The position numbers and the translations under genes are program-made. A stretch of 64,000 nt of DNA, taken from Gracilibacillus oryzae (GTDB lineage Bacteria > Bacillota > Bacilli > Bacillales > Amphibacillaceae). The stretch is taken from the NCBI RefSeq assembly GCF_009498735.1, contig NZ_ML762430.1, positions 127,385 to 191,384 on the forward strand. Direction: 5' to 3'. Below the pieces are notes generated by a model. It was given only the letters and a program-made list of their open reading frames with translations, was not told the DNA's origin and made no database searches. Positions 1 to 64,000 of this stretch are shown here, one piece after another. The first letter of the stretch is position 1. Each line of letters starts with the position of its first letter.

Positions 1-595
1 GAGAAAAGATTCATTGCTCTGTATTTCCCATCTCCATGTCAACATACTTAGACAAAAGAAAAATAAAACCAAACAACCAACCATAAAAAATTGTCTCAAA
101 ATACTCATCCTTTCAAAATTTACATTTATAAAAATGCTAAATTATGGTACATTTGTTATAGATAAGGGGGAGAAAAACCGGAATTTCAACTTTGGTTTAC
201 AGACGCTAAGCATCCTGATAAGTTTCGCTTATGGTATGACAGGATTAAAAAACCGCCCTGATCACGACTCTTTTTATACCATTACTTATTCTTGAAGAGG
301 TGCTCTGGCTCGCACAGTGGTCGGAAAAATAACGGAAGGTTTCAAAAAAAGTCCAAGGAATTGCGTTTCAATTTTTTATTATCTGAAGAACTTCATTCCT
401 GTCTTAACATTATGTATTTAACAACATAATCACCACCAGTACTCATGTTGAATTTCCAGGTGCAGGGGTTATGAATGAAAGCGGCCCTCATCTAATCGCA
501 GCTATTATTTTTATACAGTGTTTTAACATATCAATTACCATAATGGGCATTCGCTTTGCCTGATTTATTTTGAAAAGCTAGAGAGGGGATAAATT
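1..595. other. gene-poor eroded stretch
   Basis: I find no gene here that I can support. A 93-codon open frame at 14-295 has no ribosome binding site, an asparagine/lysine-rich composition and runs through a dispersed repeat (core 201-229), so I do not call it. At 423-562 a stop-free frame reads like the hydrophobic end of a membrane protein (ending IMGIRFA) but is blocked upstream by a stop, so it may be a decayed gene end. The stretch looks like chromosomal debris between gene blocks. Confidence 0.4.
160..290 (+). repeat. family A dispersed repeat, copy 1
   Basis: The 29-base core at 201-229, beginning AGACGCTAAGCATCC and ending AAGTTTCGCT, recurs at 4869-4897, 39215-39243 and inverted at 60402-60430. 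Flanks resemble the other copies (a GATAAGGGGG-like stretch before the core and a TGATCA-containing segment after it). This copy is about 300 bases from the next gene, unlike copies 2 and 3. Confidence 0.7.
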
Positions 596-1072
596 ATGAC
601 ATTTTCTTCAAAAATGAATGGATTAGGAACTGCATTAATATGTATATTAATAGCTTTGAACACGATTCGTGCTTCGGTCCATAATGGCACCATTATTTTT
701 GTAGTATACTTCATTATTGTGATAATTCTGGGCATTTATCTAAATTATCGAGTTACGATTGATGAGCAGTTCATCCATTATACAGTTCTATTCGGCAACT
801 TCACGATATATGCAAGAAAAATTTCTGCAGAACAAATAAAAGAAATAAAAGGTAAGCGTATTAATTGGTATCGAATGGGTGCTACTGTCAAAATGAAGCA
901 AGGTGTGAATTACCGATTGAATGGATTTTCTCCAGAGAGTATTTTTTATTATCTGGAAGATTTCGCTGAGAAGAACAATGTAACATTGAATGGCTCTAAA
1001 GATTATCAGGTCTTAAGAAGAAGACAAGATAGACTAAATCGCCAAGAAATAAATAAAAGAAAATCAAATTAA
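596..1072 (+). CDS. two-TM membrane protein with PH-like cytoplasmic part
   Basis: This is a protein of 158 residues. Two hydrophobic segments (about residues 8-26 and 31-50) form a hairpin anchor. They are followed by a beta-rich region of about 70 residues (NYRVTIDEQFIHYTVLFGNF onwards) that looks like the bacterial PH-type domains found in small Bacillus membrane proteins. The C-terminus is strongly basic (RRRQDRLNRQEINKRK). The ATG is preceded by GAGAGGGG at good spacing. I do not recognise a specific family member; the PH-domain reading is inferred from the two-TM-plus-beta layout. It is followed by two further small membrane proteins on the same strand. Confidence 0.6.
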   Translation: MTFSSKMNGLGTALICILIALNTIRASVHNGTIIFVVYFIIVIILGIYLNYRVTIDEQFIHYTVLFGNFTIYARKISAEQIKEIKGKRINWYRMGATVKMKQGVNYRLNGFSPESIFYYLEDFAEKNNVTLNGSKDYQVLRRRQDRLNRQEINKRKSN

Positions 1073-1130
1073 CAAAGTACATATTTGGGAAATGTAAGAT
1101 TGAGAGATTCACTAAGAGGAAGTGATTAAC

Positions 1131-1430
1131 TTGTTTAAAAGATTTTTAAAAAGTTATACAGCCTGGTCGTTTGTTGTTATTTTTATATGTGTATTATTAA
1201 TAATATATGGCGCATATTCAGCAGATACGAATATCACAGAAACTGCCCCGCCCTATATCTTGTCACTGTTCAGTATGTTCGGTTTTATTCTAAGTATTCT
1301 TGCTTTAAATCGAGCGACAAAAAAATGGGAATTATTTCGGGCATGGTTAAGCCTCCTGTTATCAGTAACACTTGTCATTATATTAATCATATTCCTTCTC
1401 TTTTTATCAGTTGCAGAATCATTTGGATAA
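1131..1430 (+). CDS. small three-TM membrane protein
   Basis: This is a protein of 99 residues with three hydrophobic segments, starting around YTAWSFVVIFICVLL, YILSLFSMFGFILSIL and WLSLLLSVTLVIILII. I chose TTG at 1131, which lies about eight bases after the AGAGGAAGTG ribosome binding site; the in-frame GTG at 1122 lies inside that site. No function can be assigned. It resembles the many short, poorly conserved membrane proteins of Bacillaceae accessory regions, and a second reading frame overlapping it (1187-1498) looks like a shadow. Confidence 0.55.
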   Translation: MFKRFLKSYTAWSFVVIFICVLLIIYGAYSADTNITETAPPYILSLFSMFGFILSILALNRATKKWELFRAWLSLLLSVTLVIILIIFLLFLSVAESFG

Positions 1431-1650
1431 TTGTGATTAATTCGCTATTTAACTGTAAAGATCGAGGTCATAATAAGAAATATTTTAACAAAATTTAATT
1501 GTTTTTGCAGGAAAAAGAAGACTTTTGGTGAATATAGTTTAAAAAGCTATTATTTTATTGGGCGTTCCTGCTGACTATTTATGGTGAACTCATATCATGA
1601 TAATGTTTCTTTTCGTTAGCGATTTCATTTTCGTAATTGAAATAAGACCA

Positions 1651-1715
1651 GCAAAATAAGTAAGCGGGGGGCTCAAACGCTCACTGATCAAAGTACAGAA
1701 TCTCGCACTGATAGC
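1651..1715 (+). repeat. family A repeat, partial copy
   Basis: The pieces ATAAGTAAGCGGGGG and CACTGATCAAAGT match the left and right arms of the family A repeat (compare 39196-39210 and 39265-39290), but the central AGACGCTAAG core is missing, as if deleted. It lies in the 330-base gap between two small membrane protein genes, where I see nothing else. Confidence 0.4.
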
Positions 1716-1760
1716 AAGAAAATATTTTATCAACAAACAAGGTAGTTTAGAGGTGATCAT

Positions 1761-2060
1761 TTGGCAAAATGGCTGGGAATAACTGCAGGGTCTTTTAGTA
1801 TCATTTTATGGATATATTTAAACAGCACCATATCTGAATTAGATAGTTTGATCCGGACACTCCTCACATTGCTTCTGCCGGCAAGTATGGCAATTTATGC
1901 ATCTTTTACTGCAAAAAGAGTATTTCTCCTTATCTCATTTATATGGTCACTACCATTAAGCGGCTATCTTGTATTTACAGAAAGTATATTTTCCTTATTT
2001 GGTCTCACTTGCATATGCTATCTTGTTAGTTTTTTTCTCATGAAGAAAGGGGAGGAATAG
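1761..2060 (+). CDS. small membrane protein
   Basis: This is a protein of 99 residues, mostly hydrophobic, with about four membrane segments (WLGITAGSFSIILWIY, LLTLLLPASMAIY, VFLLISFIWSLPLSGYLV, LFGLTCICYLVSFFL) and a short charged tail KKGEE. It starts at TTG behind AGAGGTGATC, an almost perfect ribosome binding site. Its stop codon directly abuts the ATG of the damaged Nudix gene, so the two were probably co-transcribed. I do not recognise the family. Confidence 0.6.
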   Translation: MAKWLGITAGSFSIILWIYLNSTISELDSLIRTLLTLLLPASMAIYASFTAKRVFLLISFIWSLPLSGYLVFTESIFSLFGLTCICYLVSFFLMKKGEE

Positions 2061-2531
2061 ATGGCTTTTCCTATCAGAGTTCGGGCAGGAGCATTGATTA
2101 TTGAAAACAATTAAATTCTTCTGGTGGAGTTTCATGATCAAAATGGGCTGCATTACAACTTACCTGGTGGTGGTGTTGAGCAATTGGAAACCATTCATGA
2201 TGCTGTAAAACGAGAAGCCAAGGAAGAAGCTGATGTAGAAGTAGAAGTAGGTGATCTTGCATTTGTCTATGAGTATGCGCCCCATCGTAATAACTATAAA
2301 TATGGTGATATCCATTCTTTAAGTCTCTACTTTTCCTGTAAACGGCATCATGATACAAAAGCGCAATTACCTAAGAATCCTGATCCAAATCAGACAGGTA
2401 TCAAATGGATCCCTCTAAAAGAGCTTGACACTATTGTGTTATACCCGAATATAAAGAAGGAGATTTTAAATTATTTACAAAAGCAGACGCATATAAAGCT
2501 GATCGAGGAAGAGCATTTGTTGTCTCAATAA
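2061..2531 (+). pseudogene. Nudix hydrolase gene with in-frame stop at codon 18
   Basis: The frame starts at ATG 2061 behind AGGGGAGG and reads MAFPIRVRAGALIIENN, then TAA (2112-2114), then continues in the same frame as ILLVEFHDQNG and a full Nudix body. The Nudix box is clear: GGVEQLE, seven residues, REAKEEAD, with Asp at the usual final Gly. A single change CAA to TAA explains the stop, since Gln fits the common NNQILLV strand. The longest uninterrupted remainder starts at GTG 2124 (135 residues), lacks the first beta strand and has no ribosome binding site. The product would have hydrolysed a nucleoside diphosphate derivative; the substrate is unknown. It is either a recent pseudogene or a base error. 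Confidence 0.8.
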
Positions 2532-2536
2532 GTAAA

Positions 2537-2754
2537 ATGGATTTAAAATATTAGCAGAACTGACGATAAAAAAATCTTCCGTTCATTATACAGATAAACA
2601 ACAGCAAATATGGTCCGAAAAATACACTGCAGAAATATTGTCTTCAACAAATGGCTTTTATTCCCGCATTTTAACCCAAAATCAATCCCCAATAGAAAAG
2701 CTGAAAAAAAGCATTTCCAAAATACAAATTCTTCTTCAGTCAGGCAGGCTTTAA
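2537..2754 (+). pseudogene. possible frameshifted small gene
   Basis: From KILAELTIKKS to KIQILLQSGRL a 70-codon frame is open up to TAA 2752-2754 but has no start. One extra A in the A-run at 2544-2547 would join it to ATG 2537 (reading MDLKILAEL). The composition is coding-like, with charged helical segments such as DKQQQIWSEKY. I do not recognise the family and there is no strong ribosome binding site, so this may be the remnant of a gene that once followed the Nudix gene. Confidence 0.35.
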
Positions 2755-2777
2755 GTCAGGGAAGCAGGTGATTTTAT

Positions 2778-3197
2778 ATGAAAAGAATAGTAAAAGTTTT
2801 AGCAGTCAGGAATGACGAAGTTTTACTAGTAAGACAGTGGCGACCCGCTCTTAACCAAACAACAGTTGAATTGCCTGGCGGGAAGACAGAACAAAATGAG
2901 CTCTCTTATGATACGGCAAAGCGGGAATTAAAAGAAGAGACGGGTGCAATCGCAGCTGAGTTTGTTGATTTAGGAATATACCAATATAAAAATCTGGAAG
3001 TTCAATTATTCTTCACCAATAAAATTACCGCAATGCAGCAGCAGTGTCTTGATGATGACGAGCAGATTACTGTGGAGTGGTATTCACTAGAAGAAGTGAT
3101 GAAAAGGATATGGGAGTGGAATGACCTTAGAATAACCCTTGCTGTAAGTATTGCAGTGAATCGAAAATTACTGGGAGGTATTTTTAATGATTGTTGA
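2778..3197 (+). CDS. Nudix hydrolase (ADP-ribose pyrophosphatase-like)
   Basis: This is an intact Nudix protein of 139 residues. The box GGKTEQNE, seven residues, then RELKEETG is canonical, with the acidic residues that bind the catalytic metal. The preceding strand QWRPALNQTTVELPGGK resembles the arginine-plus-LPGG entry of ADP-ribose pyrophosphatases, so cleavage of a nucleoside diphosphate sugar is plausible; the substrate cannot be read from sequence. It starts with ATG 2778 after GGAAGCAGGTGAT. The end overlaps the following acetyltransferase gene by 11 bases, indicating translational coupling. This is the second Nudix gene within 1 kb; the first is broken. Confidence 0.8.
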   Translation: MKRIVKVLAVRNDEVLLVRQWRPALNQTTVELPGGKTEQNELSYDTAKRELKEETGAIAAEFVDLGIYQYKNLEVQLFFTNKITAMQQQCLDDDEQITVEWYSLEEVMKRIWEWNDLRITLAVSIAVNRKLLGGIFNDC

Positions 3198-4014
3198 ATT
3201 AAAAAGGGAAGATTTTAAGCTGTGCAAAAACCTGCTAAACAGGCAGTCACATTTGGAACCGATTTCAGTTATCAATGGCACAAATCCTGGCAGAGTATTT
3301 GTTGATCATGAACAGAAACCTACCTCAGGAATTGTCTGGTTAGGTAATAATGATGGCTTTATCTTTATTGGTAATGCTCAAAATGATAAATTCAATCAAG
3401 CACTAAATCCATTTATCGATCAGTTTATTGTAGAAGAGGCGGGTAAAGTGAATTTACATTATATGGAGGCGATTGGTAATAAGCGAGCATGGAACGCAAC
3501 ATTAAAGCAGGTCTTTCATATGCGTGAGCACAGTAATTGGAACCAGAGGGTCTACACACTGAAAAACTATGAATATCTTGAGAAAAATGAACCAAATATT
3601 GATCCAGATTATAAAATAACGCAAATCAATAAAGATATTTTCAAAAGTCATATAGTGAATCTTGATTATCTCAAAGAGAAAATACTGGAATCATGGCAGT
3701 CTCTTGATGACTTTTGTGATAATGGGATTGGTTTTTGTATGATAGCAGATAAGGAAATTGCCAGTATGTGTTTTTCTAATTTTGTTGCGGGTAATGTGCA
3801 CTGTATAGCAATTGAAACTTTAAAAAAATATGAAGGAAATAAGCTTGCACAAAAAGTTGCACATGCTTTTGTAAAAGAGTGTTTCAGGCAAAAGAAGCTT
3901 CCGTATTGGGACTGTATGGAAGAGAACGAGGCTTCCATTGCTGTTGCTGAGCGAGTGGGTTTTAAACCATATTTTCAGTACATCGGATTTGATATTTCTC
4001 TCTCTTCACAATAA
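3187..4014 (+). CDS. GNAT family N-acetyltransferase
   Basis: This is a protein of 275 residues with the layout of the GNAT_acetyltran family seen in Bacillaceae: an N-terminal half with a degenerate fold and a C-terminal acetyltransferase half. The acetyl-CoA region is around residues 200-245 (IETLKKYEGNKLAQKVAHAFVKEC), followed by PYWDCMEENEASIAVAERVGF, where Asn-Ala-Ser and the helix up to GF are typical of the GNAT motif-B end. It starts at ATG 3187 behind GGGAGGT, overlapping the Nudix gene. The acceptor substrate is unknown. The tail FKPYFQYIGFDI is the usual GNAT C-terminal strand. Confidence 0.75.
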   Translation: MIVELKREDFKLCKNLLNRQSHLEPISVINGTNPGRVFVDHEQKPTSGIVWLGNNDGFIFIGNAQNDKFNQALNPFIDQFIVEEAGKVNLHYMEAIGNKRAWNATLKQVFHMREHSNWNQRVYTLKNYEYLEKNEPNIDPDYKITQINKDIFKSHIVNLDYLKEKILESWQSLDDFCDNGIGFCMIADKEIASMCFSNFVAGNVHCIAIETLKKYEGNKLAQKVAHAFVKECFRQKKLPYWDCMEENEASIAVAERVGFKPYFQYIGFDISLSSQ

Positions 4015-4092
4015 GCACTTTCACTTCGTCTCTCTTTTAAGGTAAACAATCGGTTTGTTTATCATTGAAATTTACGGTCAGGAGGTGTTCCG

Positions 4093-4251
4093 GTGGACAG
4101 AATTATACAGCAATTTCATCAAGAAACAAAATTAGGTCGATATTTTCTCGTCCTTTTACTATCTTATCTAACATGTCGCAAGTTTGAAAAAATTGAACAA
4201 ACACGTACCAAATTAAAAGAGGTATATCAAAGCAATGCAAATAAAATTTAG
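4093..4251 (+). CDS. small basic protein, 52 residues
   Basis: This short frame starts at GTG behind a very strong AGGAGGTG site ten bases upstream. It encodes MDRIIQQFHQETKLGRY, a hydrophobic stretch FLVLLLSYL, and a charged helical tail (KFEKIEQTRTKLKEVYQ). I do not recognise it. The strong ribosome binding site argues that it is translated, or was until recently; it could equally be the truncated beginning of a longer decayed gene, since the next 230 bases are pseudogene material. Confidence 0.4.
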   Translation: MDRIIQQFHQETKLGRYFLVLLLSYLTCRKFEKIEQTRTKLKEVYQSNANKI

Positions 4252-4270
4252 AAATGGTCATTAATTGATA

Positions 4271-4487
4271 ATAAGAGGAGTGCGGGTTAAACAGTGGCAG
4301 TTCTTGGCCAACTCCCCACTTAATGTTCATCGGCCATTATCTTATTATGTCAACTTGTTTTCTCAATATGATTTTGTACTTGAAAATTTAGCTGAGCCAA
4401 CTTTCCAGGAAAAAACCAACCCATACATATGATTGGATCGAAATTCCACCAGCATTGATTTTTAAATTTCGCAAACTAACCCGTTAA
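4271..4487 (+). pseudogene. C-terminal remnant of a SAM-dependent methyltransferase
   Basis: A frame from 4271 reads WQFLANSPLNVHRPLSYYVN, then LFSQYDFVLENLAEPTF, and ends at TGA 4430. Shifting one frame at TAT 4428 continues YDWIEIPPALIFKFRKLTR to TAA 4485. This pattern (HRPLSYY, then a strand ending in AEP, then IPPALIFKFRK) is the ending of small class I methyltransferases in Bacillaceae, in which a partner-facing strand precedes the last strand. The start and the SAM-binding half are absent, so the gene is dead. Confidence 0.55.
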
Positions 4488-4504
4488 AGAGGATGTTCAA
4501 AATG

Positions 4505-4735
4505 TCACCAAATGATAAGCGGAACTCGGGACTCTCTTCGTTGGTTATCGAGTCCGCTTCTCGCGTATTCAAAGCCTCCGTTCTGCTTCTCCTCACTGCA
4601 CCGCCTCGACTTTCTTGCTTCTAACATGCCGGCTTTATGAACACGTACATAAAGAACACTTCTTACCCCAAGGAAGTGTTTTTTTTCGATGAAGCGGCAG
4701 CGAACAGCCAGGTATATGCTGATTAAAACCATTAT
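4505..4735. repeat. GC-richer intergenic repeat-like element
   Basis: The segment contains the imperfect palindrome AAGCGGAACTCGGGACTC ... GAGTCCGCTT (4518-4561) followed by CACTGCACCGCCTCGACTTTCTTGC. It is richer in GC than its surroundings and has no ribosome binding site or plausible gene. I believe similar segments recur between genes in Bacillaceae, but only one copy is in this window, so the repeat call rests on that recollection and on its structure. Confidence 0.35.
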
Positions 4736-4829
4736 AAACTAAAAAAGATGCTAAAATGCCCATTTTTCGTTATTATTATAGTAGAGACATTTATCATAGC
4801 GCAAATCGTCTTTATAATCCTAAACGAAA

Positions 4830-4945
4830 AGATTCAAGGAACACGAAAAAAGTAAGTGAGGGATAAACAGACGCTAAGAATCATGATAAGTTTCACTATC
4901 CTGTGAGCGTAAAACCTCTACTGATAGAAGTCTCACGTTATAGGA
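4830..4945 (+). repeat. family A dispersed repeat, copy 2, abutting the antiporter gene
   Basis: The left arm GATTCAAGGAACACG, the segment AGTAAGTGAGGGATAAA, the core at 4869-4897 and the right arm AGTCTCACGTTATA match copy 3 at 39173-39297 in the same order. The right arm ends directly at the AGGAGG ribosome binding site of the antiporter gene, so the repeat forms most of its 5' untranslated region. Confidence 0.65.
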
Positions 4946-4954
4946 GGAAACTGA

Positions 4955-6418
4955 ATGTTTGAGGTTATACAAGAAGCGGACCAGTTTATACTGCTAGCTG
5001 CACTCATTCTGGTTATTAGTGTTGTTGTCACAAAATTCTCTAACCGATTAGGTGTACCATCACTTGTCCTTTTTATCTTACTTGGCATGCTTATTGGCAG
5101 TGATGGGCTTGGTTATATTTACTTTGATAGTGCCAAAATTGCTCAGCTAATTGGGATGGTGGCTTTAATAATCATTTTGTTTGAAGGTGGAATTCAAACA
5201 AAATGGGAGACTATTAAACCGGTAATGGCACCTGCTCTGACACTGGCAACCATTGGTGTGCTTATTACTTCAGGACTGGTTGGTCTAACTGCTAAGCTGC
5301 TTTTTGATATTTCATGGCTTGAAGCAATGCTGATTGGTTCTATTGTTGGATCAACGGATGCCGCAGCTGTTTTTGCAGTATTGAAGGGAAAGAATATTAA
5401 AGAAAACTTGCAATCTACACTGGAGGCCGAATCCGGAACGAACGATCCGATGGCTGTTTTCTTAACATTATCGATGATCCAGTTAATTACTTTAGATGAT
5501 CTGTCAATAAGTGGACTTATCTTCAGCTTTTTCTGGCAAATGGGTGCTGGTTTAATTATCGGATTCCTCGTTGGGAAGTTAGCAACAATCTCCATTAATG
5601 GAATTAACCTCGATTCCAGTGGGCTTTATCCTTTATTTGCATTAGCCTTTGCATTTATCACGTACAGTACGGCAACACTTGTGAGCGCGAGCGGGTTTTT
5701 AGCTGTATATATTGCCGCAGTGGTTATTGGGAATTCGAATTTAACGTACAGGCATTCAATTCTTCGTTTTAACGAAGGATTTGGATGGATGGCACAGATT
5801 ACGATGTTTATTCTGCTTGGATTGTTTGTTTTTCCGTCAACATTGTTCACCACTTCTGTTTTGTGGAATGGCCTGTTAATTTCCCTGGTGTTAATGTTTG
5901 TAGCAAGACCGATTGCTACATTTATTTCATTATATTTCTTCCGCTTTTCCATACGAGAGAATATCTTTTTATCATGGGCAGGGCTGAGAGGTGCAGTTCC
6001 GATCGTCTTAGCATTATTTCCCGTATTATTAGGGTTGGAAAACAGCCAATTATTTTTTAATGTCGTATTTTTTGTCGTATTACTTTCTGCTTTAGTACAG
6101 GGTTCCACTATAACGAAAGTAGCTGGCTATTTCAATTTACTAGGTCCTGAAAAAAGACAAGTCAATCATTCTCTTGAACTTGTGTCTTTGGGCAGATCGA
6201 ACGTGGAAATGGTCGAATATGAAGTCACTCCATCGAGTAAGCTGATCGGCAAACAATTAAAAGACATTACCTTCCCTAACCGGGCTACAGTCAATGCGGT
6301 AATAATAAACGACCGCGTTGTAGCACCGTCAGGAGATACGGCGATAAACGTAGATGATGTATTATATATTCTTGTTCATAAAGGATCTGAACATCAACTA
6401 AAGCAAATGCTGAAATAG
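4955..6418 (+). CDS. CPA1 family K+/Na+:proton antiporter with TrkA-C domain
   Basis: This integral membrane antiporter of 487 residues is of the NhaP2 type. About twelve membrane segments fill residues 8-395. The ion-binding region shows GSTDAAAVFAVL followed by AESGTNDPMAVFLTL, where the Asn-Asp pair of GTNDP is the CPA1 signature. Residues about 405-487 form a soluble TrkA-C (RCK_C) domain (SSKLIGKQLKDITFP ... DVLYILVHKGSE), which in this family senses a cytoplasmic ligand. It exchanges internal monovalent cations for protons, giving pH and salt tolerance. The start ATG is behind TAGGAGG. The upstream region is a family A repeat. Confidence 0.88.
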   Translation: MFEVIQEADQFILLAALILVISVVVTKFSNRLGVPSLVLFILLGMLIGSDGLGYIYFDSAKIAQLIGMVALIIILFEGGIQTKWETIKPVMAPALTLATIGVLITSGLVGLTAKLLFDISWLEAMLIGSIVGSTDAAAVFAVLKGKNIKENLQSTLEAESGTNDPMAVFLTLSMIQLITLDDLSISGLIFSFFWQMGAGLIIGFLVGKLATISINGINLDSSGLYPLFALAFAFITYSTATLVSASGFLAVYIAAVVIGNSNLTYRHSILRFNEGFGWMAQITMFILLGLFVFPSTLFTTSVLWNGLLISLVLMFVARPIATFISLYFFRFSIRENIFLSWAGLRGAVPIVLALFPVLLGLENSQLFFNVVFFVVLLSALVQGSTITKVAGYFNLLGPEKRQVNHSLELVSLGRSNVEMVEYEVTPSSKLIGKQLKDITFPNRATVNAVIINDRVVAPSGDTAINVDDVLYILVHKGSEHQLKQMLK

Positions 6419-6457
6419 TACAATGGATTTATTTTACGAAAAAGGAGGGATTTCACC

Positions 6458-6907
6458 TTGTCAAAAGAAACGTCAAAAGATACAATTGCGGATATTGAAA
6501 GAGAATTGCGATACATTGCTAGAATAGTCAAACAAAAGGGACGGGAAATATTGCACAATTATCCGATTACCGCACCACAGTTTGTTGCAGTGCAATTTCT
6601 TTTAGAATATGGTGACTTAACATTAGGAGAGTTGTCACATAAAATTAACCTCGCATTTAGTACGACAACCGATTTAGTTGATCGAATGGAAAGAAATGAT
6701 ATAGTTGTACGAGTGAAAGATTCGAAAGATAGACGAGTTGTACGCATACATTTATTAGATAAGGGAAAAGAGATTATTAAAGAGGTTGTAGAAAAGCGGA
6801 GAGAGTATTTGGGGGAAGTATTAATGCATGTCAGTGATGACGACATCAGGGACTTATCTCGACTCTTGCATATTCTGCATTACGAAATGAGAGAGAACAA
6901 GAATTAA
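6458..6907 (+). CDS. ysmB: MarR family transcriptional regulator
   Basis: This is a protein of 149 residues with the MarR fold. The winged helix-turn-helix spans about residues 50-100 (LTLGELSHKINLAFSTTTDL, then VDRMERNDIVVRV) and the wing ends in KDRRVVRIHL, the DxRxxxxxL signature of the family. It starts at TTG 6458 behind AAGGAGG. Its position directly before the glutamate racemase gene matches ysmB of B. subtilis, hence the symbol. MarR proteins bind as dimers to palindromic promoter sites and are released by small ligands; the ligand and targets here are unknown. Thirteen bases separate it from racE, so co-transcription is likely. Confidence 0.88.
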   Translation: MSKETSKDTIADIERELRYIARIVKQKGREILHNYPITAPQFVAVQFLLEYGDLTLGELSHKINLAFSTTTDLVDRMERNDIVVRVKDSKDRRVVRIHLLDKGKEIIKEVVEKRREYLGEVLMHVSDDDIRDLSRLLHILHYEMRENKN

Positions 6908-6919
6908 AGAGGCGATGAG

Positions 6920-7741
6920 ATGAATCAACCGATTGGCGTAATTGATTCAGGGGTTGGCGGTTTGACAGTTGCAAGTGAACTGATGCGCCAACTGCCGAGA
7001 GAATCAATTATTTATTTAGGAGATACAGAAAGATGCCCCTATGGTCCAAGACCGAAGGATGAAGTAATTCAATACACTTTGGAAATGGTGCATTTTTTAT
7101 TAGAGAAAAATATTAAAATGCTTGTTATCGCATGTAACACGGCGACTGCTTATACCTTGGATTTGTTAAAAGAAAAACTGGATATACCGGTAGTTGGCGT
7201 TATCCAGCCAGGTGCAAGAGCGGCTATCACCAATACGAGAACAGATAATATTGGTGTAATTGGAACAGAAGGAACGATCGCGAGTGAAGCCTATCCGGAA
7301 TCCCTGAAACATATCAATGCAACTATTACTGTCCACGGTTTGGCCTGTCCAAGATTTGTTCCATTAGTGGAAAAAGGTGTGGTAACAGGGGAAGAAGCAT
7401 ATAGAGTTGTAGAGGAATCATTACAGCCATTAAAACAGTATGATAAAATGGACACCTTGATATTAGGCTGTACTCACTATCCAATGATCAAAAATCTCGT
7501 TCAGGAAGTAATGGGTTCCATGGTTTCCATTATTTCTTCTGGTGAAGAGACAGCAAGGGAAGTCAGTACCATTTTAGGTTTCAAAAAAAGGTTAGTTACT
7601 GCTGACAAAGCACCAGAGCATCAGTTTTACACAACAGGTGATCCAATAATCTTCGAACAAATAGCATCACGCTGGCTCGAGCAAAAAGTTGAAGCAGTGA
7701 ACAAAATTCAATTAACCAAGGTCAAAAGCATGGAGAAATAA
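6920..7741 (+). CDS. racE: glutamate racemase
   Basis: This cytoplasmic enzyme of 273 residues converts L-glutamate to D-glutamate for peptidoglycan. The two catalytic cysteines are visible as ACNTATA (Cys72) and LGCTHYP (Cys184), with Asp9 in VIDSGVGG and the GDTERCPYGPR loop. Length is normal for the family. The start ATG follows GAGGCGATGAG. It sits between the MarR gene and gerM as in B. subtilis, where the gene is called racE or murI. Confidence 0.95.
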   Translation: MNQPIGVIDSGVGGLTVASELMRQLPRESIIYLGDTERCPYGPRPKDEVIQYTLEMVHFLLEKNIKMLVIACNTATAYTLDLLKEKLDIPVVGVIQPGARAAITNTRTDNIGVIGTEGTIASEAYPESLKHINATITVHGLACPRFVPLVEKGVVTGEEAYRVVEESLQPLKQYDKMDTLILGCTHYPMIKNLVQEVMGSMVSIISSGEETAREVSTILGFKKRLVTADKAPEHQFYTTGDPIIFEQIASRWLEQKVEAVNKIQLTKVKSMEK

Positions 7742-7872
7742 TCTTCATGCTTATTTAATTTATTATTATTATCTCCAAGATGTCTATTCAAAATAAAAAG
7801 TTTTCCGTTTGTTCTATTTCTTCTGATAGCTCGTATACATAGTAGTACAAACCATCGTAGGAGGTATCGGTT

Positions 7873-8961
7873 ATGAAAATCGATTTCACAAAAAAGATGA
7901 CAGGAATACTTTTTGGAAGCATGTTATTACTGACAGGTTGTGGCGTTTTTCAAGGGGAACAGACCCTGGAGCAGTTAGATGCACCCCCAGAAGATAGTGC
8001 ATTAACAGAAAATGCAGGTATTGATGAGGAAGAATTACCAACAACAGAAGGTGAAGATGAAAGTGAAGAAGGTGTAGAAGAAGGTGCAGAAGAAGATGGT
8101 ACGAAGGATGGTTCCGAAGATGAGGGCACAAGCAGTACCTCAGAAACGGTATCGCGAGTTCTGTATCTCTTAGATGAAAATGGACTGGTAGTGCCACATG
8201 AAGTAGAATTACCAACACCAGCTTCTAAGGAAGTGGCAAAACAAGTTTTAGAATACTTAGTAAAAGATGGTCCAGTAACAGGTATGCTGCCAACAGGTTT
8301 CCAGGCAGTATTACCAGCAGGAACTGAGATTGTTGATTTGAACTTAGAACCAAGCGGTACATTAGTTGTAGATGTATCGGCAGAGTTTAAAACATATCAA
8401 CCTGAACAAGAACAGCAAATTTTAGAGGCGATGACCTATACATTGACACAGTTTGAGAATGTTGATCGCATCAAGCTATGGATTGATGGTGTAGAACAAA
8501 ATGAGATGCCTGTAAACGGTACACCTGTTTCTCAAGGTTACTCCAGAGAAAATGGGATTAATGTTCATCAATCAGATGCTGTTGATCTAATGGAAAGTGA
8601 AGCGACTACGCTTTACTTTCCAATGCAAAGTGAAGATGAGTCGATCTATTATGTTCCGATCACACAGCATATAGAGAAAGGTGCTAGTGAATATGAATCC
8701 ATTGTCCAGGCATTATTAAATGGTCCAAGCTTAGAATTACCATTAGAAAATTACATCAATACTGGATCACAACTTGCACAGGCACCAGTAATCCAAGATG
8801 GTATTCTTTCCCTGACTTTTAATGAAAATATATTAACCAATAGTGAAAAAAGCATGATAGCAGATGAAGTAATGAGATCGCTTGTCATGACACTAACAGA
8901 ACAAGAAGGAATTGAAGCAGTTAATGTGTCTGTTGAAAATCATGATCAAGTTGTCAATTAA
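7873..8961 (+). CDS. gerM: germination (cortex hydrolysis) lipoprotein GerM
   Basis: This lipoprotein of 362 residues has a signal peptide ending in the lipobox LLTGC (Cys about residue 23). It continues with a very acidic low-complexity linker (residues about 40-85, Glu/Asp-rich) and two GerMN (sporulation/spore germination) domains, about 90-210 and 240-355. In B. subtilis GerM is needed for sporulation and germination and acts in the forespore membrane zone together with SpoIIQ. It starts at ATG behind TAGGAGG. It ends before a clear terminator at 9049-9083. The acidic linker is longer than I remember for B. subtilis and may reflect a salt-adapted proteome, which is inference. Confidence 0.92.
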   Translation: MKIDFTKKMTGILFGSMLLLTGCGVFQGEQTLEQLDAPPEDSALTENAGIDEEELPTTEGEDESEEGVEEGAEEDGTKDGSEDEGTSSTSETVSRVLYLLDENGLVVPHEVELPTPASKEVAKQVLEYLVKDGPVTGMLPTGFQAVLPAGTEIVDLNLEPSGTLVVDVSAEFKTYQPEQEQQILEAMTYTLTQFENVDRIKLWIDGVEQNEMPVNGTPVSQGYSRENGINVHQSDAVDLMESEATTLYFPMQSEDESIYYVPITQHIEKGASEYESIVQALLNGPSLELPLENYINTGSQLAQAPVIQDGILSLTFNENILTNSEKSMIADEVMRSLVMTLTEQEGIEAVNVSVENHDQVVN

Positions 8962-9048
8962 AGTGGACAACCATATACTGAGCCTGTATCGAAGGAAATG
9001 TATGTACCAACTGACAGTATTTAAGTAACAAAAGCAAGTTTAAGCTAA

Positions 9049-9083
9049 CACCCCAACCTGTTTGCGGTATGGGGTGATTTTTT
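9049..9083 (+). terminator. rho-independent terminator after gerM
   Basis: The stem CACCCC pairs with GGGGTG (9071-9076) across a 16-base loop and is followed by a run of T. It separates gerM from rph. Confidence 0.75.
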
Positions 9084-9152
9084 TCTATGTATGAAACTTA
9101 AACAGTTATGCAAAATATGTTAAGATTAGATGGAATGTTAGGAGGAAGATTA

Positions 9153-9896
9153 ATGCGAGAATCTGGGAGAGAAGTAAGTCAATTAAGAAACATTGAAATG
9201 GTAACAAACTTTACGAAACATGCAGAAGGATCTGTTTTAATTACAGTTGGTGATACAAAGGTAATTTGTAATGCAAGTGTTGAGGATAGAGTACCGCCAT
9301 TTATGCGTGGTTCCGGGAAAGGGTGGATTACTGCAGAATATGCTATGCTGCCCCGAGCAACGGAAACGCGTAATATTCGAGAATCATCGAAAGGCAAGGT
9401 CTCCGGCCGCACAATGGAAATTCAGCGTCTGATCGGCCGTGCATTGCGAGCTGTCGTTGATTTAGATGCGATTGGTGAACGTACTGTCTGGATCGATTGT
9501 GATGTGATTCAGGCAGATGGAGGAACACGGACAGCATCTATTACTGGTGCTTTTGTAGCAATGGTATATGCCTTTGGGAAGCTTGTTGACAAGGGTGTGT
9601 TAAAGAAACTGCCGATTACGGATTATTTAGCCGCCATTTCTGTTGGTGTATTGCCAGACGGTACAGAAGTGCTTGATCTGGAATATGCAGAAGATGCCAT
9701 TGCAGCTGTTGATATGAATGTTGTAATGACAGGAAAAGGCGAATTTGTAGAATTGCAGGGAACAGGTGAGGAAGCAACTTTCTCAAGACAGCAGTTGTTA
9801 AAGATGCTGGAACTTGCAGAAACTGGTTTAACGGAAATTGTAGAGAAACAAAAAGAAGCAATTGCCCCATATGCTGATAAATTAGAGATAAAATAG
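9153..9896 (+). CDS. rph: ribonuclease PH
   Basis: This is a phosphorolytic 3'-5' exoribonuclease that trims tRNA precursors, 247 residues. The family core is evident: [53 protein letters not shown] and the phosphate-binding [19 protein letters not shown] chose ATG 9153, behind AGGAGGAAG at seven bases, rather than the upstream ATG 9108, because the protein then begins like other RNase PH (MRESGRE). Only 12 bases separate it from the following nucleotide pyrophosphatase gene, as in B. subtilis. Confidence 0.95.
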
Positions 9897-9908
9897 GGGG
9901 GAGTTTTA

Positions 9909-10502
9909 ATGAAAGAGATCATTATTGCTACAAAGAATCGTGGCAAAGTAAAAGATTTTGACACACTATTCGCACCACTAAATATAAAAGTCACCTCCCT
10001 TCTGGACTTACCTGAAGAAATCGAAGACATTGAAGAAACAGGTACAACATTTGAAGAAAATGCGGCTATCAAAGCAGAAGCCATTTGTGAGAAATTCAGA
10101 GTTCCTGTGATTGCAGATGATTCCGGCTTGGTAGTAGATGCATTAAATGGAGCTCCCGGCGTATATTCGGCAAGGTATGCAGGTGAACAAAAGGATGATC
10201 AAGCGAATTTGCAAAAAGTGCTTAAAGGATTGGAAGATGTCGCTCAGGAAAAGCGAATCGCTCGATTTGTTTGTGTTTTAGCTGTTGCCAAGCCAGGAGA
10301 GGTGACAGTATTTAAACGCGGGGAATGCGAAGGAACGATTGGCAAGGAGCCAGCCGGAGAGTTTGGCTTTGGTTATGATCCGATTTTTTACCCGACAGGA
10401 AGTAAGCGTACGATGGCACAAATGACTCCAGAAGAAAAAAATCAAATCAGCCATCGCCGAAAAGCGTTAGATCAATTAATGAATTGGGTAAAAGAACAGT
10501 AG
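9909..10502 (+). CDS. rdgB: non-canonical purine NTP pyrophosphatase (RdgB/HAM1, YsnA)
   Basis: This is a house-cleaning enzyme of 197 residues that hydrolyses dITP, XTP and dHAPTP to monophosphates. Family signatures are ATKNRGKVKDF at the N-terminus, TFEENAAIKAEA, the DDSGLVVDALNGAPGVYSARYAG metal and base pocket, GFGYDPIFYP and the C-terminal SHRRKALDQL. The start ATG lies behind GGGGGG. It stands between rph and the YsnB-type phosphoesterase in a tight operon. Confidence 0.94.
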   Translation: MKEIIIATKNRGKVKDFDTLFAPLNIKVTSLLDLPEEIEDIEETGTTFEENAAIKAEAICEKFRVPVIADDSGLVVDALNGAPGVYSARYAGEQKDDQANLQKVLKGLEDVAQEKRIARFVCVLAVAKPGEVTVFKRGECEGTIGKEPAGEFGFGYDPIFYPTGSKRTMAQMTPEEKNQISHRRKALDQLMNWVKEQ

Positions 10503-10518
10503 AAGGGAGCGTAGCCAA

Positions 10519-11046
10519 ATGCCAAAAGTTTTGATTATGAGTGACAGCCACGGCTGGGAAAAAGAAGTAATTGAGATAAAAAATCGCCATCAAAACGAAG
10601 TGGATGCAATAATCCACTGTGGTGATTCAGAGTTACTACATACGAGTGAAGAATTAGCTGGCATGAGGGTTGTCAGGGGCAACATGGATATGGACGATAA
10701 CTTACCGGAAGAAGCCGATTTTACTGTAGATCATTTGCATTTTTTTGTTGCCCATGGCCATATGCACCAAATCAAGTTCACTTTGCAGCCAATTTCCTAC
10801 CGTGCTGATGAAGTGGGAGCGAATGTGATATGCTTTGGTCATTCCCATATTGCAGGTGCAGAAAAAGCAGAGAATAAGTTATTTATAAATCCCGGCAGTA
10901 TTCGTTTGCCAAGATCCCAACATCCAGGATCTTATGCAATTTTAACAGCAAATCAGGATTTATCGGAAGTTGCTGTTGACTTCTACACAAAAGAAGGGCA
11001 GGAAATCAGTGCTCTTGCTTACAGGACCTCATTAAAAACACAGTAG
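10519..11046 (+). CDS. ysnB: YfcE/MJ0936 family metallophosphoesterase
   Basis: This is a calcineurin-like phosphoesterase of 175 residues. The metal ligands appear in order: SDSHGW (residues 7-12), HCGDSE, VRGNMD, VAHGH and CFGHSHIAG. Such enzymes hydrolyse phosphodiesters such as bis-pNPP in vitro; the cellular substrate is unknown. The C-terminal INPGSIRLPRSQHPGSYAIL is typical of the subgroup. It starts at ATG 10519 after AAGGGAG, 16 bases after the previous gene, and ends inside a terminator hairpin. Confidence 0.92.
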   Translation: MPKVLIMSDSHGWEKEVIEIKNRHQNEVDAIIHCGDSELLHTSEELAGMRVVRGNMDMDDNLPEEADFTVDHLHFFVAHGHMHQIKFTLQPISYRADEVGANVICFGHSHIAGAEKAENKLFINPGSIRLPRSQHPGSYAILTANQDLSEVAVDFYTKEGQEISALAYRTSLKTQ

Positions 11047-11069
11047 GTAAATTACCTGCTGTGTTTTAT
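11037..11069 (+). terminator. terminator overlapping the ysnB stop codon
   Basis: ACACAGTAGGTAA pairs almost perfectly with TTACCTGCTGTGT, followed by TTTATAATT. The stop codon TAG lies in the left arm. Confidence 0.75.
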
Positions 11070-11086
11070 AATTCTCACAGCGCTGA

Positions 11087-11434
11087 TTATTTATATGTTA
11101 TTGGTTTCCCTTCAAAAGAAACAATTTGTGCGATTCGGATATGGACAGCTCTATCTTCTGAAATATTTATTTGGATATGATCAACAGCAATCCCAGTTAA
11201 TATACCTTCGACTTTGTCCATGATTGTAGTTACAGTAATTGGCTGGTTTTTATGGCGGCTCAGATGATCGACAAAAACGGGATCAATAAAAGTGACATAT
11301 TGATTTGGCTGAGGCACTAAAGGGATGGGATATATCTCCGCAGCCTGCGGGGATACTTGGTTGATATAACCAGGCTGAACAATTGGATTCAGAGGCGCAT
11401 ACTGTTTTTCGGCTGGTGGAAATTTACCATTCAT
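11087..11434 (-). CDS. DUF2642 family protein
   Basis: This is a protein of 115 residues. The first half is Pro/Gln-rich and probably unstructured (QYAPLNPIVQPGYINQVSPQ). The second half is a small beta domain (FVDHLSRHKNQPITVTTIMD, then KVEGILTGIAVDHIQINI) matching the Sm-like DUF2642 domain of short Bacillus proteins, some of them spore-associated. The start is supported by GGAAGGAG upstream on the minus strand. It is convergent with ysnB. The spore link is inferred from family members, not from this sequence. Confidence 0.65.
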   Translation of the reverse strand: MNGKFPPAEKQYAPLNPIVQPGYINQVSPQAAEIYPIPLVPQPNQYVTFIDPVFVDHLSRHKNQPITVTTIMDKVEGILTGIAVDHIQINISEDRAVHIRIAQIVSFEGKPITYK

Positions 11435-11575
11435 ATTATGATGCTCCTTCCATTAAACTGCTTATATATACATTTTTATGATGGAAGTTTCTTTCTATGC
11501 TTACCTGTTTTTGTTTAGTTGGTAGTTGTTCAACAGCTGTTGGAATGAATAGAAGCCTATTCTATTCACTTCATC

Positions 11576-12340
11576 CTATTTAACAGCTGAAATGGTAAAC
11601 TCCCATGGTATATTTTCGTTGTTCCAGCCTCTGTGTTCCTCGAACTTTTTTAAGAGAAATCCAGCTGATATTACAGCATTTATTATGTCACTGAGTGTAT
11701 GTAATCTGATAGAAACAGGGGGAAAATCAGCACGCTCATTCTCGCGAAAATATTGTTTATAAGCAATGTCTGCATTTTGTAATTCTTCATTAAAGTAATT
11801 TGGTAAAACTTCATATTTTACTTCATCATAACGCTCGTTAACTAAGCACCTTCTTAAAGGATGGAAATCACTTAATATCATTTCCCCATCTTCCTTCAGA
11901 AGTGTATGGAGGATGGATATCAACTTCTGCAGATCCTCAAAGTAATGTAATATTCCTCCTTCCAGAAAAAGCATATCAAAGGAATTTCCGTATTTATATA
12001 AGTCTATATCATAAATATCTGTAACGATATAATCAATAGTGATATTAGCATTGTGAGCAAGTTCCACAGCATATCTTTTATTCTGTTCTGAAATATCGAA
12101 TACAGTTACATTTGCACCTAGTAATGCTAGTGGAACTGCTTTTCTGCCATTGGAACCACACAGGTTGGCAATTCTCATTCCTGTAATGTTCTCAAAATAC
12201 TTTTTGTGTTTTTTTAAATGGGCAGCAGGGTTTTCCAAGATTTGTTTAGCTTTGGTTTCCGGTGTCCCATCTCGTCTGTTCCAAAATTCATATGCCCTGT
12301 ACTCCCATGCTTTCTTATTTTGTTTACTTTGCTTATTCAT
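11576..12340 (-). CDS. class I SAM-dependent methyltransferase
   Basis: This is a protein of 254 residues. The SAM-binding strand and turn read MRIANLCGSNGRKAVPLALLGANVTVFDIS (about residues 55-84), then ADI/D-type contacts VTDIYDID, and the post-core strand FDMLFLEGGILHYFEDLQKL. The GSNG in place of GCGxG resembles a Bacillaceae subgroup of methyltransferases annotated only generically. The substrate is unknown. The start at 12340 is behind GGAGGT on the minus strand. It stands alone between two other minus-strand genes. Confidence 0.8.
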   Translation of the reverse strand: MNKQSKQNKKAWEYRAYEFWNRRDGTPETKAKQILENPAAHLKKHKKYFENITGMRIANLCGSNGRKAVPLALLGANVTVFDISEQNKRYAVELAHNANITIDYIVTDIYDIDLYKYGNSFDMLFLEGGILHYFEDLQKLISILHTLLKEDGEMILSDFHPLRRCLVNERYDEVKYEVLPNYFNEELQNADIAYKQYFRENERADFPPVSIRLHTLSDIINAVISAGFLLKKFEEHRGWNNENIPWEFTISAVK

Positions 12341-12421
12341 CTATTAATACCTCCATTAAAAGTAAGATTGTAATGCATGGAAGTTATTGAATTAACTGAA
12401 GCGTGTCTCTTAGGCAGCTTT

Positions 12422-12685
12422 TTATTCACCACCTCCACCGCCGCCATCTCCGTCACCTACACCACCGCCAACATTTCGTACGGGGCCCAGGAAAATACCA
12501 AGCAATACCACATAGAACCCTCCAACAACGATAATAGATACTAAATTTGCTGTTGTCTGGCTCTCCACTAAACCGCTATCTATAAGGAAATTGGAAAATT
12601 TATCAAACAACCAGAAAAATGCAATTAAAATGAATTCCATAATTTTGGAGGCAATAGCTTCTAAATATATCCATGATTCTTCCAT
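12422..12685 (-). CDS. small membrane protein with polyglycine tail
   Basis: This is a protein of 87 residues. Two hydrophobic segments (about 14-30, IMEFILIAFFWLFD, and 47-68, LVSIIVVGGFYVVLLGIFLG) are followed by a tail made almost only of Gly with Asp/Glu. A Gly-rich end of this kind is seen in short secreted or surface peptides, and holin-like shape is another possibility given the nearby amidase, but the genes are on opposite strands. AAGGAGAG precedes the ATG. No family recognised. Confidence 0.55.
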   Translation of the reverse strand: MEESWIYLEAIASKIMEFILIAFFWLFDKFSNFLIDSGLVESQTTANLVSIIVVGGFYVVLLGIFLGPVRNVGGGVGDGDGGGGGGE

Positions 12686-13026
12686 TGCTTATTCTCTCCT
12701 TGTAAAAATAATAATGATACAAGTCCATCAAAAGTGTTAAAAGCGTAGCTACCCATTATTAGCCTTAATGAAATGTTATCATCCAATAATAAAACTCTTT
12801 CTAAATATTAACATAATTGCGGGTGGGAGGAAATGGACGGAAAACAAGATTGGCAGCAGTTAATGCAATAGGTGCTGCACCTGATCAAAATGCGGATTCA
12901 GACTATTTTAAGCCTAAGGATTGGAACAGCCGCAACAAGATTGTTCGACATGGCATTTAATAAAAGAGCAGGGTCAATAAACGATGCTGCGTGAAAGTGT
13001 AATAAGTAAAAAAAGGAGGATGGATC
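12686..13026 (+). other. intergenic stretch with a coding-looking fragment
   Basis: The frame 12823-12960 (starting GTG, ending RNKIVRHGI) reads AAVNAIGAAPDQNADSDYFK, then PKDWNSRNKIV, in good codon usage but without its own ribosome binding site. ATG 12833 in another frame follows GGGAGG but closes after 12 codons. This could be the frameshifted remnant of a gene preceding the amidase. I cannot name it. Confidence 0.3.
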
Positions 13027-13632
13027 GTGGTAAGAATATATATTGATCCAGGACATGGAGGCACAGATCCAGGTGCAGTGGCTAACGGTTTGCAAGAAAA
13101 AGATGTAACGTTAGCTATATCGTTAAAAATCAGAGACTTACTTCAACAGTATCAAGCTGTACAAATACGTTTATCTCGCTCGATGGATAGAACGTTAACT
13201 TTAAATCAACGTACCCATGATGCCAATGTATGGGGAGCTGATTATTTAATATCTGTTCATCTTAATGCAGGTGGAGGAACAGGATATGAGGATTTTATAT
13301 ATGATCTATTATCTGATTCGTCTAGTACAGCCCAAAAACAGGACGTCATGCATGAAGAAATCATCAAGAAATCGAACATGAATGACCGTGGTAAGAAAAA
13401 AGCCAATTTTCATATGTTGCGAGAATCAAACATGTCAGCGATTTTAACAGAAAATGGTTTTATCGATGACCCTAATAATGCAGCTAGATTAAAAACAGAT
13501 GTATTCCTGGAAGATATTGCTCAAGGCCATGTGAATGGTTTGGTAAGGATTTTTCACCTGCAGAAAGCAAATACAACACCAGAAGGAGGAATAGGTGTGA
13601 GTGAAGGCGGCGAGATTACAAAAACAAATTGA
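13027..13632 (+). CDS. N-acetylmuramoyl-L-alanine amidase (Amidase_3)
   Basis: This zinc peptidoglycan hydrolase of 201 residues cleaves the amide between MurNAc and the stem peptide. Zinc ligands and catalytic residues are all present: His10 in PGHGG, Glu24 in QEKD, His78 in SVHLNAG and Glu142 in LTENGFID. There is no signal peptide, which suits a phage-type endolysin or an enzyme released by mother cell lysis. It starts at GTG behind AAGGAGG. The catalytic domain ends near residue 178; the rest is a short Thr/Gly-rich linker that ends where a second gene with a wall-binding-type module begins in another frame (13601). Confidence 0.85.
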   Translation: MVRIYIDPGHGGTDPGAVANGLQEKDVTLAISLKIRDLLQQYQAVQIRLSRSMDRTLTLNQRTHDANVWGADYLISVHLNAGGGTGYEDFIYDLLSDSSSTAQKQDVMHEEIIKKSNMNDRGKKKANFHMLRESNMSAILTENGFIDDPNNAARLKTDVFLEDIAQGHVNGLVRIFHLQKANTTPEGGIGVSEGGEITKTN

Positions 13633-13900
13633 TGACCTTAATAGATTGTGGGAACAGAAGCTGGATAAACCTAATAATCCAAATATACCAAGTGATTGGG
13701 CTGCAGATGTATGGAAAGAACAAGTGATGCAAGGTTATTTTGATAACACTAACCCGAAAATGCCACTAACGAGGGAACAAGCTGCTGAGATTTTAGACAG
13801 ATTTGCTGATAAGATTAGGGAATATGAAGTGAATCCACTCAAAAAGCGTCTGGAAGAGGCAGAGAAGCAATTGGCAGAATTGTCTAACAAAATAAGTTAA
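13601..13900 (+). CDS. separate C-terminal module of the amidase (SLH-like/wall-binding type)
   Basis: This protein of 99 residues overlaps the amidase gene by 32 bases in the +1 frame. It begins with a short helix (KQIDDLNRLWEQKLDK), then PSDWAADVWKEQVMQGYFD and MPLTREQAAEILDRFADK, a motif that I know as the C-terminal part of phage-type amidases, and ends in a charged coiled coil. GTG 13601 directly follows an in-frame TGA and has its own AGAAGGAGG eleven bases upstream, inside the amidase gene. So it may be an independently translated wall-targeting subunit, or the result of a frameshift in a once fused endolysin. Confidence 0.6.
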   Translation: MKAARLQKQIDDLNRLWEQKLDKPNNPNIPSDWAADVWKEQVMQGYFDNTNPKMPLTREQAAEILDRFADKIREYEVNPLKKRLEEAEKQLAELSNKIS

Positions 13901-13971
13901 GTATTCTGGGCAAGTTCTGATTAGTGAATAAAAAATCGCTCAAGGAAATACTAAGAATCAAAGGAGCGATT

Positions 13972-14127
13972 ATGATGAAAAATATATTTGATATGTTTAA
14001 CAGTATTTCCGAAAATCAATTTAAAGTGAATGAACACTGCGAAAAGTGTGATGGTACAGGTTTGGACAGTTCATTTGGCTTGTGTGAAGAATGCATGAAT
14101 CATTACAATGAGAAAAATTCTTATTAG
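13972..14127 (+). CDS. zinc-finger microprotein (two CxxC)
   Basis: This is a protein of 51 residues with CEKCDGTG and GLCEEC, two CxxC pairs 15 residues apart that resemble a single DnaJ-type zinc ribbon. I chose ATG 13972 because AAAGGAGCGATT precedes it; the longer frame from 13924 has no ribosome binding site. The N-terminus MMKNIFDMFNSISENQF may be helical. A regulatory or chaperone-like role would be a guess. It lies between the amidase pair and the tRNA cluster. Confidence 0.55.
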   Translation: MMKNIFDMFNSISENQFKVNEHCEKCDGTGLDSSFGLCEECMNHYNEKNSY

Positions 14128-14137
14128 GGTGAAAATA

Positions 14138-14173
14138 AAAAGAACCTTGAAATGATGATCATTTCAAGGTTCT
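14138..14173 (-). terminator. terminator of the tRNA transcript
   Basis: AGAACCTTGAAATG and CATTTCAAGGTTCT form a perfect 14-bp stem. On the minus strand the hairpin is followed by a T-rich run (complement of 14131-14141), so it ends the tRNA-Gly/tRNA-Arg transcript; on the plus strand no T-run follows. Confidence 0.8.
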
Positions 14174-14179
14174 TAGGTA

Positions 14180-14253
14180 CGTCCCAGGAGCGATTCGAAC
14201 GCCCGACCTACAGATTAGAAGTCTGTTGCTCTATCCAGCTGAGCTACTGGGAC
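14180..14253 (-). tRNA. tRNA-Arg (anticodon TCT)
   Basis: On the minus strand the cloverleaf reads GTCCCAG acceptor, GCTCAGCTGGATAGAGC D arm, ACAGACTTCTAATCTGT anticodon arm with TCT, GCGTTCGAATCGC T arm and CTGGGAC. The 3' CCA is not encoded. It lies one base after tRNA-Gly in the same transcript. Confidence 0.95.
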
Positions 14254-14254
14254 A

Positions 14255-14328
14255 TGGAGCGGGTGAAGAGAATCGAACTCTCGACATCAGCTTGGAAGGC
14301 TGAGGTTTTACCACTAAACTACACCCGC
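14255..14328 (-). tRNA. tRNA-Gly (anticodon TCC)
   Basis: The minus strand gives GCGGGTG acceptor, a short D arm with TAGTGGTAAAA, anticodon arm CAGCCTTCCAAGCTG with TCC, T arm GAGTTCGATTCTC and CACCCGC, followed by an encoded TCCA. It is the first gene of the two-tRNA transcript. Confidence 0.95.
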
Positions 14329-14417
14329 GTGTGTTTTATGTAATTTTTTAACGGACAAGTAATATTATATAAACTATTGTTAAGAAAGTCAACAGAAAAT
14401 CATAAAAAATTTAAAAT

Positions 14418-14606
14418 TTATTTTGAATTGCTTTTTTCGCTATTTTCTTTCCGTTTATAATAGCTGTCTCTAATTATGAAAAAGACCGCTAGCGCTATAA
14501 TCAAGATCATAAGTACCAAGGTAAATCCATTAGTATTGTTCTGGTATATTCCTATTGAAAAACCAGCTAAAAGAACGAAAAGATAAGTTAGTTTGGAAAG
14601 CCTCAT
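14418..14606 (-). CDS. small two-TM membrane protein
   Basis: This is a protein of 62 residues with two membrane segments (LTYLFVLLAGFSIGIY and FTLVLMILIIALAVFFII) and a basic, Lys/Ser-rich C-terminus (YYKRKENSEKSNSK). GGGGGA precedes the ATG on the minus strand. Such two-TM microproteins are common in Bacillaceae; no function can be given. Confidence 0.6.
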   Translation of the reverse strand: MRLSKLTYLFVLLAGFSIGIYQNNTNGFTLVLMILIIALAVFFIIRDSYYKRKENSEKSNSK

Positions 14607-14753
14607 GAGAATCCCCCATTATTTGATCTGTTTATTATATCACAAGCAGATCATTTTACGTAATATAAAAAACCTTCGATCTATTAAAAGTTATGATATA
14701 ATTCCATTTCGTTAGTCTATACAGAGAAAATAAAATACAGGGGGAAGATTTTT

Positions 14754-16724
14754 TTGAAAGGATCATTAAAAGCACGGTTATTTCTATTATTCCTTTTGTT
14801 AACTGTGGTTCCATCAATTGTTATTTGTTCGATAATCATGGCAAAAACAAATGAAAGCTTTAGCGATATTATGTCAGATAATCAGCAAAAGACAAAACAA
14901 ATGATAGAGCAGCAACTGGAAACAAAAATGAATGAGTTATTGGAGTTAACAAATATTTATGCTGACAATGAGCAGCTAGTAGAAGCATTTGCTGAAAAAA
15001 ACCGCAGTAATCTGGACCAGTTAGTCAGACCAATTTTTGAAAGGGTCCAAATCGAACATGACTTGGACGTATTTGAATTAGGTTCAGAAGATGGATCAGT
15101 TTTTTACAGAGGTCACAATCCTGAAAAATTTGGTGACGATAAAAGTGGTAAACAAGCGATCCAGGCTGCATTAAACCAGCAGGCAGTGGTTGGTTTTGAA
15201 TCAGGAAATAGCGGAATAACGATACGAGCGTTCGTACCAGTTATCTCGAACAATCAAGTGATTGGAACATTACAGACAGGCTTGCAAACAGAAGCTGTAA
15301 ATTCAATTGCTATATCATTAGAAGGGGTACATATAAAAAGATTAAATGAAAAAGGTGAAGTCATCACGGCGTCTGCCTCTGCAGAAAATGAAATTGTCAG
15401 CACCGAGGATCAGAAGAATATTTCTCGGGCATTTAACCAGGAAAATGTGATTAGTAAAAATGATGATAAATGGAAGTATTATTTACCACTTTTCGATCCT
15501 ACGAATACAGATGTCGTTAGTGTGATTGAAATTTCAGAAGATGTCAGCTTTATTCAAGCTATTAATAACGATATATTGCAGAGCATTCTTTGGATTGGTC
15601 TCATAATGATCATGATTATTGGGATTGCCGCATGGCTTATCAGTGATAGTTTTACTAAGCCGATTAAGCAAGTGACTGCAATGATGCAAAGTATAACAGA
15701 AGGAAAATTAACAAATCAATGGACAGGCAGGAAGAGAACAGATGAAATTGGTGTGCTTATTAACGGGATGCTCCATACACAAGAAAGTTTACGAGTGATG
15801 ATTGAGAAAGTTCAGCACTTGTCACATTTTGTCATAAATGAAACGGTCAAATTAAACGAGACATTTACGGAAATTGATCATAGCAGTGAGCAAATCGCCA
15901 CAACGATGGACCAAATCGCAACCGGAACTCAAGTGCAGGCAGAAACCACAGCCGAAATTTCCGGCAAGATGGATCAGTTTACAAGTAAGGTAAAACAAGC
16001 CAATAAAAGTGGAGAATCTCTGTATCAATCTACAGAAAAACTTAAAAATATTACTGATAATGGAAATGATCTGATGCAGCAATCAATTACGCATATCAAA
16101 CAAACGAATGAAAATATAAAGGAAAGTGTTTCAAAAGTAAAGGGATTAGAAAATCAAACAAAGGAAATTTCTATTATCATTCAAGTGATTCAAGGTATTG
16201 CGGAAAAAACAAATCTTTTGGCATTAAATGCTGCTATTGAGGCAGCAAGAGCAGGTGAAGAAGGAAGAGGTTTTGCGGTAGTAGCGGATGAAGTTAGAAC
16301 ATTATCCGAACAAGTTTCGCATTCGATTGTCGAAATTACGACCATTTTGGAAAATTTGCAATTCGAATCATCCAGTGTCGCGATGTCATTATCAGAAGGC
16401 TATGAAAAGCTGATGCAAGGTACTGATACAATAGGAGACACAGGAATAGCATTCGAACATATCCAGCATGCTGCAGTTTCAATGGTGGATCGGATTGAAA
16501 CCATTTCTGATAGTCTGAGCCATATTGCGGACACAAGCAGTGAAATCTCCAGCTCCATTGGGAATGTTGCAGCAATCTCGGAACAATCAGCTGCAGGCAT
16601 TGAAGAAACATCTGCCACTGCTTCCCAATCCAGTCACTCCATTCATGCTATTATGCCTATGCTCAACAGATTGGAAAATTTATCGAAAGAATTAGAAGCA
16701 ATAGTGAAGAGATATCAGGTTTAA
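14754..16724 (+). CDS. methyl-accepting chemotaxis protein
   Basis: This is a transmembrane chemoreceptor of 656 residues. TM1 is about residues 8-28, the extracellular sensor is about 30-270 (Cache-like arrangement with a [18 protein letters not shown] strand-loop), and TM2 is about 272-296. A HAMP domain follows ([18 protein letters not shown] ... TDEIGVL), then the signalling hairpin with [19 protein letters not shown] and [18 protein letters not shown], which contacts CheA/CheW. The ligand is unknown. It starts at TTG behind AGGGGGAAG. A plausible extended -10 TGATATAAT is at 14694-14702. There is no terminator directly after the stop; the next T-tailed hairpin is at 17231. Confidence 0.93.
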
Positions 16725-16956
16725 ATTTAAAAGAGGAAGGGACGAATGAATTGCCCACCCTAATCCGAGCAATGATTGATCAGATTATTTGTTTTTCTGA
16801 AAATCGGACCTTTCATCCTCTATTTAATTTTAGCTTCCTACTTTGGAAGAGAGACTTTCAAGTGGAGTTGATGTTCATACCCAAAACTTAACTTAAATGA
16901 TGATGTATTAACAGGATGACATTCGTTCCACTTATTAGTTTAGGAAACCCTTATAA

Positions 16957-17076
16957 GCTGGGGAAAATGCGAGACTCCTGTAGGAACAGCGCGAGCTGAA
17001 GATCCACTTGTTAAAGCGGGTTTCTTTAACAAGTTAGCTGAAGCCGTGCCTACGGAAAGCGAGTATTTTCCCCAGC
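16957..17076. repeat. family B palindromic repeat, copy 1
   Basis: A 120-base element closed by GCTGGGGAAAAT (16957-16968) pairing with ATTTTCCCCAGC (17065-17076). Inside are GACTCCTGTAGG pairing with CCTACGGAAAG, the sequence CTGAAGATCCACTTG, and a perfect inner hairpin CTTGTTAAAG/CTTTAACAAG, then TTAGCTGAAG. Related copies are at 53020-53165 (inverted), 53262-53400 and, shortened, at 41285-41360. It fills part of a 600-base gap after the chemoreceptor gene. Confidence 0.75.
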
Positions 17077-17230
17077 GGTGTGCTATCAGTATCTAAATTA
17101 GTACATTAGTGAATGACACTTGAGTATTTTTTGTTCGGTTTTTAAATTAACTAGTTGTTATGTCCCTGTCCTCATTATTTTTTCAAAAAAGGATTATAAG
17201 AGTGAGATTAGGGTATAGAAATATAGTTTT

Positions 17231-17275
17231 GACTCAAGATAAAACTTCCACTGTTAATGGACTTGAGTCTTTTTA
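17231..17275 (+). terminator. T-tailed hairpin upstream of ysoA
   Basis: GACTCAAG (17231-17238) pairs with CTTGAGTC (17262-17269), with an inner TCCA/TGGA pairing, followed by TTTTT. No T-run follows on the other strand. It could be the terminator of the chemoreceptor gene, displaced by the repeat, or an attenuator in the leader of ysoA, 50 bases downstream. Confidence 0.55.
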
Positions 17276-17325
17276 CTATTAAATCTATAATAGTAATAAT
17301 AAGATAAAATAAGGTAGGTGAAATA

Positions 17326-18303
17326 ATGCAAGAAGAAAAAGAAAAGGTTATTATTTTTCCAAAATGGAAAAATAACTTAGAACATGAAGCCAAAAAAGCT
17401 ATGGAGGGGCGTGACTTTCAAACAGCTTTTTCCTATTTTCAGAAACTGACGGAAAATGGTGTCGAGTCTCCAGAAGTATTAACAGGTAAATTAATTTGTA
17501 TGATGGAGCTGAACATGGAGGAAGAAGCAGAAGAGTTATGTGAACAGCTCATCGCCAAGAAAGACAACCATTATTATTCTTACATACATATTTATGCGAC
17601 ATTACTTTTTCAAGCAAGTAAATACAATCAAGTCATGTACTTAATAGAAGATGTATTAGAAGAACAAGTCCCCTCACAAGTTAGTGGTCAATTACATCAA
17701 ATGTATCAGCTCAGCAAGGAATTGCAGCAGCAAGTGGATATACAGACAAAACAGGAAGTGCTTCAGAAATTGACAGAAGCAATCAAAGAAAAGAATGACC
17801 GTCAGCAATGGTATATGGTGAAGCGGTTGCTGTATCTTGGAAGCCAAGAAGATATCTCTTTGTTAAAAGAAATGCTCGTCAATCGTGAAATTCATCCTGT
17901 TGTAAAGACGGCTATCCTGGAGTATTATATTGATAACAACTTAAATGGCAGGATACATATTGAAAAGTTTCATTTAGAGGAAGCGATCGATCTACATAAT
18001 GCAGAAGTTATTCCTGAGAAATTTTTATCAGGTATTTATAAAAATCTGGAACACTTACAACAAAATGACCCGACAAGTTTTCAGATGATCCAGTTTATCT
18101 TACAAAGGTTCGCCTATGTCTACACACCCTTTTTACCCCAGGAAGATAATTATTCATTATTTGCCGAGACATTAGAATATTATGTTAGTCAAAGCTATCA
18201 ATTCGAGGTTGATGAGGTTCATCATTTAACAAAAATAAAAGATCAATACATAAAGATGATCGGTGTGTCAGAAACATTGTATGGTTCCATTCTGGAAGTG
18301 TAA
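17326..18303 (+). CDS. ysoA: TPR-repeat protein YsoA-like
   Basis: This is a protein of 325 residues. Helical hairpin repeats of the tetratricopeptide type start at about residue 20 (AKKAMEGRDFQTAFSYFQKL, then TENGVESPEVLTGKLICMME). It continues with more helical, acidic sequence that lacks clear motifs. The length and its position before tig match ysoA of B. subtilis, whose function is unknown; a scaffold role is typical of TPR proteins. It starts at ATG behind GGTAGGTGA. Confidence 0.75.
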   Translation: MQEEKEKVIIFPKWKNNLEHEAKKAMEGRDFQTAFSYFQKLTENGVESPEVLTGKLICMMELNMEEEAEELCEQLIAKKDNHYYSYIHIYATLLFQASKYNQVMYLIEDVLEEQVPSQVSGQLHQMYQLSKELQQQVDIQTKQEVLQKLTEAIKEKNDRQQWYMVKRLLYLGSQEDISLLKEMLVNREIHPVVKTAILEYYIDNNLNGRIHIEKFHLEEAIDLHNAEVIPEKFLSGIYKNLEHLQQNDPTSFQMIQFILQRFAYVYTPFLPQEDNYSLFAETLEYYVSQSYQFEVDEVHHLTKIKDQYIKMIGVSETLYGSILEV

Positions 18304-18304
18304 A

Positions 18305-18350
18305 AGTGGCTGTTGCTTGCCAATTGACTTGGGGCAAGCAGCACGCTTTA
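18305..18350. terminator. hairpin between convergent genes
   Basis: GCTTGCC pairs with GGCAAGC, extended imperfectly by CTG/CAG on each side. It lies between the ends of ysoA and the minus-strand gene and probably ends both transcripts, although the T-runs are weak. Confidence 0.5.
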
Positions 18351-18764
18351 TATAACTAAGCCTTTTTTCTTCGCATCTTGATCCAGTGAAGATCCGATCG
18401 CTATACCAACCCCAATTCCAATTGGTATTCCTAAGGCAATGTTATCAAATATAGATAAACCAAAGACAACACCAAGGCTTGTTCCAATTGCCATAAAGGT
18501 TCCCATATAATAACCGCTTGGTACACATTTATGTCTTTTCATTAAATGAGACTTCGCATTGGAAATGGTTTGCTGAAAATCTCTTACTTCCTCATCAGTT
18601 GGATCAATTTGCATAATTTTCAGTTGATTTTCAATATCTTCTAAGAATCTCTTGCATTCCTCACATTCTGTTTGAAACTGTTCTAATTTATCAATAATAT
18701 TTTTTGTTTTATCAGAATTAATGCTGTCATTTAAAGCTTCCAATAAATGGTTAAGATGACTCAT
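18348..18764 (-). CDS. glycine-zipper membrane protein
   Basis: This is a protein of 138 residues. The first 90 are helical and acidic with two cysteines (ECEECKRFLEDIENQL). The last 45 form a glycine-zipper membrane segment (GYYMGTFMAIGTSLGVVFGL, then IPIGIGVGIAIGSSLD) and end in a short basic tail. The minus-strand ATG at 18764 follows a GGAGGGGATAG site. I do not recognise the family. Confidence 0.6.
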   Translation of the reverse strand: MSHLNHLLEALNDSINSDKTKNIIDKLEQFQTECEECKRFLEDIENQLKIMQIDPTDEEVRDFQQTISNAKSHLMKRHKCVPSGYYMGTFMAIGTSLGVVFGLSIFDNIALGIPIGIGVGIAIGSSLDQDAKKKGLVI

Positions 18765-18862
18765 ATCTATCCCCTCCGCTGTATTCTTACTTATTTATAC
18801 GTATTAACAAACGTATTGGTTTCATCAATTACATTCCCGTAAATAACAAGAGGAGGTTTGAA

Positions 18863-19561
18863 ATGGATCGAATCAGTGTGATACGTGAATCTGAAAAGCA
18901 ATATCATGATTACTGTTACCAACAACATCAATTGTTTGAAGAAGGTTCATGGTTGCATAAGCCTGTGAAAACAGTGTTAGAATTACTCCCGCTTCTCGCA
19001 CAGAAAAATAAGCCTGCTGTACTGGACTTGGGAGCAGGCGTTGGACGCAATAGTATTCCGCTTGCCAAGCAGTTAGGCAGTAGGGTTGTTTGTGTGGATT
19101 TATTAGACAGTGCTTTAGAAGGATTGAAAAACTATAGCAGAAAATACAAAGTTGAACACCTTATCGAACCGGTAAAAGCAGATTTAGATAATTACTTCAT
19201 TACACCAAATCAATATGATCTGATTATAGCCATATCAAGTATAGAGCACACCAGCTCTGAAGCGAACTTTGATCAGCTGCTGAAAAGCATGATAAAAGGG
19301 ACGAAATGTGGTGGCATGCATTGTCTTGTTGTCAATTCAGATATAGTTGAGTACGATATCGATTCTGAGGTAGAATTAGAACCAATGATGGAATTGAATT
19401 TCAGTGCAGAATATCTTCTGGATAAGTTCGATCATTTCTATCAAGGATGGCTTGTGCGAAAGAAAGACATAAAGCAGTTAGAATTCGAAATTGCCAGAGA
19501 CAATAGAAAGATATTGTTAAGAACAAAGGCAATTACATATGTTGTCACAAACGCTAATTAA
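18863..19561 (+). CDS. class I SAM-dependent methyltransferase
   Basis: This is a protein of 232 residues. Motif I is VLDLGAGVGRNSIPLAKQLG (about residues 53-72), motif II is VVCVDLLDSAL, and the motif post-I to IV strand is YDLIIAISSIEHT. The C-terminal half has the antiparallel strands typical of small-molecule methyltransferases. It starts with ATG behind AGAGGAGG. The substrate is unknown; the tellurite-resistance TehB-like subgroup is one candidate. The end is followed 44 bases later by a phosphatase gene. Confidence 0.82.
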   Translation: MDRISVIRESEKQYHDYCYQQHQLFEEGSWLHKPVKTVLELLPLLAQKNKPAVLDLGAGVGRNSIPLAKQLGSRVVCVDLLDSALEGLKNYSRKYKVEHLIEPVKADLDNYFITPNQYDLIIAISSIEHTSSEANFDQLLKSMIKGTKCGGMHCLVVNSDIVEYDIDSEVELEPMMELNFSAEYLLDKFDHFYQGWLVRKKDIKQLEFEIARDNRKILLRTKAITYVVTNAN

Positions 19562-19605
19562 GTGAGGTCTTAATTTATTCAAAACTGTAAGAAGGAGTGA
19601 AGAAG

Positions 19606-20205
19606 ATGACAACCGTTTGTTTTGTAAGACATGGAGAAACAGATTGGAATGCAGCAAAAAGAATCCAGGGTGTTACAGATATTCCCTTAAACGAAAAGGG
19701 AAAACGTCAGGCAAGAGAGTGCCGGGATTATTTACAAAGTGAAAATTGGGATGTTCTGATTTCAAGCCCGCTGCAAAGAGCCAAAAAAACGGCTGAAATT
19801 ATTAATGAAGTATTACAATTACCATTATATGTGATGGATGATTTTATTGAACGTTCATTTGGTGATGCAGAAGGAATGACGGTGGCAGAAAGAGAAGAGA
19901 AATTTCCTGACGGGAATTATCCCAACCATGAAACGAAAGAAGCGTTGGAAGAGAGAGTTCATAAAGGAATGGCTAAACTGCTGGAAAATCACCCGGAGAA
20001 GCGAATACTGCTTGTGGCTCATGGTGCGGTTATTAATACTATTTTATCCATCTATTCTAACGGGGAGATCGGTTCTGGTAAGACATTATTAATGAATGCA
20101 TGCCTTAACAATTTAGAATATGCCGAAGAACAATGGAAGATTCACAACTATAATGTAATTGACCATCTAACCGAAGGAAAAAAACGGGAACATGCAGAAA
20201 AATAA
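19606..20205 (+). CDS. histidine phosphatase family protein
   Basis: This is a cytoplasmic phosphatase of the phosphoglycerate-mutase-like superfamily, 199 residues. The catalytic RHGETDWN lies at the N-terminus, followed by SSPLQRAKKTAEI, the acid ERSFGDAEG and the second His in LLVAHGAVI. It is similar to the broad-specificity phosphatases PhoE/YhfR of Bacillus. ATG 19606 is chosen because AGAAGGAG is nine bases upstream; the GTG at 19597 would touch it. The substrate is uncertain. Confidence 0.85.
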   Translation: MTTVCFVRHGETDWNAAKRIQGVTDIPLNEKGKRQARECRDYLQSENWDVLISSPLQRAKKTAEIINEVLQLPLYVMDDFIERSFGDAEGMTVAEREEKFPDGNYPNHETKEALEERVHKGMAKLLENHPEKRILLVAHGAVINTILSIYSNGEIGSGKTLLMNACLNNLEYAEEQWKIHNYNVIDHLTEGKKREHAEK

Positions 20206-20212
20206 TGAAGGA

Positions 20213-20247
20213 AGCGAAGGGTGCTTTTTTCCCTTCGCTCATTTGTT
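20213..20247. terminator. bidirectional terminator between phosphatase gene and folD
   Basis: GCGAAGGG (20214-20221) pairs with CCCTTCGC (20231-20238), with T-rich tails on both strands. It serves the convergent genes. Confidence 0.75.
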
Positions 20248-20248
20248 T

Positions 20249-21082
20249 TTATAAATTCTCGGCAGATAAAACCGTATGTTCTAATAATGTAGCAATTGTC
20301 ACTGGGCCGACTCCTCCCGGGACTGGAGTAATAGCGCTGGCAATACCATAACATGATTTATAGTCAACATCACCAATATTCCCTTTATTATAACCAGCAT
20401 CAAGAACGATTACACCTTTCTTCAGCCAATCCCCTTGAATGAATTCAGGTCTTCCAACAGCTCCGATAACAATATCGCCCATCTTCAATATCTCTGCTAA
20501 ATTTTCTGTTTTTGAATGACATGTCGTTACAGTTGCATCTTCATTAAGTAATAGAGCAGATACAGGCTTCCCTAATATTGGGCTTCTTCCAACTACGACA
20601 GCGTGTTTTCCTTTGATTGGTATATTGTAATAATTTAAAATTTTTATAATGGCAGAAGGAGTGCATGAAGGGAAGTGTCCGATACCAAATGCTGTTTGTC
20701 CATAACCGCTGCTTGTCACACCATCTACATCTTTTTCTGTGTTTATTGCTTCAAATGCTTGTCGTTCGTTTATATGCTCTGGGACAGGGTGCTGAAGTAA
20801 AATACCGTGAATAGAAGGGTCAGCATTTAATCGCTCAATAGAGTTAATAAGCTCATTAGTGGTTAGTTCTATGGGCAAGTGGACACGGACAGACTTTATA
20901 CCTATCTCTTCACATGCCTTTCCTTTCATTCTGACATAAGTTTCAGACGCTGGATTATCACCAACAAGAATTGTAGCAAGGCATGGGACGACATCTCTTT
21001 GCTTTAATAACTTCACACGACTCTTGAGATTTGCTTTCATTTCATTCGAAACAACAGTACCATCTAATATGATCGGCTTCAT
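20249..21082 (-). CDS. folD: methylenetetrahydrofolate dehydrogenase/cyclohydrolase
   Basis: This is a bifunctional one-carbon enzyme of 277 residues that interconverts 5,10-methylene-THF and 10-formyl-THF with NADP. Signatures are YVRMKGKACEEIGI with the catalytic Lys, GILLQHPVPEH, GRSPILGKPVSALLL for NADP binding and the C-terminal TPVPGGVGPVTIATLLEHT. It starts at 21082 behind GGAGGG on the minus strand. It is preceded by a ZTP riboswitch, so it is expected to be induced when 10-formyl-THF is short and ZTP accumulates. In B. subtilis folD lies elsewhere, so the location is different here. Confidence 0.95.
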   Translation of the reverse strand: MKPIILDGTVVSNEMKANLKSRVKLLKQRDVVPCLATILVGDNPASETYVRMKGKACEEIGIKSVRVHLPIELTTNELINSIERLNADPSIHGILLQHPVPEHINERQAFEAINTEKDVDGVTSSGYGQTAFGIGHFPSCTPSAIIKILNYYNIPIKGKHAVVVGRSPILGKPVSALLLNEDATVTTCHSKTENLAEILKMGDIVIGAVGRPEFIQGDWLKKGVIVLDAGYNKGNIGDVDYKSCYGIASAITPVPGGVGPVTIATLLEHTVLSAENL

Positions 21083-21103
21083 ATAATCCCTCCTGAAAAT
21101 ATA

Positions 21104-21215
21104 AAAAAGAGATAAGAACGTAAATGTTCTTATCTCTGCCCAGACGACCCGACTTTAGAAAATATAGCTCCCTTGTGGTTGATTCCACAAATGTCGTCAG
21201 TTGCTATATCCTGGT
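21104..21215 (-). promoter_or_regulatory. ZTP (pfl) riboswitch with terminator, folD leader
   Basis: Read on the minus strand: ATATAGCAACTGACGACA, TGTGGAATCAACCACAAGGG and AGCTATAT form the first domain (complement of 21161-21208). The second domain is GTCGGGTCGTCTGGGCA (complement of 21137-21153), with the conserved CCTGGGCA-like end. GACGAC and GTCGTC are complementary, giving the pseudoknot expected for this class. Directly after it come GAGATAAGAACATTT/AAATGTTCTTATCTC-like arms and a T6 run (21104-21137), an intrinsic terminator. Binding of ZTP should block the terminator and allow folD expression. Family and mechanism are known; the identification is from motifs. Confidence 0.88.
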
Positions 21216-21408
21216 TATTTAATCTCATATTAACACAACTAATTTACGTGTCAACCCAAATATTGGATGAAAAATATAGAATAAAATGTATATTATTTAC
21301 ACAACATCTGCTGAACTGTTATAATTACTTGCTTTTTCTTTCCCTATATAGTAAATTCCATGTAGTAATCAAATAAAATAAATCACAATCGCACCTGCAT
21401 TATAATTA

Positions 21409-21436
21409 TTGAATGCATCCACATTTATGTTATAAT
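21409..21436 (+). promoter_or_regulatory. sigma-A promoter of tig
   Basis: TTGAAT (21409-21414) and TATAAT (21431-21436) are separated by 16 bases. Transcription would start about 85 bases before the tig ATG. Confidence 0.6.
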
Positions 21437-21528
21437 AAGATGGTTGCAATTTGCGTTCGGACTAGTACAAAGTGTTTATTGAATGAACGTCAAATATACA
21501 GATTTATTTATGTTGGAGGGAATTAAGA

Positions 21529-22815
21529 ATGACAGCAAAATGGGAGAAACAAGAAGGTAATGTCGGCGTACTTACAGTTGAAGTAGACGCAGACAAATTT
21601 GATAAAGCACTAGATCAAGCTTTTAAGAAAGTGGTAAAACAAGTACAGGTACCTGGCTTCCGTAAAGGGAAAATGCCTCGTGGTATGTTTGAAAAACGCT
21701 TTGGTGTAGAATCACTTTATCAGGATGCAGTAGATATTATTCTGCCGTCAGAATATACAAATGCAATTGATGAAACTGGTATTGAACCAGTAGATCAGCC
21801 AGAAGTAGATATCGAACAAATCGAAAAAGGCAAAAACCTTATCTTCACTGCTAAAGTTACGGTTAAACCTGAAGTTAAACTAGGTGAATATAAAGGCCTG
21901 GAAGTGGAAGCTGAAAACACGGAAGTTACAGATGAAGATGTGGAAAATGAACTAAAACAACTGCAAGAACGCCAGGCGGAGCTAGTTGTCAAAGAAGAAG
22001 GCGAAGTAGAAAACGGTGATACTGCTGTTATCGATTTCGAAGGATTCGTTGATGATGTGGCATTCGAAGGTGGTAAAGGTGAAAACCACTCATTAGAAAT
22101 TGGTTCAGGTTCTTTCATTCCAGGTTTTGAAGAACAATTAGTTGGTAAAAAAGCAGGAGAAGAATTAGACGTAAAAGTCACTTTCCCTGAAGAATACCAT
22201 GCAGAGGATCTTTCTGGAAAAGAAGCAACATTTAAAGTGAAAATCCATGAAATTAAAGCAAAAGAATTACCGGAATTAGATGATGAATTTGCTAAAGATG
22301 TGGATGATGAAGTAGAATCTTTAGATGAGTTAAAAGAGAAAACGAAGAAACGTCTGCAGGAGCAAAAAGAAACAGAAGCAGATAACAATAAGCGTGAATC
22401 ATTAATTCAGCAAGCTTCAGATAACGCTGAAGTTGACATTCCAGAAGCAATGGTACAATCTGAATTAGATCGTATGCTTCAGGAATTTGAACAAAGATTG
22501 CAAATGCAAGGTATGACGCTTGAAATGTACTTCCAATTCTCAGGTCAAGATGAAAATGCGTTAAAAGAGCAAATGAAAGAAGATGCTGGTAAACGTGTGA
22601 AAACAAACTTGACGTTAGAAGCAATTGCGAATGCAGAAAATGTAGAAGTTACAGATGAAGATGTCGAAAAAGAATTAGAATCAATGGCTTCTATGTATAA
22701 AATGGAACTAGATCAAATTAAGCAGGCACTTGGTGGAAATACTGCAGGCTTAAAAGATGATCTTAAGTTCAGAAAAGCAATTGATGTCCTTGTAGATAAC
22801 AGCAAAACAAAATAA
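21529..22815 (+). CDS. tig: trigger factor
   Basis: This is a ribosome-associated chaperone with peptidyl-prolyl isomerase activity, 428 residues. The ribosome-binding domain has the signature GFRKGKMPR (about residues 44-52). The FKBP-type PPIase domain is about 160-245 ([35 protein letters not shown]). The helical C-terminal cradle follows and contains [15 protein letters not shown]. The protein is very acidic. It starts at ATG behind TGGAGGG. It is followed by a terminator and then clpX, as in B. subtilis. Confidence 0.96.
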
Positions 22816-22824
22816 ATCCACAAT

Positions 22825-22861
22825 GAGAAAACAAGGTGCAATTATGTGCCTTGTTTTCTCT
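22825..22861 (+). terminator. terminator after tig
   Basis: GAGAAAACAAGGTGCA pairs with TGTGCCTTGTTTTCTC. The stem itself contains the T-run; the tail is weak. Confidence 0.6.
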
Positions 22862-23083
22862 CACATTAACCTTTATTACATATACTAATCAAAATCATGA
22901 CAGCGAAATTTTTGCGTTTTGAAATAGATTCGCCATATAATACATATACTACATATTATATTTACCTGTTTTATCTGAACTCAGGATCGAACCATTTGTG
23001 TTTTACATAAAAGGTTGGTAAGCTATAAAAACATAACAATCTGCTCTTAAAGGTTTTTGCTTTTGTATTTTGTTACAATTTGG

Positions 23084-23089
23084 TATGAT
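23084..23089 (+). promoter_or_regulatory. extended -10 of the clpX promoter
   Basis: TGGTATGAT at 23081-23089 is an extended -10 element (TGn plus TATGAT) 70 bases before clpX. The -35 region is poor. No CtsR heptad repeat (GGTCAAA) was found near it. Confidence 0.4.
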
Positions 23090-23156
23090 TGGCTAAAGAT
23101 AAGGAAATGCCACCATATCGAGAAATAATGATATTTTTGAACAAGGGGTGAATGGC

Positions 23157-24434
23157 ATGTATAAGTTTAATGAGGAAAAAGGTCAATTAAAGTGTTCATT
23201 CTGTGGAAAAAGTCAAGACCAGGTCCGGAAATTAGTAGCAGGACCAGGCGTTTATATATGTGATGAATGTATCGAATTATGTACGGAAATTGTGGAAGAG
23301 GAACTTGGTACAGATGAAGAAGTAGAGTACAAAGATATTCCAAAGCCACAGGAAATCTGTGATATATTAGATGACTATGTAATCGGACAAGATAAGGCAA
23401 AGAAAAATCTGGCTGTTGCTGTATACAACCACTACAAACGAATTAACACACCGAAAGCGAAAGATGAAGTCGAATTATCCAAAAGTAATATTGCCATGAT
23501 CGGGCCTACTGGTAGTGGGAAAACATTACTTGCACAAACATTGGCACGTATTTTGAATGTTCCATTTGCCATTGCTGATGCGACTTCTTTAACAGAAGCG
23601 GGTTATGTCGGTGAAGATGTAGAAAACATTTTATTAAAATTAATCCAGGCAGCTGACTATGATGTAGAAAAAGCAGAAAAGGGCATTATCTACATTGATG
23701 AGATTGACAAAGTTGCACGGAAGTCCGAGAATCCTTCCATTACACGTGATGTATCAGGTGAAGGGGTTCAGCAGGCGCTATTGAAAATTTTGGAAGGTAC
23801 GGTAGCAAGTGTGCCTCCACAAGGTGGACGTAAGCATCCACATCAGGAATTCATTCAAATCGATACAACCAATATCCTGTTTATTTGTGGTGGAGCGTTT
23901 GATGGAATTGAACAAATTATTAAACGCCGACTTGGTAAGAAAGTGATTGGTTTCGGATCTGAATCTGATAATCAGGAATTAGATAAAGCAACACTATTAT
24001 CGAAAGTGCTGCCAGAAGATTTATTACGCTTTGGCTTAATTCCAGAATTTATCGGTCGTCTTCCTGTAATCGGAAGCTTAGAGCCACTTGATGAGTCTGC
24101 ATTGATTCAGATTTTAACAAAACCGAAAAATGCCTTAGTAAAACAATATAATAAATTGTTTGATATGGATAATGTGGAACTGGAATTTGAAGAAGAAGCA
24201 TGGAGAGAAATTGCGAAAAAAGCAATCGAACGTAAGACAGGAGCGCGTGGTTTACGTTCAATCCTTGAAGGCCTTATGTTAGATGTAATGTTTGAACTTC
24301 CGTCTCGTGACGATATTCAAAAATGTATCGTGACGAAAGAAACAGTTATTAACGAAAATGGCCGGCCAAAATTAGTTCATCATGATGGTACAGTCCTTGA
24401 AGAAGGAAAGCAAACGCCAAGAGAAAGTGCATAA
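23157..24434 (+). CDS. clpX: ATP-dependent Clp protease ATP-binding subunit ClpX
   Basis: This is an AAA+ unfoldase of 425 residues that feeds ClpP. The N-terminal zinc finger has Cys13, Cys16, Cys35 and Cys38 (CSFCGK ... ICDEC). Walker A is GPTGSGKT (about 114-121), Walker B is IIYIDEIDK, and the pore and sensor regions follow ([25 protein letters not shown], the IGF-type ClpP loop VIGFGSES, and [10 protein letters not shown]). I chose ATG 23157, eight bases after AGGGGTG, because the product then begins MYKFNEEKG as in relatives; the GTG at 23148 lies within the ribosome binding site. Confidence 0.96.
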
Positions 24435-24448
24435 TGATAAGAAATCAG

Positions 24449-24480
24449 GAATCCCTTGTGTACAACAAGGGATTCTTTTA
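24449..24480 (+). terminator. terminator after clpX
   Basis: GAATCCCTTGT pairs with ACAAGGGATTC, followed by TTTTA. The remaining 260 bases up to lonA are AT-rich with no gene; lonB, which lies here in B. subtilis, is absent. Confidence 0.8.
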
Positions 24481-24740
24481 TACTATATTTCAAAAGCATG
24501 TGTTGAATATGGGAATTTGGTAAATATATAAATAAAGAAGCAATTTTTTAACCAAACATACTTAACGATTTACAAAAAACAGTATTTTCTTTAAACTTAT
24601 TTAAAAAGCGATACAAATTTCCCACGAAATACGGAATTTTTGATTAGGATGAACTGTGCGCCTATTATTTTCTAATGGATGAAATATAGGATAAAATATG
24701 CATAGAATGGAACTGCTAGGAATATTGTTGGAGGTGCCAA

Positions 24741-27074
24741 ATGACAGAAACAAACTTTATACATATACCTTTACTGCCACTGAGAGGTTTAATTGTCTTC
24801 CCTGGAATGGTGATTCATTTAGATGTTGGCCGGGAGAAGTCCATCCAGTCATTGGAGAAGGCGATGATGAATGATCAACAAATCTTCTTGGCAGCACAAA
24901 AAGAAAGTGCCATTGATGAACCAGATGTAAAGGATATCCATCATTTAGGGACAATTGCAAAAGTAAATCAAATGTTGAAATTGCCTAATGGTACGATGCG
25001 AGTATTAGTGGAAGGTATACAGCGTGCACAGATTAAAAAGTTTATCAATAAGAAAAAACAATTTTTTGTAGAGATTGAGCGGCTGGAAGATGAGCATGAT
25101 GACCTGCAAGAAGAAGAAGCACTTATGCGGACATTACTTGCTCAATTTGAGAATTATTCACGTATTTCAAAAAAAGTAACAAAAGAAACATTAGCAAGTG
25201 TTATTGATATAGAGGATCCATCTCGCTTTTCTGATGTTATAGCTTCCCATGTGACACTGAAGATGTCTGATAAACAAAGTGTGTTGGAAACCGTTAATGT
25301 AAATGACCGATTGAATAAATTACTGGATATCCTTTCTAATGAAAAAGAAGTTTTGGAATTAGAACGAAAAATCGGGCAGCGTGTAAAGAAGTCAATGGAA
25401 GATACCCAAAAAGAATATTATTTAAGGGAACAAATGAAAGCAATCCAGAAAGAACTTGGAGACAAGGATGGCAGAACAGGTGAAATTGCTGAATTGAAGC
25501 AGCAATTAGTAGAAAAGGATTTACCTGAGCGGATTCAAGAAGTTGCATTGAAAGAATTAAGCCGTTATGAGCGAGTGCCGCAAAGTTCTGCGGAAAGTTC
25601 GGTTATTCGAAATTATCTTGACTGGATAATTGCACTGCCATGGAAGGAAGAAACAGAAGACAACCTGAATGTGCAGCATGCGGAAAAGGTTTTGAATGAA
25701 GACCATTATGGGTTAGAAAAGGTAAAAGAGCGTGTATTGGAATATTTAGCTGTTCAGCAGTTAACCAAATCGTTAAAAGGGCCTATTCTCTGTTTAGCAG
25801 GACCACCAGGTGTTGGGAAAACTTCATTAGCAAGATCAATTGCACGATCCATAAACCGTAACTTTGTCCGAATTTCACTCGGTGGTGTAAGAGATGAGGC
25901 TGAGATAAGAGGACACAGACGGACATATGTCGGTGCAATGCCTGGTCGGATTATGCAAGGGATGAAGAAAGCAAAAACAACTAACCCTGTCTTTTTATTA
26001 GATGAAATAGATAAAATGTCCAATGACTTCCGTGGTGATCCATCTGCAGCGATGTTAGAAGTGCTGGACCCTGAGCAGAACAATACATTCAGTGATCATT
26101 ATTTAGAAGAAACATATGATTTATCTAATGTTATGTTTATTGCAACTGCCAATAACTTAGCAACAGTGCCGAGGCCGTTACTTGACCGAATGGAAATTAT
26201 AAATATAGCTGGATATACAGAACACGAAAAAATGCATATTGCAAAAGAACACCTTTTACCAAAACAAATGAAAGAAAACGGTTTGAAAAAGGGTAACCTT
26301 CAAGTCCGTGATGAAGCATTATTAAAGTTAATCCGTTTATATACAAGAGAAGCGGGAGTGCGTGGACTGGAACGCCAATTAGCTTCTGTATGCAGGAAGG
26401 CTGCCAAAATTATTGTTTCACAAGAGAAGCAGCGTGTCGTTGTGACAGAAAAACAACTGGAAACAATATTAGGAAAACCAAAATTCCGCTATGGACTGAT
26501 GGAAGAAGAAAATCAGGTTGGTGCAGCGACTGGATTAGCTTACACGTCAGCTGGCGGAGATATCTTATCTATTGAGGTAAGCCTGGCAAAAGGGAAAGGT
26601 AAGTTAACCTTGACTGGTAAACTTGGAGATGTAATGAAAGAATCTGCTCAAGCAGCATTCAGTTATATTCGCTCACGTGCAGACGAACTGAAAATCGATC
26701 CGAATTTCAATGAAAATTATGATATTCATATCCATGTTCCAGAAGGTGCAACACCAAAAGATGGTCCTTCTGCAGGAATAACAATGGCGACAGCATTAGT
26801 ATCTGCACTAACTGGACGACCTGTTCGCAAAGAAGTTGGCATGACAGGAGAAATAACGTTAAGAGGCAGGGTATTGCCAATCGGCGGGTTAAAAGAAAAG
26901 TCACTAAGTGCCCATAGAGCAGGTATTACAACTATTATTATCCCGGCAGATAATGAAAAAGACCTTGAGGATATACCAGATACTGTTCGAGAGCAATTAA
27001 CATTCATTCCAGTAGACCATTTAGACAAAGTGTTACAATATGCATTACTGGAGGGAAAAAATGAAGGTAAATAA
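24741..27074 (+). CDS. lonA: ATP-dependent endopeptidase Lon
   Basis: This is a cytoplasmic AAA+ serine protease of 777 residues. The N-terminal LON substrate domain is about 8-200 ([20 protein letters not shown]), then a coiled coil and the AAA+ module with Walker A GPPGVGKT and Walker [11 protein letters not shown]. The C-terminal protease domain has the catalytic Ser677 in [11 protein letters not shown] and Lys720 in [11 protein letters not shown]. Both match the numbering known for B. subtilis LonA, supporting the ATG at 24741 behind TTGGAGGTG. The end overlaps ysxC by 14 bases. Confidence 0.96.
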
Positions 27075-27645
27075 AGCAGAGATAGTCATCAGTGCTGTCT
27101 CACAAAAACAATATCCAAACGACCAGTTACCGGAAATTGCGTTAGCTGGTCGTTCCAATGTAGGAAAATCATCGTTTATTAACAAACTAATCAACCGAAA
27201 AAACCTGGCAAGAACTTCTTCTAAACCTGGAAAGACCCAAACACTTAATTTTTATTTAATTAATGAGCTTTTTTATTTTGTCGACGTACCAGGTTATGGT
27301 TATGCGAAAGTATCGAAGAAGGAACGGGAAAAATGGGGAAAAATGATGGAAGAATATTTTTCTACAAGGGAAAATCTTAAGGTTACAGCACTTATAGTTG
27401 ATATTAGACATAAACCATCGGAAGATGATGTAATGATGTATAATTTTCTTAAACATTATGAGTTACCTGTATTGGTCATCGCAACAAAGTTAGACAAAAT
27501 TCCGAAGAACAAAAAAGGGACACATATCAAAAGAGTGATCGATACGTTAGAGATGGATCCTGATGATACATTAATTCCTTTCTCGTCTGAAACAAGTGAA
27601 GGAAAAGAAGATGTCTGGCATTTTATTGATCAAATAGTGAAATAA
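27061..27645 (+). CDS. ysxC: ribosome biogenesis GTPase YsxC/EngB
   Basis: This is an essential GTPase of 194 residues for assembly of the 50S subunit. G1 is GRSNVGKSS (about residues 31-39), G2 lies in the [10 protein letters not shown] switch, G3 is DVPGYGYA and G4 is TKLDK, with a SSET G5-like loop near the end. ATG 27061 is chosen behind CTGGAGGG inside the end of lonA; a longer frame from 27040 has no such site. The coupling with lonA is the same as in B. subtilis. Confidence 0.95.
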
Positions 27646-27649
27646 TAAA

Positions 27650-27683
27650 AACCTGGCCGCAGCTTTTGCGGGCAGGTTTTTTT
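27650..27683 (+). terminator. terminator after ysxC
   Basis: AACCTG, CCGCA and their partners TGCGG, CAGGTT form an interrupted stem around CTTT, followed by TTTTTT. Confidence 0.8.
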
Positions 27684-27720
27684 AATTAATCTGAGTGCCT
27701 TTATAATGTACTTGGATTAA

Positions 27721-28200
27721 TTATTTCCGTTTTATTAATAAATAAGCTCCTAATCCAATCAAAACGACTGGCCAGAATTTTTCGATCCAGCTCATCAGCT
27801 CATGAATCCATACAAACCAGCCTGGCTGATTATCAACAAACATGGCAAATATGGAAATAGCCAGTAAAACAATTCCAGGAATGATGCCTTGTTTTGTTTT
27901 TGCAAAGCGAAGTAAGAAAGCAATGGAAATAATGAGTGTGTACATGCCCCAGTGATCAATCCAGAAAGAATAGTGATTTAAGCCATGAAAATGGATACCG
28001 AGCCCCAGTAAGACAACACCAGGAAAAATGCTCTTCTCTTCTTTACCAGAAAAAGAATTGATTAAAAATGCGGCACCAATTAATATTAATAAGGTAGGCC
28101 AAGAATAGAAATCAGTCAGTATCGGGAGCTGTAATTCACGCAGCAAAAAAAAGAGCCCGATACCTATAAGTAAATAGGCCAACAAACTGTTTTTTTTCAT
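27721..28200 (-). CDS. membrane protein with LiaI/LiaF-like transmembrane repeats
   Basis: This is a protein of 159 residues with about six membrane segments arranged as repeated IG-G-L hairpins (LLAYLLIGIGLFFLLRELQL, then WPTLLILIGAAFLINSF, FPGVVLLGLGIHF, IIPGIVLLAISIF, FWPVVLIGLGAYLLIKR). This repeated IGxG pattern is that of the LiaI-LiaF-like transmembrane region in Bacillaceae envelope-stress proteins. GGAGATACAGG precedes the ATG on the minus strand. The gene lies between ysxC and the hem operon and faces away from hemA, sharing the upstream region with a possible PerR box. No specific function known. Confidence 0.7.
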   Translation of the reverse strand: MKKNSLLAYLLIGIGLFFLLRELQLPILTDFYSWPTLLILIGAAFLINSFSGKEEKSIFPGVVLLGLGIHFHGLNHYSFWIDHWGMYTLIISIAFLLRFAKTKQGIIPGIVLLAISIFAMFVDNQPGWFVWIHELMSWIEKFWPVVLIGLGAYLLIKRK

Positions 28201-28220
28201 CCTGTATCTCCTCTAGATTA

Positions 28221-28235
28221 AAATAATTATTATGT
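28221..28235. promoter_or_regulatory. candidate PerR/Fur-type box
   Basis: AAATAATTATTATGT matches the per-box pattern TTATAATNATTATAA at 11 of 14 defined positions, with a perfect ATAATTATTAT core. It sits between the divergent membrane protein gene and hemA. In B. subtilis the hemAXCDBL operon is known to be controlled by PerR. In AT-rich DNA such matches occur by chance. Confidence 0.35.
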
Positions 28236-28373
28236 TATATTGATTACTTGAATAAATAATGGGAATATGATAAAGTAACTATGTTATAAAAGAAATAAAG
28301 ATAATTCTTCATTATTTTAACACAACTTTAGAACGACTGTTCATAAAATGATCACGATTTAACAAAGAAAACA

Positions 28374-28382
28374 TGTTATAAT
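28374..28382 (+). promoter_or_regulatory. extended -10 promoter of the hem operon
   Basis: TGTTATAAT is a consensus extended -10 (TGn plus TATAAT) about 46 bases before hemA. The -35 region has no good match, which is usual for extended -10 promoters. Confidence 0.55.
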
Positions 28383-28427
28383 ATAGATACAAAGCGTGTT
28401 AGGCTTTTGTTTTTGGGGGTAGATATT

Positions 28428-29780
28428 GTGCATATCATAACAGCAGGGATAAATTATAGAACAGCGCCTGTTGAAGTGAGGGAAATGCTAGCTTTCCGTG
28501 AGGATACACTTGTAGAAGCAATGACAGAGTTGCAAGGCCGTAAAAGCGTTTTAGAAAATGTCATTCTTTCTACATGTAATCGTACAGAAATCTATGCAGT
28601 AGTTGATCAGCTTCATACAGGTCGTTATTTTTTAAAACAGTTTTTAGCAGATTGGTTTGGAATAGAGAAAGATGTGTTCGTACCACATTTAATTATTTAT
28701 GAAAATGAAGCAGCTGTCGAGCATTTATTTCGAGTTAGTTGTGGCTTAGAGTCCATGATTATGGGTGAGACTCAGATATTGGGCCAAGTGAAAACGGCTT
28801 TTTTCGAAGCCCAATCAACTGGTGTTACTGGTACCATCTTAAACGAATTGTTTAAGCAAGCGATTACGATCGGAAAAAGAAGCCAAAGAGAAACAGATAT
28901 AAATGAAAATGCTGTATCGGTAAGTTATGCTGCAGTAGAACTAGCCAGGAAAATCTTTGCAAATCTAAATGATAAGCATGTTGCCATCATTGGAGCAGGA
29001 AAAATGGGCGAATTAGCTGCAAAAAACTTGTTCGGATCTGGTGTTAATCAAGTAACAGTCGTAAACAGAACAATGGAAAAAGCTGTTCAGTTAGCAGCAC
29101 AATTTAATGGTGTTGCGAAATCGACAGAAGAACTTGATGAAACATTAATCCATGCAGATATTGTGATAAGTTCAACCGGATCAGATAATTTCATTATTAC
29201 AAAAGAAAAATATAAGCAAATTGAAAAGAAACGAAAAGGCAGACCATTGTTCTTAGTGGATATTGCGGTACCTCGAGATCTTGATCCAGGTTTGGCTGAC
29301 CTGGATAATGTGTTCTTATACGATATTGATGACCTGCAAACAGTTGTTGATGCAAATCTGGAAGCTAGAAAAGAAGCAGCTGAAGAGATAGAAATCTGGA
29401 TTGAAGCAGAGATCGTTTCATTTAACACATGGTTACAAACGTTAGGGGTTGTTCCAATAATTACTGCCTTAAGAGAACAGGCACTTTCCATTCAACAAGA
29501 TACAATGAAAAGTATTGAGCGCAAAATGCCTAACTTAACAGAACGTGAACGAAAAGTACTCAATAAACACACGAAAAGTATTGTCAACCAGATGTTGAAA
29601 CAGCCGATCCTGCAAGCAAAAGAATTGGCAGGCCAAAAAGATGCAGATGAGGCTCTAACGTTATTTAAAAAGATTTTTGATTTAGAAGATAAAGTGGAGA
29701 ACAGTACAGATAAAATTGTTTCTTTTGAGAAATCAAATGAAAAAGCTTATCGTAAATTACAAAATGTTTCTACACGATAA
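28428..29780 (+). CDS. hemA: glutamyl-tRNA reductase
   Basis: This is the first enzyme of C5 tetrapyrrole synthesis, reducing glutamyl-tRNA(Glu) to glutamate-1-semialdehyde with NADPH; 450 residues. The catalytic Cys50 is in [11 protein letters not shown] and the NADPH fold is in [17 protein letters not shown] (about 182-198). The conserved [20 protein letters not shown] is present. GTG 28428 is chosen behind GGGGGT; it places Cys at position 50 as in the family, whereas the TTG at 28407 has no ribosome binding site. It leads the hemAXCDBL operon. Confidence 0.96.
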
Positions 29781-29795
29781 AAGGATGATTCCTTT

Positions 29796-30614
29796 ATGGT
29801 TCTGGAAAGATTGCTTCATGAGAGCATGCTCCTTTTGTATGCTGTAAGTGTTATTTTTTACTTTATAGATTTTCTATTTCACAACCGGAAAGCGAACAAA
29901 ATCGCTTTCTGGTTCCTTGCTATGGTTTGGGTTCTTCAAACCATTTTTTTATTAATCGAAATTGTGGAGACATCTTCTTTACCAATACAGACATTTAATG
30001 ACGGGTTATATACCTATGCCTGGATTGTTGTGACACTTTCATTAATGATTCACCGCTTTTTTAAACTGGAATTTTTCATGTTTTTTATGAGTGTTTTTGG
30101 ATTTTTAGTGATGTTAATCCATTCACTTCATTCAGTAAAATTGACCGATTCTGCTCAGATTCCCAGAATGCTGAATGAATTGCTGTATGCTCATATTGTA
30201 CTGGCTTTGGTTTCCTATGGGCTTTTTACAATCTCTTTTGTGCTTGCCTGTTTGTATTTTACCCAATATAAATTTTTGAAAGCGAAAAAAGGGTATAAAT
30301 GGTTAAGGAGATTTCAGGATCTGGAAGGTTTGGAGAGAAGAGCATTCCACTTAATTGTTTTGGCTGAACCTACCTTATTGCTGTCGATTATATTAGGAGT
30401 GGTATGGGCATATATGACAAACGCCACCTTCTATTGGGGTGACAGTAAAACGGTCGGTTCCATTCTTGTTTTTATTATCTATGCAATGTATTTATACAAT
30501 CGAACTCGAGGAAACTATAGAGGGAAACCAATTTTGTTATTAAATGTCATTGCATTTTGTTTCTTGCTAGTTAATTTTTTCTTATTTAATACATTGTCAA
30601 ATTTCCATCTTTAG
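29796..30614 (+). CDS. hemX: HemX, cytochrome c assembly-like membrane protein
   Basis: This is an integral membrane protein of 272 residues with about eight membrane segments, of the CcmC/ResC superfamily. In B. subtilis HemX lowers the amount of HemA and is not essential for heme. The family region FNDGLYTYAWIVVTLSLMI and the later WGDSKTVGSILVFIIYAMYL, which carries the WxD-like part of the heme-handling motif, are visible. It starts at ATG 15 bases after hemA behind AAGGATGA. The place in the operon supports the call. Confidence 0.92.
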   Translation: MVLERLLHESMLLLYAVSVIFYFIDFLFHNRKANKIAFWFLAMVWVLQTIFLLIEIVETSSLPIQTFNDGLYTYAWIVVTLSLMIHRFFKLEFFMFFMSVFGFLVMLIHSLHSVKLTDSAQIPRMLNELLYAHIVLALVSYGLFTISFVLACLYFTQYKFLKAKKGYKWLRRFQDLEGLERRAFHLIVLAEPTLLLSIILGVVWAYMTNATFYWGDSKTVGSILVFIIYAMYLYNRTRGNYRGKPILLLNVIAFCFLLVNFFLFNTLSNFHL

Positions 30615-30635
30615 ACACAGAAAGGGGCAAATATT

Positions 30636-31571
30636 GTGCGTAAAATTGTTGTAGGCTCTAGACGCAGTAATTTAGCTTTAACTCAGTCAGAGTGGGTGAT
30701 TGAGCAGCTAAAGAAACATACAGGGGATAAATATTCATTCGAAATAAAGAAAATAGTGACAAAGGGTGATCAAATTCTCAATGTGACCTTGTCCAAGGTT
30801 GGCGGGAAAGGTCTGTTTGTAAAAGAAATAGAACAAGCAATGTATGAGAAGGAGATCGACTTTGCTGTGCATAGTATGAAAGATATGCCTGCAGTCATGC
30901 CAGATGGACTTATTATAGGTTCTATTCCCGTTCGTGAAGATCACCGTGATGCTTTTATTTCCAAGGATCACATCAAGTTAGCTGATTTACCAAGCGGTGC
31001 TGTTGTAGGAACAAGCAGCCTTCGTCGCGGTTCACAGATCCTGGCGGAACGACCTGATCTAGAAATTCAATGGATTCGTGGAAATATTGAAACACGTCTT
31101 AGAAAATTAAAAGAAGAGAATTATGATGCGATTATTCTAGCAGCTGCCGGAATGAAGCGGATGGGCTGGAGTGAAGACATTATCACACAATATTTAGAAC
31201 CCGATATTTGTGTTCCTGCTGTAGGTCAAGGTGCACTCGCAATTGAATGCAGAGAAGATGATCATGAGTTAATCGAGCTTCTGCAGAAAATCAATCATCA
31301 TTATACGGAACGTACGGTAACAGCGGAAAGAACTTTTTTACATCTGCTAAACGGTGGATGCCAAGTACCTATTGGCGGATATGCTTATTTAGAGGAAGAT
31401 GAGATTGTGTTAACTGCTCTGGTGGCGAGTGGGGACGGCAAAACAGTTCTTAAAGAAATCGTGCGTGGAACAGATCCTGTTACAGTTGGCCGAGAAGCCG
31501 CGGAGAAAATGCAGGCTAAAGGAGCTCAAGAGTTAGTCGATAAAGCTCGTGAAGAGAATGAACAAGAATGA
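30636..31571 (+). CDS. hemC: hydroxymethylbilane synthase
   Basis: This enzyme of 311 residues links four porphobilinogens into hydroxymethylbilane on a covalent dipyrromethane cofactor. The cofactor cysteine is Cys242 in [14 protein letters not shown]. Substrate-binding arginines lie in [22 protein letters not shown] and [12 protein letters not shown], and the catalytic Asp is in VHSMKDMP. It starts at GTG behind GAAAGGGG. The stop overlaps the start of hemD by four bases. Confidence 0.96.
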
Positions 31572-32353
31572 TTGAACCGTTAAAAGGCCAGCGAATCCTG
31601 ATTACAAGGGAAATACAACAGGCAAAACCGCTGGCAAAGCTTGTAGAGTTTTATGGCGGAACTGCCTGTATCGCTCCACTTCTCCGGTTTGAGCCAATCA
31701 TAACAAATGATACAAATGATAAATTAAACCAACTGCAGGACAATTCCAAATGGCTTTTTTTCACAAGCAGCAATACGGTACGATTATTTGAAAACTACAG
31801 GGAAAAACTTGAAATTACCATCAACCTGAAAATCGCTTCCGTTGGGGAAAAAACTTCGCTTGCATTGAGAAACTATGGTTACTCTGTTGATTTTGAACCA
31901 ACTGTTTACAGCGGGACCGCAATGGCGAAAGAATTTATTGCGGAATATGGCAAGGATCAGCAAGTAACCATCGTTTGCGGCGAAAGTGCCAGAGAGGAAA
32001 TTCCGCAAATTTTATCAGAAAATAGTGTTTCTTTTGATAAATTAGTCATTTATCGTACAATAGAAAATGGAAAGTCAAAAGACATTTTGCATAATCATTT
32101 GGTGAAAGGTGTGGATGCCTGTTTATTTACAAGCCCATCTACTGTAAAAGCATTTGTTCATTTTTCCGGAATGGACCTGCTCAGAAAAGTGAAGGCTGGT
32201 ACAGTTTGTGTGGCGATTGGGAAAACAACGGCCGATGCATTAAAAAAAGAACAATTTGCCCATGTGATTTATCCAGAAAAATACACAACAGAAGCAATGG
32301 TTGCTGCATTGATTGACTATAAAAAGGACGGTGAAGAAGATGACAGAGTTTAA
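31568..32353 (+). CDS. hemD: uroporphyrinogen-III synthase
   Basis: This enzyme of 261 residues closes and inverts ring D of hydroxymethylbilane to give uroporphyrinogen III. The family is poorly conserved; the visible features are the two-domain layout with [20 protein letters not shown] at the N-terminus, the hinge strands, LVIYRT in the middle and [13 protein letters not shown] with [10 protein letters not shown] near the end, where the SPS/AIG motifs bind substrate. It is coupled to hemC (ATGA overlap) and overlaps hemB by 14 bases. Confidence 0.93.
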
Positions 32354-33314
32354 GCGTCATCGAAGATTAAGAAACTCCGCTGGAATGCGTGCAATTGTGC
32401 GGGAGACAGAATTAAAAACAGCTGATTTAGTTTATCCGTTGTTTGTCGTTGAAGGAGATCATATTAAGAATGAAGTAAGCTCAATGCCAGGAGTTTACCA
32501 AATTTCATTAGATTACTTAGAGGAAGAAATAGACGAGTTGCTCAAGCTTGGTATTCCGTCTGTTCTCTTATTTGGTATCCCAGAAGAAAAAGATGAAGCA
32601 GGTTCGGGTGCATATGACCCAGAAGGAATTGTTCAAAAAGCAATACGCCAAATCAAACAGAAAACATCTGAATTGTTAGTAATTGCAGATACTTGTCTTT
32701 GTGAATACACTTCGCACGGCCACTGTGGTTTAATACATAATGGCGATGTGGACAATGATGCGTCATTACCACTTCATGTAAAAACGGCGGTAACACAAGC
32801 AGAGGCTGGTGCTGATATTATTGCGCCATCCAATATGATGGACGGCTTTGTTGCTGAAATTCGCCAGGGGTTGGATGAAGCAGGTTTTGCGCATATTCCT
32901 GTTATGTCTTATGCCGTAAAATATGCTTCAGCATTCTATGGCCCATTCCGTGATGCGGCGGACAGTACGCCACAATTTGGTGACAGAAAAACATACCAGA
33001 TGGATCCTGCCAACCGATTAGAAGCAATGCGTGAAGCACAGTCAGATATCGAAGAAGGGGCTGATTTTCTGATTGTAAAACCAGCACTTTCCTATATGGA
33101 CATCATTCGTGATGTGAAAAACAATCACCCTGTCCCTGTTGTTGCTTACAATGTCAGTGGAGAATATTCCATGGTAAAAGCAGCAAGTTTAAATGGCTGG
33201 ATTGATGAAAGAGCCATCGTATTGGAAAAATTAACTAGTATGAAACGCGCTGGTGCAGATATTATTATCACATATTTTGCAAAAGATGCAGCGAAATGGC
33301 TGCAAGAAAATTAA
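32340..33314 (+). CDS. hemB: delta-aminolevulinic acid dehydratase (porphobilinogen synthase)
   Basis: This enzyme of 324 residues condenses two aminolevulinates to porphobilinogen. The two Schiff-base lysines are in [16 protein letters not shown] and [12 protein letters not shown]. The metal site is seen in [14 protein letters not shown], the cysteine-rich loop of zinc-dependent enzymes. ATG 32340, within the end of hemD and after a weak AGGACGGTGAAGA site, gives [11 protein letters not shown] as in relatives; the longer frame from 32313 is not supported. It is the fifth gene of the operon. Confidence 0.96.
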
Positions 33315-33332
33315 GAGGAGGGAACATGAGGA

Positions 33333-34625
33333 ATGGTAGCTAATCAAAAGTCAATTGATGCCTTTAAAGAATCAGTGAACTTACTGCCAGGTGGGGTTAA
33401 TTCACCAGTCCGTGCTTTTAAATCGGTGGGGATGAATCCAATCTACATGGATCATGGCAAAGGTTCGAAGATATATGATATTGATGGAAATGAGTATATT
33501 GATTATGTCTTAAGCTGGGGTCCATTAATTTTAGGACATGCAGATGATCGAGTAGTAACAAAGCTGAAAGAAGTAGCGGAGAAAGGGACGAGCTTTGGAG
33601 CCCCCACGTTGCTGGAAAATGAATTAGCCCAACTTGTAATTGATCGTGTACCTTCCATTGAAATGGTCCGCATGGTGAACTCTGGAACAGAAGCCACGAT
33701 GAGTGCACTAAGATTGGCGCGGGGCTATACAGGACGTAACAAAATTTTAAAATTTGAAGGGAATTACCATGGTCATGGTGACTCCTTATTAATCAAAGCA
33801 GGCTCTGGTGTGGCAACACTTGGTTTGCCTGACAGTCCCGGTGTACCAGAAAGTGTTGCCCGTCACACAATTACCGTTCCCTATAATGATATCGAAAGTG
33901 TACGATATGCATTTCGTGAATTTGGTGAAGATATTGCTGCCATTATTGTGGAACCTGTATCAGGGAATATGGGTGTTGTTCCGCCACAAGAAGGTTTTCT
34001 GCAGCAATTGCGTGAAATTACGAGCGAAAATGGTTCTTTGCTGATCTTTGATGAAGTAATGACAGGTTTTCGCGTTGGATATCATTGTGCTCAGGGACAC
34101 TTCGAAGTAACACCTGACCTGACTTGTTTAGGAAAAGTAATCGGTGGTGGTCTTCCAGTAGGTGCATATGGCGGAAAACGGGAAATTATGGAGCGAATTG
34201 CCCCTGTCGGCGATATTTATCAAGCAGGTACTCTATCGGGAAATCCGCTTGCGATGACAGCAGGTTTAGAGACATTAAAAGCAATGACGATAGAGGCTTA
34301 CGAGTCGATCAGCCAAAAAGTAGACCGATTAGTAGAAGGCTATAGAGATGCGGCAGATAAACATGGGATCTCTTTACAAATTAACCGTGCGGGTTCCATG
34401 GTGGGAGTATTCTTTGCTGATACAGATGTAGTGAACTACGAAACGGCTTCTTCCTCTAATGTGGAGCGATTTGCATTATATTACCGAACAATGATTGAAG
34501 AAGGTGTCTTCCTGCCGCCATCCCAGTTTGAAGGATTATTCTTATCAACTGCACATACAGATGAAGATATCGAGAAAACGATTCAGGCAGCTGACAATTC
34601 ATTTGCAAAAATAGCAGAAAAATAA
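33333..34625 (+). CDS. hemL: glutamate-1-semialdehyde 2,1-aminomutase
   Basis: This PLP enzyme of 430 residues makes 5-aminolevulinate from glutamate-1-semialdehyde. The PLP lysine is in [17 protein letters not shown] (about residue 267), with the conserved [20 protein letters not shown] and [14 protein letters not shown]. Its start ATG lies ten bases after AAGAGGAGGG. It is the last gene of the hem operon, and a terminator follows. Confidence 0.96.
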
Positions 34626-34630
34626 TTCAC

Positions 34631-34669
34631 AGCTTGTTGATCTTGAAAAAGGTCGGCAAGCTTTTTTTG
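34631..34669 (+). terminator. terminator of the hem operon
   Basis: AGCTTG(TT)GATC and GGTC(GG)CAAGCT form the stem, followed by seven T. Confidence 0.8.
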
Positions 34670-34846
34670 TTATTGGTAAGCTGTGTTCTAACCTCCTGAC
34701 TGTTATTGATTTTCCGTTTTTCATTGAAAAATTGAAACTAAATGACCAGGCTGTGGCTGCTTGGCTTTTTTTATACATATTCCCTACCTTTGCCTCATAT
34801 ATTTTAAAGAATGCTAGTTCGTTTGAACATAATGGAAGGGGGAACT

Positions 34847-35824
34847 ATGTTGCAAGATGCTTACACTTTTACATTAAATGAAAACATAGCGTTTGATCAT
34901 GACTATCCTATTAAGGAAATGCTGGGAATTGGTCTGGAACCTGTTCTTTCCATACAGGAGATGGGAGAAACATTATCCATCAGAGGAGTTATGGAATTAA
35001 AAGGGGAGTATATTATAAGTGAGGAAAGAGGTGGAGAGGAAGTAATCAATGGCCAGGATGTCGAGCGAATAGAAATGATGTCAGATGACCTGTGTGAATT
35101 TTTTCATAAATTCGTCATGGATATCTCTATTCCAATGGAGCGTGTTAACGAGGTAAATTCCGTTGTTGTAGATGTGGATCATTTTGATTATTCGATTGAG
35201 TCTGACCGCTGTTTATCAATTGAGGCGGTGTTGGCGATCAAAGGGTTAAGCCAAAATACAAGTGAAATAATTACAGCAGCAGAAGAAGAGCAGTTGCCAC
35301 GATTCGAAACGGAAGAAAAAATTGACGAACCATTAATAGAGGAAGAAAGTTTTCAATTTGTAGTAAATGAAGAGCAGCAGCCTGAACCTGTCAATCAGGA
35401 AATTAATAATAATGTAACTCCATTATCAAATGAATTCAAGCAGGACAATGAACCAGCATTTGAGGAGCTACGAGAAGTATCAGATGATCAATCAGTAAGT
35501 GAAGAAATAGCAGAACAGACAGCAGAACAAGAAGCTGTAGAGGAAATAGAAGAAGTTGAGGAAGAAGTGAAGGAAGAGCGTTTACGTGTGCAAGCAAGAG
35601 CAGAAACGGAAGACACATCGTACTTATTAAATATTTTTGCAGAAGAAGAAGATACGGCATATACAAGACTTAAACTGTATATTGTCCAGCCGACAGACCA
35701 AATGACTTCCATTGCAGAAAAATATAATGTAACACCAAGACAGATTATGCGAACAAATCAGTTGGAAGACGAAGATTTGTCATCAGGTCAATTAATTTAT
35801 ATTCCGGTTACATCTGAGGAATAA
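34847..35824 (+). CDS. spoVID: stage VI sporulation protein D (SpoVID) with C-terminal LysM
   Basis: This spore coat encasement protein of 325 residues has three parts. The N-terminal SPOCS-type beta domain is about 1-135 (TFTLNENIAFDHDYPIKEML ... HFDYSIESDRCLSIEAVLAI). A long acidic low-complexity linker (Glu/Gln-rich) is about 145-260. A LysM domain closes it (YIVQPTDQMTSIAEKYNVTP, then QIMRTNQLED). In B. subtilis SpoVID bridges SpoIVA and coat proteins around the forespore. ATG 34847 behind GGAAGGGGG is chosen over 34811. The protein is much shorter than the roughly 575 residues I recall for B. subtilis, mainly in the linker. Confidence 0.9.
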   Translation: MLQDAYTFTLNENIAFDHDYPIKEMLGIGLEPVLSIQEMGETLSIRGVMELKGEYIISEERGGEEVINGQDVERIEMMSDDLCEFFHKFVMDISIPMERVNEVNSVVVDVDHFDYSIESDRCLSIEAVLAIKGLSQNTSEIITAAEEEQLPRFETEEKIDEPLIEEESFQFVVNEEQQPEPVNQEINNNVTPLSNEFKQDNEPAFEELREVSDDQSVSEEIAEQTAEQEAVEEIEEVEEEVKEERLRVQARAETEDTSYLLNIFAEEEDTAYTRLKLYIVQPTDQMTSIAEKYNVTPRQIMRTNQLEDEDLSSGQLIYIPVTSEE

Positions 35825-35830
35825 ATTTAC

Positions 35831-35856
35831 AATCCCTTACTCAGGGATTTTTTTCT
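35831..35856 (+). terminator. terminator after spoVID
   Basis: AATCCCT pairs with AGGGATT over a five-base loop, followed by seven T. Confidence 0.8.
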
Positions 35857-35925
35857 TTCTGATAATCGAATGAATGACAATATGGAGGAAACTTTCAGAA
35901 AAATGCCAAAAACAGGAGGTTCCGT

Positions 35926-36933
35926 ATGGAATGGAAGGATATATTTGATACATACCGAATCCAGCCAAATTATATTGAACAGGTTTCTGAGAAAGTATAT
36001 AAATTGAATACCAATTCACAAAATTACTGTCTTAAATTTACTTCTCTGACAGAAGATCAAATAGGTTACTGGAATGCGGTATACCGATATATTACTGAAA
36101 GGCAGGTATATGGTTTTGTTCCCGTAATATTAACCAAAGATAATCATCCATTATACTTAATGGATAGTCATGTAATGGTTATGTCCCCATGGGTAGATAA
36201 CTTTCGTCATGATCGTCCTGCTGATGAATGGATTAATTTCTTTCACGGTCTAGGGAAATTGCACGGTTCCACTCTAGATCATACACCTGTCAGCTATACA
36301 GAAAATCAAATTTCAGAAATTCAGCAATTTTTCCGAAATGATAAAACTAGAAAGAAGGAAGAGTTACTTCAATATATCCGTTATTTTGAATCCAAACGGT
36401 ATATGTCGCCATTTGAACTGCAAGCATGCATGCATTACCGAGATTTAGAATGGATGATGGAAGTTACTGAAAAATGGCAATCAGTCTATTTGGAATTATT
36501 AAAAGAAAAACAGAGCAGAAAAGCAGTATTGTGTCATGGTAATCTAGCTCCATCTCATTATACTTTATTACAAGATAATATTTACTTCTTCAATTGGGAA
36601 TATGCCCGTATTGATTCCCCATCAAGTGATCTTGTCGTATATTTAAACAATTTATTTACCTATCATGATTGTGATATGAACAAAGTGTCAGATGGATTAT
36701 CCATTTACTTTCAATATGTCCGTTTTCAAGATGATGATATATGTGAACTAATGTTTGATTTATTTAATTTAGAATCTTACTTTTCTTTACTAAATGAACA
36801 TGTCAGCAATTCAAGTAAGGAAGAAATTCGCCAATCAATACAGCTTGAGAAAAGATATCGTCAGTTAGTATTTGCTAATCAGCTAGAACAGACACTATAC
36901 GCTAAACTTCAAATGAATCAACAAGAATATTAG
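35926..36933 (+). CDS. ysxE: spore coat-associated kinase-like protein YsxE
   Basis: This is a protein of 335 residues of the CotS/YsxE/YutH family, related to aminoglycoside phosphotransferases and choline kinases. The fold is indicated by the N-lobe (VYKLNTNSQNYCLKF), the catalytic-loop equivalent VLCHGNLAPSHYTLL (HGNLxxxH in place of HGDxxxxN) and the metal strand YFFNWEYARIDSPSSDLVVYL (NWE in place of DFE/DWE). The altered residues suggest it may not be a regular kinase; this is inference. Coat localisation is known for B. subtilis. The ATG lies behind ACAGGAGG. Confidence 0.9.
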   Translation: MEWKDIFDTYRIQPNYIEQVSEKVYKLNTNSQNYCLKFTSLTEDQIGYWNAVYRYITERQVYGFVPVILTKDNHPLYLMDSHVMVMSPWVDNFRHDRPADEWINFFHGLGKLHGSTLDHTPVSYTENQISEIQQFFRNDKTRKKEELLQYIRYFESKRYMSPFELQACMHYRDLEWMMEVTEKWQSVYLELLKEKQSRKAVLCHGNLAPSHYTLLQDNIYFFNWEYARIDSPSSDLVVYLNNLFTYHDCDMNKVSDGLSIYFQYVRFQDDDICELMFDLFNLESYFSLLNEHVSNSSKEEIRQSIQLEKRYRQLVFANQLEQTLYAKLQMNQQEY

Positions 36934-37118
36934 AACCATTCTAATTGGAAAGCGATAAAGATACCAATTAATATGCCAAGTAAAATAACATCGAATGTGG
37001 TAGGAATAAAGATGGTTCGGACACTTTGAAATATAACGATAGGCAAGGTGGATCTTTCACAGACAATGATACATTCTCGTGCCCATGGTGGTAAACGATA
37101 GCGATAATATCGACTCAT
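36930..37118 (-). CDS. small membrane protein convergent with ysxE
   Basis: This is a protein of 62 residues starting MSRYYRYRLPPWAREC, with a basic N-terminus, a segment RSTLPIVIFQSVRTIF and a C-terminal membrane helix FDVILLGILIGIFIAFQLEWF. GAGGTG precedes ATG 37118. Its last bases overlap the end of ysxE by four. The family is unknown to me; the layout suggests a peripheral-then-integral protein of Bacillaceae that stays next to ysxE. Confidence 0.6.
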   Translation of the reverse strand: MSRYYRYRLPPWARECIIVCERSTLPIVIFQSVRTIFIPTTFDVILLGILIGIFIAFQLEWF

Positions 37119-37417
37119 CAAATCACCTCATTAAGTAATAGGTTAGGTAATATATGTTATGAGATAAGACCATGATTAGTGCAGAATAATTAGTTTTTGT
37201 AACAAAAAAGTAAAAAAAGTCCATGGAAAAGCAGGAAAATATAAAGAAATGTAGAAATTAAATATAGATGACAAAATATAGTAGACAATTTTCGCTTTTT
37301 TGGAGGTGTTTTGGCGATAATTCTATGTCTGGTTTTTTAAGGAGAGGCTATGCAGAAGTAGTTCTAGGCATAACAAGATTATTAATTATAACTAGAGAGA
37401 GAATATACAGTGTTCAT

Positions 37418-37423
37418 TATAAT
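37418..37423 (+). promoter_or_regulatory. -10 box for the riboswitch/SinI transcript
   Basis: TATAAT at 37418-37423 would place the transcription start near 37430, directly before the riboswitch aptamer at 37433. No convincing -35 is present. The 260 bases before it (37140-37417) are AT-rich with no supportable gene. Confidence 0.45.
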
Positions 37424-37432
37424 TTCAGACAA

Positions 37433-37533
37433 ATGGCAAACCTATTGTAAAGTAGGGACGCAAAGTTACAGATCCGGTATGCAGACGGATGGCTGAACTG
37501 CCTGGAATACAAACTACATGTATTTTAGGGAGG
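37433..37533 (+). promoter_or_regulatory. c-di-GMP-I (GEMM) riboswitch with translational expression platform
   Basis: The aptamer runs 37433-37504: GGCAAACC, a short stem with a GTAA-type loop, then the class signature GGGACGCAAAG (37455-37465), a P3 stem (GATCCG ... CGGAT) and GGCTGAACTGCC closing P1 (GGCA with TGCC). Immediately after it CCTGGAATACA (37501-37511) can pair along all 11 positions (two G-U) with TGTATTTTAGG (37519-37529), which contains the start of the AGGGAGG ribosome binding site. The first CC of that hairpin also belongs to P1, so the two structures exclude each other. This predicts that bound c-di-GMP frees the ribosome binding site (ON switch). The class is established knowledge; the platform is my inference. 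Confidence 0.85.
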
Positions 37534-37542
37534 AATAAACAA

Positions 37543-37674
37543 ATGGGAGAAGTTTTACAACTGGATTATGAATGGATCTACTTGCTATTGGAAGCAAAAG
37601 AAGCTGGCCTTACAGTAGACGAAGTAAAAGAATTTATAGAAAAAGAAAAATTAAAGGTACAGGAAATCGTCTAG
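37543..37674 (+). CDS. SinI-like anti-repressor
   Basis: This is a protein of 43 residues: LDYEWIYLLLEAKEAGLTVD followed by EVKEFIEKEKLK. This is the Sin-dimerisation helical hairpin: B. subtilis SinI has LDxEWVELMxEAKEA in the same place. SinI disrupts SinR and so releases biofilm matrix genes. No DNA-binding domain is present. ATG 37543 is nine bases after AGGGAGG; a longer frame from 37489 runs back into the riboswitch. No sinR gene is nearby, so the partner must be elsewhere. Family call from motif; partner and role inferred. Confidence 0.8.
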   Translation: MGEVLQLDYEWIYLLLEAKEAGLTVDEVKEFIEKEKLKVQEIV

Positions 37675-37707
37675 CTGTACTTCTTATATATATTAATCGT
37701 TAAAAAT

Positions 37708-37761
37708 CACTCCGTTTCGTTTTGGTCAATCTATTTGATTAGTGCGAATGGAGTGTTTTTA
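37708..37761 (+). terminator. terminator after the SinI-like gene
   Basis: CACTCC (37708-37713) pairs with GGAGTG (37750-37755), extended by TTCG/CGAA, and is followed by TTTTT. Confidence 0.65.
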
Positions 37762-37924
37762 TCTGATCATTGCAGGGTATATCTATAGAAGGCTTGATTG
37801 GAAGTTTTGCCATATAATTGTTATACTGAATAGAAAGCTTACATATTGACAACTAAAATGGCAGAAACTATTATCGAATTTCTATGAAATAATCTTAATC
37901 TTATGAAAGAAAGGATGACTGATT

Positions 37925-39139
37925 TTGACAACTAATATTCCGCGTATTGTTGTCCTTGGAGCAGGATATGCAGGTATGATGACAACCAAACGGTTAACAC
38001 AGCAGTTTGCTCCTGAGGAAGCTGAAATAACACTTGTCAACAAACATAATTACCATTACCAGACAACTTGGTTACACGAAGTTGCTGCTGGGACGATCGA
38101 TGTCAATCGTTCCCGTATTATGATTTCTGATGTAATAAATACAAGACGAGTAAACTTTGTACAGGATATGGTAAAGAAGATTCATCCTGACAAAAAACAG
38201 GTAGAGTTAGAGAGCGGCACGCTGGATTATGATTACTTAGTTATCGGTTTAGGATTTGAGAAAGCAACCTTTGGAATTCCGGGAATGGACGAGCATGCAT
38301 TTTCGATTCAGACAGTAGATAAGAGCCGAATGATCCGTGATCATATAGAATATCAATTTTCCCGGTATAAAACAGAGGAAAATCCTTCTGATGATATGCT
38401 GACAATTATAGTAGGCGGCGCCGGATTTACAGGAATTGAATTTGTTGGAGAACTGGCAGAACGCATACCAGTGCTTTGTAAAAAATATGATATTCCACGT
38501 AACCGTGTAAAAATCATTAACATCGAGGCAGCGCCTTCCATCTTGCCAGGGTTCGATCAGGAACTGTTAGAGTATGCAAAAGATTCATTATCAAGAAGAG
38601 GGATCGATTTCCTTACGTCCACGATGATCAAAGAAGTGAAGAAAGATGCGGTTATCGTTGGAGATGAAAAAGAAGAAATTAAATGTGGCACGTTTGTCTG
38701 GACAGGTGGCGTGCAGGCAAACAGAATAGTTGGCGAATCTGGTTTTGAGTTAACAAAAGGCAAAGTAAATGTTGATCAGACATTAAGGGCTCCTGGTTAT
38801 GAGGATGTATTTGTGCTTGGTGACTGTGCATGGGTAATGAATAAAGATACAGAAACACCTTATCCACCAACAGCACAAATCGCGATTCAGGAAGCGGATG
38901 TCTGTGCACATAATATTCGAACATTAATATTTGGCGGCACATTACAGGAATTCTTCTTCGATAATAAAGGGACTGTTGCATCATTAGGCGGCGGTGAAGC
39001 AATGGGGACTATTTTTGATGGCCATCAATTGTATGGTTTACAAGCAAAAATGATGAAACATGTTATTGATGACAGGTATCTATTTATGCTAGGCGGACCA
39101 GCACTAGTGTTGAAGAAAGGTAAATTCCGCCCATTTTAA
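37925..39139 (+). CDS. type II NADH:quinone oxidoreductase (YumB-like)
   Basis: This is a peripheral membrane flavoprotein of 404 residues that passes electrons from NADH to quinone without pumping protons. The N-terminal FAD Rossmann motif is VVLGAGYAGMMTTKRL (about 8-23) and the NADH motif is IIVGGAGFTGIEFVGELAER (about 160-179). The second FAD contact is VFVLGDCAWV, followed by PTAQIAIQEADVCAHNI, where the quinone channel lies. It starts at TTG behind AAAGGATG. It resembles B. subtilis YumB more than Ndh in length and sequence, as far as I remember. Confidence 0.9.
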   Translation: MTTNIPRIVVLGAGYAGMMTTKRLTQQFAPEEAEITLVNKHNYHYQTTWLHEVAAGTIDVNRSRIMISDVINTRRVNFVQDMVKKIHPDKKQVELESGTLDYDYLVIGLGFEKATFGIPGMDEHAFSIQTVDKSRMIRDHIEYQFSRYKTEENPSDDMLTIIVGGAGFTGIEFVGELAERIPVLCKKYDIPRNRVKIINIEAAPSILPGFDQELLEYAKDSLSRRGIDFLTSTMIKEVKKDAVIVGDEKEEIKCGTFVWTGGVQANRIVGESGFELTKGKVNVDQTLRAPGYEDVFVLGDCAWVMNKDTETPYPPTAQIAIQEADVCAHNIRTLIFGGTLQEFFFDNKGTVASLGGGEAMGTIFDGHQLYGLQAKMMKHVIDDRYLFMLGGPALVLKKGKFRPF

Positions 39140-39172
39140 TCACGGCGCCAACCGTCTGTCATACTCCTCTCT

Positions 39173-39297
39173 CAAGGTTCAAGTAACACGAAGAAAAGTA
39201 AGTGGGGGATAAAGAGACGCTAAGCATCCTGATAAGTTTCGCTAATGATCAGTGTGGGTACAAAAAAACATTGATCAAAGTCTCACTTTATAAGGGG
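39173..39297 (+). repeat. family A dispersed repeat, copy 3
   Basis: This is the most complete copy: GGTTCAAGTAACACG, AGTAAGTGGGGGATAAA, the core at 39215-39243, a hairpin TGATCAGTGT/ACATTGATCA (39245-39279) and AGTCTCACTTTATA. The last bases run into AAGGGGG, the ribosome binding site of the 32-residue gene at 39306. Confidence 0.7.
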
Positions 39298-39305
39298 GTT
39301 TTTTG

Positions 39306-39404
39306 ATGAAGAACACATTGTTTTACACATTAGTAACTGCAGCTGCAACAATTGCATATGTACTTATATCAAGAAAGTTAGAAGATAAGCGGGATTTTCG
39401 CTAA
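39306..39404 (+). CDS. 32-residue membrane microprotein
   Basis: The frame runs MKNTLFYTLVTAAATIAYVL, then ISRKLEDKRDFR: one membrane helix and a charged tail. AAGGGGG lies eight bases before ATG, and a terminator follows 12 bases after the stop, so it looks like a complete one-gene transcription unit. The 5' region is a family A repeat. I do not know its function. Confidence 0.55.
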   Translation: MKNTLFYTLVTAAATIAYVLISRKLEDKRDFR

Positions 39405-39415
39405 GTACTTTTAGG

Positions 39416-39443
39416 GCAGATACATTTATCGTATCTGCTTTTT
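39416..39443 (+). terminator. terminator after the microprotein gene
   Basis: GCAGATAC pairs perfectly with GTATCTGC across a seven-base loop, followed by TTTTT. Confidence 0.8.
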
Positions 39444-39494
39444 GTATTATACCGAGAATATTGCTGTATAATAATCTTAGTAAGGAGGCAGACA

Positions 39495-40136
39495 ATGTTT
39501 ACATTCTCTAATGTACAATACAAGGATATCTTAAAGATAGAAAAATTAACGTTTCAGGACAAGCAGATTATTTGTCTGTTCGGTGAAAGTGGCAGTGGAA
39601 AATCTACATTATTAAAAATGTTAAATGGAATGTTAACACAAGATAGTGGCAAGATTTTTTATAAAGAACGATTAATAGATGATTATGACCCGGTAGAGTT
39701 ACGAAAAAAAGTAGTGATGCTCGGACAAGATCCTGTTATGTTTCAAGGTACAGTGCGCGAGAACCTTCTGTTTGGTTTAAAGTTTACCGGAAAAAGCGAA
39801 GCAGATGATAGCAAACTGAAAGAGTTATTAAAAGACCTGCGTTTAGAAAAGAACTTAGAAGATGATGCAGATCAATTATCTGGCGGGGAGAAACAGCGTG
39901 TTGCATTTGGCAGGGTGTTGTTAATGGAGGCAGCAGAGGTATATTTATTAGATGAACCAACCTCTGCTCTTGACGAAGAAACGGAAACAAAAGTGATGAG
40001 TGTATTTACCCAACATATCAAAAGGGAAGGAAAATCAGCTATTTTTGTTACCCATTCGAAAGAAGTGGCAGAAAAATATGCAGATCAAATCATCTATATG
40101 AATGAAGTACTTGCCAATGAGGAGATATCGGAATGA
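39495..40136 (+). CDS. fetA: ABC transporter ATP-binding protein (FetA/YbbL type)
   Basis: This is an ABC ATPase of 213 residues: Walker A GESGSGKST (about 33-41), Q-loop MLGQDPVMF, signature LSGGEKQRVAFGR, Walker B AEVYLLDEPTSALD and the H-loop THSKE. It overlaps the permease gene by four bases, and that permease is of the UPF0014 family, so together they form a FetAB-type exporter. In E. coli FetAB exports iron and protects against oxidative stress; the substrate here is inferred from that family. Start ATG behind AAGGAGG. Confidence 0.85.
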   Translation: MFTFSNVQYKDILKIEKLTFQDKQIICLFGESGSGKSTLLKMLNGMLTQDSGKIFYKERLIDDYDPVELRKKVVMLGQDPVMFQGTVRENLLFGLKFTGKSEADDSKLKELLKDLRLEKNLEDDADQLSGGEKQRVAFGRVLLMEAAEVYLLDEPTSALDEETETKVMSVFTQHIKREGKSAIFVTHSKEVAEKYADQIIYMNEVLANEEISE

Positions 40137-40912
40137 ATAATATGTTAGATATTACTTTGTTGCAGCTTATCTCAGCATATATTTTTATTATCATACTCCT
40201 TGCAATAGTAAGGTGGCGCAAAATTCCGCGTGAAAAAGAAATAATTATCGCAACACTCAGAATGACCATTCAATTGGTTCTCGTAGGCTATTTGTTAGTG
40301 TACATATTCGAGAATGAGAACTGGATTTATTCTGTACTTGTTATCACCGTAATGGAAACTTTCGCTGTCTATAATATTTTTAAACGAACCAAAAAAGAAA
40401 TGAATGCAGATTTGAAAAAAATTATTGCTGTTGCCATGGTTTCTGGTACACTGGCTGCTTTTCTGTATTTTAATTTTATTGTTGTCCAATTTTCACCATG
40501 GTATGATCCGCGCTATTTTATCCCGATTGCAGGAATGTTGATCGGAAATTCGATGACAGGTATTACACTTGGTGTCAGTGCTTTGATCGAAGGCTTCTCT
40601 TCAAGAAAAAAAGAGGTAGAAGCTGCTTTAATGCTTGGTGCCACCCCTAATCAGGCATCACAGGGAATTGTCAATCATGCATTTGATTCAGCAATACTGC
40701 CTACTATAAACAGTATGGTCGGGATGGGGATCGTTTTCTTACCTGGTATGATGACAGGGGTTATTTTGTCAGGAGCAGGTCCGCTTGATGCGATTAAATA
40801 TCAAATTGCGATCATGTTAGGGATAACAGGGAGTGTTTCTCTATCAGTCATTATCTTCCTTTATTATGGGTACAAAACATTTTTCAACAAAAGGGCACAA
40901 TTAAAACTATAA
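40133..40912 (+). CDS. fetB: FetB/YbbM family ABC permease
   Basis: This is an integral membrane protein of 259 residues with about seven membrane segments, of the UPF0014 family. The conserved stretch IPIAGMLIGNSMTGITLGVS (about 133-152) and the cytoplasmic loop EAALMLGATPNQASQGIVNHA identify it. The later GMGIVFLPGMMTGVILSGAGPLDAIKYQI is another family signature. It is coupled to the ATPase gene through an ATGA overlap. It likely exports iron or another metal. Confidence 0.87.
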   Translation: MNNMLDITLLQLISAYIFIIILLAIVRWRKIPREKEIIIATLRMTIQLVLVGYLLVYIFENENWIYSVLVITVMETFAVYNIFKRTKKEMNADLKKIIAVAMVSGTLAAFLYFNFIVVQFSPWYDPRYFIPIAGMLIGNSMTGITLGVSALIEGFSSRKKEVEAALMLGATPNQASQGIVNHAFDSAILPTINSMVGMGIVFLPGMMTGVILSGAGPLDAIKYQIAIMLGITGSVSLSVIIFLYYGYKTFFNKRAQLKL

Positions 40913-40918
40913 TTTTTC

Positions 40919-40948
40919 TTGACGTTTCCCTATGTTTTTGGATAAAAT
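40919..40948 (+). promoter_or_regulatory. promoter of the valS leader
   Basis: TTGACG (40919-40924) and TAAAAT (40943-40948) with an 18-base spacer lie directly before the T-box leader. Transcription would start near 40955. Confidence 0.6.
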
Positions 40949-40954
40949 AACATA

Positions 40955-41223
40955 TAATCAAATGGCAAGATGCAATGACGAGGAAGAGTACTGCACACTT
41001 ATCGTAAGAGAAGAGAACCCGAGGCTGAAAGGTTTTCCCGAAAAAGATGCAGGAAGGTAGCCTTTGAAGCAGCTTTACTGAATACGAAAAAGTAGGTAAA
41101 GCCGGTTGAACCGTTATCTCATCAATGAGTGTATAAGTAGCAGTACTTATAAACAAAGGTGGTACCACGGAAATCCAATCCTTTTCGTCCTTTACAACAG
41201 TAAGGGCGGGAAGGATTTTTTTG
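40955..41223 (+). promoter_or_regulatory. T-box leader of valS
   Basis: The T-box sequence AAAGGTGGTACCACGG is at 41155-41170. It is followed by a terminator whose arms ATCCTT and AAGGAT bracket CGTCC/GGGCG and end in T7 (41177-41223). Upstream, the long stem I region (40975-41080) contains GACGAGGAAGAGTACT-like T-box features. GTA at 41057-41059 (in GGAAGGTAGCC) is a candidate valine specifier, but I could not prove its position in the specifier loop. Uncharged tRNA-Val should pair through the T-box and favour antitermination, raising valS. Confidence 0.88.
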
Positions 41224-41284
41224 TTTAGGATCATTTGCTCCAGCTACTATGTTGTTAGCAAATTATTTTATCACTTTGATTGGA

Positions 41285-41360
41285 GTGGAGTACAGTCGAC
41301 TCCAGCGGGGAAAGCATCGGCTGAAGGGATGTCCGCGGAAAGCGACTGTCTGGAACGGAA
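41285..41360. repeat. family B-like palindromic repeat inside the valS leader
   Basis: ACAGTCG (41292-41298) pairs with CGACTGT (41343-41349). The inside reads GACTCCAGCGGGGAAAG, GCTGAAGG and CCGCGGAAAG, the same core logic as family B (GACTCC, CTGAAG, CGGAAAG). It lies between the T-box terminator and valS, lengthening the gap to nearly 200 bases. Confidence 0.6.
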
Positions 41361-41418
41361 ATCAACATTGCTTGAGCGCTTAATATTTTTAATTATTTCC
41401 TAAAGGAGGAATTTAGAT

Positions 41419-44070
41419 ATGTCAGAACAACATGAAGTAAATTTACCACCCAAATATGACCCGACAGCAGTTGAGAAAGGCCGTTATGATTATTGGGTAA
41501 ATGGAAAGTTTTTTGAGGCAGAAAGAAATCCGGACAAAGAGCCATTTACCATTGTGATCCCGCCGCCAAACGTAACAGGAAAGCTTCACATCGGCCATGC
41601 ATGGGATACGACACTGCAAGACATTGTAACAAGAATTAAGAGAATGCAAGGTTATGACGTACTGTACTTACCTGGTATGGATCATGCGGGAATTGCGACA
41701 CAGGCAAAAGTCGAGGAAAAACTCCGTGAACAAGGCATCAGCCGTTATGACTTGGGCCGCGAGAAATTTTTAGAAAAAGCATGGGACTGGAAGGAAGAGT
41801 ATGCCGGATTTATCCGTGAACAATGGGCGAAGATGGGTCTTGGCCTCGACTATTCGCGGGAACGGTTTACGTTAGATGAAGGCTTATCAGAAGCGGTAAA
41901 AGAAGTTTTCGTAAAATTATATGAGAAAGGGCTTATTTACCGTGGGGAGTATATTATTAACTGGGACCCTGCAACAAAAACAGCACTTTCAGACATTGAA
42001 GTAATCTATCAAGATGTTCAAGGCCATTTTTACCATATGAGATATCCACTCGCTGACGGAAGTGGACATATTGAAATTGCTACAACACGTCCAGAAACAA
42101 TGCTTGGAGATACAGCTGTAGCTGTTCACCCGGAAGATGAGCGTTACAAGCATCTAATCGGTAAAAAAGTCAAATTGCCAATTGTAGGCCGTGAGATCGA
42201 AATTGTAGCAGACGATTATGTTGATATGGAATTTGGTTCAGGTGCCGTGAAAATTACCCCAGCACATGATCCGAATGACTTTGAAATTGGAAACCGCCAC
42301 AATTTAGAGCGTGTGCTTGTGATGAATGAAGATGGCACAATGAATGAAAATGCTGGCAAATATCAAGGATTAGACCGATTTGAATGCCGTAAACAGATTG
42401 TGAAGGATTTACAGGCAGAAGGAATTTTGTTTGAAATTGAAGACCACATGCACTCTGTGGGTCACTCTGAGCGAAGCGGGGCAGTTGTAGAACCATACTT
42501 ATCCACTCAATGGTTTGTCAAAATGCAGCCACTTGCAGATAATGCAGTTGCAATGCAAAATGGCTCAGATGAGGAAAAAGTCCACTTTGTACCAGACCGT
42601 TTTGAGAAAACGTATTTACGCTGGATGGAAAACATCCGTGATTGGTGTATTTCCCGTCAATTATGGTGGGGTCACAGAATTCCAGCATGGTATCACAAAG
42701 AAACTGGTGAGGTATATGTAGGAAAAGAAGCACCAGAAGATGCGGAAAACTGGGAGCAAGATACAGATGTCCTTGATACATGGTTCTCGTCTGCATTGTG
42801 GCCATTTTCTACATTAAATTGGCCTGATACAGAAGATGAAGATTTTAAACACTTCTTCCCAACAAATGCACTCGTAACAGGCTATGATATTATCTTTTTC
42901 TGGGTAGCTCGGATGATTTTCCAATCAAAAGAATTTAATGGTGAACGACCATTTAAAGATGTGTTAATTCACGGACTTGTTCGTGATGCGGAAGGCCGCA
43001 AAATGAGTAAATCACTTGGTAATGGGGTAGACCCAATGGAAGTAATCGAGAAATACGGAGCTGACTCGTTACGTTATTTTCTTTCCACAGGTTCAAGCCC
43101 AGGCCAGGATTTACGTTTTCAATGGGAAAAAGTCGAATCAACCTGGAACTTTGTCAATAAAATCTGGAATGCTTCACGCTTTGCTTTAATGAACATGAAT
43201 GGCTTAAAGTATGAGGAAATTGATTTAACTGGCAAAAAATCTGTGGCTGATCACTGGATCTTAACCCGTCTTAATGAAACAATTGAGCAAGTGACTCGTA
43301 ATGTAGATAAATACGATTTTGGTGAAGCTGGACGTTACTTGTACAATTTCATCTGGGATGATTTCTGTGACTGGTATATTGAAATGGCCAAACTTCCATT
43401 ATATGGAGAAGACGAAGCAGCAAAACTAACAACACGATCTGTTTTGGCTTATGTTCTAGATAATACAATGCGTATGCTTCATCCGTTTATGCCATTTGTG
43501 ACAGAGGAAATCTGGCAACAGCTTCCACACGAAGGAGAATCCATTGTGCTGGCAAGCTGGCCAACCGTAAACCAGGAATTATCGAATAAAGATGCATCTC
43601 AAGTGATGCAGCAATTAGTAGCAATTATCCGCTCTGTTCGTAATATACGTGCAGAAGTAGATACACCATTATCAAAAGAGATTCCAATCATGATTCAGGC
43701 AAGTGATGAAAACGGAAAAGCTCAATTAGAAGAAAACCGCGAATATATCGATCGTTTCTGTAACCCAAGTGAGCTGACAATTGATACAAACATTCAGGCA
43801 CCAGGAAAAGCCATGTCAGCAGTTGTGACAGGTGCAGAGATCTTTTTACCACTTGAAGGGCTGATAGACATTGACAAAGAACTGGCAAGACTGGAAGCAG
43901 AAGTAGAGAAATTAAACAAAGAAGTAGAGCGTGTTGATAAAAAATTATCGAATGAAGGTTTTGTGAAAAAAGCACCCGAGCAAGTAGTGGAAGCTGAAAA
44001 AGCAAAGCAGCAGGACTATATCGATAAACGTGAAAAAGTCCAGGCACGTATTGCCGAATTAAAAGGCTAA
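41419..44070 (+). CDS. valS: valyl-tRNA synthetase
   Basis: This is a class I synthetase of 883 residues. The HIGH motif is in [15 protein letters not shown] (about 49-61) and KMSKS is in [14 protein letters not shown] (about 525). The editing domain has the [17 protein letters not shown] signature, and [13 protein letters not shown] is typical for ValRS. The C-terminal coiled coil that touches the tRNA is at about 815-883 ([20 protein letters not shown]). ATG is behind AAAGGAGG. Expression is predicted to be controlled by the upstream T-box. Confidence 0.97.
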
Positions 44071-44082
44071 AACACGATCATA

Positions 44083-44123
44083 AACAGGAGCAGAACTCTT
44101 AATAGAGCTGTTCCTGTTTTTTT
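44083..44123 (+). terminator. terminator after valS
   Basis: AACAGGAGCAG and CTGTTCCTGTT form the stem, followed by T7. Confidence 0.8.
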
Positions 44124-44233
44124 GGTATTTCGCCTATGTTAAAATATAATTGATAACTTTTTTATAGAATAAAATTACAAATGGTGTATTATATAAATAG
44201 AAATCCACGTGATTCACGCGGTTTTCTGGAACT

Positions 44234-45118
44234 CTATAATTGCGTGATGATGTGATCCAAAATCGGCTCTGCAACATTTACACCAGTGTGTTTAAGAATA
44301 TTGGCAACATGAGCATTTGTATTTACCTCACAAATGATCGGTTCTCCATTTTTTCCAATTAATAAGTCGACACCACAATAAGTGGCACCAACAGCCTTGG
44401 CAGCCGCAACTGCTAACTCTTTTTCTGCCGGAGAAGCGTGATATCCCTCTACTTTGCTGCCTAGATAAACATTTGCCCGAAAGTCAATGTCGGAGCTTCG
44501 TTTTAATCCTGCTACAACTTTATCTCCAACAACGAAAATCCGTATATCCCTGCCATAACTAGAATCAACGAATTCCTGCAATACAAAAGGTTTATCATAA
44601 ATTGCTTTAATCCTGGCAATATATTCTTCTTCGTTATGAATAAGATAGACTTGCTCTCCGAATGATCCATAGCCTTCCTTCATAATAAAAGGGTAAGAAA
44701 ATTCTTTTGCCAATGTTAAGAAAGACTCCAATTCTATTGTCGTTGTATTGGAAAAGATTTTTGGAGCTATCACTGTTTTTGGAATATTTACGTTTTTTTT
44801 GGCTAAATGTTGATACATTAGTACTTTATTATCACATATTTCGATACTTTGAGCATTGTTGTATACAGGAATATCAAGTAACTCTAATTGACGAGCAAGA
44901 GCGATATCTTTATCATGGAAGATAACAAATGAAGGTAGCTCCCATCCTTCGGCATGTTTAAGATAAACCCCATTTTTTGTTGCTTGATAACACAAATGAT
45001 TATTTGCTACTACATTAATTTCTATATTTTTCTCGCTTCCTGTTTTTTTTATTTGTTTAGGAAACTGGAGAAAGGCCTCTGCTGCCAGATGACCATTGTA
45101 AATAACCCAACCGTTCAA
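44234..45118 (-). CDS. RimK-type ATP-grasp ligase
   Basis: This is a protein of 294 residues. The ATP-grasp fold is shown by the lysine in YPFIMKEGYGSFGEQVYLI (glycine-rich loop), the hinge FVLQEFVDSSYGRDIRIFVVGD (RimK signature) and the metal-binding end YCGVDLLIGKNGEPIICEVNTNAH (EVN). The N-terminal WVIYNGHLAAEAFLQFPKQI resembles the YheCD/RimK N-domain. RimK enzymes ligate amino acids such as glutamate to a carboxyl group; the acceptor is unknown. It is divergent from folC. Confidence 0.82.
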   Translation of the reverse strand: MNGWVIYNGHLAAEAFLQFPKQIKKTGSEKNIEINVVANNHLCYQATKNGVYLKHAEGWELPSFVIFHDKDIALARQLELLDIPVYNNAQSIEICDNKVLMYQHLAKKNVNIPKTVIAPKIFSNTTTIELESFLTLAKEFSYPFIMKEGYGSFGEQVYLIHNEEEYIARIKAIYDKPFVLQEFVDSSYGRDIRIFVVGDKVVAGLKRSSDIDFRANVYLGSKVEGYHASPAEKELAVAAAKAVGATYCGVDLLIGKNGEPIICEVNTNAHVANILKHTGVNVAEPILDHIITQL

Positions 45119-45220
45119 AATGATCGCTCCTTTTTTTATTAGGAAAGTAAACTTATAGCACTGAACTATTTTCTAAATTGTATCACACAATGATAATGCA
45201 AAAATTTAAATAAAGAAAGT

Positions 45221-46489
45221 GTGAAGAAAGTGAATACATTCGATGAAGTGGAAGCCTTCTTTGCCTCAAGAAGGAAGTTAGGCATTAAACAGGGATTAGA
45301 GAGACTGGATTATCTGTTGGAAAAGACCAATCATCCCGAAATGCAATTAAAGGCAGTTCACCTGGCTGGGACCAACGGAAAAGGGTCCACTCTTACTTAT
45401 ATGAAAGAAGTACTGATAGAAAGCGGCTATAAAGTTGGGTCATTTGTTTCCCCAGGGCTGCCAACAATCCGGGACCATATGATGATTAATCATCAGACAA
45501 TATCAGAGGAGGAATTTATCGCTGTTTTAAATGATCTTCTGCCATTGATAGTAGAAATGGACCAGATGGATAAGGCACCATCTGAATATGAAATATTGAT
45601 GGTGATGACTTTTTTATATTTTTCCGGACAGACAGACATTGTATTAATTGAGACATGTATGGGTGGGAAAGAGGATGTGACAAACCGAATAAAGCCTATG
45701 ATAACGATCATTACAACCGTTGATTATGATCATATGGGCTTTTTAGGAAGCAGTCTTGCGGAGATTGCGGTACATAAAGCAGGCATTATAAAAAAACAGG
45801 TACCCGTAGTGGTTGGCGACCTTCCGCAAGAGGCGCTGGAAGTTGTTTTGCAAAAAGCAAACTCAGTAAATGCACCAGTCTATCAGTATAAAAAAGATTA
45901 TCTTGTGAAGGATTGGCAATGGAAAGCAAAGACCCAGCAGTTTACATTTGTACATCACAAAGAGATTCCCGTTGAGATTTCTATGTTAGGATCTCACCAG
46001 GCAGACAATGCTGCAAATGCGTTGATGGCAATGCAATTATTAATAGACGATGGATGGGCCATTGAACAGCATGCATTACAAAAAGGAATGAAACAGGCTA
46101 AGATACATAACCGCCTGGAAATGATCAGGGAAGAACCGGCCATTTTGATTGATGGTGCTCATAACACTTCCAGTATAAAGAAATTAACAGATACGATACA
46201 AACATATTGGAAAGACAAGCGAATCTTTATCCTGTTTAGTGCATTTAAAGATAAAGAAATAGCGAAAATGACAGAATTGCTTAGCCGAAATTGTGACAGG
46301 TTAGTTGTGACTACCTTTGACCATCCGCGAGCATTATCAGCAGATAATATAGCAGATAGTTTTGAATTCTATTCCAATTACAAAGATGCTTTAAAAGAAA
46401 TAACAGAACGGATGAGACAAGATGATTGCCTGATAATCACAGGGTCCCTGCATTTTGTGGAAGAAGTAAAAAAACATATTCAAAATTAA
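45221..46489 (+). CDS. folC: folylpolyglutamate synthase/dihydrofolate synthase
   Basis: This enzyme of 422 residues of the Mur ligase family adds glutamate to folates. The ATP loop is GTNGKGSTLTYMKEVL (about 49-65), preceded by LKAVHLAG. The Mg/phosphate region is ETCMGGKEDVTNRIKP, TTVDYDHMGFLGSSL carries the central domain contact, and the C-terminal domain has LIDGAHNTSSIKKLTDT. Starts GTG 45221 and GTG 45230 are both possible, the ribosome binding site being weak (AAAGAAAG). The first is kept. It follows valS as in B. subtilis, with the ATP-grasp gene inserted between them. Confidence 0.93.
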   Translation: MKKVNTFDEVEAFFASRRKLGIKQGLERLDYLLEKTNHPEMQLKAVHLAGTNGKGSTLTYMKEVLIESGYKVGSFVSPGLPTIRDHMMINHQTISEEEFIAVLNDLLPLIVEMDQMDKAPSEYEILMVMTFLYFSGQTDIVLIETCMGGKEDVTNRIKPMITIITTVDYDHMGFLGSSLAEIAVHKAGIIKKQVPVVVGDLPQEALEVVLQKANSVNAPVYQYKKDYLVKDWQWKAKTQQFTFVHHKEIPVEISMLGSHQADNAANALMAMQLLIDDGWAIEQHALQKGMKQAKIHNRLEMIREEPAILIDGAHNTSSIKKLTDTIQTYWKDKRIFILFSAFKDKEIAKMTELLSRNCDRLVVTTFDHPRALSADNIADSFEFYSNYKDALKEITERMRQDDCLIITGSLHFVEEVKKHIQN

Positions 46490-46862
46490 CAGCATTTATT
46501 GAAAGGAGGTGATTTTTGTTGCAGTTATATCAATTCAGATATAAATAAGTAATATCCCCTCGACGTGCTAATTGATTTATCCCTTTATTTTCCCTATTTT
46601 TCACTGCTTATATAGTGAACCTATCATACATTCGCTGCTTGTTTGAATCTATCAGATACTATGGCGAAATGTATTGATCTTAATCCCTCCTTTCTGACAA
46701 AAAAGTCAATTATCCTAAGCCCGCTTCTTTATGATTTTAAAGATCGTGCCATTATTTATCAGTTCCTAGCGAAAGTTTTTATTCCCTGTATGACAAAACT
46801 CGTCTTACATCTTATTTAGAATATGATAGGGTAATAGAAAAGAACTGAAATGAGGGATCCGT
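46490..46862 (+). other. gap with a 9-codon frame behind a perfect ribosome binding site
   Basis: GAAAGGAGGTGAT at 46501-46513 is a perfect ribosome binding site. It is followed at 46519 by TTG and a frame MQLYQFRYK ending at 46548. Either it is a tiny translated peptide or it is the stub of a deleted gene: in B. subtilis comC lies here. The remaining 310 bases are AT-rich without a gene that I can support. Confidence 0.4.
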
Positions 46863-47723
46863 GTGAAAAACAATAACAGTAGAATTTCTGTTCAGATCAA
46901 TAAGCAGAAGGAAGAGCGGGGGAAAGATCCAATCGAACAACTGCTGCAAAAAGAGAAGAAGCCACCTTTTGAGGATAACTCTCCTCCTGTTTACCAGCCA
47001 ATTCACAAAAAGACTAAATCGAATTTTTGGACAACCTATCGTTCCTTTATTTATTCTGCCTTAACTGCCATTATCATTGGTACCTTTTTAGGGTTTCTTA
47101 TGTTAAAGATCTTTGTTGATATGGACCCTGAGGAAGTTAGTTTTAACAGCAACAATCAGCAGGTATCCAGCACGGTAACAGCATCAGCAGATGGGGAAAA
47201 GGATGAGCAAACAAATGAAGCCACTGCCACTGCTTTTAAAAGCAATGCTCATCAAGCGTACGTTGTGCAGGCTGGTGTTTTCAGTGCAGAGTCTGCTGCA
47301 ACTCAGCTGCAGAATGAGTTAAAGGCATCCAATCTGCCTGCAGTCATTTGGGAAAGAGATAATCAATTTCATTTGTTTATCTCTGTTCATTCTACGAGCG
47401 ATGCATCTAAAAATCATCTCCAATCTATCTCAACAGATATGGAGATGTATGGCGGAAAGGCATGGACCACCGTACCGGTAGAAGTAAGTGTATCAGAAAG
47501 TGAGAAGACGTGGTTAGCATCCTTTGACAAACTTCTTCCAGGCTTGTTCGAAAGTAAAGATATCAGTGCTTTAAAACAATGGATCGGCCAAAAGCCTGCT
47601 AATATCACACCAGCTTTAGCATCATTTGTGGAGAAAGCAGAACAGATTAGTAAGAATGAACAGCTGGATAATCAATCTAAGCTGGAGTTATGGTACCAAT
47701 ATTCCCAATTAGCAGACAAGTAG
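46863..47723 (+). CDS. spoIIB: SpoIIB-like sporulation protein with SPOR domain
   Basis: This is a bitopic membrane protein of 286 residues. A cytoplasmic basic tail (residues 1-55) is followed by a membrane segment (about 62-84, SALTAIIIGTFLGFLMLKIF) and an extracellular SPOR domain (about 135-205, AYVVQAGVFSAESAATQLQN ...), which binds denuded glycan. A helical C-terminus closes the protein. In B. subtilis SpoIIB is recruited to the septum and helps engulfment. It starts at GTG behind a GGATCC/GAGGG-like site. Place between folC and radC fits. Confidence 0.85.
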   Translation: MKNNNSRISVQINKQKEERGKDPIEQLLQKEKKPPFEDNSPPVYQPIHKKTKSNFWTTYRSFIYSALTAIIIGTFLGFLMLKIFVDMDPEEVSFNSNNQQVSSTVTASADGEKDEQTNEATATAFKSNAHQAYVVQAGVFSAESAATQLQNELKASNLPAVIWERDNQFHLFISVHSTSDASKNHLQSISTDMEMYGGKAWTTVPVEVSVSESEKTWLASFDKLLPGLFESKDISALKQWIGQKPANITPALASFVEKAEQISKNEQLDNQSKLELWYQYSQLADK

Positions 47724-47846
47724 AATTTTTTCTTGTACCCTGAAGACTTTGAATGAAATCAAGGGGATTATGTTTTAATTCTTATATGTGGCTTCTTCAT
47801 AAGCTTTGTAGAATAGACAGATGCAAGAATATGAAGGAGGAATTTT

Positions 47847-48539
47847 ATGGAAACAACAGAAATGGTAAGGATGAAAGAAGTACCGAAACGTGACAGGCCG
47901 CGGGAAAGATTAGTGGAGTTTGGCCCCAATCACTTATCAAACCAGGAATTGCTGGCAATATTATTTGGTACGGGCAACAGACAGGAAAATGTCTATCAAC
48001 TGGCAGAGCGTGTGCTAAGGCACTTTGAAGGATTAGGCCAGTTGAGAGAGGTTACAATTGAAGAGTTAACAGGTCTAAAAGGAATCGGTCAGGCAAAAGG
48101 CGTTATTTTATTAGCAGCTATCGAACTTGGCAAACGTATCCATATGTATCAAGAGAAAGACCGCTATATTATCAGAAGCCCTGATGATGGAGCAAATTTT
48201 TTAATGGAAGAAATGTGTCAGCTGAAACAGGAGCATTTTGTCGTGATTTTCCTCAATACTAAGAATCAAGTGATTCATCGCCAGACGATTTTTATTGGCA
48301 GCCTGAATGCATCCATTGTCCATCCGCGTGAGGTATTCAGAGAAGCTGTCAAAAGATCTGCAGCCTCTATTATTTGTGCACATAATCACCCCTCAGGCGA
48401 CCCCTCTCCATCACAGGAAGACATCCATGTAACAAAACGCTTAGTAGAAAGCGGCAAAGTAATCGGGATAGATTTGCTTGATCATCTGATTATCGGTGAC
48501 CATCGATTTATATCATTAAAAGAAAAAGGGTACTTGTGA
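47847..48539 (+). CDS. radC: RadC family DNA repair protein (JAB domain)
   Basis: This is a protein of 230 residues. The N-terminal helix-hairpin-helix region is LSNQELLAILFGTGNRQE and LTGLKGIGQAKGVILLAAIELG. The C-terminal MPN/JAB metal centre is AHNHPSGDPSPSQEDIHVTK with HxH...D. The family role in repair is uncertain; RadC was misassigned historically. ATG behind AAGGAGG. It precedes mreB. maf, found between spoIIB and radC in B. subtilis, is missing here. Confidence 0.92.
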   Translation: METTEMVRMKEVPKRDRPRERLVEFGPNHLSNQELLAILFGTGNRQENVYQLAERVLRHFEGLGQLREVTIEELTGLKGIGQAKGVILLAAIELGKRIHMYQEKDRYIIRSPDDGANFLMEEMCQLKQEHFVVIFLNTKNQVIHRQTIFIGSLNASIVHPREVFREAVKRSAASIICAHNHPSGDPSPSQEDIHVTKRLVESGKVIGIDLLDHLIIGDHRFISLKEKGYL

Positions 48540-48592
48540 CACTATCTATTTTGTGAAAAATTAAGTATAATTAGGTTACAAGCTTAAAACAG

Positions 48593-48635
48593 ACGCCTTT
48601 TACAAGATTTTGCTTGTATAAAGGCGTTTGTTATT
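48593..48635 (+). terminator. terminator after radC
   Basis: ACGCCTTT(T)ACAAG pairs with CTTGT(AT)AAAGGCGT, followed by a weak T-rich tail. Confidence 0.6.
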
Positions 48636-48841
48636 GAAATGATAAAGAAAGATCCAGTAGGCATCAGATATCCATAATAATCCATTCTACTCGCATGGAA
48701 TGTACATTTTTGCTTATACTAGGATACATATACCATTAATCCTTACATATAAAAAAGGTAAATTCTTGATTCAATGACGATTAAAGCATAAAATTAAGCT
48801 TGACTGAACATTAATAAATTAGCTTGAGAGGAAGAAATAGA

Positions 48842-49882
48842 TTGGCATTTTTAAATTTTTCACAAGACTTGGGGATAGATCTGGGAACTGCGAATACACT
48901 CGTTTTTATAAAAGGCAAAGGTGTTGTTGTAAGAGAACCTTCTGTTGTAGCGATTAATAAAGCAACAGGAGATATTGAGGCTGTAGGTAGTGATGCGAAA
49001 ATGATGATTGGGCGTACTCCGGGAAATATTGCGGTAATCCGTCCAATGAAAGATGGCGTCATTGCCGATTATGATACAACTGCTGCAATGATGAAATATT
49101 ATATAAAATTAGCACAGAAAAACCGTTCTTCGTTTGCAAAAAAACCGAATGTAATGGTGTGTGTTCCATCAGGTATAACAATGGTGGAAGAGAGAGCGGT
49201 AATTGACGCAACAAAACAGGCTGGAGCAAAGGATGCTTTTCCGATTGCAGAACCATTTGCAGCTGCTATTGGAGCAGGATTGCCAGTATGGGAGCCGACC
49301 GGCAGCATGATTGTTGATATTGGTGGGGGAACAACAGAAGTTGCTGTCATCTCATTAGGCGGTATTGTGACAAGTAAGTCTATCCGTACAGCTGGTGATG
49401 ATATGGATGATGCCATTATTCAATATGTAAAACGTAAATATAACCTGATGATTGGAGAAAGATCTGCAGAATCGATTAAAATGGATATAGGTTCAGCAAA
49501 AGTACCTGCACAGGTAGATGAAATGGATATTAGAGGAAGAGATTTATTAACAGGTTTACCAAAAACCATTACTATCACATCAGAAGAAATTGCATATGCA
49601 TTAAAAGATACAGTGGACGCCATTGTCGAATCGGTCAAAAATACACTGGAATTAACTCCACCGGAACTGTCTGCTGATGTAATGGACAGAGGAATTGTAT
49701 TATCAGGTGGCGGTGCATTGTTAAAAGGGCTTGACGAGGTAATCAGTGATGAAACGAAGATGCCTACATTTGTTGCGGAGGAGCCATTGGATTGTGTGGC
49801 AATCGGAACAGGAAAGTCACTTGAATATATTGAACAGTTCCGCTCCCAATCTAAAAACTCTAATCACCGATTTACAGATTAA
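48842..49882 (+). CDS. mreB: rod shape-determining protein MreB
   Basis: This is the actin-like filament protein, 346 residues, that organises lateral wall synthesis. Phosphate loops are [19 protein letters not shown] at the N-terminus and [17 protein letters not shown] (about 165-181); the adenosine loop is [14 protein letters not shown]. The length and motifs are intact. TTG 48842 after GAGAGGAAG is chosen because it gives [15 protein letters not shown], the family start; the TTG at 48824 overlaps the ribosome binding site. It is the first gene of mreBCD-minCD. Confidence 0.94.
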
Positions 49883-49894
49883 GCAGGTGTTACC

Positions 49895-50854
49895 ATGTTT
49901 TTATTCAAGAAAAAGCATATGTTTATTTTTCTTATCGTTCTCATGATTCTAGTGGGAATTATAGGATTCTAATTGAGTAAGCGAAGTAACCTGACATTAG
50001 TGGAAGACTTCGTCCATGACAGTGTTGGCTGGTTACAGCAGATCGTAAATGAGCCGATTCATTTTACGACAACATTCTTTTCCAATATTAATGAAATTAA
50101 AAATGTCTACTCAGAGAACCAGAAACTGAAGTCACAACTGGAAGAGATTCGTCAAGTAGAATATGCAAACCAGGAGTTAACGAAAGAGATTGAAGAATTA
50201 GAATCCATTTTAGGAAAAACGGAAACTGACTTTTTGCAGAACTTCAATGAAATTCAGGCATCTGTTGTAGCAAGAAGCAAGGATCAGTGGTTTAAACAAA
50301 TTACGATTAATAAAGGAACCCAAGATGGAGTCGAGCCGAACATGGCAGTGATTTCAGGGGAAGGAATGATTGGGAAAGTCCAAACAAGCTCCCCATTTAC
50401 TTCTACTGTATTGTTATTAAATGGATTTGACCGTTCCAATCGAATATCTGTTAATGTCGATGCAGAAGAGACCCAGACAGATATGTCCGGTTTTATCGTT
50501 GGTTATGATGAAGAAACTAATTTACTCTTATTGGAATTAAACGAAAACAATGACAGTTTAAAGGCAGGACAACTCGTCTTTTCATCAGGACTTGGCGGTG
50601 TTTTTCCGAAAGGGTTGGAAATTGGCAAAGTGACGGAGGTAACCGAAGGCCGTTATTCTTTAACGAAAGTCGCCTATGTGGAACCTTCCGCGAACTTTGA
50701 GTCTCTTCATCATGTTATTGTTATTGATCGCGGGATGATTACAACAGAAGAAGCTGAAACATTGGCAGAAGAAGCTCGTCTGGCGGAAGAGGCACGAAAA
50801 GCAGAAGAAGAACAGCAAAATGCCGAGAACACGGAAGAGGCTGATGAGTCATGA
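49895..50854 (+). pseudogene. mreC: mreC with in-frame TAA at codon 26
   Basis: The frame starts at ATG 49895 behind GCAGGTG and reads MFLFKKKHMFIFLIVLMILV plus GIIGF, then TAA (49970-49972), then LSKRSNLTLVEDFVHDSVG and the whole MreC body: coiled coil at about 60-100 and the beta-barrel domain (ASVVARSKDQWFKQITINKG, DGVEPNMAVISGEGMIGKV). B. subtilis MreC has a serine where the stop lies (AMIGFSLKGG), so TCA to TAA is the simplest change. Translation could restart at TTG 49973, abutting the stop with AGGA upstream (293 residues), but that product lacks the membrane anchor and would not be exported. The C-terminus is Glu/Ala-rich. Confidence 0.8.
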
Positions 50855-51396
50855 GCAGGACTATCCCTTTTCTATTGGCATTTATCTGCTTATTTCTTAT
50901 CATGCTGGAAGGTACTTTAGCTAATGTATTGACAGATATTTCATTTCTGCCTTCAGACTGGCAAGTTACTTCTCATTTTCTATTAATCTTTGTTATCTTT
51001 ATAACAATCTTTTTTGATCAGCGAAATACGTATTACAGCTTTCTATTTGCCGTACTGTTCGGGCTTTTTATCGACATATTATATACACCTGTTATCGGCA
51101 TCTACTTGTTTGTATATGCCGTAGCAATATACATTGTCCGCAACTTGATGAAATGGCTGCATGCCAATTTTTATGTTACGGTATTAATGATGATACTGGG
51201 AGTTTTTACAGCAGACATCTTAGCGTATTTTCTATATAATATAATACAAATTCACAATATGGGATGGAATGATTATTTCTTTCACCGGTTATTACCAACA
51301 ACAGGATGGAATGTGGGAATCGGGATTGTTTTTTACCCACTGATATACAAACTATTACGAAAATGGCAATATATTAAGTTCGAGCAGAAGGATTGA
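50851..51396 (+). CDS. mreD: rod shape-determining protein MreD
   Basis: This is an integral membrane protein of 181 residues with about five membrane segments. It is coupled to mreC by an ATGA overlap (start ATG 50851). Family features are the hydrophobic profile and FAVLFGLFIDILYTPVIGIY. MreD works with MreC and MreB in the elongasome. It is complete, although the gene in front carries an internal stop. Confidence 0.9.
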   Translation: MSRTIPFLLAFICLFLIMLEGTLANVLTDISFLPSDWQVTSHFLLIFVIFITIFFDQRNTYYSFLFAVLFGLFIDILYTPVIGIYLFVYAVAIYIVRNLMKWLHANFYVTVLMMILGVFTADILAYFLYNIIQIHNMGWNDYFFHRLLPTTGWNVGIGIVFYPLIYKLLRKWQYIKFEQKD

Positions 51397-51429
51397 GTAC
51401 ACACCAAGAAGTAATTAAGGGGTTGAAGT

Positions 51430-52091
51430 ATGGTGGCAGGTAATCGTTGTATCACTATAAAAGGAACGCGCGATGGCTTAACACTTTTTATGGATGATAC
51501 ATGTGCATTCAATGATCTATTAAAATGAATTATATTGCCGAAAATGAACAGCCGATCCGAATACGAGTGGAGCTGGGAAATCGATACATATCGACTCAAC
51601 AAGAAGAGAAATTAAAGGAAATGTTTGCTAATCAACAGAATTTCATTGTTGATCATATTATTTCGAATGTGATTCTAAAACAAACTGCACTAGATTGGAA
51701 AGATGATACAGCGATTAAGCTCTATAATAAAATCATACGATCAGGTCAAGTGCTTAACGTAATTGGCGATTTACTGCTGATTGGTGATGTCAATCCTGGC
51801 GGAAAAGTCGTCGCAACAGGAAATATATATATATTGGGTCATCTCAGAGGTGTTGCTCATGCTGGCAGTGATGGCAATAAGTCTTCTGTCATTGCTGCAT
51901 CTTATATGAGCCCGACTCAGCTGAGAATAAGCGATATAATTAGCCGTTCTCCTGATGAGAATGCTGGAGGGATGATGGAATGCGGATTTATTGATCCCTC
52001 CAGTGATCAGATTATCATGGATCGTATAAGTCATTTGGCAAGAACACGTTCTGATTTGAGTGTTTTTGAGAGGAGGATTATTAATGGGTGA
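51430..52091 (+). pseudogene. minC: minC split by a one-base frameshift
   Basis: ATG 51430, behind AAGGGGTTGAAG, reads MVAGNRCITIKGTRDGLTLF and MDDTCAFNDLLK, then TGA 51526. The body continues in another frame from ATG 51525 (MNYIAENEQPIRIRVELGNRY) to 52091 with the C-terminal beta-helix (LIGDVNPGGKVVATGNIYIL, AASYMSPTQLRISDI). The first part matches the start of B. subtilis MinC (VTIKGTKNGLTLQLDDDCSF). One additional A in the AAAA run 51522-51525 would restore a full protein of about 220 residues. No ribosome binding site lies before 51525. MinC inhibits FtsZ near poles; the N-domain that acts on FtsZ is the damaged part. Confidence 0.8.
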
Positions 52092-52878
52092 AGCGATTGT
52101 TATCACGTCAGGAAAAGGTGGAGTAGGTAAAACGACAACCACCGCGAATTTAGGTACATCTTTAGCATTATTAGAAAAGAAGGTTTGTTTAATAGATACA
52201 GATATTGGTTTACGCAATTTAGATGTGGTACTAGGTTTAGAGAATCGAATTATTTATGATATTATTGATGTGGTGGAAGAACGTTGTAAAGCATCCCAAG
52301 CCATGATTAAGGATAAGCGTTTTGATTGTTTATATCTGTTACCTGCTGCCCAAACGAATGATAAGTCTGCTTTAACACCAGAAGGAATGATTGAGATTAT
52401 TTCTGAGTTGAAATCAGATTTTGATTATATATTAATAGATTGTCCAGCTGGTATTGAACAAGGATTCAAGAATGCTGTTGCTGGGGCTGATAAAGCTTTA
52501 GTTGTAACAACACCGGAGAAATCCAGTGTGCGAGATGCTGATCGGATTATTGGTCTTTTAGAACAGGAAGATATCGAACCACCGAATCTGATTATTAATC
52601 GTATAAGAAATCATATGATGAAAAGTGGCGATATGTTAGACATTGACGAAATTATGCAGATCTTGTCAATTGATCTAATTGGAATTGTAGCAGATGATGA
52701 TGAGGTAATTAAAGCAACCAATCATGGTGAGCCAATTGCTTTCCAGCCAAATACAAAAGCATCCATTGCTTACCGTAATATTGCAAGAAGAATCCTCGGC
52801 GAATCTGTCCCATTGCAAAATCTTGATCAAAAAGTAACCTTTATTGATAAATTAAAGAAAGTCTTTGGGAAAAATTAA
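52084..52878 (+). CDS. minD: septum site-determining ATPase MinD
   Basis: This is a membrane-cycling ATPase of 264 residues. The deviant Walker A is SGKGGVGKTTTTANLG (about 9-24) and the switch region is LIDTDIGLRNLDVVLG. The C-terminal amphipathic helix VTFIDKLKKVFGKN binds the membrane. ATG 52084 behind GAGAGGAGG is chosen over 52060; it overlaps the end of minC by eight bases. The sequence appears intact. Confidence 0.95.
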   Translation: MGEAIVITSGKGGVGKTTTTANLGTSLALLEKKVCLIDTDIGLRNLDVVLGLENRIIYDIIDVVEERCKASQAMIKDKRFDCLYLLPAAQTNDKSALTPEGMIEIISELKSDFDYILIDCPAGIEQGFKNAVAGADKALVVTTPEKSSVRDADRIIGLLEQEDIEPPNLIINRIRNHMMKSGDMLDIDEIMQILSIDLIGIVADDDEVIKATNHGEPIAFQPNTKASIAYRNIARRILGESVPLQNLDQKVTFIDKLKKVFGKN

Positions 52879-52901
52879 TTGATAAATAACATTTAATATT
52901 G

Positions 52902-52942
52902 AGCAGTACAAACTATAACCATGGTTTGTGCTGCTTTTTTTA
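52902..52942 (+). terminator. terminator after minD
   Basis: AGCAGTACAAAC and GTTTGTGCTGCT form a 12-bp stem with one G-U, followed by T8. Confidence 0.85.
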
Positions 52943-53019
52943 TAAGTAAAGAAAGTATATAATCCGCGGTTTCAAGGCATTTGTTATCAAAATAGTCCTA
53001 TTGAATTGAAGTGTAGATG

Positions 53020-53165
53020 GAAACCACCGCTACGGCTGCCCGCTTCCCTTTCCGTGGGGTTTTCCCTTCAGCTAACTTTTCCAAGCAAAAACCGCATGAA
53101 AAAGTGGATCTTCAGGTAAAACGATTCCCACAGGAGTTGAAGCGGTCGGCCTCCGCTATAAAGTT
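53020..53165 (-). repeat. family B palindromic repeat, inverted copy
   Basis: Read on the minus strand this has the order GACTCCTGTGGG-like (CAACTCCTGTGGGAATC), CTGAAGATCCACTT, a loop, AAGTTAGCTGAAGGG and CCCACGGAAAG, as in the copy at 53262. The flanks GAAGCGG and CCGCTTC are complementary. It forms an inverted pair with the next copy, about 100 bases away. Confidence 0.7.
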
Positions 53166-53261
53166 GGTCGACACTTTTTGTGACAGCTAACTTTCCGAGC
53201 ATCTTTATCGGTGGAATAAAATCGACATGTCAGTGAGTACATTCATTGTAGCGCATTATTT

Positions 53262-53400
53262 ATGCGTAGGTGTCCACTTCGACTCCTGTGGGATCAGCGT
53301 GTTCTGAAGATCCACTTTTGTAAAGCGATCTTCTTTACAAAAGTTAGCTGAAGACACGCCCCACGGAAAGCGAAGTGGGCAAGCCGGAGCGGGTGTTACG
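53262..53400 (+). repeat. family B palindromic repeat, direct copy
   Basis: CCACTTC (53274-53280) pairs with GAAGTGG (53372-53378). Inside lie GACTCCTGTGGGATCAGCG, CTGAAGATCCACTT, the inner hairpin CTTTTGTAAAG/CTTTACAAAAG, GTTAGCTGAAG and CCACGGAAAGC. Besides these two repeats the 690-base gap between minD and spoIVFA shows no gene. Confidence 0.75.
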
Positions 53401-53568
53401 CCTATTACCCATGTCAAAATAATACTTTCTATTATTTTTGTCAATGGATAGGACCGAGTGGGGTTTCCCGATTTTTCTTATACAAAGAAAAAAGGTATGT
53501 ATCATATCATATTCACAAACTGCTTGTCATAAACTAAATACAAATTGGATAAAGGGTTGTGAGGAGAT

Positions 53569-54342
53569 ATGAAGAAAAATGACTTATCATCAATTCGGAA
53601 CAATATCAATCGCCGTAAACAAGAGAAGAGGAAAATAACGACGAACTACCAGAAAAGTTCTGCCGATTTTTCGAAAAGAGTAAACATTGAGGATGAAGAG
53701 AGACATGGATTTTATCCTTCCATCCCTAGTAGTTACAACGGGAACTCAAATAATCCTCCATTAATTTTCCGGACATTTTTGTTGAGAAGCATCATTGCCG
53801 CATTCCTTTTCTTCTTTTGTGCTATTTCGATCACATCGGAAGCGAAATGGCTTGAGAAACCAAAAGAATGGACAAGCTATGCACTGCAGGAAGAGTTTCC
53901 TTTTGCTTCGGTAAATGCATGGTATCAAGCCAAATTTGGTGCACCATTTGCATTGGAAACGAACGTATCAGAAGGAGAGCAGCTTGCGGCCTTACCTGTT
54001 TTTGGGCAAATTGATCAATCTTTTCAGGATAATGGACAAGGTATTATGATTACAGCAGATGAAGAAACAGAAGTAGTTGCCGTTAATACAGGAACCGTTT
54101 TGTTTGCTGGCAATGACCAGAAGACAGGGAAGACGGTTATTATTCAACATGCAGATCAGAGCAAAACAATTTATGGCTACTTATCCAATATCGAAGTGCA
54201 TTCCTATCAATCTGTCAGAGCCAATCAGGTAATCGGCTCCTATCAGCCGACGGAAACAAATCAGGCGATTTATTTTGCTGTAGAGAAAAACCAGCAATAC
54301 ATTGATCCGATTCAGGTGATTCAGGTTAATGAACAGCCATAA
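53569..54342 (+). CDS. spoIVFA: stage IV sporulation protein FA
   Basis: This is a membrane protein of 257 residues that, with BofA, holds the protease SpoIVFB inactive until the forespore signals. A basic cytoplasmic tail (residues 1-60) precedes one membrane segment (about 65-85, LLRSIIAAFLFFFCAISI). The C-terminal degenerate LytM/M23 domain is about 150-250 (GIMITADEETEVVAVNTGTV ... GKTVIIQHADQSKTIYGYLS). It overlaps spoIVFB by 14 bases. The ATG is behind GTGAGGAG. Confidence 0.9.
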   Translation: MKKNDLSSIRNNINRRKQEKRKITTNYQKSSADFSKRVNIEDEERHGFYPSIPSSYNGNSNNPPLIFRTFLLRSIIAAFLFFFCAISITSEAKWLEKPKEWTSYALQEEFPFASVNAWYQAKFGAPFALETNVSEGEQLAALPVFGQIDQSFQDNGQGIMITADEETEVVAVNTGTVLFAGNDQKTGKTVIIQHADQSKTIYGYLSNIEVHSYQSVRANQVIGSYQPTETNQAIYFAVEKNQQYIDPIQVIQVNEQP

Positions 54343-55198
54343 AATCTTGCCGCCTATTCATGTTCATCCAATTGTATTCTTTTTCATAACTGTAGCTGTA
54401 TTGACGGGGATGCTTGTTGATCTTGTTATCATATTTTTTATCGTATTCGTTCATGAAATGGGTCACTATTATTTTGCCCGGAAATTCAATTGGAAAGTAA
54501 AACGGATCTATTTGTGGATATTTGGGGGAGTAATGGAAACAGAAGATGATGCGAGGAGATCATGGAAAGAAGAATGGATCGTAACAATTGCTGGACCCAT
54601 GCAGCATTTGTTTTTATTCTTCTTTTTTTATTTACTTGCAGCAAGTGGTTTGGTTCCTGATTCTACTATTAATATCGCAATGCAGTATAATACGTTTATC
54701 CTGCTGGGAAATTTATTACCAATCCTGCCTTTAGATGGGGGGCGGATGTTGCAGCTTGTCTGTGACGACCTGTTTCCGTTTCAGACAGCTGTTTCCTTAG
54801 CCATTCTTCTGTCATGTGTATCAATTGTGACAGTTCTATTCATTGCATTTTTTATTGGTCATCTATCCTTAAGTTTAGGGTTGCTTTTTGTTTTTTTATT
54901 TTGGGAAAATCGTTTAGAATGGAAGCGAAGGCATTATAAGTGGTGGAAATTTATCCTTTACCGCAAAAGTGATGCGAAAATATATAAGAAAAAGTCTGTT
55001 CTGCATGTAGAACGAGAGCGGCGGCTTGTCGATATCTTTCAACAATTTTACCGCAATCGCTACAATGTCATTCGGATAAATGATGTTCCAATCTGTTTAT
55101 CAGAAGCTGATTGTATTCACGCTTTTTTATCCAATAAGCTTCATCATTTGACCATTGGCGATATTGCAGATACTAAAGAAGAGGTAAACTATGTGTAA
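54329..55198 (+). CDS. spoIVFB: intramembrane metalloprotease SpoIVFB
   Basis: This is a site-2 protease of 289 residues that cleaves pro-sigma-K. The zinc motif is VHEMGHYYFA (His42, Glu43, His46) and the third ligand is in NLLPILPLDGGRML (LDG motif). About six membrane segments are followed by a CBS-like soluble C-terminal domain from about residue 225 (HVERERRLVDIFQQFYRNRY ...), which senses ATP in B. subtilis. It overlaps spoIVFA and the rng gene. Confidence 0.92.
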   Translation: MNSHKILPPIHVHPIVFFFITVAVLTGMLVDLVIIFFIVFVHEMGHYYFARKFNWKVKRIYLWIFGGVMETEDDARRSWKEEWIVTIAGPMQHLFLFFFFYLLAASGLVPDSTINIAMQYNTFILLGNLLPILPLDGGRMLQLVCDDLFPFQTAVSLAILLSCVSIVTVLFIAFFIGHLSLSLGLLFVFLFWENRLEWKRRHYKWWKFILYRKSDAKIYKKKSVLHVERERRLVDIFQQFYRNRYNVIRINDVPICLSEADCIHAFLSNKLHHLTIGDIADTKEEVNYV

Positions 55199-56636
55199 GT
55201 TATTATTTCAAACAAGACTAACAGAAAAAATAGGGATCTATCAAGCAGAGAATCAGGTCAGAGATATTCAGTTAGATCGCGATACCAACCATGCCCGCGT
55301 TGGATCAATTTTTTTAGGCAAGGTCAGGAATATCGATCGATCAATTGAGGCTGCTTTTATTGAAATAGAGAAAGATATTGTTGGATTTTTACCTAAAAGT
55401 GAATATCCGTTTAAAGATAAGTTCGGTTCTGCTTTAACAGACGGTGCTTCTGTAATCGTCCAGGTGATCAAAGAGGCATATCAGGATAAAGGGCCGCGAC
55501 TTACTGCGAATATTACATTCCCGGGCGCTAGCATGGTTTATTTGCCATATAGCGCATTTCTTGCATGTTCCAAAAAACTCTCCGAACAACAACGTGAGAA
55601 AATGGAAGGGTTACTCAAACCTCTCTTGGAAGATCAAGAAGGACTTATCATCCGAACGCAAAGTGTTGATCTGGCAGATGAGGTTATCATTAGTCAATTA
55701 GAGCAACTGAGAAAACAGTTTGCAACACTAGTGCACAACGCGAAATCAAAGAAAGCTCCATTTCCATTACTCACAACAAGCCAAGTGCCTGATCAGATGA
55801 TTAACCAATATCAGAGCAAGAAGCTGACTGAGATCATTTTTGATCAAATGGAAGTGATGAGGCAAATGCAGCAGAAATACCCGGATCTTGCAGAGGTCAT
55901 GAGCTATAGTCAGATGCCTGTGCCGGATAATCAGAAAACAGTTGATCAATTATTAGAGGAAGCTGTCCATCCCACTGTACGAACAAAAGAGGGGATCGCT
56001 ATAACAATTGAACAAACAGAAGGCTTAACCGTAATAGATGTGGACAGCAGCCAGTTTCAAAGCAGGCAAAATAAACGGATTACATTGTATCAAATCAATC
56101 AGAAAGCAGTCCGGCCAATAGCAGCCGAAATTCAGAAACGCAACTTGTCAGGGATTATTTTAATCGATTTTTTGAAAATGAAAAAAAAGGAAGAACACCA
56201 GCATATCCTGCAGTTATTGCGTAAAGAGTTGTTAAAAGATCCTATCAGAACAGAAGTATATGGATTCACAAAGCTAGGATTGGTTGAAATGACAAGAAAA
56301 AGAGAACATGTCGGCTTGTTGCAGCTAATGACAGAGAGAGCAACAACAGCCAGTGCTGAGAGAACGATGGAATCCTATGCTTATCAGTTCGAAAGAGAAC
56401 TAGACAGATGGAACCATACAAAAACAGAAGCCATCATTGTTGCATGTTCACAAGAATTCGATAAGTTATTGCAAGAAAAAGTTTACCCTAATGTCAGGGA
56501 GCAGGTAACATTGGATGTTTACAAAATGATCGATCACAGCATTTCCAACTACCAGATTGTCAGGAGCGGGAGTTGGGAATTAATCCATGAATATATGGAA
56601 CAGCATTCTGCACTTGTTATTGACAAAGTCCTATAA
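55191..56636 (+). CDS. rng: ribonuclease G/E family endoribonuclease
   Basis: This is a protein of 481 residues. The S1 RNA-binding domain is about 35-120 (GSIFLGKVRNIDRSIEAAFI). The RNase E/G core follows, with the 5' sensor and RIVTGD/DNase-like regions (PRLTANITFPGASMVYLPY; LEEAVHPTVRTKEGIAITI; TVIDVDSSQF; SGIILIDFLKMKKKEEHQHI with the catalytic Asp pattern; GFTKLGLVEMTRKR). It lies between spoIVFB and rplU as in many Bacillaceae; B. subtilis itself lacks RNase G/E. Start ATG overlaps spoIVFB by eight bases. It processes rRNA and mRNA. Confidence 0.9.
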   Translation: MCKLLFQTRLTEKIGIYQAENQVRDIQLDRDTNHARVGSIFLGKVRNIDRSIEAAFIEIEKDIVGFLPKSEYPFKDKFGSALTDGASVIVQVIKEAYQDKGPRLTANITFPGASMVYLPYSAFLACSKKLSEQQREKMEGLLKPLLEDQEGLIIRTQSVDLADEVIISQLEQLRKQFATLVHNAKSKKAPFPLLTTSQVPDQMINQYQSKKLTEIIFDQMEVMRQMQQKYPDLAEVMSYSQMPVPDNQKTVDQLLEEAVHPTVRTKEGIAITIEQTEGLTVIDVDSSQFQSRQNKRITLYQINQKAVRPIAAEIQKRNLSGIILIDFLKMKKKEEHQHILQLLRKELLKDPIRTEVYGFTKLGLVEMTRKREHVGLLQLMTERATTASAERTMESYAYQFERELDRWNHTKTEAIIVACSQEFDKLLQEKVYPNVREQVTLDVYKMIDHSISNYQIVRSGSWELIHEYMEQHSALVIDKVL

Positions 56637-56649
56637 AATATGGTATGAT
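56620..56649 (+). promoter_or_regulatory. promoter of the rplU operon
   Basis: TTGACA (56620-56625) and TATGAT (56644-56649), spaced by 18 bases. The -35 lies inside the last codons of rng. Confidence 0.7.
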
Positions 56650-56762
56650 CGATTCGTTGTTTATGTAGCACCCGTTGCTGCTGCAACCGCGCAGAACAGG
56701 TTATGAAAGCTTTGAATAAGCTTGCCTGTATGGCGAGTCTGAGTATTAGAGGAGGTGCATAT
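56650..56762 (+). promoter_or_regulatory. L21 ribosomal protein leader RNA
   Basis: The leader of about 110 bases contains GTAGCACCCGTTGCTGCTGC, CCGCGCAGAACAGG and AAGCTTTGAATAAGCTT hairpins before rplU. Position and the first stem-loops fit the Firmicutes L21 leader, thought to bind L21 for autoregulation. Recognised by location and general structure, not by a covariance model. Confidence 0.55.
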
Positions 56763-56763
56763 T

Positions 56764-57072
56764 GTGTACGCGATTATTGAAACTGGTGGAAAACAAGTGA
56801 AAGTAGAAGAAGGTCAAGTGATCTACGTAGAGAAGCTAGCTGCTGAAGCTGGTGAATCAGTAACATTTGACAAAGTACTTATAGTTGGTGGAGATGAGGC
56901 TAAGTTCGGTGCTCCATACGTAGACGGAGCTACTGTTACTGCGAAAGTAGAAAAACAAGGCCGTCAGAAAAAAATCACTGTATTCAAGTACAAGCCAAAG
57001 AAAAACTATTCACGCAAACAAGGTCACCGTCAGCCATACACGAAACTGACGATTGAAAAAATCAATGCATAA
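56764..57072 (+). CDS. rplU: 50S ribosomal protein L21
   Basis: This is a ribosomal protein of 102 residues. [18 protein letters not shown] at the start and [20 protein letters not shown] near the end are the family signatures. GTG 56764 is chosen, eight bases after AGAGGAGG; the upstream GTG 56755 overlaps the site. It begins the rplU-ysxB-rpmA unit. Confidence 0.97.
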
Positions 57073-57083
57073 GGGTTTCTCTT

Positions 57084-57706
<623 letters not shown>

Positions 57707-57714
57707 GGATTGAG

Positions 57715-57749
57715 AAAAGCTCTAACCTGCATAGGTTAGAGCTTTTTTT
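57715..57749 (+). terminator. terminator of the rplU operon
   Basis: AAGCTCTAACCT pairs with AGGTTAGAGCTT across GCAT, followed by T7. Confidence 0.9.
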
Positions 57750-58064
57750 GATGGCTCTACATATATAAGGGAAAGCGGGTAATTGTAATGAAAGAACAGT
57801 TAACTGCTAAAAGTGCTTTACGTGTATGAACGTTTTGAAGAATAAAAGCAGTTTAATCATCAAAAGAGCCAGCTTATATGTGAGATATGTAGAATAATAA
57901 CAGAGTAATCATCACAAAAGCTAACTGCCTGCATGAGATTTGATAAAAAAAAGTAACCCGTCAGTCATGACAAGGAATAAATCCCTATCTACCTCTCCAC
58001 TTATCGCATTTCCACAGTAACTATGCTATAATTTTCTTATTATGCTTTTGAGGTGAGTGCGGCT
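57750..58064. other. gap before spo0B without a supportable gene
   Basis: The 300 bases contain only a 13-codon frame at 57788 (MKEQLTAKSALRV), without a ribosome binding site. Some words such as AGTGCTTTACGTG and AGCTTATATGTGAGATAT look like decayed repeat arms. Nothing is assigned. Confidence 0.4.
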
Positions 58065-58568
58065 ATGCAAGAAAAAGAAGTGATTGAATTATTACGTCAT
58101 TACCGTCATGATAATTTGAATGATTTGCAACTTGTCATGGGATACTTACAATTAGGGAAACAAGAAAAAGCTCAAGCGAAAATCAATGAGATTATTGCAA
58201 AAGCAAATAATGAAAGACAGTTAGACCGGTTACAGCTCCCGGAGACGATGCTATGGCTTTATAAGAAAAACTGGTTCTCGGAGAATCTTTCATTAGAATA
58301 CAGGATCGAAATAAGTGACGAGACAGCTTCCTTTTCTGATAACAGTCTAAAGCAAAAGTTAGAGAAGATTTTTGCTGAACTAGCTGACTTTCAACAGGAA
58401 TTTCAGTATTATCATGCGATATTGTTATTTGGTAAACAGTTGCAATTAACCATTGAAGGGGAATGGCGAGATCAGGAAGCATTATTAAAACAATTAGAAA
58501 AGCATCAATTTCTAGATATCATTCAAATGAATGAAGACAAGCAATTACAAATAAAATGGACAGAATAA
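58065..58568 (+). CDS. spo0B: sporulation initiation phosphotransferase Spo0B
   Basis: This is a protein of 167 residues that passes phosphate from Spo0F to Spo0A. The phosphorylated His is probably His15 in RHYRHDNLNDLQLVMGYLQL, corresponding to the HDWMNKLQLI stretch of B. subtilis. The C-terminal half resembles a degenerate HATPase domain. ATG 58065 follows GAGGTGAGTG; GTG 58053 overlaps the site. Eighteen bases separate it from obgE, as in B. subtilis. Confidence 0.88.
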   Translation: MQEKEVIELLRHYRHDNLNDLQLVMGYLQLGKQEKAQAKINEIIAKANNERQLDRLQLPETMLWLYKKNWFSENLSLEYRIEISDETASFSDNSLKQKLEKIFAELADFQQEFQYYHAILLFGKQLQLTIEGEWRDQEALLKQLEKHQFLDIIQMNEDKQLQIKWTE

Positions 58569-58586
58569 ATGAAGTAGGTGATTCGA

Positions 58587-59867
58587 ATGTTTGTCGATCA
58601 GGTCAAAGTTTATGTAAAAGCAGGAGATGGGGGCAATGGAAGTGTTGCCTTTCGTCGTGAAATATATGTGCCAATGGGCGGACCAGCAGGCGGAGATGGT
58701 GGTAACGGTGGAGACATCATTTTCGAAGTTGATGAAGGTTTAAACACATTGATGGATTTTCGTTATCAAAGGCATTTTAAAGCAAAACGCGGGGAAAGTG
58801 GCATGGGAAAAGGCATGCACGGGAAAAATGCAGAGCCTTTAGTACTTGCTGTTCCTCCAGGTACAACCGTAAAAGATGTAAATACTGAAGAAGTTCTCGC
58901 TGATCTGGTGGAACATAAGCAAAGAGCCGTTATCGCAAAAGGTGGTCGCGGCGGTCGCGGGAATATCCGATTTGCGACAGCTAGGAACCCTGCACCTGAA
59001 ATTGCAGAAAATGGTGAGCCGGGTGTCGAAAGAGATATCCAGATTGAATTAAAATTAATTGCTGACGTAGGATTAGTTGGTTTTCCGAGTGTAGGGAAAT
59101 CTACTTTGTTGTCCGTAGTAAGTGCGGCAAGACCGAAAATTGCCGATTATCATTTTACGACATTATCACCTAACTTAGGAGTAGTAGATACACAGGATCA
59201 GCGAAGCTTTGTCCTTGCTGACTTGCCTGGTTTAATTGAAGGAGCGCATGAAGGTGTCGGTTTAGGGCATCAATTCCTGCGTCACGTGGAGAGAACACGT
59301 GTTGTTCTTCACGTATTAGATATGGCGGGAACAGAGGGACGCGACCCTTATGATGATTTCATTACAATTAATAAAGAGCTGGAACAATATGATCCAAGCA
59401 TTTTGGAGCGGCCGCAAATTATTGCCGCAAATAAAATGGATTTACCAGAGGCAGAAGAGCAATTAGCCTTTTTTAAAGAACAGCTGGAAGAAGATTATCC
59501 AATATATCCAATCTCTACCGTTACAAGAGAAGGGATTCGTGATTTATTGTTTGCTGTTGCAAATAAATTAGATGAAATTCCGAAAAATTATAAGCCTATT
59601 GAAGAAAAAGAAGATCGTGTTGTCTACCGCTTTGAAAAACAAGAGAAAGCCTTTAAGATCACAAGAGATCCGGATGGTGCTTTTGTCTTGTCAGGTGAAC
59701 AAATAGAAAAATTACTGAAAATGACTGATCTGACTCGAGACGAATCGATCCAGCGATTTTCACGTCAATTACGTGGGATGGGTGTTGACCAGGCATTACG
59801 TGAACGAGGAGCAGAGAATGGTGACACGGTAAGATTACTTGATTTTGAATTCGAGTTTATGGAATAA
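58587..59867 (+). CDS. obgE: GTPase ObgE/CgtA
   Basis: This is an essential GTPase of 426 residues involved in 50S assembly, stress and sporulation initiation. The glycine-rich Obg fold is about 1-157 ([34 protein letters not shown]). G1 is GFPSVGKST (about 166), G3 is [12 protein letters not shown] and G4 is NKMDL. The C-terminal OCT domain is about 350-426. ATG 58587 after AGTAGGTG is chosen over GTG 58578. Confidence 0.96.
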
Positions 59868-59904
59868 TTTTGATAAGCTCAAATAGGTAAAGGGGAATAA
59901 ATGA

Positions 59905-60357
59905 ATGCCCGGAGAGAATGAAAAGTTCTACTTGGTACGAGAGGATTTCTTGCCAGACGGAATGAAAAAAACAATCGAGGCAAAAAAATTGTTAGAAAGA
60001 AAAAAAGTTGACTCCATTCATGAAGCAACCAAGACAGTGGGCCTTTCACGCAGTGTTTTTTATAAATACCGTGATGCAGTGTTCCCTTTTCAACATATGG
60101 TAAAAGAACAAATGCTTACATTATTTTTTCATCTTGAAGACCAGACTGGTGCCTTGTCCCACTTGCTGTCAATGGTGGCAAGTGCTGGGTGCAACATTTT
60201 AACCATCCACCAGACAATTCCCATTCAAGGGAAAGCGAATGTCACACTTTCATTAAATACGTCAGGAATGACCAAAGAGATCGATGACTTGATTCATCAG
60301 TTAAAGCAGGTTTCTTATGTCAATCAAGTAGAAATATTAAGTTCAGGCGTGTCTTAG
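59905..60357 (+). CDS. pheB: ACT domain protein PheB
   Basis: This is a protein of 150 residues. The N-terminal region has a helix-turn-helix-like segment ([20 protein letters not shown], about 40-59) and the C-terminal ACT domain is about 70-145 ([20 protein letters not shown] ... NVTLSLN). It is the UPF0735 family, traditionally named PheB for its place before pheA; chorismate mutase activity has not been shown for this family as far as I know. It begins 37 bases after obgE. Confidence 0.85.
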
Positions 60358-60364
60358 AGGGAGA

Positions 60365-60455
60365 TTTTGATCAGTGGAGTTTTGGCTTGGACTGATCATG
60401 TAGCGAAACTTATCAGGATGCTTCGCGTCTGTTTATCCTTTTCTTGGAAATGACA
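60365..60455 (-). repeat. family A dispersed repeat, inverted copy
   Basis: On the minus strand the core is at 60430-60402 with one change from copy 1 (AGACGCGAAGCATCC). It is followed by the hairpin TGATCA(GT)/(AC)TGATCA (60368-60398). It separates pheB from pheA and is the only copy facing away from the downstream gene. Confidence 0.65.
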
Positions 60456-60493
60456 GGCGTTTAGCACTGTGATAAATAGGGGGAGCAAATTTC

Positions 60494-61378
60494 ATGTCAG
60501 AAACAATAGGATACTTAGGGCCTAAAGGTACATTTACTAAAATTGCAGTAGATTCTATGTTTAATGGAGAAGTGAAAAAAGGTTTTACGAATATTCCGGA
60601 ATGTATTGATGCCGTTAGAAATGAAGAGATAGATTATGCTGTCGTTCCTTTGGAGAATACAATTGAAGGAACTGTTAATATTACATTAGACTATTTAATT
60701 CAGGCAGAAAATGTGAAAATTGTCAGTGAGGTGATTGTTCCGATTCGTCAGCATCTGATGGTGCATTCGGACAATGCAGAGGAACCTTTAGATCAATTGG
60801 ATGTGATTTATTCCCATCCTCATGCAATTGCCCAGTGCCATGCTTTTCTGCGTAATCAATTGCCGAATGTAAAAGCTCAATCGATGACATCAACTGCAGC
60901 AGCAGCAGAATATGTCAGCAAGCATCCAGAAGAAAAGGTTGCGGCGATTGCGAACCATTTAGCAGCAAAAGAGTATGATTTACCTATTGTCAAAAAAGAT
61001 ATCCATGATTTTGATAACAATCATACAAGATTTGTTGTCCTGCATAAAGAAGATACAGCTCTAACCTCCAATAAACTAGAGGAAAAAGGCTATAAAACAA
61101 CGATTACGGTCTCATTACCATCAGACCGTCCTGGTGCCTTGCATCAAGTACTTTCCGCATTTGCCTGGCGTAATCTCAATTTATCCAAAATCGAATCACG
61201 TCCGATGAAGACTGGTTTAGGCAATTATTATTTCTTAATTGATATTGAGCAGAAATTAGATGAGGTCCTGATTCCAAATGCTATCGCGGAGATGGAGTCA
61301 TTGGGGTGCTCTGTTGATATATTAGGCAGCTATCCATATTATTTGCATAGCGGCAATGGGGTGACGCTTGCGGTATAA
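60494..61378 (+). CDS. pheA: prephenate dehydratase
   Basis: This enzyme of 294 residues makes phenylpyruvate from prephenate. The catalytic domain is about 1-180: GYLGPKGTFTKIAVDSMF at the start, VVPLENTIEGTVNITLDYL, and the conserved TRF in NNHTRFVVL. The regulatory ACT domain is about 198-280, with ESRPMKTGLGNYYFLIDI, where the ESRP motif binds phenylalanine. It starts behind AGGGGGAGC. An inverted terminator overlaps its end. Confidence 0.95.
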   Translation: MSETIGYLGPKGTFTKIAVDSMFNGEVKKGFTNIPECIDAVRNEEIDYAVVPLENTIEGTVNITLDYLIQAENVKIVSEVIVPIRQHLMVHSDNAEEPLDQLDVIYSHPHAIAQCHAFLRNQLPNVKAQSMTSTAAAAEYVSKHPEEKVAAIANHLAAKEYDLPIVKKDIHDFDNNHTRFVVLHKEDTALTSNKLEEKGYKTTITVSLPSDRPGALHQVLSAFAWRNLNLSKIESRPMKTGLGNYYFLIDIEQKLDEVLIPNAIAEMESLGCSVDILGSYPYYLHSGNGVTLAV

Positions 61379-61396
61379 ACTCGCAAGCGTTATTTT
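61364..61396 (+). terminator. terminator overlapping the pheA stop
   Basis: ACGCTTGCG pairs perfectly with CGCAAGCGT, followed by TATTTTC. The stop codon lies in the loop. Confidence 0.75.
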
Positions 61397-61419
61397 CTTA
61401 TAAGGAAAGAAAGTATAAA

Positions 61420-61540
61420 CGGAGATGTCTAGCTCCAAGCGCCTGCCCCTCGAGGTCTTAAGCGATCCTGCTATGTGGCAAAGATCGCCACGTCGCAGTT
61501 TCGCTTAAGCTTGTCGGGGCAGAACAGGCGCTTTTCGCTT
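61420..61540. repeat. family C palindromic repeat
   Basis: AAGCGCCTG(C)CCC pairs with GGG(G)CAG...AGGCGCTT and the inner CTTAAGCG with CGCTTAAG (61437-61533). It begins GATGTCTAGCTCCAAGCGCC and contains CTTGTCGGGGC; I recall this element as a frequent intergenic repeat of Bacillaceae. It lies between the convergent pheA and niaR and may end both transcripts. Confidence 0.7.
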
Positions 61541-61543
61541 TTC

Positions 61544-62071
61544 TTATTTAACAAGAAACCCTTTCTGCTGCAATGCCTCATAAGCTTTGTCCAGTTTCCA
61601 TTCCTGGTCTGCTGTAATCGTATGGTTATGGACACCATCGGTTAACTGGAGTAAGTAGGGAGCATTATTTTGTTCAATTCTTGCCACAAATGAATCGACT
61701 TCGGCACGATTGCTAACCATGATCGATGCTTTTAAATCGCCATAGATTGGATGTTCAATCATGACATCTTTCACCATCGCCCCATTATCCACGATTGCAT
61801 ATAATTCCTCTTTTGTTTCCTCACCTGTATGACGGCAAGCGATAACCTTCTCAAACGGCTGATCGGTTTGTTTTTGCATATAGATGTAGCCATTGCTTGT
61901 TGCGATAATTGGGTGGTTTTGTGCTTTCAATAGCGTAATATCCTGCACAATCACTTGACGGCTCACATTAGCTTTTTCCGCTAATTCACCACCAGTCAGC
62001 GGCTTATCTGCTTCCTGCAGCCACCCTCTGATTGCCTCTCTTCTTTCATTGCCTATGAGTTTCTTTGTCAT
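61544..62071 (-). CDS. niaR: transcriptional repressor of NAD biosynthesis NiaR
   Basis: This is a regulator of 175 residues that binds nicotinate and represses nadBCA-nifS. The N-terminal winged helix is about 8-65 (RREAIRGWLQEADKPLTGGEL ... SRQVIVQDITLLKAQ). The 3H domain is about 80-175, with the three conserved His in CRHTGEE, IEHPIYGDL and DGVHNHTI; these bind metal and ligand. The ORF overlaps nifS by four bases, so both are co-transcribed, as for yrxA-nifS in B. subtilis. Its likely operator is at 63248-63280. Confidence 0.93.
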   Translation of the reverse strand: MTKKLIGNERREAIRGWLQEADKPLTGGELAEKANVSRQVIVQDITLLKAQNHPIIATSNGYIYMQKQTDQPFEKVIACRHTGEETKEELYAIVDNGAMVKDVMIEHPIYGDLKASIMVSNRAEVDSFVARIEQNNAPYLLQLTDGVHNHTITADQEWKLDKAYEALQQKGFLVK

Positions 62072-63216
62072 AAAACACTCTGCTCCTCCTTTATCCTGCT
62101 AAAGATTTTTGCTGATATATCAATCACCTGGTCGATGTCATTAAATGTTGTTAAATGACTAAATGAAAAACGGATATAACGATTTCCATCTTCCTTGTTA
62201 TGTAACAGTGGCATGATAGCTCGCGGGATTTGCTGCTGCCCAAGACTGCATGCACTTCCGCTTGAAATCGCAATACCATAACGATTATATTCTAATAAAA
62301 TATAATCCCCTTGTGTAGTCGCTGTCAAACAGCCAACAATACTTGGGCAGCTAATGTTATTTTCTGCAACAGGAATAAGCGGTAGCTGATGGACAGCCAA
62401 TTGCTCAATAAAGTATTTTTTTATATTCTGCAGATGACTTAGGTGTTCTGCTAAATGTTTGTGCATATAGTCAGCAGCAAAGGCGAATGCCGTTGCACTT
62501 GCCACATCTACTGTTCCTGGACGAATGCCTTTTTCATTGTTCATCTTAACAGGGTTCTCAATAAGTACTACTCTCGGGTGGAAGTAGACTGCTCCCACTC
62601 CTTTTGGTCCAAAGATTTTGTGACTGGATATTGTAATAGCATCAACAGCAATGTTTGCTAGATCAATCTTTATTTTACCAAATGATTGAACACAATCGCT
62701 ATGAAAATATATCCCCTGTTTTCTTAAAAAAAGACCGATTTGTTCAATTGGCTGGATTACCCCTGTTTCACCATTCACATGCTGAATCGAAACAAGACAG
62801 GTGTCTGGTCTGATATTGGCTGCTAAATCTTCCAAACTTATTAGTCCTTGTTTGTCTCCAGTTAGAAATGTAACCTCAACATCTCCGGTTTTATGTAAGT
62901 TCTTCAAATGATAATAAACAGAGCTGTGTTCCATCATTGTAGAAATGACATGTTTTTTTCCTGTACAACACCTTAGCAGTGTGTCAATTGCCAGTCTGTT
63001 TCCTTCTGTTCCTCCACTTGTGTAATAAATATGATTACTTGCCGTCTGTAATGTGGTTGCTAACATCTCTCGCCCATTTTCTAAAACACTGGCAGCATTT
63101 GAGCCAATATCATGTAAACTGCTGGCATTGCCATAGTGCTTTCTGGATATTTCCATATAAACAGATAAAGCGTCTTCCATTATTGGGGTAGTCGCTGCAT
63201 AATCGCAATAAATCAT
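62068..63216 (-). CDS. nifS: cysteine desulfurase NifS (NAD biosynthesis-linked)
   Basis: This is a PLP enzyme of 382 residues that supplies sulfur for the Fe-S cluster of quinolinate synthase NadA. The PLP lysine is in ISSHKIFGPKGVGAVYF and the persulfide cysteine in SSGSACSLGQQ. The N-terminus YCDYAATTPI is typical of the family. It is divergent from nadB, the B. subtilis arrangement. Confidence 0.94.
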   Translation of the reverse strand: MIYCDYAATTPIMEDALSVYMEISRKHYGNASSLHDIGSNAASVLENGREMLATTLQTASNHIYYTSGGTEGNRLAIDTLLRCCTGKKHVISTMMEHSSVYYHLKNLHKTGDVEVTFLTGDKQGLISLEDLAANIRPDTCLVSIQHVNGETGVIQPIEQIGLFLRKQGIYFHSDCVQSFGKIKIDLANIAVDAITISSHKIFGPKGVGAVYFHPRVVLIENPVKMNNEKGIRPGTVDVASATAFAFAADYMHKHLAEHLSHLQNIKKYFIEQLAVHQLPLIPVAENNISCPSIVGCLTATTQGDYILLEYNRYGIAISSGSACSLGQQQIPRAIMPLLHNKEDGNRYIRFSFSHLTTFNDIDQVIDISAKIFSRIKEEQSVL

Positions 63217-63247
63217 GGGAACACTCCTTCTTTAAAAAATACTTGCA

Positions 63248-63280
63248 TTTACACATATTATATGTAAATATATGTGTAAA
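63248..63280. promoter_or_regulatory. candidate NiaR operator
   Basis: TTTACACATAT (63248-63258) is the perfect reverse complement of ATATGTGTAAA (63270-63280), with ATATGTAAAT between. The TACACxTGTxxA-like arms resemble the NiaR site described for Bacillus nad genes. It lies between the divergent starts of nifS and nadB, where the repressor would control both. Confidence 0.65.
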
Positions 63281-63305
63281 GACAACTGTAAAGTTAGGTG
63301 AGAAT

Positions 63306-64000
63306 ATGCGAAAACCAAAAGTGCTGATTATTGGGGCAGGAATTGCTGCTCATATAGTTGCCAGCAAGCTTTTTGCCACAATGGATGTTGTAATGATTAC
63401 AAAGAAAAGTGTTCATGCGAACAACTCGGTGAAGGCACAAGGGGGAGTTGCAGCAGCTATCGCACCAGATGACTGTTGGTATTATCATTACCAGGACACA
63501 TTAACAGCCGGAGGAAATTATAATGAAAAAAAAGCAGTCCAATTTTTAACAAAAGAAGGAATTGTGCAAATGCTTCAGCTTATCAGTCAGCTCCCAGTAG
63601 ATAAAAATTTCCAGGGAAATATTGATTTTGGAAGAGAAGGGGCCCACAAACTTCGTAGAATCATCCATCTTGGTGGTGATCAAACCGGAAAATTGCTAAT
63701 GCACTATTACCAGCATATAGTAAGGGGAAAAGTGGAAATTATAGAAAATCATACAGCAGTGGATTGTCTGATGGAAGACAACAAATGTATCGGTATGGTC
63801 ACGATTGATGAGGCAGATTCTCTTCATTATCATTATGCTGACCATATTATTTTAGCAACAGGCGGGTGTGGGGCATTATATCAAGCAACCTCAAACGATC
63901 CGACCGTGACAGGGGATGGCATCGCTATTGCCTATCGAGCAGGTGCTGTTGTGAAAGATATGGAATTTGTTCAGTTCCATCCAACCATGATTAAAGGTGG
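63306..64000 (+). CDS. nadB: L-aspartate oxidase (partial, runs off the window)
   Basis: This is the first step of de novo NAD synthesis, aspartate to iminoaspartate. The visible 231 residues start MRKPKVLIIGAGIAAHIVAS (FAD Rossmann; GAGIAA), then NSVKAQGGVAAAIAPDD, DFGREGAHKLRRIIHLGGDQ (succinate-dehydrogenase-family signature), ILATGGCGALYQATSNDP and EFVQFHPTM. ATG 63306 follows TTAGGTGAG. No stop occurs up to the end of the window. Confidence 0.95.
   Translation, partial: MRKPKVLIIGAGIAAHIVASKLFATMDVVMITKKSVHANNSVKAQGGVAAAIAPDDCWYYHYQDTLTAGGNYNEKKAVQFLTKEGIVQMLQLISQLPVDKNFQGNIDFGREGAHKLRRIIHLGGDQTGKLLMHYYQHIVRGKVEIIENHTAVDCLMEDNKCIGMVTIDEADSLHYHYADHIILATGGCGALYQATSNDPTVTGDGIAIAYRAGAVVKDMEFVQFHPTMIKG

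Follow-up and report, generated by a model that had tools for sequence, protein, structure and literature searches.

Does cyclic di-GMP set the level of a SinI-type anti-repressor through the leader of its own messenger RNA? This question is raised by a locus in the 64,000-nucleotide stretch of DNA from a salt-loving relative of Bacillus analysed here (the window; C7:127385-191384 of a 4.63-Mb genome in 53 contigs), in which a c-di-GMP-I aptamer directly precedes a short sinI-like gene. The main switch for biofilm formation in B. subtilis is the SinI/SinR pair, and c-di-GMP in that organism is regarded as acting mainly on motility. The features of the locus are as follows.

37422-37428, + strand: 5' strand of P1 (AUUUCAG), paired with 37502-37508 over 7 bp
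37425-37505, + strand: c-di-GMP-I (GEMM-I) aptamer, matching RF01051 over its full length (61.1 bits; gathering threshold, 35; E = 1.7e-9)
37441-37456, + strand: P2 hairpin with a GUAA loop (37441-37446 paired with 37451-37456; Rfam alignment)
37455-37465, + strand: aptamer core GGGACGCAAAG (sequence; Rfam alignment)
37469-37495, + strand: P3 hairpin without the CUAA/AuG segment of RF01051 (gaps of 4 and 3 positions in the Rfam alignment)
37501-37511, + strand: 5' arm of the anti-Shine-Dalgarno (anti-SD) hairpin, CCUGGAAUACA, paired with 37519-37529
37502-37508, + strand: 3' strand of P1 (CUGGAAU), common to P1 and the anti-SD arm
37519-37529, + strand: 3' arm of the anti-SD hairpin, UGUAUUUUAGG (97.3% of 264 cells paired in 24 leaders; z = -4.6)
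37527-37533, + strand: Shine-Dalgarno (SD) sequence AGGGAGG, 9 nt ahead of the start codon, its first three bases within the hairpin
37543-37674, + strand: sinI-like gene of 43 aa with its own start codon and SD sequence (PF08671, 41 bits; cut-off, 31.4)
37703-37762, + strand: terminator-like hairpin and T run 3' of sinI (-24.2 kcal/mol; z = -7.0)

The aptamer, the sinI-like gene and SinR

The covariance-model search with GEMM-I gave a match well above the threshold, and the aptamer at 37425-37505 was the sole match to RF01051 in the genome at E values up to 1. The GEMM aptamer proposed from its core at 37455-37465 was therefore borne out, with the three-helix junction P1-P2-P3 around GGGACGCAAAG present and P1 short. 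The start of the feature, which had been placed at 37433, did not hold, because the aptamer begins at 37425 and the 5' strand of P1 at 37422. The P2 loop is of the GNRA type (GUAA), and the CUAA/AuG segment of the model's P3, the part that was looked at as a docking receptor, is absent. The guanine, adenine and cytosine that we take to contact c-di-GMP in Vc2 would map to 37435, 37462 and 37501, respectively. A TATAAT hexamer at 37418-37423, with no visible -35 element, overlaps the 5' strand of P1. As a promoter, it would leave part of this strand untranscribed; because the printed leaders of the same genus have no TATAAT at that place, it is probably due to chance. Elsewhere in the window lie a T-box leader (40966-41195) before an 883-aa ORF that is valyl-tRNA synthetase-like by eye, a ZMP/ZTP riboswitch (21131-21214, minus strand) and an L21 leader (56675-56750), all of them ordinary.

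The 43-aa protein starts 37 nt after the end of the aptamer and scores above the PF08671 cut-off, in agreement with the SinI-type protein predicted right after the aptamer. In a phmmer search it matched the PDB SinI chain 1b0n_B (E = 1.2e-4), and its score for the NCBIfam equivalog NF046031 (Bacillus SinI), 23.2 bits, was below the cut-off of 80. Judged by these matches, the product is a SinI-domain protein, which we do not call an equivalog of B. subtilis SinI. Given the stable hairpin and T run downstream of sinI, the gene is probably alone on its transcript. Its upstream neighbours resemble spoVID (34811) and ysxE (35926), both below the NCBIfam cut-offs, and the downstream neighbour encodes a pyridine nucleotide-disulphide oxidoreductase (37925).

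A clear SinR-type protein of 109 aa was found in the genome (L002:1480-1806, - strand), together with 14 GGDEF domains. The locus thus has the SinI domain and the SinR partner in common with the B. subtilis SinI-SinR system; it differs in that sinI is unlinked from sinR and its product lacks the RSHTVNPF-type tail. Several relatives share with B. subtilis the order YqhG-like gene, sinI, sinR. The TasA/camelysin family (PF12389) gave no match in this genome, and a B. subtilis control was positive in the same search. A second SinI-like gene, of 55 aa (L004:1459-1623; G000:C6:51096), has no aptamer match in its locus and adjoins two genes of the opposite strand whose products are, by eye, a response-regulator-like protein and a GGDEF protein. 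A third, also of 55 aa (L003:1462-1626; G000:C1:271468), has no aptamer match and lies, by eye, among prophage-looking ORFs.

Competing helices at the sinI ribosome-binding site

The segment 37501-37533 folds to -11.4 kcal/mol, compared with -3.81 kcal/mol (sd, 1.65) for 200 shuffles, in agreement with the predicted pairing of CCUGGAAUACA with UGUAUUUUAGG over 11 positions. The hairpin also covers the start of AGGGAGG, as predicted, and does so at A37527-G37529 only. The masking of the SD sequence is thus partial, with three bases paired and GAGGA left unpaired. The anti-SD arm is indeed common to P1, but the sharing is not confined to its first bases, since P1 comprises 7 bp and shares 37502-37508. 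Owing to this common strand, P1 (37422-37428/37502-37508) and the hairpin (37501-37511/37519-37529) are mutually exclusive. For the window leader free of ligand, the computed energies of the hairpin and P1 states were -25.0 and -17.9 kcal/mol, and the computed pairing probabilities were near 1 and near 0, respectively.

On this predicted structure, we consider it likely that the c-di-GMP-I riboswitch is a translational ON switch, which raises the SinI-type anti-repressor when c-di-GMP is high. In the ligand-free state, the aptamer's 3' end (37501-37511) would pair with 37519-37529, and the resulting hairpin would reach into the ribosome-binding site of sinI at its 5' edge. With c-di-GMP bound, the aptamer would hold C37501 and P1, so that the lower half of the hairpin could not form and the ribosome-binding site would be free. 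The energy gap between the two states could be paid by ligand binding. More SinI would then sequester SinR, encoded elsewhere in the genome, and relieve the SinR-repressed genes, and a rise in c-di-GMP would thereby favour the sessile state. As expected of an ON switch, the ligand-stabilised helix excludes the SD-masking helix in the predicted structure, the masking being partial. We infer that the window copy binds c-di-GMP, that it switches in the ON direction and that SinI contacts SinR. The original prediction is right on the parts and very likely right on the wiring.

The computed accessibility of the SD sequence in 25 leaders with this hairpin (type A, see below) rose from a mean of 0.58 to 0.74 when only the sequence after P1 was folded. 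The same calculation for 35 leaders without this hairpin also gave an increase, from 0.57 to 0.66, and in the type A leaders L049, L067, L085 and L139 the accessibility moved in the opposite way. The SD accessibility from ViennaRNA thus failed to separate the 25 leaders with the hairpin from the 35 without it.

A transcription terminator between the aptamer and sinI was rejected. None was found by a consensus scan of 37130-37900, which is a weak test because the same scan missed the interrupted-stem hairpin at 37703-37762, and the 37 nt between the aptamer and the start codon have no T run after the hairpin. The hairpin was also considered as a DNA operator, a reading that was rejected on two grounds: the distance between the arms is not constant, being 9 nt in the window and 3 to 8 nt among the at least 118 loci described below, and a G-U position is retained in one arm in 22 of 24 leaders.

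Conservation of the leader with sinI

The same pair of aptamer and gene was found in relatives. With the 43-aa protein as the query, 110 of 159 family genomes gave a match with E no higher than 0.05, in some cases to SinR, and 110 SinI-type loci of the family (L037-L146) were fetched from among the matches listed. In 61 of these 110 loci, from 58 genomes, the SinI gene directly follows a GEMM (53 at 55 bits or more, the weak L083 at 21 bits, and 7 more from a second scan). The covariance model was built from 16 aptamers that are themselves among the 61 and that Rfam had found independently; Rfam gave an aptamer in 16 of the 20 best SinI loci of the family. The aptamers end 12-47 nt before the sinI start codon (no start was found for L088).

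A SinR-like ORF was seen in the fetched flank of 33 of the 61 GEMM-sinI loci, mostly a few hundred bases after sinI, giving the order riboswitch, sinI, sinR. SinR was present in 57 of the 58 GEMM-sinI genomes versus 50 of the 101 others (Fisher p = 7e-12), which is not independent proof of the wiring, because SinI and SinR tend to co-occur anyway. The sole GEMM-sinI genome without SinR, G029, is 73% complete. In the genus of the window (17 genomes including its own), the two further members that gave no SinR match, G026 and G034, are the same two that lack a GEMM-sinI locus in the set. This genus is most likely Gracilibacillus, since the SinI proteins of its loci L038, L049, L050 and L053 are identical to those from records of G. 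ureilyticus, G. halophilus, G. lacisalsi and G. suaedae (L234, L183, L179 and L216).

The leaders were assigned by eye to two types. Type A, with the P1/anti-SD hairpin as in the window, comprised 25 of 60 leaders; type B comprised the other 35, which lack this hairpin and in most of which a GGGGGA-type site follows the aptamer within a few bases. For the 24 type A leaders aligned, which cover eight genera (L125 was left out, and the structure was taken from one sequence), the hairpin cells were paired at the frequency given above, compared with 28-58% for controls with a slid partner, and the arms are kept while the loop varies in length and sequence. Double-sided changes, from A-U to G-C, occurred at two pairs, in two leaders; among 500 shuffles, 29 had at least as many doubly changed pairs, and all 500 had at least as many further pair types. 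For P1, the core UCAG/CUGA (4 bp) pairs in 23 or 24 of the 24 leaders, whereas the outer three pairs form in 5 to 11 of 24 and are not conserved, and 260 of 500 shuffles reach the score of P1, which indicates no excess. The competing helices are conserved together with sinI and often with sinR.

The hairpin was also searched for alone, as the pattern CCTGRAATAC-N3-9-GTATTTTRGGRRG without aptamer core or protein, in 84,980 genomes, one per species, and at least 118 loci were found. A SinI-like ORF follows in 116 of the 118 listed loci, by motif and by profile (SinI profile from 22 proteins; worst E, 1.4e-10; 3 matches in 454 control windows of the same loci). The recurrence of the aptamer-sinI order in 61 of 110 family loci, and of a SinI-like ORF after the hairpin pattern in 116 of 118, indicates that this order is more than chance. 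The aptamer model matched 106 of the 118 listed loci (71 of 80 and 35 of 38), L160 and L232 being cut by the end of the locus. In L219, L227 and L263 the match stops short of the hairpin, L227 reaching only 29.6 bits, probably because of long P3 insertions as in relatives. Such insertions were seen in the sinI aptamers of Rossellomorea and some relatives (L151, L157, L180, L184, L197 and L219).

The 12 listed loci without an aptamer match comprise two that are not sinI (L152, a SAR324 MAG, and L231, a Chloroflexi MAG), one with a degenerate leader (L167, 43.4 bits with the full-leader model) and nine of the B. pumilus group (L156, L162, L189, L191, L204, L205, L220, L245 and L250), from the species pumilus, safensis, stratosphericus, xiamenensis, zhangzhouensis, australimaris and altitudinis. 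The other genera with the pattern include Gracilibacillus, Sediminibacillus, Virgibacillus, Oceanobacillus, Aquibacillus, Saliterribacillus, Rossellomorea, Metabacillus, Mesobacillus, Peribacillus, Sutcliffiella, Heyndrickxia, Cytobacillus, Neobacillus, Robertmurraya and Weizmannia. The full-leader model R2 had matches in 255 of 299 genomes, a figure that is no count of sinI leaders because R2 also matches other GEMMs; among its best 20 loci, a crude pattern showed a SinI-like ORF in 14. One locus with a Bacillaceae-type GEMM-sinI arrangement, L161, is titled Chryseobacterium sp. ISL-80, and this record is probably mislabelled or contaminated.

In the B. pumilus group (9 of the 118 listed loci) and the B. 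subtilis group, sinI is preceded by the same hairpin although no GEMM can be recognised, which would fit a fixed translational damper of sinI that is deaf to a degenerate or little active aptamer. However, the aptamer is present in 106 of the 118 listed loci, with its P1 strand serving as the hairpin arm, and the conservation of aptamer cores over many genera would be hard to explain if they were unused, so that we regard such a damper as improbable and prefer the ON switch.

For the ON switch, the ligand and the direction of the response have to be considered. The window aptamer shares its fold, its core sequence and P1 as the switching helix with the GEMM-I riboswitches Vc2, Bc1, Bc2 and Cd1, and differs from them in the 43-aa anti-repressor as the target, the short P1/anti-SD translational platform and the absent P3 segment. 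A riboswitch of the c-di-GMP-I fold might instead recognise another ligand, as a member of the variant family c-di-GMP-I-GGC (RF03167), which is the best Rfam match of 12 of the 16 aptamer loci in the best 20 SinI loci, these being all the other aptamers there from the genus of the window. The window copy is unlike those 12 in scoring better with RF01051, it has the residues that we take to correspond to the c-di-GMP contacts of Vc2, and the 14 GGDEF domains of the genome likewise speak for c-di-GMP. The P3 without the model segment adds some weight to a different ligand, as a change in the P2 loop of Cd1 that breaks the P2-P3 contact is described as abolishing binding (PMC9262584); taken together, such a ligand appears very improbable. 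Least probable of all is an OFF switch, in which the ligand lowers SinI, or a control of transcript stability or elongation: Vc2, with a related aptamer, is described as a translational OFF switch (PMC9262584), but here the ligand-stabilised P1 would remove the SD-overlapping hairpin, the weak scan of 37130-37900 showed no terminator, and a T run is lacking between the hairpin and the start codon.

Leaders of the B. subtilis and B. pumilus groups and known systems

A full GEMM in the sinI leaders of B. subtilis or B. pumilus was not supported, since none was significant, with at most 9.3 bits for model R1 (filters off, 7 loci), and Rfam gave nothing relevant in one B. subtilis-group and one B. 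pumilus-group locus. When the 101-nt leader of the B. pumilus group was used as the query against 44 genomes of that genus, it was found whole in 17 (93-100% identity), and its hairpin part only (33 bp, 82-85%) was found in 22 further genomes. The hairpin stands directly before sinI in 17 of 23 hairpin-only loci looked at, and nothing was found by pattern in the remaining 6. The SinI of L297 is identical over 57 residues to PDB 1b0n_B, which is presumably the SinI of B. subtilis. In the B. subtilis-group leaders (L282-L302), the SD sequence of sinI overlaps the conserved hairpin CUGAAAUAC-AUAAACAA-GUAUUUUAG. By eye, the presumed transcript start of L282, GUAUAUCAG, could pair with CUGAAAUAC.

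Just before UGAAAUAC of the hairpin arm, the B. subtilis group has AUGGCCGGAYUGGC, and the 3' end of the aptamer is AUGGCUGGAYUGCC. A 16-nt matrix was derived from 70 GEMM leaders, with the register fixed by the hairpin, and was compared with 402,148 background 16-mers. For 15 of 18 B. subtilis-group leaders p was about 1e-5 (3-4 of the 402,148 background 16-mers), these 15 not being independent because the species are closely related; L292, L299 and L293 gave 7e-5, 0.002 and 0.02, respectively, and ten B. pumilus-group leaders gave 0.004-0.03. The full-leader model matched L282 over its whole length (28 bits, E = 2e-6) and the 3' part of L283 and L284 (24.5 bits), the hairpin contributing in both cases. 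The gene order at L149, L174, L239 and L264 is YqhG-like gene, aptamer, sinI, sinR, and that at L282 is YqhG-like gene, remnant, sinI, sinR, which indicates the same locus; the name YqhG for the gene upstream of sinI is one that we assume.

On these sequence comparisons, the simplest reading is that the B. subtilis group has lost the aptamer except for about 14 nt at its 3' end and has kept the hairpin. The B. subtilis-type sinI leaders differ from that of the window in holding only the hairpin and a short aptamer piece, without a recognisable aptamer. A sinI c-di-GMP switch that was ancestral to B. subtilis and was dismantled there, in the boldest form with B. subtilis and B. pumilus leaders still switching through a different or new aptamer, appears to us unlikely. 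If the proposed ON switch is true, many Bacillus relatives would control the amount of the SinR antagonist directly by c-di-GMP, with B. subtilis as the exception that has lost the sensor; this would offer a simple, testable reason for the difference between B. subtilis and its relatives. The finding also directs attention to the sinI ribosome-binding site of B. subtilis itself, on which a hairpin would lie.

The original prediction named no earlier description of the wiring and left room for one: a putative c-di-GMP riboswitch before sinI (BMMGA3_08510), annotated with 'control of biofilm formation', is already listed for Bacillus methanolicus MGA3 (PMC4342826). As in the window, the c-di-GMP riboswitch is annotated ahead of sinI; the case is an entry in a riboswitch table from RNA-seq, and the entry gives no platform, direction, conservation or test (PMC4342826). 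In Paenibacillus, an antisense-acting c-di-GMP-I riboswitch has been proposed for a SinR-like regulator, which ties such a riboswitch to the SinR branch as here; it is described as antisense to an XRE-family gene, whereas the window has a sense leader of sinI (PMC9943018). In B. thuringiensis, sinI is stated to be upregulated at high c-di-GMP, from unpublished array data (PMC7793685). In the open literature, with subscription papers mostly outside its scope, no account of the pair beyond PMC4342826 was found, and no description was found of the conserved platform, the riboswitch-sinI-sinR operon, the B. subtilis remnant or the hairpin on the B. subtilis sinI ribosome-binding site. The pair is thus known as an annotation and appears undescribed as a conserved mechanism; its breadth, the common P1/hairpin platform, the riboswitch-sinI-sinR operon and the B. 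subtilis-group remnant seem to be new.

For the B. pumilus group, a stretch of about 65 nt ahead of the sinI hairpin (GGGCGGAAACATGACGCAAGC...) hardly varies among seven aligned leaders and is, by eye, more conserved than the start of sinI (L162:3030-3182). This stretch was seen in L156, L162, L189, L191, L204, L205, L220, L277, L280 and L281, and Rfam gave no match in that of L162. It may represent a replaced or decayed aptamer. By eye, the GUAUU..GGGC of this group could pair with the 5' arm of the hairpin.
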